From Clostridiaceae bacterium (GTDB lineage: Bacteria; Bacillota; Clostridia; JAAYHZ01), in the NCBI GenBank assembly GCA_012744235.1, contig JAAYHZ010000071.1:1-32249 (forward strand): a DNA stretch of 32,249 nt. Direction: 5' to 3'. The notes under the pieces are model-generated. The model was not told the DNA's origin, did no database searches, and saw only the letters and a list, made by a program, of their open reading frames with translations. A program made the position numbers and the translations under genes. Shown here piece by piece: positions 1 through 32,249 of this stretch (its first letter is position 1; each line of letters starts with the position of its first letter).

Positions 1-272
1 CCTTCTACCCGGTAAAAAGCAACGATTCCAAACGACTTGCGGAATGCATTCAAAATCGTATCCGGGAAATCGTGGATCCTACTAACAAGCGAGAGCCCCA
101 GGGTACCAAAGAAGAGCTGATTATTCTTAAAAACAACACGAAAACCATTTGCATTGTCGAGTGCGGATTCTTATCGAACCAAGAAGAGGAAAAAAGGCTT
201 CAGGACAGCGAGTACAGACAAAAAATCGCGGAAGCCGTAAAAGCGGGCATCGACGATTTCTTTAAACAATGA
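1..272 (+). CDS. cwlD: N-acetylmuramoyl-L-alanine amidase, C-terminal part (CwlD-like), 5' truncated
   Basis: Partial gene: the reading frame is open from base 3 and runs to a TGA at 270-272, so the start lies outside the window. The visible 89 residues contain FYPVKSNDSKRLAECIQ, a family segment before the last catalytic region, and IVECGFLSNQEEEKRL, the conserved 'E-x-GF-x-SN-x-E' motif of zinc amidases of the Amidase_3 family; its Glu is the catalytic residue. These enzymes cleave the bond between MurNAc and L-Ala in peptidoglycan. CwlD acts during spore cortex formation, making muramic-delta-lactam with PdaA. The sporulation context and short C-terminus suit CwlD, but a vegetative amidase of the same family cannot be excluded because the N-terminus is missing. 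Its last 11 bases overlap the 3' end of the convergent ABC-F gene. Confidence 0.8.
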   Translation, partial: FYPVKSNDSKRLAECIQNRIREIVDPTNKREPQGTKEELIILKNNTKTICIVECGFLSNQEEEKRLQDSEYRQKIAEAVKAGIDDFFKQ

Positions 273-2202
273 TATCGCCGTGTTCCTGAAGAAATGAACG
301 ATACGCATCTTCCTTGGATGCCCACTCCTCATACTTTTGCTCTAATATACCGGATTGTTCGTCTAACCGCTCCTGCAGCTCGGTTAAGCGTTCGTGGTCG
401 GACGAATAATCCGGATCGGACATTTCCGTTTCAATCAGGCGGATTTGTTCCTCGATTTCTTCGATTTCTTTTTCCAAGCGCTCCATCGCATTCTTTATTT
501 TCCGGTACTCGCTTGAAAGTTCCTTTCGTCGCAAATAGTCCAAGGCTTTTTGGGATTTTTCCGTCTTCCGGCTTTCCGTGCGCTCTTTTTCTTGTGCCAA
601 TCGTTCCTGCCATGCTTCATAATCGCCGGTAAAATCCGTGATGCCTTGGGGCGTGAAATTTAAAAATCTTGTCCCGATTTTCTGCACAAAATATCGGTCG
701 TGGGATACGCATAAAACCGCTCCCTCGAATTCCATTAAGGCGTTTTCCAATACTTCTCTCGAAGAGATGTCCAAGTTGTTGGTAGGCTCGTCCAATATCA
801 AAAAATCCGCATCGGATAAAAGGAGCTTTGCAATACTGACCCTTGTCTGTTCGCCGCCGCTTAGGGTGTTAATGATTTTAAAGACATCGTCTCCTTTGAA
901 CAAAAAGGCCGCCAAAAGGTTTCGAATTTGGGTTTCGGTGACTTTTTCATTACCCGCCCAAACCTCGTCGATAATGGTATTGTCCGGATCCAAATTTTCA
1001 AGCTCTTGGTCGAAGTAGGCGGTTTTCACCGTTTTTGCTATATGAAATTCCCCTTCGTCCGGCTCGATCTTTCCGGATATGATTTTTAACAGCGTGGATT
1101 TTCCGCAGCCGTTGGGTCCCGTGACGAAAACTTTTTCCCCTCTTCGGATTTGGAAGGTCAAATGGGAAAACAAATGCTTGCTGCCGTAGGATTTGGACAA
1201 ATCCTCCACCCACAGGACATCGTTGGAGGATACCACATCGGTTTTCAAGCGGATTAAAATTTTCTGCTCCGTCAAATTGGGTTTATCGATTCGCTCCATC
1301 TTCTCCAGCATTTTCATTCGGCTTTCGGCGGCGATAATGTTTCTTTCCCGATTCCATTGCCGCTGCTGTTCGATAAACTTTTCGATTTTCAATATTTTCG
1401 ATTGCTGTATTTTGTAGTGACGAGCTTGTATTTCGTACCGCTTTTCTTTCTTTCGAATAAATTCGGTATAGTTTCCGTTGTATTCGTTTAGCTTTTTATT
1501 ATCAATATGAATAATGCCGTTGACGGTCTTGTCTAAAAAGTAGCGGTCGTGGGAGATCACCATAAAAGCGCCGGTATAGCTTTTTAAGAAGTCTTCTAAC
1601 CAAGCGATGGATTCGATGTCCAAATGGTTGGTAGGCTCGTCCAACAAAAGAAGATCCGGCTTGGACAGCAAGAGCTTGGCCAAAGCGAAGCGGGTTTTTT
1701 GCCCTCCGCTTAGTGCCGATACCTTCAATGAAAAATTTTCTTGGCTAAAACCCAAGCCTTGCAGGACGCCTTTTGTCCTCGATATGTATTCGTATCCTTT
1801 CAGGCTCTCGAATTCTTCCGAAAGGCGCGATATTTGCTTGATCAGCCGAACCTGCTCCTCCGGGTCTTCGGTTTTGTGGAGGATTTGATTCAGCTCTTCC
1901 ATTTGCTTTTCTATTTGAATCACATCCTCAAATGCCCGCAGTCCTTCTTCCCAAAGGGTCAAGTCCTTGTTGAGCTGAAGGTCTTGCTCTAATGTGCCGA
2001 CGGTAATGCCGGGAGCAATGGTAATGGAGCCTTCGTCCGGTTCCAGCTTTTTTTGAATAAGGTGAAACAGGGTTGTTTTTCCGGAACCGTTCAGTCCTAC
2101 AACCCCGATTCTCGATTCGCCGAATATGTCCGCCGAAGCGTCTTTGAATATGACGTTGTCGCCGTATGAAAATGTCAAATTCTTTATCGTAATATATTTC
2201 AT
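262..2202 (-). CDS. ABC-F family ATPase (YdiF/Uup-like), 646 aa
   Basis: Soluble tandem ATPase without membrane domains; ABC-F proteins act on ribosomes (translation factors, some antibiotic-resistance proteins). Domain order: NBD1 with Walker A GLNGSGKTTL (about residues 36-45), signature LSGGQKTR and Walker B LLLLDEPTNHLD; a charged interdomain linker of about 80 residues (the P-site tRNA-interaction motif region); NBD2 with GPNGCGKSTLL, LSGGEQTR and FLILDEPTNNLD; then a C-terminal coiled coil rich in Glu/Lys/Arg. The coiled coil and length resemble B. subtilis YdiF or E. coli Uup more than the shorter EttA. I start at MKYITIKNLTF (ATG at 2202): a GGAAAGG-type site lies upstream, and the frame further upstream crosses an extended -10 promoter at 2231-2239. 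No resistance role can be inferred. It converges on the cwlD-like gene with an 11-base overlap. Confidence 0.9.
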   Translation of the reverse strand: MKYITIKNLTFSYGDNVIFKDASADIFGESRIGVVGLNGSGKTTLFHLIQKKLEPDEGSITIAPGITVGTLEQDLQLNKDLTLWEEGLRAFEDVIQIEKQMEELNQILHKTEDPEEQVRLIKQISRLSEEFESLKGYEYISRTKGVLQGLGFSQENFSLKVSALSGGQKTRFALAKLLLSKPDLLLLDEPTNHLDIESIAWLEDFLKSYTGAFMVISHDRYFLDKTVNGIIHIDNKKLNEYNGNYTEFIRKKEKRYEIQARHYKIQQSKILKIEKFIEQQRQWNRERNIIAAESRMKMLEKMERIDKPNLTEQKILIRLKTDVVSSNDVLWVEDLSKSYGSKHLFSHLTFQIRRGEKVFVTGPNGCGKSTLLKIISGKIEPDEGEFHIAKTVKTAYFDQELENLDPDNTIIDEVWAGNEKVTETQIRNLLAAFLFKGDDVFKIINTLSGGEQTRVSIAKLLLSDADFLILDEPTNNLDISSREVLENALMEFEGAVLCVSHDRYFVQKIGTRFLNFTPQGITDFTGDYEAWQERLAQEKERTESRKTEKSQKALDYLRRKELSSEYRKIKNAMERLEKEIEEIEEQIRLIETEMSDPDYSSDHERLTELQERLDEQSGILEQKYEEWASKEDAYRSFLQEHGDIIV

Positions 2203-2230
2203 GAAAAAATATCTGCCTTTCCGAAGGTCT

Positions 2231-2239
2231 ATTATACCA
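2231..2239 (-). promoter_or_regulatory. Extended -10 promoter for the ABC-F gene
   Basis: Read on the minus strand this is TGGTATAAT, a perfect extended -10. No good -35 lies at the usual distance. Transcription would begin near 2224, about 22 bases before the chosen ATG, which supports the shorter start of the ABC-F protein. Confidence 0.65.
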
Positions 2240-2271
2240 CAGGAAATCCAAAGCAGGAACCCGCCTTCATT

Positions 2272-2299
2272 TTGCTTTTCAAAGCGTAAGTGGTATAAT
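2272..2299 (+). promoter_or_regulatory. Sigma-A promoter for the glycosidase-like lipoprotein
   Basis: TTGCTT (2272-2277), 16-base spacer, TATAAT (2294-2299) preceded by TGG, so an extended -10. It lies about 33 bases before the GTG start at 2332. It mirrors the divergent ABC-F promoter: 2230-2240 and 2290-2300 are 11-base inverted copies. Confidence 0.7.
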
Positions 2300-2331
2300 A
2301 CTTCCATTAAGAAATAAGGAGAAATGTCACC

Positions 2332-5115
2332 GTGAGAAAATCATCAATAATTCCGCTGATATTGTTATTTACATATATACTGTTTCTATTGTCCTCCTGC
2401 AGTCCAAAGCAGGATACCTATCAGGAAACCGAAACAACCGTAACAACGTCCGTTGAAACAACAACCGAAAAGGAGACGGAGAATATGGAAGTCATAAGCT
2501 ACAAGGACCCGGAAATGCCCTATCTGTTTTTTGATCCTTGCGATTCTCTTGCCGAATTCGAATGGAGAACCTCCGGCGTGTCCGATCAAGTGATTATCGG
2601 CGATTCTACCTTGGACAACAAAAGCTTGCAGGTGGAAGAAGGCTATTTCGGTATTTACGCGGACAAGGAAACCGGAACCTATGCATCCGTTGGCAAGAGC
2701 GTGGATATCGGAAGCGGACCGTGGATTTTCGAAATTCGAATGGATATTAAGGATTTGATCGTTCCCTCCGCCAACAAAGAATGGAGGGGTCTTGTGTTTG
2801 ACATTTTTGCCGCCAACAAAAGATTCTATATCGCGATAAACGGAAACGGCAACGTGTACGGGCAGCAGGGAAATAACAATACCCAAACTCCCATCCGCGT
2901 AGAAAACTACAAAGGATTTCACACCTGGCGCTTTATCTATAACGGGGTGTCGAAGATGTTCGTTTTGGTAGACGATCAACCCGTAGGAAGCTTTGACGGA
3001 CCTTGGACTGTCGCCGACGCACCGGACGGCATTAATATAAGGAACGTACCTTTAAACATTGAAAAAGGGAAGAACCATGTAATTATCGACCACATCGGAT
3101 TCAGCAAGGAAGGAATACCGGATTGGATCGAAAGCGATCCGAAGATTGCCTTTGTCAACGTCATGCCGAAATCCGACAGCAAGGATATTTTGATAACCGC
3201 AAGGGTAACCAACATTCAAAAAGAATGGATTTCGGACGGAAAAACCCGTGTGGACCTTTACTTAATGTCGGGAAAAGACGTGGTATCTCAAACCGGATCC
3301 GTACTGTCCGCCGGTTACGCTTATGTACATATGAATTCCAACAACCAAACCGGGATCTATGATTTAAAGGCTTTCTTAATACGTGACAATACCATTATTC
3401 ACGAATTCAACAGAAAAATCTATATTCCCGCAAGCACGGAATCGGTACCGAAGGGCGGAAAAATCGCGTCGGTTCCCGGAAAAACCTATTTGTTTGACCA
3501 AATGGAGTTTATCGAAGGTTACAAAGAAAAGAATTGGAAGCTATATAAATACAAATACAACGGCAATGAAGAGGAGTATTACTTCCTTGACAGCGTGGCC
3601 TCCTCCGAAGAGATTGAAATCCCGGTAGATGCGGTAGGCTGGTTCGGCATTGTGATGGGATATTTTAACGGAACCCAAGCCGTTGCGGCGGATCTTGGAG
3701 AAGGCTATCGGGAAATCGAAGTGGAAAAAACCATCTTCTTGCCCAAATACGAAACGGGAGACGGCATCTTAAAGGAAGTCTTCTTAGGAGCGGCGAATTT
3801 TACGGGACAAAAATTAAAGCTAAAGGCGGCAAGTCCGAAAAAAGCTCGTATTGCCTATATTAAATTCATAGGCTTAAGCGATGAAGAAGTTTCGGTCTAT
3901 AACTCCTCCTCCGACGGGGTAAAGCGGGCCATTTTTAACAACGACGGGTATTCGGATTTTTGCTCCGGCTATTATCCGGATTTATCGTCTCTTCTTCAAA
4001 GAGCCGTGGATATTTATAAAGATAAGGATGTGGGGATATTTGAATTTTGCTTGGGCACCACCTTCGCATTGAATCACAACAGCAGTATTGTGGGAAAACC
4101 CTTCGAAAGCATCAGCGAATATGCAAAAGACCATCTGATGCGGGATATAGACAAAACGGGAGTAAATCAAATTACGTATTTTTCAAATAGAGACATCATT
4201 CCCGTCCAAGAGGTTGCGAAAAGAGCCGACGAATACGGCATTAAAACCTTCGCTTCCTTACGTATGAACGCCTTTTACGATCCGAATGCTTATCCTTGGC
4301 TGAACGGCAATGTTTACGATCAATACGCCGATTATCGGATCAAGAATGCATACGGAGAGTATACGAAAAACATCAGCTACGCTTCGGAAACGATCCGCAA
4401 TCTCATAATCGATATTTTAGTCGAAGCGGCATCCTTCGAAGGGGTGGACGGTGTGAATTTGGACTTTAACCGTTATCCGGACTGCTTAGGCTACGAAGAC
4501 GAATTGGTAGACCCCTTCATCGAAGAATACGGATTTGACCCGAGAAAAGAAATGAACGAGGCCCAAAAAGAAGAATGGATTGCTTGTAAAGCCTCCGTTT
4601 ACAATGAATTTCTGAGGACTTTAAGAGAGAAGCTGCCGGACAAAGAAATATCCGTTCGTATTCCCGAAACCGGCTGGAAAGAATACGGATTCGATTTAAA
4701 AACCTGGATCCAAGAAGGATACATCGATATTTTGATTCCTTCTACCGTCGGGTATGAGAACTTTTACGACATTACGCCCTTCGTAGAACTGGTAAAAGGC
4801 AGCGACGTTTTGTTGTACGGGGGAATTAACCACTATTTGGGCGGTCACGATATGACCAAGCAGGAGGAAGATTTAATCAAAAAAGGCGTTCAAGTGGACT
4901 TGGGACACAGCTATGTAACCTTGGATCAATACTTGGAACGAGCCTATGAGCTGTACAAGGCAGGCTGTGACGGTATCCACGTCTTCAACAATTGGAAGGA
5001 CCAAGCGCTGATCGGCTTGATCGGTGATAAACAATACGTTGTCAAGTGGTATACCTTTACGTTCCCTTCCAAAGCAAAGAGCGAGACGGTAACTTTGGAA
5101 AAGGCGGAAGAATAA
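2332..5115 (+). CDS. Lipoprotein with a C-terminal family-10-like glycosyl hydrolase (GHL10-type) domain, 927 aa
   Basis: Probable surface-anchored polysaccharide-active protein. The N-terminus has a short basic region, a hydrophobic stretch and a lipobox LLSSC (Cys23), then a Thr/Glu-rich linker. Residues about 60-260 look like a beta-sandwich (concanavalin/LamG-like, with GPWIFEIRMDIK and the FHTWRFIYNG strand); the middle is beta-rich and not recognised. Residues about 560-920 look like the TIM barrel of putative family-10 glycosyl hydrolases: TFASLRMNAFYD, ISYASETIRNLIIDIL, FEGVDGVNLDFNRYP and IDILIPSTVGYENF. The acidic residues in DGVNLDFNRYP are candidate active-site residues; substrate unknown. 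The start is GTG at 2332, set by AAGGAG (2316-2321) ten bases upstream. It is monocistronic, with its own promoter, and ends with tandem TAA TAG. I see no clear terminator after it. Assignment to a glycosidase superfamily is moderately sure; activity is inference. Confidence 0.7.
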   Translation: MRKSSIIPLILLFTYILFLLSSCSPKQDTYQETETTVTTSVETTTEKETENMEVISYKDPEMPYLFFDPCDSLAEFEWRTSGVSDQVIIGDSTLDNKSLQVEEGYFGIYADKETGTYASVGKSVDIGSGPWIFEIRMDIKDLIVPSANKEWRGLVFDIFAANKRFYIAINGNGNVYGQQGNNNTQTPIRVENYKGFHTWRFIYNGVSKMFVLVDDQPVGSFDGPWTVADAPDGINIRNVPLNIEKGKNHVIIDHIGFSKEGIPDWIESDPKIAFVNVMPKSDSKDILITARVTNIQKEWISDGKTRVDLYLMSGKDVVSQTGSVLSAGYAYVHMNSNNQTGIYDLKAFLIRDNTIIHEFNRKIYIPASTESVPKGGKIASVPGKTYLFDQMEFIEGYKEKNWKLYKYKYNGNEEEYYFLDSVASSEEIEIPVDAVGWFGIVMGYFNGTQAVAADLGEGYREIEVEKTIFLPKYETGDGILKEVFLGAANFTGQKLKLKAASPKKARIAYIKFIGLSDEEVSVYNSSSDGVKRAIFNNDGYSDFCSGYYPDLSSLLQRAVDIYKDKDVGIFEFCLGTTFALNHNSSIVGKPFESISEYAKDHLMRDIDKTGVNQITYFSNRDIIPVQEVAKRADEYGIKTFASLRMNAFYDPNAYPWLNGNVYDQYADYRIKNAYGEYTKNISYASETIRNLIIDILVEAASFEGVDGVNLDFNRYPDCLGYEDELVDPFIEEYGFDPRKEMNEAQKEEWIACKASVYNEFLRTLREKLPDKEISVRIPETGWKEYGFDLKTWIQEGYIDILIPSTVGYENFYDITPFVELVKGSDVLLYGGINHYLGGHDMTKQEEDLIKKGVQVDLGHSYVTLDQYLERAYELYKAGCDGIHVFNNWKDQALIGLIGDKQYVVKWYTFTFPSKAKSETVTLEKAEE

Positions 5116-5146
5116 TAGAGCTTCGGGTGTACGATTTTGTGGCATT

Positions 5147-5175
5147 TTGACATTTTGCCATGATTAAGGTATAAT
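5147..5175 (+). promoter_or_regulatory. Consensus sigma-A promoter of the carD-yacL-ispD operon
   Basis: TTGACA (5147-5152), 17-base spacer, TATAAT (5170-5175): a perfect consensus. Transcription would start near 5182, which excludes an upstream ATG at 5180 as the carD start and favours the ATG at 5249. Confidence 0.85.
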
Positions 5176-5248
5176 AAGAATGTTTAATGGTAATCCGGCA
5201 GTAAATGATGTATGGATAGGATTAAATATATTACTGCGGGAGGATAAT

Positions 5249-5692
5249 ATGTTTGAAATTGGAGACAAGATCGTATACCCTCTCCACGGAGCGGGTGAAA
5301 TTGAGAAAATCGAAAAGAAAGAGATATTAGGGGAAGTAAAGGAATACTATGTTTTAAAGATGCCCTTCGGAGACATGAAGGTCATGATTCCTATTTCCAA
5401 TTCGGATGAAATCGGTATTCGGAGTATTATTTCTAAAAATCGCGCATATCAAGTGATTGATTTCTTCTCGCCTAAAAAGGTTGACGACAATACCAACTGG
5501 AACAAAAGGTACCGTGAAAACATGGACCGGTTGAAGACCGGAGACATCGAAGAAGTGGCGGATGTGGTAAACACATTAATGGTGCGTGAAAAGGAAAAAG
5601 GATTGTCTACCGGGGAACGGAAGATGTTAAACAGTGCAAAAAAGATATTGTACAGCGAAATGATGATAGCCGCAGGCTTTAACATGGAATAG
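5249..5692 (+). CDS. carD: CarD/CdnL-family RNA polymerase-binding regulator, 147 aa
   Basis: CarD-family proteins bind the RNA polymerase beta subunit through an N-terminal Tudor-like domain and stabilise open complexes through a C-terminal helical domain. The N-terminal domain is clear: MFEIGDKIVYPLHGAGEIE, the strand EYYVLKMPFGDMKVMIP, then a helical C-terminal part with NWNKRYRENMDRLKTGD, VADVVNTLMVREKEKGLS and TGERKMLNSAKKILYSE. The ATG at 5249 follows GGGAGG and fits the promoter at 5147-5175. First gene of a carD-yacL-ispD run, an arrangement known in Clostridia. Odd point: the frame stops at TAG (5690-5692), just where relatives usually have a last helix, and the same frame continues for 15 more codons to TAA at 5738-5740 with a helix-like sequence (LENRIQHKLCDEAKG). 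The protein may be slightly truncated, read through, or simply end here. Confidence 0.9.
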   Translation: MFEIGDKIVYPLHGAGEIEKIEKKEILGEVKEYYVLKMPFGDMKVMIPISNSDEIGIRSIISKNRAYQVIDFFSPKKVDDNTNWNKRYRENMDRLKTGDIEEVADVVNTLMVREKEKGLSTGERKMLNSAKKILYSEMMIAAGFNME

Positions 5693-5775
5693 CTGGAAAA
5701 CAGGATTCAGCATAAGCTGTGCGACGAAGCAAAAGGCTAAAGTATGAAAAGAAAAAAGATACAGGGAGATACATC

Positions 5776-6819
5776 ATGCTCGACCGAATCATTAAATATT
5801 TATTTGCACTGATCGGTGCTTTTACCGGCGTTTCGTTAGTTAGGTTCTTTGTCAAATCCGTGGACTTTGAAGCGTTAGGCACCGTTCAAATCGCACTGTA
5901 TGTATTGGCCGGCATCATAACCGCAATGGTTTTTTTCATATTCGGATCCAATCTGGTTCAATTAATCGACAATCTGTATTCGCAAGCAGAAAAAATTCTG
6001 CATAAAATGACCATTTACGAAGTGTCTATTACGGCACTCGGATTAATAGCCGGATTAATCATTGCCAATTTAATATCCATACCCATTTACAGAATCCCGG
6101 TGGTCGGCATGCCGATTGCCGTATTGCTCAATATCTTTTTCGGTGTTCTGGGAATGGCGGTTTCCATTACCAAAAAGAGCGAAAACTTTATTGAATCCTT
6201 CAAAAAAAGAAACCAGTCGGAAATCAGACCCAAGGTCATCGATACCAGCGTCATTATCGACGGCCGCATCGGCGATTTGGTCAAATGCGGCTTTATCGAA
6301 GGAAGACTGGTGGTTCCCTCCTTTGTATTGAACGAGTTAAGGCATATAGCGGATTCGAAAGACGATTTGACGCGAAGCAAAGGAAGAAGAGGATTGGATA
6401 TTTTAAACTCGATGCAGGAAGACAGCAATATTTATCTGGACACACCTACGGTCTATATGGACAAGGACGAGGAAGTGGACAGCGCCCTTTTAAGGTACGC
6501 TTCCGAGATCAATGCCCAAGTTTTGACCCTTGATTACAACTTGAATAAAATCGCATCGTTTAAAGGTGTTCAGGTTTTGAACATAAACGAATTGTGCAAC
6601 GCTCTAAAACCCATCGCTTTGCCGGGAGACGAAATGAGCATCCAGGTCATCAAGTCCGGCAAGGAAGAAAAACAAGGCGTCGGCTTTTTGGAAGACGGAA
6701 CCATGGTGGTTGTTGAAAACGGTATTAAGTTTATCGGCAGCAGCGTAGACGTGGTGGTTACCAAAGTGCTTCAAACCAACGCCGGTCGAATGATATTCTC
6801 GAGAGTTAAAGGCAGTTAG
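5776..6819 (+). CDS. PIN/TRAM-domain membrane protein (YacL family), 347 aa
   Basis: Integral membrane protein of unknown exact role with a PIN (PilT N-terminal) nuclease-like domain and a C-terminal TRAM RNA-binding domain. About four hydrophobic helices lie in residues 1-130. The PIN domain begins near residue 153 with VIDTSVIIDGRIGDLVK (Asp156 a likely metal ligand), then VVPSFVLNELRHIAD (Glu), LTRSKGRRGLDIL and VLTLDYNLNKIA with further acidic residues. The TRAM part is seen in KQGVGFLEDGTMVVVENG. The ATG at 5776 sits seven bases after GGAG; the frame opens further upstream but without a better site. It is 83 bases after carD and one base before ispD, so almost surely co-transcribed. The same PIN/TRAM-ispD neighbourhood occurs in Bacillus (yacL-ispD-ispF). 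Probably an endoribonuclease, by family only. Confidence 0.9.
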   Translation: MLDRIIKYLFALIGAFTGVSLVRFFVKSVDFEALGTVQIALYVLAGIITAMVFFIFGSNLVQLIDNLYSQAEKILHKMTIYEVSITALGLIAGLIIANLISIPIYRIPVVGMPIAVLLNIFFGVLGMAVSITKKSENFIESFKKRNQSEIRPKVIDTSVIIDGRIGDLVKCGFIEGRLVVPSFVLNELRHIADSKDDLTRSKGRRGLDILNSMQEDSNIYLDTPTVYMDKDEEVDSALLRYASEINAQVLTLDYNLNKIASFKGVQVLNINELCNALKPIALPGDEMSIQVIKSGKEEKQGVGFLEDGTMVVVENGIKFIGSSVDVVVTKVLQTNAGRMIFSRVKGS

Positions 6820-6820
6820 A

Positions 6821-7546
6821 ATGATGAATAGGGATTTTTCCGTCAGTGCGGTTATTGTGGCTGCGGGCAGAGGAACGCGAGCCGGCTTGAAGATGAATAA
6901 AGTGTATGCCGGCTTGAAGGGACAGCCTGTTCTTGTTCATTCCATACTTCCCTTTTTGCAATTGCCGCAAACCAAGCAAGTCATCGTTTCCATTTCCCAA
7001 GACGACCTTTTTTATTTCAACCGCTTGGTTTTGGAAAATGAAAAAATTAAAAAATACAATGATAAAATTACTTTTGCTTACGGCGGTGCCACAAGGCAGG
7101 AATCGGTGTATAACGGACTTTTAAAAACGGATCCCGAAACCACCCTTGTTGCGGTCCATGACGGTGCACGCCCCTTGGTCCGCATCGCCGACATCTACAA
7201 AGTATTCGATAAAGCCTTGTCCGTAGGAAGCGCTTGCTTGGGCGTCAAGGTGAAGGATACCGTAAAAAGAACGGATCAAAACGGATTCATTACGGAAACC
7301 TTGAACCGGGAAGAATTGATTGCGATGCAAACGCCCCAAGTGTTTCGAAGAGAAATCATTTTGGATTCATACGAGCAAGCCTTTGCCAAAAACCTTCAGG
7401 GAAGCGATGACGCTACCCTTGCCGAAATGGCGGGATACAAGGTAGCCGTTGTTTTAGGATCCCACGACAATATTAAAATCACCACCCCGGAGGATTTTAC
7501 GATTGCCGAAAGATTATTGGAAGTCATCTTATCCGAAGATTTATGA
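6821..7546 (+). CDS. ispD: 2-C-methyl-D-erythritol 4-phosphate cytidylyltransferase (IspD), 241 aa
   Basis: Third step of the MEP isoprenoid pathway: CTP plus MEP gives CDP-methylerythritol and pyrophosphate. The sequence shows the nucleotidyltransferase loop VIVAAGRGTRAG with a downstream Asn-Lys pair (MNKVYAGLKG), VAVHDGARPLV, VKVKDTVKRT, MQTPQVF, SDDATLAE and the C-terminal KITTPEDF. All are family hallmarks, and the length is normal. The start is ATG at 6821 or the adjacent ATG at 6824, with AAAGG about eight bases upstream. It follows yacL by one base, so translation may be coupled. It ends four bases from the 3' end of ispF, which lies on the opposite strand. That is unusual, since ispD and ispF are normally co-directional or fused. 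No hairpin separates the two. Confidence 0.95.
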   Translation: MMNRDFSVSAVIVAAGRGTRAGLKMNKVYAGLKGQPVLVHSILPFLQLPQTKQVIVSISQDDLFYFNRLVLENEKIKKYNDKITFAYGGATRQESVYNGLLKTDPETTLVAVHDGARPLVRIADIYKVFDKALSVGSACLGVKVKDTVKRTDQNGFITETLNREELIAMQTPQVFRREIILDSYEQAFAKNLQGSDDATLAEMAGYKVAVVLGSHDNIKITTPEDFTIAERLLEVILSEDL

Positions 7547-7550
7547 TTTT

Positions 7551-8039
7551 TTATACGGATTCGGGAGTACACAATACGGTCAGGATGCAAAAGGCTTGAA
7601 TCCCCAAGCCCTGCCCGAATGCCGTAAGGCCTTCTCCCGATGTTGCGGTAATTCCTACGGAATCGGGAGATATGGACAAAAGGTCCGCTACGGATTTTTT
7701 CATCAAAGGAATATGGTCGAAAAGCTTCGGAGTTTTGCATTCAATGGAGATGGCCACATGGGAGACGGTCATACGGTTCATGTATTTTAAAGCTTCCTTA
7801 ACGTAAGCCTTGCTGTCCGTAATACCGGATTTGCACATATCGTCTGCGATTTTCCCTAGTATATTTACGCCGGTCACCGAAGAAATGGCATTGGTTAAGG
7901 CATGCAAAACCACGTCGGCGTCGCTGTTTCCGTCTAAAGCCTTATGCCGGGGTATGATAAGGCCTCCTAACACCAAGGGTTTTCCCGACGGCTTTTCTTC
8001 GAAACGGTGGCTGTCTTGACCGATTCCCACTTTGATCAT
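7551..8039 (-). CDS. ispF: Divergent 2-C-methyl-D-erythritol 2,4-cyclodiphosphate synthase (IspF), 162 aa
   Basis: IspF cyclises CDP-methylerythritol 2-phosphate to MEcPP with release of CMP. Metal ligands are present: Asp and His in GIGQDSHRF, and the His in DADVVLHAL. PKLFDHIPLM and the nucleotide-binding C-terminus also fit. It departs from the usual type at several places: Asn instead of His in GNSDADV, Asn instead of Asp after HALT, no DIG-x-HFPDTD segment (instead VNILGKIADDMCKSGITDS), and ATSGEGLTAFGQGLG instead of the usual TTTE-LGF-GRGEG form. From memory this resembles the 'GQDSHRF' IspF group of Chlamydiae and Patescibacteria, which suggests a separate subfamily and possible transfer. 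The RBS is AAGGAGATG on the minus strand. It has its own promoter and is divergent from proS. Being the only ispF near ispD, it is probably functional. Confidence 0.88.
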   Translation of the reverse strand: MIKVGIGQDSHRFEEKPSGKPLVLGGLIIPRHKALDGNSDADVVLHALTNAISSVTGVNILGKIADDMCKSGITDSKAYVKEALKYMNRMTVSHVAISIECKTPKLFDHIPLMKKSVADLLSISPDSVGITATSGEGLTAFGQGLGIQAFCILTVLCTPESV

Positions 8040-8063
8040 GTTTTTTTCATCTCCTTTTTCGCC

Positions 8064-8072
8064 ATTATAGCA
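8064..8072 (-). promoter_or_regulatory. Extended -10 promoter for ispF
   Basis: On the minus strand this reads TGCTATAAT, a perfect extended -10, 25 bases upstream of the ispF ATG. I see no convincing -35. It is separated from the divergent proS promoter by about 40 bases. Confidence 0.6.
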
Positions 8073-8109
8073 TAAACTCCGATTTTTTGAGGAATAAGCG
8101 GGAATATAT

Positions 8110-8138
8110 TTGACAATATTTTATGATTCGTATATATT
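8110..8138 (+). promoter_or_regulatory. Sigma-A promoter of the proS T-box leader
   Basis: TTGACA (8110-8115), 17-base spacer, TATATT (8133-8138). Transcription would start near 8145, giving a leader of about 275 bases before the proS ATG. Confidence 0.8.
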
Positions 8139-8144
8139 GATAAA

Positions 8145-8391
8145 AATTGATATTGTTCATTCGATGACGGGGAATAGAGTATAAGTACCGTAATACAGCG
8201 AGAAAAAGCAAGGTGAGAGTTTTTCTTACGAGTTATACGTCTTCCCACCCCTGAGAAGCGGTTTATGAAATAACCGACGTTTACGCAGCGATAATGCGAA
8301 GGAGTGGAAACACGTATTTTTACGTGTTTCAAGAAGGGTGGTACCGCGGCTAATTCGCCCCTTGTATAAATTTTAATACAAGGGGCTTTAT
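8145..8391 (+). promoter_or_regulatory. T-box riboswitch leader of proS (proline-specific)
   Basis: A T-box senses the charging state of a matching tRNA and allows read-through when it is uncharged. The T-box core AGGGTGGTACCGCGG is at 8335-8349, the distal stem I loop GGTGAGAG at 8212-8219, and a perfect stem III hairpin (GAAACACGTA, loop TTTT, TACGTGTTTC) at 8307-8330. Stem I can close by GGGG 8169-8172 with CCCC 8248-8251, and by GTATAA 8179-8184 with TTATAC 8233-8238. The right-hand internal loop between them (8239-8247) holds CCC (8244-8246) followed by A, or CCA (8245-8247); both are proline codons, which fits proS downstream. The exact specifier is my fold by eye. The leader ends in the terminator listed separately. 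Confidence 0.92.
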
Positions 8392-8392
8392 T
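8358..8392 (+). terminator. Intrinsic terminator of the proS T-box
   Basis: A 10-bp perfect stem CCCCTTGTAT (8358-8367) with ATACAAGGGG (8376-8385), an eight-base loop, then CTTTATTT. Its 5' side lies just after the T-box core, so an antiterminator using that core would compete with it. Confidence 0.9.
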
Positions 8393-8418
8393 TATATATG
8401 AAAAACCAGGAGGTAATC

Positions 8419-10119
8419 ATGAAAGCATCAAGGCTGTTCATGCCCACTTTACGGCAAGTGCCTGCCGAAGCGGAAATCGCCAGCCACCGGCTGATGTTAA
8501 GAGCAGGGCTGATGAGGAAATTGGCATCCGGCATTTATTCGTATTTGCCTTTGGGCTTAAGGGCTTTAAAAAAAGTTGAAAATATTATTCGTGAAGAAAT
8601 GGACCGAAGCGGAGCGCAGGAATTGATCATGTCCGCTCTGTTGCCTGCCGAAGCATATATGGAATCCGGCAGATGGGAAGTGTTCGGTCCCGAAATGTTC
8701 CGATTGAAGGATCGCGGCGGCCGCGACTTTTGCTTAGGGCCGACCCACGAAGAAGTGTTTACCACGACCGTACGTAACGAAATTAAATCCTACAAATCTC
8801 TTCCCATCACTCTTTACCAGATCCAAACGAAGTTCCGAGATGAAATCCGTCCTCGCTTTGGCGTTATGCGCTGCCGAGAATTCGTTATGAAAGACGCTTA
8901 CAGCTTCGACCGTGACGAAAAAGGGTTGGATCAATCCTATCAGGCTATGCGGGACGCATATTGCAGAATATTTGACCGGTTAAACCTGGATTACACCGTG
9001 GTGCAAGCCGACAGTGGCGCCATGGGAGGCTCCGGCTCCGAAGAATTTACGGTGAAATCCGAAATCGGCGAATCGGTATTGGCTTTTTGCGAGGCCTGCG
9101 GTTATGCGGCCTACGATGAAAAGGACGAATGCAAGCCGGTTCCCGAAGAAGACAATTCGCCTTTTGCCCCCATGGAAAAGGTGGCTACGCCCGACGTAAA
9201 AACCATTGAGGATTTGGTAGGCTTTTTCGGCTGTACGCCCTCTCGATTCGGAAAAACTCTTTTGTATAAAGCCGACGACCAAACGGTAGCCGTTATGGTT
9301 CGAGGAGATCGGGACGTAAATGAAACGAAGCTTAAGAATTATCTGAAATGCAACGAGCTGGCATTGGCCGACGAAGAGACGGTACAAAAAGAAACCAAAG
9401 CCCAAGTGGGTTTTGCAGGTCCCGTAGGATTAAAAACAAGATTGATCGTGGATTTGGAAATCCCCTACATGAAAAACTTTATTACCGGGGCGAACGATAC
9501 CGGGTACCATTACAAAAACGTGAATTTCGGCCGCGATTTCGAGACGAAGGAAATTGTCGATTTGCGAACGATTACGGAAGGAGATCCTTGCCCCGTCTGC
9601 GGAGCCAAAATCAGTGTGGCGCGAGGCATTGAAGTAGGACATATCTTCAAGTTAGGAACCAAATACTCCGAAGCCTTGCATTGCACCTTTTTAGATGAAA
9701 ACGGAAAAGAAAAGCCGATGATCATGGGCTGCTACGGAATCGGCGTAGGCCGTACCATGGCTTCCGTTATCGAGCAAAACCACGACGAATACGGCATTAT
9801 TTGGCCGGTATCCATAGCTCCCTACCATGTCGTGATTGTGACGGTAAGCATGGAGGACGAAGAACAAAAAGCTCTGTCGGAAAAAATTTATAACGAGCTT
9901 ACGGAAAAAGGCGTGGAGGTTCTTTGGGACGACCGCAGCGAAAGACCGGGAGTCAAGTTCAAGGATGCGGACCTGATCGGATTCCCCGTTCGAATAACCG
10001 TAGGTAAAAAAGCGAAGGAAGGTCGAGTGGAGTATAAGCTGAGGAAGGAAGACGGATTTACCGAGCTTACGACGGAAGAAGCCATCGAATCCGCGATCGC
10101 CTTCGTTAAGGGAGAATAA
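8419..10119 (+). CDS. proS: Prolyl-tRNA synthetase, bacterial type with editing domain, 566 aa
   Basis: Charges tRNA-Pro with proline in the cytosol. It is a class II synthetase: motif 1 lies in the [18 protein letters not shown] region, motif 2 in [21 protein letters not shown], and motif 3 near [16 protein letters not shown]. The region between motifs 2 and 3 (about residues 220-390) is the inserted YbaK-like editing domain that hydrolyses Ala-tRNA-Pro, typical of bacterial-type ProRS. The C-terminal anticodon-binding domain begins near PYHVVIVTV and includes [20 protein letters not shown] CxxC pair (CPVCG) occurs near residue 394. The start is the ATG at 8419, after AGGAGGT (8408-8414); an upstream in-frame ATG at 8398 lies before this site and is not used. 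Expression is set by the T-box at 8145-8391. Length is normal and nothing is missing. Confidence 0.97.
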
Positions 10120-10132
10120 AAATATTTGAAAA

Positions 10133-10238
10133 ATCCCTCCGTGTGAAAAAATTTCAAATTTTAGCTAATAATATTCTATATATTGTCAATACTATATTTG
10201 GACGAACAATTTGTACCAAATTTGTATAACGGAGGGAT
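10133..10238 (+). repeat. 10-base inverted repeat whose right arm is the SD of the CAP-domain gene
   Basis: ATCCCTCCGT (10133-10142), just after the proS stop, is the exact reverse complement of ACGGAGGGAT (10229-10238), which contains the Shine-Dalgarno site of the gene at 10242. In a read-through transcript the SD could be paired and hidden. No clear sigma-A promoter is seen between the arms. The pairing is seen; the regulatory role is inference. Confidence 0.5.
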
Positions 10239-10241
10239 GGT

Positions 10242-11048
10242 ATGAACAAAAAAGTTCTTTTCTTATTACTGCTGCTTCTAAGCATTGCAGTGACCTTAAC
10301 GGGTTTACCGGCAATGGCACAAAATGCGGATCAAGAAGTTGATTTACCCGTGTTCAGGGGAATGACTTCATCCGTAGGAGTCGTAGTTGCCGATTATTTA
10401 AATGTACGCCAAGGACCCTCTACCGATTACGAAGTGCTGCAGGTATTGAAAGCCGGAGACAGGGTGTGGGTTTTGGCACAAATAGGCGAATGGTATGCGG
10501 TTTATGACGAAAATACCGGTTGCTTAGGAACGGTAAACAGCAACTACGTCATGCTGGAAGAGGAAGTAAGTGCGGAAGTTCCGGCAAGCAAGAACGATTC
10601 CGAAAAATCCGGGGGCGATGACGGTAACACGGAAGACGACGAGCCGGTGTTAAAGAAACTCAAGCTGAGCAAGGACGAACAGGCCATGCTCGATTTGGTC
10701 AACGCCGAAAGAGCAAAAGCGAAGCTGCCTCCTTTGGAAGTTCATGAAACGTTGATGGAAACGGCAAGATTGAAAGCCAATGACATGGTGGAAAACAACT
10801 ACTTTTCTCATCAGTCTCCGAAATACGGTTCACCTTTTGATATGATGAAGGAACATAAACTGGAGTTTCGTTCCGCCGGTGAAAACATTGCCGGAAACAA
10901 AACGGTGGAAGGCGCATTCAAGGCATGGATGAAGAAGGAAGGTAACAAAAGCAATATATTGAATCCGGATTACAAGTATATCGGCATCGGCATATGCAAG
11001 AGCGACCGGTACGGAAAAGTGTTTGTTCAGCAATTTATCGGTAATTAA
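10242..11048 (+). CDS. Secreted SH3b-CAP (SCP/PR1, YkwD-like) domain protein, 268 aa
   Basis: Exported envelope protein of unknown activity. A signal peptide with a long Leu-rich core ends near LPAMA (cleavage after Ala25). A bacterial SH3 domain covers about residues 43-107 (VVVADYLNVRQGPSTDYEVL, then GEWYAVYDEN), probably binding the cell wall. A Ser/Asp/Glu-rich linker follows, then a CAP domain at about 148-268: MLDLVNAERAK, METARLKANDMVENNYFSHQ, SAGENIAGN, AFKAWMKKEGNKSNILNPDY and YIGIGI. The usual 'S-P-G-H-R-x-N-I-L' motif is EGNKSNIL, so the second conserved histidine is Asn; the FSH histidine and GEN glutamate are kept. The ATG at 10242 follows GGAGGGATGG. It is 122 bases after proS and is followed by a terminator, so it is probably monocistronic. 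Confidence 0.88.
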   Translation: MNKKVLFLLLLLLSIAVTLTGLPAMAQNADQEVDLPVFRGMTSSVGVVVADYLNVRQGPSTDYEVLQVLKAGDRVWVLAQIGEWYAVYDENTGCLGTVNSNYVMLEEEVSAEVPASKNDSEKSGGDDGNTEDDEPVLKKLKLSKDEQAMLDLVNAERAKAKLPPLEVHETLMETARLKANDMVENNYFSHQSPKYGSPFDMMKEHKLEFRSAGENIAGNKTVEGAFKAWMKKEGNKSNILNPDYKYIGIGICKSDRYGKVFVQQFIGN

Positions 11049-11091
11049 CGTAAACCGGTTTTCAGGAGATTTAAAACCCTTCAAAAACAGC

Positions 11092-11130
11092 AAGGCAAAA
11101 GCATTTAGCGCTTTTGCCTTACATATTTTT
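11092..11130 (+). terminator. Terminator-like hairpin after the CAP gene
   Basis: Perfect 11-bp stem AAGGCAAAAGC (11092-11102) with GCTTTTGCCTT (11110-11120), seven-base loop, then ACATATTTTT. The U-tract is interrupted, so termination may be partial. Confidence 0.65.
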
Positions 11131-11239
11131 CGGATCCGGAAAAATTCGGATAAAATATTACAGACATATTTCAAAACGATTAAGAATCTGCATGGAAAAT
11201 TTTTCACCCCCCTAGAAACTTTCGCAGGTTATCCTATTG

Positions 11240-11248
11240 TGCTATAAT
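11240..11248 (+). promoter_or_regulatory. Extended -10 promoter of the PG-binding gene
   Basis: TGCTATAAT, a perfect extended -10, with no good -35. Just downstream GACAAC (11252-11257) and GTTGTC (11274-11279) form a 6-bp inverted repeat flanking the SD AAGGGGG (11268-11274). Confidence 0.65.
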
Positions 11249-11283
11249 ATGGACAACAATTATATACAAGGGGGTTGTCGCGA

Positions 11284-12567
11284 ATGCTAAAAGCGAAAGG
11301 AGCCGCGGCCTGTATTTTATCCTTGGTGCTTCTGACAGTGCCGATCGGTTCCAAAGTATCAGCATCGACTCTCCTGCAAAAAGGAATGAGTGGGGAACAA
11401 GTAGTGCAGCTCCAGAGAGATTTAAAGAAATTGGGGTATTTCCAAGAGGAGTGCACGGGATATTATGGTGATGTGACAGAACAAGCGGTGAAAAAACTGC
11501 AAGGTAGTAACGGGTACATACAAGACGGAATCGCAGGGTCTCAGACGTTGTCTTTAATCCGTTCATTGCTGGAGCGAAATGAATCCTATAGCCGAACCCT
11601 AAAGGAAGGCTTATCCGGCGATGATGTTTCTCAATTGCAGGAGGACTTGAAAGCGTTAGGGTATTTTAGCGGTAATGCAACCGGGTATTTCGGAGAAGCA
11701 ACCGAAAATGCCGTAAAGGCTTTCCAAAGAGCATATAATTTGTACAGTGACGGTGTGGTAGGGTCAAAAACGGCGGAAACAATCAAAAGAGCTCTTACGG
11801 CACAAACATATCGGAACGTCGTTTTGAAAAAAGGAATGTCCGGAGCGGAAGTAAAAGCCTTACAAGAAAATTTGAAGTTAATCGGCTATTTTTCCGGTAC
11901 GTGTACGGGCTATTTCGGTTCCTATACGGAGCAAGCGGTGAAGAATCTTCAATACAAGTACGGTAAAGTGAGCGACGGTGTGGTAGGTGCGGAAACCTAC
12001 TCGTTGATTCAAGACATTATCGCCGGAAAAGTCACGACCGTAACCGGCCAAAGTGCTTTGGCTGCAAGCTATTCTTCTCCGTCCAACAATACTTTTAAGA
12101 TTCCTTGGAGTCAAGCGCAAAACATTTTCAAAATCGGAACGGTTGCTACCGTTTTGGATATCGACACCGGTAAAACGTTTCAGGTCAAAAGAACCTTCGG
12201 TTACAATCATGCCGATACCGAAACGTTAACGGCTCAAGATACCGCCATTATGAAAAGCGTGTTTGGCGGCAGCTTCAGTTGGGAAAGAAGAGCCATTATC
12301 CTTATCGTAGGCGATACCTATATTGCGGCTTCCATGGCGGGAATGCCTCATGCGGGGCGGGATGACAAGCCTTCCGCCGTCAAGGTCTATGATCGAAGCG
12401 GCGGCTACGGATACGGGGATAACTTGGACGCGGTAAAAGGAAATAACATGCACGGCGTTTTCGACGTTCACTTCTATATGAGCAAAACCCATAGCACCAA
12501 TCGCGTAGACCAACAGCACCAGGCTATGATTGACAAGGCCGACGAATACGCAAGAAAAAACTATTGA
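11284..12567 (+). CDS. Secreted protein with three PG_binding_1 repeats and an uncharacterised C-terminal domain, 427 aa
   Basis: A signal peptide (MLKAKGAAACILSLVLL, cleavage near SKVSA) is followed by three repeats of about 70-80 residues. Each begins LxxGMSG or LKEGLSG, has LQ-x-DLK-x-LGYF and TGYFG-x-x-TE-x-AVK, and ends DGVVG-x-x-T. This is the peptidoglycan-binding fold (PF01471). Residues about 280-427 form a different domain with IPWSQAQNIFKIGTVATV, FSWERRAIILIVGD, AASMAGMPHAGRDD, MHGVFDVHFYMSKTHSTNR and VDQQHQAMIDKA. Its His and Asp residues (MPHAG, VHF, THSTNRVDQQHQ) might bind metal, but I cannot name an activity. The ATG at 11284 lies nine bases after AAGGGGG; a TTG at 11275 abuts that site and is rejected. 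It is flanked by its own promoter and a strong terminator. The stop region carries a 15-base tandem duplication. Confidence 0.85.
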   Translation: MLKAKGAAACILSLVLLTVPIGSKVSASTLLQKGMSGEQVVQLQRDLKKLGYFQEECTGYYGDVTEQAVKKLQGSNGYIQDGIAGSQTLSLIRSLLERNESYSRTLKEGLSGDDVSQLQEDLKALGYFSGNATGYFGEATENAVKAFQRAYNLYSDGVVGSKTAETIKRALTAQTYRNVVLKKGMSGAEVKALQENLKLIGYFSGTCTGYFGSYTEQAVKNLQYKYGKVSDGVVGAETYSLIQDIIAGKVTTVTGQSALAASYSSPSNNTFKIPWSQAQNIFKIGTVATVLDIDTGKTFQVKRTFGYNHADTETLTAQDTAIMKSVFGGSFSWERRAIILIVGDTYIAASMAGMPHAGRDDKPSAVKVYDRSGGYGYGDNLDAVKGNNMHGVFDVHFYMSKTHSTNRVDQQHQAMIDKADEYARKNY

Positions 12568-12588
12568 TAAAATAACTATTGATAAAAT
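12559..12588 (+). repeat. 15-base perfect tandem duplication spanning a stop codon
   Basis: AACTATTGATAAAAT occurs twice in direct succession (12559-12573 and 12574-12588). The first copy encodes the last Asn-Tyr-TGA of the PG-binding protein; the second repeats it in frame after the stop. Typical of replication slippage. Confidence 0.9.
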
Positions 12589-12611
12589 TAGTTTGGCTTA
12601 GATCCTACAAG

Positions 12612-12650
12612 GAAACATGATCTTTTTTAAAAGATTGTGTTTCTTTTTTT
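12612..12650 (+). terminator. Strong intrinsic terminator after the PG-binding gene
   Basis: GAAACA (12612-12617) and ATCTTTT pair with AAAAGAT and TGTTTC (ending 12643), with a small internal loop, then seven T (12644-12650). Confidence 0.88.
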
Positions 12651-12680
12651 ATACCGTTTTCCGGCATGATTTTCCGATAC

Positions 12681-12709
12681 TTTACCTGCAAGGCAAAGTC
12701 ATGTATAAT
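12681..12709 (+). promoter_or_regulatory. Sigma-A promoter of scfB
   Basis: TTTACC (12681-12686), 17-base spacer, TATAAT (12704-12709), about 32 bases before the ATG at 12741. Confidence 0.7.
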
Positions 12710-12740
12710 GGACAGACAATAAATGTTTTGGAGAAGGAAA

Positions 12741-14078
12741 ATGATACATACCTATAAAATGAACGGTTACAATATCGTGCTGGATGTCAACTCCGGCAGT
12801 ATTCATGTAACCGATGATATAACTTATGAAATATTAAATGCCTTTGATACGATGCCGACAAAGGAGCAGGTACTGAGTCTTTTCAAAGGAAGGAATACGG
12901 AAGATCGCTTGACCGACGTCTGGCAGGAGATTAAAGAGCTTTACGATGAAGGGGTGTTGTATTCGGAGGACCCCCAAATTGCTTTGGACCCGGAATTAAG
13001 CCTTTACAAAGGGCTTAAAGCCATATGTCTTCATGTAGCTCATGACTGCAATCTCCGCTGCGAATATTGCTTTGCCTCGAAGGGAGATTACAAAACCGGC
13101 CGATCGTTAATGTCCAAGGAAATCGCCTTAAAGGCGTTGGATTATTTGGTCGAGCACTCCGGGAGGCGGAAAAACATCGAGGTGGATTTCTTCGGCGGAG
13201 AGCCTTTAATGAATTTTGACGTTGTGAAAGCGGCGGTAGAATACGGAAAAAGCTTGGAAGAAAAATTCGGGAAAAAATTCTTCTTCACCATGACCACCAA
13301 TGCCGTCCACGTTACGGAAGAGCAAGCGGAATTTTTGAACGAGCATATGGGAAATATCGTAATCAGCTTGGACGGCCGAAAGAGCGTGAACGACCGGATG
13401 CGAAAGAACGCAGCCGGAAAAGGGACTTACGAGCAAATCGTGAAAAACGCCAAAAAGATTACGGATAATCGCAAAGGCAAACCGTATTTCATACGAGGTA
13501 CCTTTACGTCTTTGAACAAGGACTTTTCCGAGGATGTACGCCATATCCGTTCTTTGGGTTTTCGTGAAATTTCCATCGAGCCCGTGACCGGGAAGGGGGA
13601 ATCCTTCCATATTAAAGAAGAAGATTTGGATGATATTTTAAGAGAATACGAAAAATTTGCGATTGAGTACGCAAAAGATGATACGGATTACCGGTTCTAT
13701 CATTTTAATATCGATATTTACGACGGACCTTGTCTTTCCAAAAGAATTACCGCTAGCGGATCCGGAACCGAATATGTAGCCGTTGCTCCCGACGGGAAAA
13801 TCTATCCTTGCCATCAGTTCGTAGGGCAAGAGGAATTTGCCATCGGAGACTTGGAAACCGGAATTACCGACAGGCAGATGCAGCTTAAGTTTGCCTCCGC
13901 CCATGTATTCGGAAAAGAAGACTGTAAAGGGTGCTGGGCGAAATATTTTTGCTCCGGAGGCTGTCATGCCAACGCCTATTATACCAACGGCGATATTTTC
14001 AAGCCGGATAAGATTGCCTGCACCTTGCAGAAAAAACGAATCGAATGTGCCATTATGATCCAAGTGGCGAGAAGCTAA
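12741..14078 (+). CDS. scfB: SCIFF-type thioether-forming radical SAM/SPASM maturase, 445 aa
   Basis: Members of this family (CteB in C. thermocellum) install a Cys-to-Thr thioether in the small six-cysteine SCIFF peptide. The N-terminus (YKMNGYNIVLDVNSG, a RiPP-recognition-like region) is typical. The radical SAM cluster motif is CNLRCEYC (Cys103, 107, 110); DFFGGEPLMNFD and VISLDGRKSVNDRMR are hallmark segments. The SPASM part has GPC (Cys331), IYPCHQF (Cys357), CKGCWAKYFCSGGC and a final Cys in KRIEC. Oddity: CX12GX4C spacing predicts a Cys at 339, but the residue is Ser (TASGSGTEYVAV); relatives I recall have SGCGAG there. The ATG at 12741 follows GGAGAAGG; an ATG at 12723 is before that site. 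No SCIFF peptide gene is seen in the 173 bases upstream, where it commonly lies. pfkB follows 28 bases later. Confidence 0.92.
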   Translation: MIHTYKMNGYNIVLDVNSGSIHVTDDITYEILNAFDTMPTKEQVLSLFKGRNTEDRLTDVWQEIKELYDEGVLYSEDPQIALDPELSLYKGLKAICLHVAHDCNLRCEYCFASKGDYKTGRSLMSKEIALKALDYLVEHSGRRKNIEVDFFGGEPLMNFDVVKAAVEYGKSLEEKFGKKFFFTMTTNAVHVTEEQAEFLNEHMGNIVISLDGRKSVNDRMRKNAAGKGTYEQIVKNAKKITDNRKGKPYFIRGTFTSLNKDFSEDVRHIRSLGFREISIEPVTGKGESFHIKEEDLDDILREYEKFAIEYAKDDTDYRFYHFNIDIYDGPCLSKRITASGSGTEYVAVAPDGKIYPCHQFVGQEEFAIGDLETGITDRQMQLKFASAHVFGKEDCKGCWAKYFCSGGCHANAYYTNGDIFKPDKIACTLQKKRIECAIMIQVARS

Positions 14079-14106
14079 AAAATATGGAATCCGTGGAGAT
14101 GATATC

Positions 14107-15024
14107 GTGATATTAGCCGTATCCTTGAATCCTTGTTTGGACCGCATCGTGTATGTGCAGGAATTGAAAACCGGGACGTTAAACCGCGGGCAAAAGATTC
14201 TTGTTTCCGCCGGAGGAAAAGGGGTCAATGTAGCGAAGGTTGTTGCCGCTTTGGAGGAGCCGGTTTGTCTTACCGGCTTTTTCGCAGGAGCCGCCGGCCG
14301 ATACATTATATCCGAATTGGACGGCCGCGGTGTCCGGACGAAACCGGTTTGGCTGGAAAACCAAGAAACCAGAACCACCGTCAACATTATGGATTTGAAA
14401 ACCGGGAAAGAAACGGAAATTACCGAACCGGGGCCTTTGATACCGCCTCAAAAAATCGATGAATTTTTCGAGACGGCAAAAAAAGCCGTGGAGGAGGCTT
14501 CGGTGGTTGTGTTAAGCGGAAGCCTTCCGAAGGGCGTTGATCCGGATATTTACAAAACGCTCATACTTTTTGCGAAGGATCTTGGAAAATACACCGTTTT
14601 GGATGCATCCGGACAACCTCTCGAAAAGGGGATCGAAGCAGGTCCGACGGCGATCAAGCCCAATGTTCGGGAAATGGGTGCATTAATGGGAAATGAAAAG
14701 CCCGGCAAGGAACAAATGGCGGAATATTGCGGACGTCTTCGGGAAAAAGGCATTTCGTATGTATGCGTTTCCATGGGATCGGAAGGAGCGTTTTTGTCCT
14801 TTGAAGATCAAATCCATTTTATGAAGGCTTTTTCCGTGAACGCGGTCAATACCATCGGCTGCGGCGACGCCATGACGGCAGGCTTGGCCGTCGGACTACA
14901 AAGAGGGTACAAGCCTTTCGACATGCTGCGCTTTGCCACGGCTTGCGCCGCTTCGAACGCAACCTTTGAAGAAATCGGAGTTGTGGACAAGGAAACGGTA
15001 GAAAAGCTTTACTTACGGCCTTGA
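14107..15024 (+). CDS. PfkB-family 1-phosphofructokinase / tagatose-6-phosphate kinase type, 305 aa
   Basis: ATP-dependent sugar-phosphate kinase of the ribokinase superfamily. MILAVSLNPCLDRIVYV is the N-terminus of the FruK/LacC group; GGKGVNVAKVVAAL binds the sugar phosphate; VVLSGSLPKGVD and IKPNVREMGALMG follow; the C-terminal PfkB signature is TIGCGDAMTAG with the catalytic base Asp254 (Cys instead of the commoner Ala before Gly-Asp). Length is normal. The start is GTG at 14107, about six bases after GGAGAT (14095-14100). It lies 28 bases after scfB on the same strand, with no promoter between, so it is probably co-transcribed. No PTS or regulator gene is beside it, so the true substrate (fructose 1-phosphate or tagatose 6-phosphate) cannot be set. 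Confidence 0.88.
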   Translation: MILAVSLNPCLDRIVYVQELKTGTLNRGQKILVSAGGKGVNVAKVVAALEEPVCLTGFFAGAAGRYIISELDGRGVRTKPVWLENQETRTTVNIMDLKTGKETEITEPGPLIPPQKIDEFFETAKKAVEEASVVVLSGSLPKGVDPDIYKTLILFAKDLGKYTVLDASGQPLEKGIEAGPTAIKPNVREMGALMGNEKPGKEQMAEYCGRLREKGISYVCVSMGSEGAFLSFEDQIHFMKAFSVNAVNTIGCGDAMTAGLAVGLQRGYKPFDMLRFATACAASNATFEEIGVVDKETVEKLYLRP

Positions 15025-15046
15025 CAGATGAAGGATATATTTTTAC

Positions 15047-15075
15047 CGGACAACCTTTCTCAAATCATGTATAAT
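15047..15075 (+). promoter_or_regulatory. Probable sigma-A promoter of the small membrane protein gene
   Basis: CGGACA (15047-15052), 17-base spacer, TATAAT (15070-15075) with an adjacent TG. A leader of about 65 bases follows, holding a weak GAAG...CTTC hairpin. Confidence 0.6.
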
Positions 15076-15147
15076 GATTAATAATCGCAAGAAGCGAATG
15101 TCTTTTCGATTCTTCCAGATTCAAATGATTCGGGGGATTAATTATAT

Positions 15148-15651
15148 ATGGATATTTTCAATGAGAAAATTGTGAAAAAACGTTATGATATGCAAGATCT
15201 TTTAATTGTCGTCGGCCTGATAGTAGCGGCGTTTTTCTTGATATTTTTAACGGTGTTTTTAAATTTGGGCATGCTGACGCCGCTTTTGGTAATCGGAATC
15301 GGATACGGGCTGTTTTATCTCATATCCGCAAGGCATGTCGAATACGAGTATTCGGTAACAAACGGCGACTTGGACGTGGATAAAATTATCGCCAAGAGAA
15401 AGAGAATAAGACTTTTATCCATTGAAGGCAAGGACTTGGAGATTTTGGCCAAGCTAAAGAGCGAAAAGTACACGGGTGAATACAAGTCCATACAAAAAAA
15501 GATCGAAGCGGTTTCCCATATGGAATCCGAGGACGTATACTTTTTGGTTGCTCCTTACAAAGGAGAAAGAACCATTCTTTTCTTTGAACCGAACGAAAGA
15601 ATGCTGCAGGATTTCCGAAAAAAAGCTCCGAGAAACGTTTTCATATCTTAA
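15148..15651 (+). CDS. Uncharacterised two-TM membrane protein, 167 aa
   Basis: Function unknown. Two hydrophobic helices lie at about residues 18-38 (LLIVVGLIVAAFFLIFLTVF) and 42-60 (LTPLLVIGIGYGLFYLI). A soluble domain follows that starts with a recognisable stretch, HVEYEYSVTNGDLDVDKI, then a basic KRKRIRLL segment. It resembles small membrane proteins common in Clostridia (possibly the DUF6106 group, from memory and unsure). The soluble domain ends with strands FLVAPYKGERTILFFEPNERML. The ATG at 15148 follows GGGGGAT (15132-15138). The gene has its own promoter, and the GH18 gene starts 45 bases later, so the two probably form an operon. Confidence 0.75.
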   Translation: MDIFNEKIVKKRYDMQDLLIVVGLIVAAFFLIFLTVFLNLGMLTPLLVIGIGYGLFYLISARHVEYEYSVTNGDLDVDKIIAKRKRIRLLSIEGKDLEILAKLKSEKYTGEYKSIQKKIEAVSHMESEDVYFLVAPYKGERTILFFEPNERMLQDFRKKAPRNVFIS

Positions 15652-15696
15652 GTATTGTTTTATTAATTAATAACGGATATACAGTGGGGTCATGTT

Positions 15697-17493
15697 GTGA
15701 AAAAAGCACTTGTTTTAATTCTTCTTCTCGTTTTTATTGCAGGAGGGTCTTATCTTGCGGTTAAAACCGTATACCAAGCGTATGTGGATCGATATGTGCC
15801 GGTCACGAGCATGATCGATCCTTTTGATCATACCGAAACCATCTTAATGGTAGGAGCGGAAAAAGCGCCGAAATCCATGAATCCGCTATTCTACCAAGAC
15901 CGCATTCTGTTGCCCGTGGAAGCCGTTCGCACCTATATCGATAAAAATATCCTGTGGGATGCCAAAGAGAAAAAACTCACCGTGACCACGAAAGACAAAG
16001 TCATACGAATGGAAACGGAAAAGCTCCAAGCCTATATCAACAACATTCCGGTGAAATTGTATATACCGGTTACGGAGATCAATAACAAGGTATACGTACC
16101 CATCGAGTTTTTAAAAGAATTTTACAGCATCGAAATCCGCTATGTCCGTGAAAGCGATATTGTTATCATTGACTATTTGAACCGGATGGTCCAAGAAGCT
16201 CGCGTGATCACCGAAAAAGCCTATTTAAGAAACGGCCGGTCTATTAAAAGAGAAGTGCTGGCCGTATTGAGCTTCGGCGATACCATGAGGGTTTTTGAAG
16301 AATACAAGGATTGGTACAAAGTACGGCTGGACAACGGGACCGTAGGGTATGTTCAAAAGGATGACGTGGGTGTCAGTTGGGTAACCGTGATCCATATACC
16401 TTACGTGCCTCCTCGGGATTTTTCTTGGAAACCGGAAACCGGGAAAATCAGCTTGTCCTGGCACAGCATGTATTCCGGCACACCCGACATGACCGGAGTA
16501 GAAAAAATTGACGGATTGGACGTTTTGTCTCCTCGATGGTTCGAGGTGATCGACGAACACGGAAACTTAAAAAACATAGCCGACCTGAATTACACAAGAT
16601 GGGCCCATGAACAGGGATACAAGGTGTGGGCCATGGTGGTAAACAATTTTTCCGACGCCCAAGAAACAAGCCGGCTTTTAAACAGCACGGAAGCGCGGGA
16701 AAACCTGATTCGGCAGCTTCTTGTTTTTGCTTCTTTATACGAAGTGGACGGGATTAATTTTGATTTTGAAAACGTGTTAAAGCAAGACAAGGATATGCTG
16801 ACCCAATTAATGCGAGAAGCGGTGCCTTTGTTAAAAGAACAGGGACTGACGGTATCCATCGACGTAGGCGTACCGGACGGAAGCGATACCTATTCCTTGT
16901 GTTATGATCACCAAGCCTTAGGCGAAATTATGGATTACGTCATGCTGATGACTTACGACCAGCACTGGCACGGCAGCCCGGTTGCAGGCTCCGTAGCCCA
17001 ATACGTATGGGTGGAAAACCGCCTGAGAAGGACCTTGGAAATGGTGCCCAATGAAAAGCTGCTTTTAGGCATACCGTTTTATTCAAGGCTTTGGGAGGAA
17101 ACCGTAACAACCGACGGCAAGGTTTCGGTCAAAACCGCAAAAACACCTTCCATCCAAGGTATGCGGAACATTGCAAAAGCCAGCGAAGGCGCATCCATCA
17201 CTTGGGACGACGTGAGCAAGCAATTCTATTTGGAATACCGAGAAGGGGATTCCTTGTACAGAATGTGGATCGAAGACGAGAACTCTTTAAACTACAAGAC
17301 CTCCTTGGTGCTTAAGTATAACTTGGCGGGGGTTTGTTCTTGGGATTACAACTGTTCGGATCGAAGGGTTTGGGAAGCCATCTATGCGAACTTGAAAAAA
17401 GATATGACTTATGAGGAATGGCTGACAAAATACCAAAATGCGCAGTTCTCCTACTACATCGATAAGCCGGAGGAAGGGGAGTCCGCAGCTTGA
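15697..17493 (+). CDS. Exported GH18 glycosidase with copper-amine-oxidase-like and SH3 domains, 598 aa
   Basis: Probable cell-wall or spore-wall glycosidase related to SleL/YaaH-type N-acetylglucosaminidases. The N-terminus is a signal anchor (MKKALVLILLLVFIAGGSYL). Residues about 45-165 look like a Cu_amine_oxidN1 domain (RILLPVEAVRTYIDKNILWD, VYVPIEFLKEFY). An SH3-like part at about 170-235 contains AYLRNGRSIKREV and DWYKVRLDNGTVGYV. The GH18 barrel covers about 250-575: GLDVLSPRWFEVID, GYKVWAMVVN, DGINFDFE (351-358, catalytic Glu358), MDYVMLMTYDQHW and LLLGIPFYSRLWEE. Asn in place of the first Asp of DxxDxDxE is common in SleL-like enzymes. The start is GTG at 15697 behind TGGGGT. No spore-targeting LysM repeats are seen, so the role is inferred from the catalytic domain only. 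Confidence 0.88.
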   Translation: MKKALVLILLLVFIAGGSYLAVKTVYQAYVDRYVPVTSMIDPFDHTETILMVGAEKAPKSMNPLFYQDRILLPVEAVRTYIDKNILWDAKEKKLTVTTKDKVIRMETEKLQAYINNIPVKLYIPVTEINNKVYVPIEFLKEFYSIEIRYVRESDIVIIDYLNRMVQEARVITEKAYLRNGRSIKREVLAVLSFGDTMRVFEEYKDWYKVRLDNGTVGYVQKDDVGVSWVTVIHIPYVPPRDFSWKPETGKISLSWHSMYSGTPDMTGVEKIDGLDVLSPRWFEVIDEHGNLKNIADLNYTRWAHEQGYKVWAMVVNNFSDAQETSRLLNSTEARENLIRQLLVFASLYEVDGINFDFENVLKQDKDMLTQLMREAVPLLKEQGLTVSIDVGVPDGSDTYSLCYDHQALGEIMDYVMLMTYDQHWHGSPVAGSVAQYVWVENRLRRTLEMVPNEKLLLGIPFYSRLWEETVTTDGKVSVKTAKTPSIQGMRNIAKASEGASITWDDVSKQFYLEYREGDSLYRMWIEDENSLNYKTSLVLKYNLAGVCSWDYNCSDRRVWEAIYANLKKDMTYEEWLTKYQNAQFSYYIDKPEEGESAA

Positions 17494-17507
17494 TTTTTTA
17501 GATTTTT

Positions 17508-17630
17508 TCATCCTGCCGTAAATTTTATAAATTCCTGTCCTTTTTTAAAAGAATAATAGGGAAGGGGAAGGCATAATAATTAGATAGTCTTTGACATGAT
17601 TCCAATATTATCGGTAGAAAGGCAGGATGA
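17508..17630 (+). repeat. 10-base inverted repeat whose right arm is the SD of the GerM-domain gene
   Basis: TCATCCTGCC (17508-17517), just after the GH18 stop, is the exact reverse complement of GGCAGGATGA (17621-17630), which holds the SD of the gene at 17636. This is the same layout as at 10133-10238. Pairing is possible only if transcription enters from upstream. Confidence 0.5.
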
Positions 17631-17635
17631 TAAAA

Positions 17636-18253
17636 ATGTTAAAAAATCGGTTGGCCCGGTTGAACTTAAGAAAAAATCTGAAATACTATCTGGCCGGATT
17701 GCTGATTGTCGCTTGCGCGGTGACGGCCGTACTTGTTTTTACTCTAGGGGGGGAAGAAACGGCTCCTGTCAGCGGGATATCCGCCGTATCCAATGAAACC
17801 TTAAAGCCTCAGAGAGTTCCCGTTTATCTGTATTTCGGTAACGAGGATTTGACGGGACTTGCCACGGAGGTTCGGTACATTCCCATTGAAGAAGCGGCCA
17901 AAAGCACCGCAAGCCTTGCTACGGCTATTGTGAACCAATTGCTGCTTGGTCCTTCCGATTCGGATTTAAAAGCCGTCATACCGGAAGACAGTGCTTTGCT
18001 GGACACGGTGGAAATCGACGGAGATAAGGCCATTGTGAACTTAAACGATGCTTTTGTGGAAAATCATCCAGGCGGAAAAACATTAGAGGCGCTGACCATC
18101 TATTCCATTGTAAACTCCCTCACCGAATTGAAGGATATTCAATCCGTAGTATTTAAGATCAACGGAGAGCTTCGGGAAGAATATGCCGGGCATTTCAAGT
18201 TTGACAATCCGTTTCCCCGATCCGTAAGCTTGGTTTTGGACGGCGGAGCATAG
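17636..18253 (+). CDS. GerM-domain (sporulation/germination) membrane-anchored protein, 205 aa
   Basis: GerM domains (PF10646) occur in spore cortex and engulfment-associated proteins of Firmicutes; their biochemical role is unclear. A basic N-terminus is followed by one membrane segment (YYLAGLLIVACAVTAVLVFTL). The GerM domain covers about residues 60-200: VPVYLYFGNEDLTGLATEVR, a central ATAIVNQLLLGP helix, LDTVEIDGDKAIVNLNDAFV, TIYSIVNSLTEL and VVFKINGE. It has a single GerM domain, whereas B. subtilis GerM has two. I choose the ATG at 17636, nine bases after AGG in GGCAGGATG; the ATG at 17627 is inside that site. No clear sigma-A promoter precedes it: TTGACA at 17591-17596 lacks a matching -10. 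The upstream arm of an SD-complementary repeat suggests expression from the GH18 gene. Confidence 0.85.
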   Translation: MLKNRLARLNLRKNLKYYLAGLLIVACAVTAVLVFTLGGEETAPVSGISAVSNETLKPQRVPVYLYFGNEDLTGLATEVRYIPIEEAAKSTASLATAIVNQLLLGPSDSDLKAVIPEDSALLDTVEIDGDKAIVNLNDAFVENHPGGKTLEALTIYSIVNSLTELKDIQSVVFKINGELREEYAGHFKFDNPFPRSVSLVLDGGA

Positions 18254-18275
18254 AAAAATCAACCGGCAAAAATGA

Positions 18276-18303
18276 TTCATTCCCCTGCCGAATGGTATAT
18301 AAT
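18276..18303 (+). promoter_or_regulatory. Weak sigma-A promoter of the flavin reductase-like gene
   Basis: TATAAT (18298-18303) with a poor -35 (TTCATT, 18276-18281, 16-base spacer). It lies 30 bases before the GTG at 18333. Confidence 0.5.
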
Positions 18304-18332
18304 ATGAGCTGACAAAATCATTTGGGAAAGCG

Positions 18333-18836
18333 GTGATTGAGGTGAAATTAAAAGATTTAGGCGAATTATCCGATCGTTTCAATCTGCAAATGCCGAAAGG
18401 AATGTTTTTGTGTACAAGAGATAAAGAAAGGGACAACGTAATGACCATCGGCTGGGGGTTCATCGGCGTCATGTGGGGAAAACCCGTTTTAAACGTGGTG
18501 GTACGGCCTACCCGATATACCCACGAGCTTTTGTCGAATTCCGACGTTTTTATTGTGGGCGTACCGAAGGCTGACGAGATGAAGGAGGCTTTGCAAATTT
18601 GCGGTACGGTATCCGGCCGCGACCGAGATAAATTCGAATTGGCGAGATTGAAAAAGGGAGAAGGAAGATCGGTGAATGCACCTGTGGTGGAAGGATGCGA
18701 AACCCAATACGAGTGCAAGATCCTGTACCGGCAGGCCATGGATCCGACTTTTCTGAATAAAGAAATTGATAAAAGACATTATCCGAAAAAGGATTACCAC
18801 GTATTCTATATCGGAGAAATCATCGATTGTTATTGA
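18333..18836 (+). CDS. Flavin reductase-like (flavoredoxin family) FMN-binding protein, 167 aa
   Basis: Small cytosolic FMN-binding split-barrel protein (PF01613). Supporting segments: MPKGMFLCTRDKERDNVMTI (start of the flavin barrel), GWGFIGVMWGKPVLNVVVRP, TRYTHELLSNSDVFIVGVP (the 'R-x-S/T-x-x-x-L' FMN-phosphate region), and CGTVSGRDRDKFELA. Family members are flavin reductases or electron carriers in anaerobes; no partner gene here narrows the role. The start is GTG at 18333 behind GGGAAAG; a second in-frame GTG at 18342 lacks proper spacing. ddl begins ten bases after its stop, so the two are probably co-transcribed, without an obvious functional link. Confidence 0.85.
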   Translation: MIEVKLKDLGELSDRFNLQMPKGMFLCTRDKERDNVMTIGWGFIGVMWGKPVLNVVVRPTRYTHELLSNSDVFIVGVPKADEMKEALQICGTVSGRDRDKFELARLKKGEGRSVNAPVVEGCETQYECKILYRQAMDPTFLNKEIDKRHYPKKDYHVFYIGEIIDCY

Positions 18837-18846
18837 AAGGATTTAT

Positions 18847-19917
18847 ATGAAAAAAGCAAACGTAGCCGTTCTTTTCGGTGGAATGTCCACCGAACACGAA
18901 GTGTCATGCCGTTCAGCGGTTTTTGTAATTCGCAACATTGATCGGGAAAAATACGATGTTCGTCTTTTTGGAATTACCAAAAAGGGAGTATGGTATTTGT
19001 ATGAAGGCAATACGGAAAATATTGAAAACGGGTCTTGGGTGAAGGAAGCGGAACAAGGTCCGCAGCCTTTGTATAAAACGGAGCAATTCATCAAGGAATT
19101 GAAGAATATTGATATCGTTTTCCCCGTTCTTCACGGGAAAAACGGGGAAGACGGAACCATTCAAGGTTTCTTACAGGTTCTTGACATTCCTTATGTGGGA
19201 TGCGGCGTTTTGGCTTCATCCGGCTGCATGGACAAAAGCATAGCCAAAGCGGTCTTCGAAACGGTAGGGATACCCCAAGGGAAATACGTAACCTTATTGA
19301 AAAGGGATATTGAAGAAAAACTCGACGAATGCATCCGAGCATGCGAGGAAGCGATCGAATATCCTTGTTTTGTCAAGCCGGCCAATGCAGGCTCTTCCGT
19401 CGGAGTTTCGAAGGTTTATGACAAAGAGCAGCTGTCCGCCGCCCTTCAATTGGCTCTGCAATACGACGGCCGAGTATTGGTGGAAGAATATATCAAAGGC
19501 TTGGAAATTGAAATCTCCGTTATGGGGAACGAAGAACCCCTTGTATCCGGGACCGGAAAAATCATTGCCGGTAACGAGTTTTACGATTACCATGCCAAGT
19601 ATATAAGCCAAGACTCGAAGGTTATTATTCCTTCCGGATTGGATAAGGGCTTAGAGCAAAAAGTAAAGGACTATGCCGTTGCCGCATACAAAGCCATGGA
19701 CTGCAGCGGATTTGCACGAATCGACTTTTTTGTGAATACGGAGGAGCAAAGGGTCTGTATCAATGAAATTAACACCATTCCCGGCTTCACTTCCATCAGC
19801 ATGTATCCCAAGCTTTGGGAAAAAGAAGGGATCAACGGGAAGGAACTGATTACACGTTTGATCGAATACGGTTTTAATAGGTACGATTATGTAAAGAGCT
19901 TTAAAACGGAGTATTGA
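18847..19917 (+). CDS. ddl: D-alanine--D-alanine ligase, 356 aa
   Basis: Joins two D-Ala with ATP to make the terminal dipeptide of the peptidoglycan stem peptide. ATP-grasp enzyme: the N-terminal motif VLFGGMSTEHEVSC carries the Glu that holds the first D-Ala; FPVLHGKNGEDGTIQGFL and IPYVGCGVLASSGCMDK follow; VKPANAGSSVGVSKV is the ATP-binding loop; VEEYIKGLEIEISVMG lies in the grasp; and FARIDFF plus CINEINTIPGFTSISMYP carry the Mg-binding acidic and Asn residues. VanA-type D-Lac ligases carry a different omega-loop; here HAKYISQDSK contains the Tyr typical of D-Ala-D-Ala ligases, so this is an ordinary Ddl. The ATG at 18847 follows GAAAGG (18835-18840). Length is normal. Confidence 0.96.
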   Translation: MKKANVAVLFGGMSTEHEVSCRSAVFVIRNIDREKYDVRLFGITKKGVWYLYEGNTENIENGSWVKEAEQGPQPLYKTEQFIKELKNIDIVFPVLHGKNGEDGTIQGFLQVLDIPYVGCGVLASSGCMDKSIAKAVFETVGIPQGKYVTLLKRDIEEKLDECIRACEEAIEYPCFVKPANAGSSVGVSKVYDKEQLSAALQLALQYDGRVLVEEYIKGLEIEISVMGNEEPLVSGTGKIIAGNEFYDYHAKYISQDSKVIIPSGLDKGLEQKVKDYAVAAYKAMDCSGFARIDFFVNTEEQRVCINEINTIPGFTSISMYPKLWEKEGINGKELITRLIEYGFNRYDYVKSFKTEY

Positions 19918-19935
19918 TTTGGGTAATTAATTCTA

Positions 19936-19964
19936 TTGACATCATTTTAAAAAAGAAGTAGAGT
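19936..19964 (+). promoter_or_regulatory. Sigma-A promoter of the DUF1934 gene
   Basis: TTGACA (19936-19941), 17-base spacer, TAGAGT (19959-19964), about 44 bases before the start. Confidence 0.6.
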
Positions 19965-20007
19965 ATTACCTGATGTAGGGCACATAATCGTGACGGAGGT
20001 TCTAACT

Positions 20008-20430
20008 TTGAGAAAAGACGTGATCATATCGGTAAGCGGAACCGGAGGTACACTTCGGGAAAATATGGAGCTTATTACCGAAGGAAAATACATAAAAAAA
20101 GGCCAGGAGTATTTTGTTGAATACGATGAAAGTATAGTGACCGGCATGGAGGGAACGAAGACGGTGCTTCATGTAAATCAAAACAAGGTCACACTTACCA
20201 GAAGCGGGAAAGTGAATTCACAATTTGTTTTCGAGCAAGGATTAAACCATTTTTCCCACTACGATATCCGGGAAGGCGCTTTTACCGTGGAGGTATTTAC
20301 GGAGTACATGAAGGTGGATATCGGTGACGAGGGAGGCTCCATTAAGGTGGCTTATCACATTCGTATCGATGACAACCAATACGTAGAAAACGATTTTAAT
20401 TTAAGCGTTCGAGAAATAACCAAAAACTGA
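20008..20430 (+). CDS. DUF1934 (YwiB-like) beta-barrel protein, 140 aa
   Basis: Function unknown; YwiB-type proteins have a calycin-like barrel. Family features: an N-terminal strand DVIISVSGTGG, ELITEGKYIKKGQEYFVEYDES, GMEGTKTVLHVNQNKVTLTRSG, the pair FVFEQGLNHFSHYD, and SIKVAYHIRIDDNQYVENDF. The start is taken as TTG at 20008, seven bases after GGAGG (19995-19999); the frame is open further upstream to a GTG at 19990, but that lies ahead of this ribosome site. In Bacillus ywiB lies near argS; here it stands alone between ddl and an S41 protease, with its own promoter and terminator. Confidence 0.85.
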   Translation: MRKDVIISVSGTGGTLRENMELITEGKYIKKGQEYFVEYDESIVTGMEGTKTVLHVNQNKVTLTRSGKVNSQFVFEQGLNHFSHYDIREGAFTVEVFTEYMKVDIGDEGGSIKVAYHIRIDDNQYVENDFNLSVREITKN

Positions 20431-20448
20431 ATTTGAGAAAAACCCGAA

Positions 20449-20506
20449 AATACGATGCATGTTTACGTAACGGGGATGCCGCTTGTAAAGGTGCGTCGTA
20501 TTTTTA
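20449..20506 (+). terminator. Branched terminator after the DUF1934 gene
   Basis: AATACGATGCA (20449-20459) pairs with TGCGTCGTATT (20492-20502) with one wobble; inside, TTTAC pairs with GTAAA and CGG with CCG. A short T-run follows. Confidence 0.75.
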
Positions 20507-20527
20507 TTATGTTTTAACATCTATTTA

Positions 20528-20556
20528 TTTCAATTCCTTGAGTTTACCGGTATAAT
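20528..20556 (+). promoter_or_regulatory. Sigma-A promoter of the S41 protease gene
   Basis: TATAAT (20551-20556), with a weak -35 TTTCAA (20528-20533) at 17 bases. About 65 bases before the start. Confidence 0.55.
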
Positions 20557-20620
20557 GGAAAAGTGGGGTTTGACAATTGAAAGGTTGAACTTAAGAAAAC
20601 CGGAGGGGGAGCATTTTATC

Positions 20621-22093
20621 ATGAAAAAGTTTTTATCTTCTGTTTTGACGATAGTCGTAATTGCGGCGATTCTTGTCACGCCTATCTCGGTATCGGCAGC
20701 CGACGGGGGAGAATACATACAGTCGGTTTTTGACATGATCGTCGATATGTATAAAGGGGATCTGGACAACCAAGCGGTTTACGAGAAGATGATTCGTAAC
20801 ATGTTTGAAAGCCTTGACGAATTTACGGAATATTACGATTTGGAAGAAGCCGAGGTTCTTTTTCAGCAGTTGGAAAACTCCGTTGAAGGAATCGGCATTA
20901 TGGTATCGGATATTGCAGGAGGAATCACGATTGTAGAATTTTTAGAGGATTCTCCGGCAAGGGAAGCCGGTTTGATGATAGGGGACGTTATCGTATCCGC
21001 CGACGATAAGGACCTGACCGGAATGACTTCCACCGTTGCGGTAAATTATATTAAAGGAAAAAGCGGAACCACGGTAAGAATCGGAGTGAAAAGAGGCGGC
21101 AGCGACAAAATTTTGTATTTTGATGTGGTTCGAAAGCATATTGTCATCAATCCGGTGACGTTGAAATTTATCGACGACCGTATCGCGTACATAAAAATTT
21201 CTACGTTTTCCTTTGATGCCGATGTATTTTTTGACAGGGCTATGGAGGAAGTAAAAAAAGCCGGAATTGACAATATCATATTGGATTTGAGGAACAACGG
21301 AGGAGGAAGCGTCCAAGCGGCCGTCAACGTGGCGAAGCATTTCGTGCCGGGCGGTGTTATATCCGTGTTGGACTATGAATCGGACCGCGTTCAAGATATC
21401 GTATATACCAACGACTTGACGGAAAATCCGTATAATTTGGTGGTATTGGTGAACAAGTATACGGCAAGCTCCTCGGAGCTTTTGGCCGGAGCCATAAGAG
21501 ATACCTACTGCGGCACGGTGATCGGTGAAAAAACTTGGGGGAAATCCGTTTTTCAACAGCTGATTCCCATTGTCAATTATGAAGCCTTTAAAATTTGCTA
21601 CGATGCTACCAAGATACCGATGATCAGCTATTACGACTTGTTCGAATACGGTATTTTTGTTCCCGAACGGTACATTATGGGCTATTTGAAGTTAACGGTA
21701 GGAGAATATTTGACACCTGCGGGAAGAAGGATTAACAACGTAGGCGTAAGACCTCACAAGGTTATTTTGAACATTTTGACCCAAAACGATGTCAATATTG
21801 AGTCCTTAAGCACTTTGTACGAGGTGAAAGAGTATAATCCGGGCGACAAGGGGCCGGAAATCCTGTTGGCCAAATACATTTTGAAAGCGGCGGGATACCA
21901 AACGGAATTGAACAGCGACACGTTGGATGAAAGAGCTTCCGAGATCATCAAACAATACCAAAAAGATAATGGGCTGACGGCGACAGGAAGCTTGAACTTC
22001 GAGACACAAAAGGCTTTAAACCGGGATGTAGCGAAAATGAAGCAAGATGCAGACAAACAATTGCGAAAAGCTATTGATATCTTATCCGATTAA
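20621..22093 (+). CDS. S41 C-terminal processing protease with PDZ and peptidoglycan-binding domains, 490 aa
   Basis: Exported serine protease of the CtpA/CtpB family. A signal peptide (MKKFLSSVLTIVVIAAILV, cleavage near SVSA) is followed by a helical N-domain with LDEFTEYYDLEEAE, a PDZ domain at about residues 90-180 (VEGIGIMVS, SPAREAGLMIGDVIVSADD), and the S41 fold with LDLRNNGGGSVQAAVNVAKH. The catalytic Ser lies in TASSSELLAGAI (the Ser before Glu, residue 285) and the Lys in GEKTWGKSVFQ. The C-terminus (about 410-490) is a PG_binding_1-like domain: EIIKQYQKDNGLTATGSLN then FETQKALN. CtpB-type proteases with such tails act in envelope or sporulation signalling (pro-sigma-K in Bacillus); the target here is unknown. 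The ATG at 20621 is behind GGAGGGGGAG. Confidence 0.92.
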   Translation: MKKFLSSVLTIVVIAAILVTPISVSAADGGEYIQSVFDMIVDMYKGDLDNQAVYEKMIRNMFESLDEFTEYYDLEEAEVLFQQLENSVEGIGIMVSDIAGGITIVEFLEDSPAREAGLMIGDVIVSADDKDLTGMTSTVAVNYIKGKSGTTVRIGVKRGGSDKILYFDVVRKHIVINPVTLKFIDDRIAYIKISTFSFDADVFFDRAMEEVKKAGIDNIILDLRNNGGGSVQAAVNVAKHFVPGGVISVLDYESDRVQDIVYTNDLTENPYNLVVLVNKYTASSSELLAGAIRDTYCGTVIGEKTWGKSVFQQLIPIVNYEAFKICYDATKIPMISYYDLFEYGIFVPERYIMGYLKLTVGEYLTPAGRRINNVGVRPHKVILNILTQNDVNIESLSTLYEVKEYNPGDKGPEILLAKYILKAAGYQTELNSDTLDERASEIIKQYQKDNGLTATGSLNFETQKALNRDVAKMKQDADKQLRKAIDILSD

Positions 22094-22104
22094 TTATATA
22101 ATGG

Positions 22105-23797
<1,693 letters not shown>

Positions 23798-23813
23798 ATT
23801 TTAATAGATCCTT

Positions 23814-23847
23814 AAAGCCTTCGATTAAAGCATCGAGGGCTTTTTTA
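23814..23847 (+). terminator. Intrinsic terminator of pyrG
   Basis: 12-bp stem AAAGCCTTCGAT (23814-23825) with ATCGAGGGCTTT (23832-23843), one G-U pair, six-base loop, then a T-run to 23846. Confidence 0.9.
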
Positions 23848-23881
23848 TCGTAAAAAGGCAAAAACCTATTTCCCGTTTTGT

Positions 23882-23910
23882 GAATATGCCGGCGGATTTT
23901 GGAAAGAATA
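23882..23910 (+). promoter_or_regulatory. Candidate sigma-F promoter of spoIIR
   Basis: GAATA (23882-23886), 14 bases, then GGAAAGAATA (23901-23910), which fits the forespore sigma-F -10 pattern GGnnAnAnT. It lies 35 bases before spoIIR, a known sigma-F regulon gene. No sigma-A -10 is present in this gap. Confidence 0.6.
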
Positions 23911-23945
23911 CACATTGAGAAATTCATGAAACAGGGGTAAATAGG

Positions 23946-24596
23946 ATGAATAAAACGGTTTATGTATTTGCCATTATTTTGTTGACGGTCTGCTTACTTG
24001 TAACGGCTTTAGACATATATTCTAAGCATGTGGTTCAAGCCCTTTCGGAAAACATAGTTCGGCTTCATGTCATTGCCAACAGCAACGACCCTAAGGATCA
24101 ATTTTTGAAATTGAAGGTTCGAGACAGTATTTTAACTTACTTAAAGCAATATACGGAAGGTTATCCGCTGGAAGAGCAGGATTTAGGTAAAGCGAAGGAA
24201 TTTATACAAAGCCATTTGGATGAAATAAACCGAATTGCACAAGAAACGGTTTATGACTGCGGATACGAATATATGACCCGGGCTTCTTACGGTGTTTACT
24301 ATTTTCCCATGAAGCAATACGAGAATTTCGTGCTGCCTTCCGGTCAGTACTCGGCCTTAAGGGTGGAGATCGGACAATCCTGCGGCGAAAATTGGTGGTG
24401 CGTGCTGTATCCTCCATTGTGCTTTTCGGAAGGGACTTTAGGAATTTTTGAAAAAGATCGGATGGAATTGTTTGTACAGTCCTTATCGGATGAAAATGCG
24501 AAGGTTGTCTTTTTGGATTCTACCGGGGAACCGACCATTCGTTTTAAAATCGTAGAATTTTTTCAAAGCATTAAAAAGCGTATGAAGCTGCAGTAA
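23946..24596 (+). CDS. spoIIR: Stage II sporulation protein R (SpoIIR), 216 aa
   Basis: Forespore-made secreted signal that triggers SpoIIGA to process pro-sigma-E in the mother cell. An N-terminal membrane/signal segment (VYVFAIILLTVCLLVTAL) precedes the hallmark IVRLHVIANSNDPKDQFLKL and KVRDSILTYL. Then come YGVYYFPMKQYENFVLPSG, QYSALRVEIG and the very conserved GENWWCVLYPPLCF near residue 150. The length fits the family (about 200-225 residues). The ATG at 23946 is seven bases after AGGGGT. It is monocistronic between two terminators. Its presence is the best single sign that the organism has an endospore programme. Confidence 0.96.
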   Translation: MNKTVYVFAIILLTVCLLVTALDIYSKHVVQALSENIVRLHVIANSNDPKDQFLKLKVRDSILTYLKQYTEGYPLEEQDLGKAKEFIQSHLDEINRIAQETVYDCGYEYMTRASYGVYYFPMKQYENFVLPSGQYSALRVEIGQSCGENWWCVLYPPLCFSEGTLGIFEKDRMELFVQSLSDENAKVVFLDSTGEPTIRFKIVEFFQSIKKRMKLQ

Positions 24597-24613
24597 TTTT
24601 TACCATAGAATGA

Positions 24614-24648
24614 ACAGACTTTCCTTTAGGAGGGTCTGTTTTTTTTAT
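24614..24648 (+). terminator. Intrinsic terminator of spoIIR
   Basis: ACAGACTTTCC (24614-24624) pairs with GGAGGGTCTGT (24629-24639), with two G-U pairs, a four-base loop and a long T-run. Confidence 0.9.
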
Positions 24649-24694
24649 TTTAAAATTTATACCTTTTTGGAATAAAACAAATTCTATGAAATCA

Positions 24695-24723
24695 TTGATT
24701 TATAAAAAACCTTAGGATATAAT
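24695..24723 (+). promoter_or_regulatory. Sigma-A promoter of guaB
   Basis: TTGATT (24695-24700), 17-base spacer, TATAAT (24718-24723). A leader of about 110 bases follows; I see no purine riboswitch consensus in it. CGGTAA near 24743 could pair with TTACCG next to the SD, but this is only six bases. Confidence 0.75.
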
Positions 24724-24798
24724 ACTTTATTAAATTAAAAGCGGTAAGGACCCGAAACATAAAAAATTGAAGCTTTTTGAAACTCTTACATCCTTTGA

Positions 24799-26295
<1,497 letters not shown>

Positions 26296-26406
26296 AGTCT
26301 TATTGACTGTATAATTGTCGATTAAGTGAATATATATATAGAAATTGAAACCGGTTCGAGGTCCGGTAAAATCCGGCTGAAACAACAAGCATTACTAGGA
26401 AAGATA

Positions 26407-26435
26407 TTGACAAACTGCTCATGCGTTTCTATAAT
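26407..26435 (+). promoter_or_regulatory. Consensus sigma-A promoter before greA
   Basis: TTGACA (26407-26412), 17-base spacer, TATAAT (26430-26435). Transcription would begin near 26442, only about 17 bases before the hairpin at 26459. Confidence 0.8.
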
Positions 26436-26458
26436 GAATGTGCCTGTTGTTTTGAAGG

Positions 26459-26482
26459 AAACCCGGTAAACGGGTTTTTATT
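26459..26482 (+). terminator. Terminator-like hairpin between the greA promoter and greA
   Basis: AAACCCG (26459-26465), five-base loop, CGGGTTT (26471-26477), then TTATTT. It stands between the promoter and the greA start, so it could act as an attenuator, or as the guaB terminator that greA transcripts must pass. Confidence 0.65.
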
Positions 26483-26511
26483 TGATTGATTAAAAGAAGG
26501 GTGAAATAAAC

Positions 26512-26988
26512 ATGCTAAAAAAAGAAGTATATCTAACTCCTGAAGGGTTGCGTCAATTGGAAGAAGAATTGGAATACCTGAAAAGTACAAAACGCCGGGA
26601 GGTAGCCGCGAGAATAAAACATGCACTGTCTTTCGGAGATATTTCGGAAAACTCCGAATACGACGAAGCTAAAAACGAGCAAGCCTTGGTCGAAGCAAAA
26701 ATTGCGGAGATTGAAGATACATTAAGATACTCACAAATAATCGTTGATGAAGACATTACCACCGATGCGGTCAGCATTGGAAGCATCGTCAAGCTCCTTG
26801 ATTTGGAATTTGACGAAGAAGTGGAATACAGGATCGTCGGTTCCACCGAAGCTAATCCGTCAAAGAATCGTATATCCAACGAATCGCCTGTCGGAAAAGC
26901 GCTTATGGGCAAAAAGGTGGGCGAAACGGTGGAAGTCATGACTCCCGGCGGAATTGTCAAATTCAAGATTCTGGGTATCGGCAAGTAA
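26512..26988 (+). CDS. greA: Transcription elongation factor GreA, 158 aa
   Basis: Rescues backtracked RNA polymerase by stimulating transcript cleavage. The N-terminal coiled coil (about residues 1-75) carries [20 protein letters not shown], then [17 protein letters not shown], whose Asp and Glu at the hairpin tip reach the polymerase active site. The C-terminal FKBP-like domain has [41 protein letters not shown] and a final [11 protein letters not shown]. Length is exactly that of the family. The ATG at 26512 is behind GAAGGGTG. It sits before lysS, a common clostridial order, but a terminator and a new promoter lie between them. Confidence 0.97.
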
Positions 26989-26998
26989 CCTGAAAAAG

Positions 26999-27023
26999 AA
27001 GAAGGCTTGCCTTCTTTTTTTTT
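26999..27023 (+). terminator. Intrinsic terminator of greA
   Basis: AAGAAGG (26999-27005), CTTG loop, CCTTCTT (27010-27016), then an unbroken T-run to 27023. Confidence 0.88.
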
Positions 27024-27052
27024 GACCGAACCTTTTAGACGTCCCAAGATGA

Positions 27053-27061
27053 TGGTATAAT
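27053..27061 (+). promoter_or_regulatory. Extended -10 promoter of lysS
   Basis: TGGTATAAT, with no good -35 at the normal distance. 36 bases before the ATG at 27097. Confidence 0.65.
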
Positions 27062-27096
27062 GATAAAATAGGAAAAGTTTATCGGAGGAGTATGGA

Positions 27097-28602
27097 ATGA
27101 CCGAGAATAACGAAATTCGAGAGAATAACATTCAGCAAGAAGATTTAAATGAAATACTAAGAGTGCGAAGAGAAAAGCTTTTGGAATTGCAAAGGACGGG
27201 AAAAGACCCCTTTGAACAAGTCAAATATGAAGTAACGGCAAAAAGCAGCGAGATTATAGAAGAGTTTGAAACAAGAGAAGGACAAACGGTATCCGTCGCC
27301 GGAAGGCTGATGTCGAAAAGAGGAATGGGGAAGGTTTCCTTTTGCGATTTGCACGACCGCTACGGCAAAATCCAGCTGTATATCCGCATGAACGATGTGG
27401 GAGAAGAAAAGTATGCGGAATTTAAAAAATACGATATCGGCGACATCGTCGGTGTCAAAGGGGAAGTGTTCAAGACCCAAAAGGGTGAAATCTCCATTAA
27501 GGTCAGCGACATTGTCATGCTGTCGAAAAGCTTGCAGCCCTTACCGGAAAAATGGCACGGTTTAAAGGATACGGATTTACGTTATCGCCAGCGTTATTTG
27601 GATTTGCTGGTGAACCCCGAAGTGAAAAATATTTTTGTTACCCGCAGCAGAATAATTAAAGAAATCCGAAGATTTTTGGATGATAGAGAGTTCTTGGAAG
27701 TGGAAACGCCCATTTTGAACCCGATTCCGGGAGGAGCGGCGGCAAGACCGTTTATAACCCATCATAATGCTTTGGATATGGACTTGTATCTGCGTATCGC
27801 TCCCGAATTGTATTTAAAACGATTGATTATCGGCGGCATGGAACGGGTCTATGAAATCGGGAGAATGTTCCGAAACGAAGGGATATCGGTAAAGCACAAT
27901 CCGGAATTCACCATGATGGAGCTGTACCAAGCCTACGCCGATTATCATGATATGATGAAATTGACGGAAGATATGGTATCCACCGTAGCCCAAAAGGTTC
28001 TCGGTACATGCCAAATCACCTACCAAGGCGTGTCCGTGGATTTGACGCCGCCTTGGCGCAGATTGACCATGTTGGATGCGGTGAAAGAATACGGCGGTAT
28101 TGACTTCGACAAATTGAGTGATCCCGAAGAGATTAAGGCGGCGTTAAAGCACAAAGGAATCGAAACCGAAGGGAATATCGGTTGGGGAGAAGCGTTGGCT
28201 TTGGCCTTCGAAGAGCTGGTAGAGCATCATTTGATACAACCTACCTTCATCTACGATTATCCCATTGAGATTTCTCCTTTAACGAAAAAGAAATATTCAA
28301 GACCGGGATTAACGGAACGATTTGAAATTTTTATATGCGGAAGAGAGTACGGCAATGCGTACAGCGAGCTGAACGATCCCATTGATCAAAAAGAGCGTTT
28401 TGACGACCAGATGAGAAAACGACAAGCCGGTGACGAGGAAGCCAACATGGAGGACAAGGATTACTTGCTGGCCATGGAATACGGCCTGCCGCCGACCGGA
28501 GGACTTGGGATCGGTATCGACCGTTTGGTTATGCTTTTGACCGATTCCTATTCCATCCGCGATGTCATACTATTTCCCACCATGAGGTTAAAAGACATGT
28601 AA
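27097..28602 (+). CDS. lysS: Lysyl-tRNA synthetase, class II, 501 aa
   Basis: Charges tRNA-Lys. The N-terminal OB-fold anticodon-binding domain (about residues 60-160) includes [18 protein letters not shown] and [11 protein letters not shown]. The catalytic domain has motif 1 in [25 protein letters not shown]-type sequence (here beginning [16 protein letters not shown]), [19 protein letters not shown], motif 2 [18 protein letters not shown] and motif 3 [15 protein letters not shown]. The ATG at 27097 lies behind GGAGGAG (27084-27090). No T-box is seen in its short leader. The length is typical of bacterial LysRS. A promoter for the next gene starts directly after its stop. Confidence 0.97.
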
Positions 28603-28619
28603 AGCGGATGTAGTATAAT
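28592..28619 (+). promoter_or_regulatory. Promoter of the J-like membrane protein gene
   Basis: AAGACA (28592-28597, overlapping the end of lysS), 16-base spacer, TATAAT (28614-28619). It is followed by GGAGGG (28631-28636) and an ATG at 28644. Confidence 0.65.
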
Positions 28620-28643
28620 AAAAGAGGATAGGAGGGTGATAGG

Positions 28644-28697
28644 ATGCTGGAAAATAAGAGCAAAGGCCTTAATCGGCAGGAGCAAGAGCGAGAATAG
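28644..28697 (+). CDS. 17-codon ORF in frame with the J-like gene (interrupted N-terminus or leader peptide)
   Basis: ATG at 28644, seven bases after GGAGGG, encodes MLENKSKGLNRQEQERE and stops at TAG (28695-28697). The J-like reading frame continues in the same phase with ELLRKSYEILG. Charged, helix-like residues on both sides of the TAG read as one continuous N-terminus, so this looks like the first exon-like part of one gene with a nonsense codon rather than an independent peptide. A translational leader cannot be excluded. Confidence 0.5.
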   Translation: MLENKSKGLNRQEQERE

Positions 28698-28700
28698 GAG

Positions 28701-29654
28701 TTGCTCCGTAAGTCTTATGAGATACTGGGGATAGAAGAAGGCGCCGATGAAGAAACCGTAAAGAAAACATATACGGTATTGCTGAAAAAATATCGAGGCA
28801 ATCAAGAAAAAATCGATGAGCTTGATGACGCCTACAACCGTATAATGGGTTATTACGTGGTGGACGAAGAAGAAGAGAAGTATGCCAAAAGCGGTGCCGG
28901 GAAGTTTAAAAACTTCTGGTATCACTACAAAGTTCCTGTGCTGGTCCTAATCGCGACGACGTTTGCGTTGGTGGTACTTGTTATCAATTCCATTCAAACC
29001 GTACCCAACGATGTCAACCTCCATTTTATCGGCGATTTATACGTAAGGGACATCAACGAAGTTTACGACGATGTGTACGAGCATTTGACCAATGCAAAAG
29101 CGCCTAACGTGGAGCAACTGATGCTGGAAAGCGAAACCGTATTGGACGCCCAATTCGTTGCGGATGCTCGCATGAAGCTGATGTCATTAATCGCATCGGG
29201 GAATTTGGACGTTATCGTATGCGACGGAAAAACCTTCACTTATCTGGCTTCTCAGGGAATGTTTATGCCCTTGGATGTAGAAAAGGATGAGGAAGGCCGG
29301 ATTCACGTATCCGATGCAACGCCAAGATCGGGAAATTTAAAATTGGACAGTACGTTGAATCAGGCTGCCGGAAAAGAGGAAGAAACCTCCCAAAGCCAAA
29401 CCGAAAAATCGGAAAAACGAGACGACGATTATCTCGTATACGCAAAGAACAACTTGGGCGAAGAGTATTTATTCGGTATTCGGTTGGAAGAGTCGAAGTT
29501 TTTTACCGGCACCAACATAATGGGTACGGATTTGACATTAGCGTTATTCCATCAGCCTAGCAATTACAAATTGGCATTCGAATTGGTGGATCTCTTGTTG
29601 AATTTTGACCCGGCATCCGTTGAAACCGAAGATATCGAAGATGATTGGGAGTGA
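28701..29654 (+). CDS. J-domain-like single-pass membrane protein, about 317 aa from TTG; in-frame TAG upstream
   Basis: Function unknown. The start of the protein resembles a J domain: SYEILGIEEGADEETVKKTYTVLLKKY, then a helix ELDDAYNRIMGYY, but the HPD motif is absent (KKYRGNQEK), so DnaK stimulation is unlikely. One membrane helix lies at about residues 78-98 (VPVLVLIATTFALVVLVINS), then an extracytoplasmic domain with VNLHFIGDLYVRDINEVYDD, DVIVCDGKTFTYLASQGMFMPL, a Gln/Ser/Glu/Lys linker and a last LAFELVDLLLNFD. The start is uncertain: the only clean ribosome site (GGAGGG, 28631-28636) serves the ATG at 28644, whose frame is this one but meets TAG at 28695-28697. The TTG at 28701 abuts AGGAG with no spacing. 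The gene may be nonsense-interrupted, read through, or reinitiated. Confidence 0.75.
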   Translation: MLRKSYEILGIEEGADEETVKKTYTVLLKKYRGNQEKIDELDDAYNRIMGYYVVDEEEEKYAKSGAGKFKNFWYHYKVPVLVLIATTFALVVLVINSIQTVPNDVNLHFIGDLYVRDINEVYDDVYEHLTNAKAPNVEQLMLESETVLDAQFVADARMKLMSLIASGNLDVIVCDGKTFTYLASQGMFMPLDVEKDEEGRIHVSDATPRSGNLKLDSTLNQAAGKEEETSQSQTEKSEKRDDDYLVYAKNNLGEEYLFGIRLEESKFFTGTNIMGTDLTLALFHQPSNYKLAFELVDLLLNFDPASVETEDIEDDWE

Positions 29655-29691
29655 TTTTGGCAATAATATTTCACGGTTTCAAAAAAAAATA

Positions 29692-29720
29692 TTGACATAT
29701 ACCTTTCCGTGTGGTAGTGT
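29692..29720 (+). promoter_or_regulatory. Sigma-A promoter of the rpmG-secE-nusG-rplKA operon
   Basis: TTGACA (29692-29697), 17-base spacer, TAGTGT (29715-29720) preceded by TGG (extended -10). The -10 lies inside the left arm of the terminator hairpin at 29707-29739. Confidence 0.75.
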
Positions 29721-29754
29721 AGTGATGCTACTCACACGGAAGCTCTTTTTTTTT
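29707..29754 (+). terminator. Terminator of the J-like gene, overlapping the rpmG promoter
   Basis: CCGTGTGGTAG (29707-29717) pairs with CTACTCACACGG (29728-29739) with one bulged T, ten-base loop, AAGCTC, then nine T (29746-29754). Strong intrinsic terminator. Confidence 0.85.
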
Positions 29755-29791
29755 GTGTAGAGATAATAGTGTGTACGGAGGTGTCACTTTA

Positions 29792-29941
29792 ATGAGAGAG
29801 AATATTATTTTAGCTTGCACGGACTGCAAACAAAGAAATTACATTACAAAAAAAGATAAGAGGAAACATCCGGATAGAATAGAACTGAAAAAATACTGCA
29901 AATTTTGCCGTAAGCATACCGTTCACAGAGAAACCCGTTAA
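29792..29941 (+). CDS. rpmG: 50S ribosomal protein L33, 49 aa
   Basis: Small large-subunit protein near the E site. [17 protein letters not shown], a basic loop [10 protein letters not shown], then [18 protein letters not shown] match the family; the two CxxC pairs (CTDC, CKFC) make this the zinc-binding (C+) form. The start is ATG at 29792, nine bases after GGAGGTG (29777-29783); the frame upstream has other possible starts but no ribosome site. First gene of the rpmG-secE-nusG-rplK-rplA cluster, in the order usual for Firmicutes. Confidence 0.96.
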
Positions 29942-30003
29942 GACATTAAAGGAGAGTATCGTATCCGGTATTTCGGAAAAATGCAGGATAGGAGTTGTTT
30001 TAT

Positions 30004-30270
30004 ATGGCTGATAAGGTTAACAAAAAAAGTGAAAAAAGCGCCGCAAGAAAAAAAGCAAGTCTGAAGTTCTTTAAAGATATTGTTAAAAATACCATACTGA
30101 AGTTCTTTAAAGATATTCGAAGCGAACTGAAAAAGGTAACTTGGCTATCATGGCCTAAGCTTGTTAAAAATACCATAACGGTTATTGCGGCATGCCTGGT
30201 TATCGGGATTGTCATTTGGATTTTTGATGCGGCGATCAGCAAAGTCATAACATGGTCGCTTTTACGGTAA
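30004..30270 (+). CDS. secE: Preprotein translocase subunit SecE, 88 aa, with an internal 12-residue duplication
   Basis: Essential small subunit of the SecYEG channel. A Lys-rich N-terminus, an amphipathic cytosolic helix with the conserved FFKDIRSELKKVTWLSWPKLV, and one C-terminal membrane helix (ITVIAACLVIGIVIWIFDAA) are all seen. The ATG at 30004 is nine bases after GGAG (29991-29994). Unusual: LKFFKDIVKNTI immediately precedes LKFFKDIRSEL. At DNA level 21 bases (30061-30081) recur at 30097-30117, and the 15 bases between the copies (30082-30096) recur exactly at 30163-30177, where they encode VKNTI before the membrane helix. The extra 12 residues extend the N-terminal helix region and leave the essential core intact. 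Confidence 0.94.
   Translation: MADKVNKKSEKSAARKKASLKFFKDIVKNTILKFFKDIRSELKKVTWLSWPKLVKNTITVIAACLVIGIVIWIFDAAISKVITWSLLR
30061..30177 (+). repeat. Composite repeats inside secE
   Basis: A 21-base direct repeat (30061-30081 and 30097-30117) and a 15-base direct repeat (30082-30096 and 30163-30177), together explaining a 36-base in-frame insertion. Confidence 0.9.
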
Positions 30271-30324
30271 TGGCATTTAAAGTCGTGTATACCCGGATGA
30301 TAAACACAATGAGGCCCGTAATAC

Positions 30325-30933
30325 ATGTTTTTTGATGATATACCTGAAGAAAATATTAACGTACCGGAAGAAAAGGACGATCTGGCGGTATTTTCGGCTG
30401 AAGAGAAATCGAGTTTAGCCGACGAAGCCAAATGGTACGTGATTCATACGTATTCAGGGTATGAGAATAAAGTTAAAGCGAACCTGGAAAAGATAGTAGA
30501 AAACAGAAACATGCAGGACTACATTGTCGATATCGTTGTTCCGATGGAAAAGCATCAGGAAGTGAAGGATGGAAAAACAAAGATTACATTTAAAAAGATC
30601 TATCCGGGGTATGTGCTTGTCAAAATGGTAATGACGGATGAATCCTGGTATGTAGTACGAAATACCAGAGGTGTAACCGGGTTTGTAGGTCCCGGCTCGA
30701 AGCCCGTTCCTCTGAGCGAAGAAGAGATGGTCAATATGGGCGTTGAAGTCGTAGAGACGGTTCTGAACTTTGAAGTAGGAGATAATGTCAGAGTTATTTC
30801 CGGTCCTTTGGAAAACTTTATCGGCGTAGTGACGGAAATTAATCCGGAACGAATGAAGGTGAGAGTATCGGTTTCCATGTTTGGAAGAGATACTCCCGTG
30901 GAACTTGACTACAACCAAGTTCAAATTCTGTAA
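30325..30933 (+). CDS. nusG: Transcription termination/antitermination protein NusG, 202 aa
   Basis: Binds RNA polymerase and modulates pausing. The NGN domain starts at AKWYVIHTYSGYENKVKANL (about residue 36) and includes IVDIVVPMEKHQEV, KKIYPGYVLVKMVM and TRGVTGFVGPGSKPVPL. The C-terminal KOW domain has FEVGDNVRVISGPLENFIG and PVELDYNQVQ. An acidic N-terminal extension of about 33 residues (FDDIPEENINVPEEKDD) precedes the usual start; the ATG at 30325 is ten bases after GAGG, and there is no ATG near the core domain, so the extension appears real. It is 54 bases after secE. A short hairpin separates it from rplK. Confidence 0.96.
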   Translation: MFFDDIPEENINVPEEKDDLAVFSAEEKSSLADEAKWYVIHTYSGYENKVKANLEKIVENRNMQDYIVDIVVPMEKHQEVKDGKTKITFKKIYPGYVLVKMVMTDESWYVVRNTRGVTGFVGPGSKPVPLSEEEMVNMGVEVVETVLNFEVGDNVRVISGPLENFIGVVTEINPERMKVRVSVSMFGRDTPVELDYNQVQIL

Positions 30934-30944
30934 TGTAGGTATCG

Positions 30945-30962
30945 ACAAATCCTTTGATTTGT
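30945..30962 (+). promoter_or_regulatory. Hairpin between nusG and rplK
   Basis: ACAAATC, CTTT loop, GATTTGT: a 7-bp perfect stem without an immediate T-run. It may be an RNA processing or regulatory structure in the rplK leader. Confidence 0.4.
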
Positions 30963-31005
30963 TAATATAAAGTAAGTAATTAAAATTTTTTTGGGAGGTG
31001 GACTC

Positions 31006-31431
31006 ATGGCTAAAAAAGTCTTAGGTTACATTAAGCTCCAGATTCCCGGAGGGAAAGCGACTCCGGCTCCACCGGTTGGACCAGCTCTTGGACAATATGG
31101 CGTGAACATCATGCAATTTACCAAAGAGTTTAACGCAAGAACAAGTGGCGATTTGGGAACCATTATACCTGTAGTTATTACGGTATATGCGGATCGTTCG
31201 TTTACTTTTATTACGAAAACTCCGCCGGCGGCTGTATTAATTAAACAAGCGTGCTAATTGGAAAAAGGTTCAGGCGAACCGAAATCAAACAAAGTTGCAA
31301 CTCTCACGAAAGCGCAACTGCGTGAAATTGCAGAAAAGAAGATGCCGGATTTGAATGCTGCTAGTATTGAAGCGGCAATGTCTATGATAGCCGGAACGGC
31401 TCGCAGCATGGGCGTTGTTGTAGAAGACTAA
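31006..31431 (+). pseudogene. rplK: 50S ribosomal protein L11 gene interrupted by an in-frame TAA at codon 84
   Basis: L11 organises the GTPase-associated centre with 23S rRNA and is needed for RelA-type stringent signalling. The ATG at 31006 follows GGGAGGTG. Residues 1-83 are a clean N-terminal domain ([49 protein letters not shown]). Codon 84 is TAA (31255-31257). The same frame then encodes the intact C-terminal domain, [17 protein letters not shown] then [18 protein letters not shown] and [12 protein letters not shown], ending at TAA 31429-31431. Total length is 141 codons, exactly that of L11, so no bases are gained or lost. A single substitution from AAA, GAA or CAA would explain it. 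A TTG directly after the stop (31258) could restart the C-terminal domain but has no visible SD. Sequencing error is the main alternative. Confidence 0.92.
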
Positions 31432-31444
31432 CTTGTTTTCAACA

Positions 31445-31472
31445 GTGGGAGGGGTTTCCCGAATAATACCAC
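31445..31472 (+). promoter_or_regulatory. Probable L1-binding autoregulatory site upstream of rplA
   Basis: GTGG (31445-31448) pairs with CCAC (31469-31472), enclosing GGGG/CCC (31451-31460). The GTGGGAGG...CCG...ACCACA layout just before the SD AAAGGAG resembles the L1-binding mRNA element of Firmicute rplKA operons, which mimics the L1 site on 23S rRNA. Confidence 0.65.
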
Positions 31473-31488
31473 AAAGGAGTGAAGTTAT

Positions 31489-32184
31489 ATGAAGAGAAGT
31501 AAAAGATATATTCAGGCGTTAAATAGTTTTGACAAAACAAAGCTTTATGAAATGAACGAAGCTTTCGATATTATCAAAAGCTTGCCCGGTACGAAGTTTG
31601 ATGAAAGCGTGGAATTGCATATACGTTTAGGCGTCGACTCGAGACATGCCGACCAGCAGGTTCGTGGTGCCGTTGTTCTGCCCCATGGAACAGGTAAACA
31701 ACCGAGAGTTTTGGTATTTGCCAAAGGCGAAAAAGCAACGGAAGCTCAAAATGCCGGAGCGGATTATGTAGGCGATGACGACTTGGCGGAAAAAATCCAA
31801 AAAGAAAACTGGTTCGAATTTGACGTAGTGGTTGCTACGCCGGATATGATGAAGGTTGTCGGTCGTTTGGGAAGAATCTTAGGACCGAAGGGTTTGATGC
31901 CCAACCCGAAGGCCGGTACGGTTACTATGGATATCGGCAAAGCCGTCGAAGAAGTTAAAGCAGGTAAAGTGGAATATCGTTTGGACAAGAACAACATTAT
32001 CCACTGCATCATCGGCAAGAAGTCCTTCGAAAAGGAAAAGCTGATTGAAAACTTAAAGACCTTGATCGATGCCGTTGTTAAAGCAAAACCGGCTGCAGCA
32101 AAAGGTAAGTATTTGAGAAGTGTCGTATTGGCTACTTCAATGAGCCCCGGTGTTAAGTTAAATACCAACACACTGGTTGAATAG
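31489..32184 (+). CDS. rplA: 50S ribosomal protein L1, 231 aa
   Basis: Forms the mobile L1 stalk at the E site and represses its own operon. [20 protein letters not shown] starts the protein; [81 protein letters not shown] and [17 protein letters not shown] are all family hallmarks, and the end ([15 protein letters not shown]) is complete. The ATG at 31489 lies nine bases after AAAGGAG. It follows the interrupted rplK by 57 bases. It stops with TAG (32182-32184), then another in-frame TAA two codons later, so TAG functions as a normal stop here. Confidence 0.98.
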
Positions 32185-32201
32185 AAATTTTAAAAAATCG
32201 A

Positions 32202-32230
32202 TTGCTTTTTGAAAACAACTGATGTATAAT
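32202..32230 (+). promoter_or_regulatory. Promoter expected for rplJ-rplL, with the start of the L10 leader
   Basis: TTGCTT (32202-32207), 17-base spacer, TATAAT (32225-32230) with an adjacent TG. The last 19 bases would begin the L10 leader; its body lies beyond the window. Confidence 0.7.
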
Positions 32231-32249
32231 GGCACACGGTACTATAGAC

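Follow-up and report, generated by a model that had tools for sequence, protein, structure and literature searches.

The window, the whole stretch of 32,249 nucleotides analysed here, is contig C439 of a draft genome (G000; 467 contigs, 3.39 Mb, 95% complete) and carries a gene for a J-like membrane protein 3′ of lysS. Close comparison was possible with one genome, G001, the single same-genus genome returned by the search for relatives; positions 24839–32249 of the window are common to both at 75% DNA identity. The genes guaB, greA, rpmG, secE, nusG and rplA were named by eye from their proteins, and lysS and rplK also by Pfam. In secE, a 36-base insertion relative to G001 (30083–30118) keeps the frame, and CTGAAGTTCTTTAAAGATATT and GTTAAAAATACCATA are each present twice nearby; it may represent either a template switch or an assembly fault. 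The promoter-like site directly before the Shine-Dalgarno (SD) sequence of the J-like gene, lying across the end of lysS, is one of three found by the motif scan against a shuffle mean of 2.4, a number no better than chance, and by eye no TATAAT was seen at the aligned place in G001. Features and stop sites are collected in Table 1.

Table 1. Features of the J-like gene region in the window and in-frame stop sites found in the two genomes (locus:position for the latter).
Feature	Position	Strand	Basis
lysS, 5′ neighbour of the J-like gene	27097–28602	+	Pfam tRNA-synt_2
Promoter-like AAGACA-16-TATAAT	28592–28619	+	motif scan
SD AGGAGG of the upstream ATG, followed by GTGATAGG	28630–28635	+	sequence; similar SD and GGTGATA aligned in G001
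Open frame of 17 codons beginning at the ATG and closed by the TAG (MLENKSKGLNRQEQERE); extends the J-like protein N-terminally or forms a short leader	28644–28694	+	
In-frame TAG	28695–28697	+	sequence; G001 orthologue open
J-like membrane protein frame, TTG to TGA, 317 aa	28701–29654	+	weak Pfam DnaJ match, predicted three-helix N-terminus, 63% identity to G001
rplK (ribosomal protein L11), in-frame TAA at 31255–31257, codon 84	31006–31431	+	Pfam; sense codon in G001
G000 stops counted with a domain across them	L067:11888, L068:4051, L071:7233, L075:209, L075:5347, L082:2772, L108:1357, L117:5367, L130:3672, L145:487		Pfam
G001 stop counted with a domain across it	L180:6118		Pfam
G000 stop sites open in G001	L082:4329, L068:4051, L071:7233, L075:209, L075:5347, L105:7492, L108:1357, L145:487, L067:11888		G001 search

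The protein resembles DnaJ and other J-domain proteins (PF00226) in its helix pattern and its YEILG-type domain start, but its Pfam score of 21.7 bits lies below the curated cut-off of 27.8. J-domain proteins carry an HPD motif between helices II and III; here that motif is missing from the loop and KKYRGNQEK stands in its place. Because of the sub-cut-off score and the absence of HPD, the protein is termed J-like only. The structure predicted from the TTG, which was based on a two-sequence alignment and is usable for the first 50 residues, with the remainder unreliable, contains three helices (H2-9, H17-30 and H35-49) with pLDDT values of 67–80 over those residues, and the TTG form is thus predicted to hold a complete three-helix J-like domain. 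A hydrophobic stretch after the J-like part, VPVLVLIATTFALVVLVI, was judged by eye to be a membrane segment. The G001 orthologue is 63% identical over 314 residues and is likewise sited after lysS, and by orthology and this position the window protein belongs with the lysS-linked J-like membrane proteins of Clostridia, with which it shares a J-like N-terminus, a hydrophobic segment and a frame of ∼260–330 aa; to our knowledge the family has no name. Measured from the TTG, the gene differs from its G001 counterpart with pN 0.22 and pS 0.81 over 314 codons, a comparison that shows long-term constraint on this remainder of the gene; synonymous sites are saturated in it, and it therefore does not date the TAG. 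A second, short J-like protein, related to approximately the first 70 residues of the window protein, is present in both genomes (L020, G000 C456:7612–7812, an open frame of 79 aa; L021, G001 C53, 77 aa).

At the start of the gene, the SD AGGAGG is followed after an 8-nt spacer by ATG 28644–28646, whose frame meets TAG 28695 and, after a GAG and TTG 28701, remains open as far as TGA 29652–29654, as the original prediction had described. Its assessment of TTG 28701 as a poor start is likewise borne out: an AGGAG at 28696–28700 abuts this codon with zero spacer, and a second AGGAG at 28678–28682 lies 18 nt away, which is too far, so that the properly spaced SD expected before the restart codon of a gene controlled by reinitiation is absent here. 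In G001 the orthologue starts with ATG at the aligned place, preceded by GAGGAGGAAAGGTGATA, and reads MQEDKNSAQQEDKLKYYQILG with no stop; an in-frame GTG is also present two codons before that ATG. Because the orthologue has the aligned ATG, a similar SD and no stop, ATG 28644 is more than a chance occurrence, in agreement with its earlier designation as the best start, and the comparison points to it as the likely real or ancestral start of the gene, very likely inherited. Since G001 is open at this place, the TAG probably represents a nonsense codon. As to the proposal that it replaces Glu, Gln or Lys, the alignments of the poorly conserved extension are gapped and inconsistent (the DNA alignment to G001 requires gaps of 18 nt and 6 nt, and a second alignment pairs the residues differently), which leaves the residue opposite the TAG ambiguous. 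No second copy of the locus with a variant base was found when one was sought in the assembly.

More distant relatives were compared at 25 loci, namely 29 of 30 loci (L223 was left out) minus G001, the window and two loci without a frame (L210 and L229). With starts picked by eye, and the range also counted by eye, the conserved J-domain position is preceded by 10–14 residues in 24 of the 25 relatives and by 28 in one (L232); the TTG form of the window protein has 10 residues there. Five relatives of a single genus (L204, L209, L211, L213 and L214) appear to use TTG starts, in their case with an SD. Of 27 loci, the window and G001 included, 16 have a lysS-like motif 5′ of the J-like gene. The extension is thus interrupted by TAG in the window, uninterrupted in G001 and absent from 24 of the 25 others; it is therefore found in the window's genus and one other relative, the J-like domain does not need it, and loss of the N-terminal tail would probably be harmless. 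The original prediction had set orthologues starting at the position of the TTG as evidence against itself, and on this point the relatives divide: the 24 distant ones start within a few codons of it, but the nearest, G001, does not. That the ATG frame is unused, the gene having always started at TTG 28701 with the upstream SD and ATG present by chance, would agree with most relatives in the class, but the SD and ATG are kept in G001 with the frame open from that ATG, and TTG 28701 has no SD at a proper distance; this account is very unlikely.

If the TAG is real, the ATG would open a 17-codon leader and stopped ribosomes would restart at TTG 28701 to make a shorter functional protein, either after a recent harmless nonsense mutation or as a fixed short form. 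The positions at which the relatives start, the TTG starts in the genus of five and the three predicted helices of the TTG form all agree with this account. A review of bacterial reinitiation (PMC5972666) describes restarts near stops as common and as dependent on an SD before the restart codon. The window resembles the cases treated there in having a stop a few bases before a possible start but differs in that the SD of the restart codon has no spacer, and the nearest orthologue uses the ATG. We hold restart at the TTG to be possible and the main rival of the reading preferred below, though less probable than it.

A scan of the two genomes for similar lesions was prompted by the in-frame TAA in rplK, 2.6 kb from the TAG of the J-like gene. 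The same six-frame scan, which required coding-like sequence on both sides of a stop, was applied to 634,296 non-N bases of G000 and 568,998 of G001. In G000, the scan began with 20 contigs that had matches to tRNAs, release factors or J-like proteins; the other stretches were arbitrary or had tRNA matches. The scan returned 58 in-frame stops in G000 and 43 in G001, many of them evidently gene junctions, and hits without an SD-preceded start nearby numbered 32 and 20, respectively. Each of these 32 and 20 hits was searched against Pfam, X being written for the stop, and was counted if one domain spanned the stop and reached 10 or more residues to either side of it; hits with an SD-preceded start were left out of this test (24 of 26 in G000 and all 23 in G001). 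A domain extends across the stop in 10 of 32 cases in G000 as against 1 of 20 in G001 (binomial P 0.009 for the base share). The match at L067 lies just below the Pfam cut-off (22.4 vs 22.9 bits) and that at L117 has a long insert. An eleventh spanning match in G000, L116:5840, was excluded manually because it is a YbeY-Cdd gene junction. Among the 20 G000 stretches that went to Pfam first, no domain was found across the stop in L075:3758, L083, L111, L125, L149:11589 or L158, and in L065 only 7 residues of the domain precede it; none of the 16 G000 stretches given to Pfam later was counted. Beyond the count, Pfam also places a domain across the stop in a dikinase piece (L082:4329, TGA) and in rplK, and the interruption of YchF (L105:7492, TAA), whose stop falls between Pfam domains, was seen by alignment to G001. 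Neither rplK nor L158 was a hit of the six-frame scan. A scan by coding score with one fixed threshold gave 0 matches in G001, which was ascribed to lower scores there, and that comparison was dropped.

A search of G001 with 12 interrupted segments gave 19 match rows. Nine are strong matches (49–89% identity), and in none of the nine is there a stop inside; the other ten are weaker paralogues, three of which, weak AraC paralogues, report stops inside. Three of the 12 segments lacked an orthologue-level match there. Frame switches without a start show no excess (6 in G000 vs 7 in G001), which argues that the lesions are of the substitution type and speaks against indels from long reads and against old pseudogenes. 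Premature stops from base errors are known from draft assemblies, an example being the gene-fragmenting errors treated in a report on long-read assemblies (PMC12007338), in which indels matter most; G000 is similar in that genes intact in relatives contain in-frame stops, but differs in that indel-type frame switches are not in excess.

The excess of like lesions within the same assembly, which is what base errors would leave, also removes the need for a special explanation such as restart at the TTG, and it bears on the proposal that read-through at the TAG, whether programmed or dependent on a suppressor, controls the amount of J-like protein. The open, constrained frame 3′ of the TAG and the in-frame stops in several other genes agree with read-through. 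However, the stop is not conserved among relatives as such a site would be, being absent from G001, with the 25 others mostly without the extension, and the stray stops of G000 include TAA, TAG and TGA and fall in other ordinary genes. TAG is a normal gene end in this genome: the ends of 349 long G000 frames comprise 225 TAA, 61 TAG and 63 TGA. The gene for release factor 1 (prfA) is present and intact from its ATG; an apparent TGA inside it is located before the ATG and hence is no lesion. No PylS match above the cut-off was found in G000, one of two weak sub-cut-off matches being the window's own lysS, and no CTA, TTA or TCA anticodon occurs in the tRNAs read by ARAGORN, a set that is incomplete, several ordinary tRNAs being missing from it too, so that this absence counts for little (30 of 33 matches had ARAGORN-read loci, two truncated matches were unread, and further stretches were scanned). 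At ten sites, the nine strong matches and rplK, G001 carries seven kinds of residue (Leu, Lys, Asn, Ser, Cys, Tyr and Glu), and for this reason no single re-reading of the stops would account for them; with all three stops ending long frames, stop reassignment was ruled out. Ochre-type suppression of TAA and TAG only was considered since TGA is found at one of 14 sites (the ten Pfam cases, L082:4329, rplK, L105 and the J-like gene) and gave no signal: random substitution predicts 22–25% TGA, and one or fewer in 14 has P 0.10–0.16. The absence of transition-type nonsense at 8 sites, a number set by hand, has P 0.02–0.33 depending on the bias assumed and was not used. The suggestion of read-through control thus fares poorly; there is nothing specific in favour of programmed read-through, and we consider it highly improbable.

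The frame, its SD and a start common to the window and G001 are observed directly, as is the excess of in-frame stops in the sampled part of G000. From these observations we infer that the excess is due to base errors and that the TAG of the J-like gene is among them. On the reading we prefer, to which we assign a probability of little more than one half (about 0.52), the J-like gene 3′ of lysS starts at ATG 28644, and TAG 28695 would be a stray wrong consensus base, belonging to the many nonsense errors of one base that are spread through the 467-contig assembly. The frame would then probably be open in the living cell, and the product would be an ordinary lysS-linked J-like membrane protein without HPD, whose J-like domain follows a charged N-terminal tail that is short and variable. 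Because similar stray stops occur in other ordinary genes of the same draft genome, the TAG looks like an ordinary lesion, either a wrong base or a nonsense mutation, rather than a control signal. A counterpoint to error is that the N-terminal tail holding the TAG is tolerant, and a genuine nonsense mutation would do least harm there as well. The genes with a stop, possibly including rplK, are presumably for the most part not strictly essential, and real gene decay is for that reason possible. The least probable account is that functional genes of the lineage really do contain many nonsense codons, TAA, TAG and TGA alike, tolerated via leaky termination, general suppression or frequent restarts, and that in the J-like gene, a mild instance, the stop removes nothing but a dispensable tail.

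Extrapolated from the scan, stray in-frame stops in G000 may be perhaps of the order of 15–20 per million bases, and the chief lesson is one of caution: a lone interrupted gene in this assembly should not be taken for biology unless reads support it. Were the stops genuine, their toleration in ordinary genes would make this bacterium a striking example of weak translation termination.
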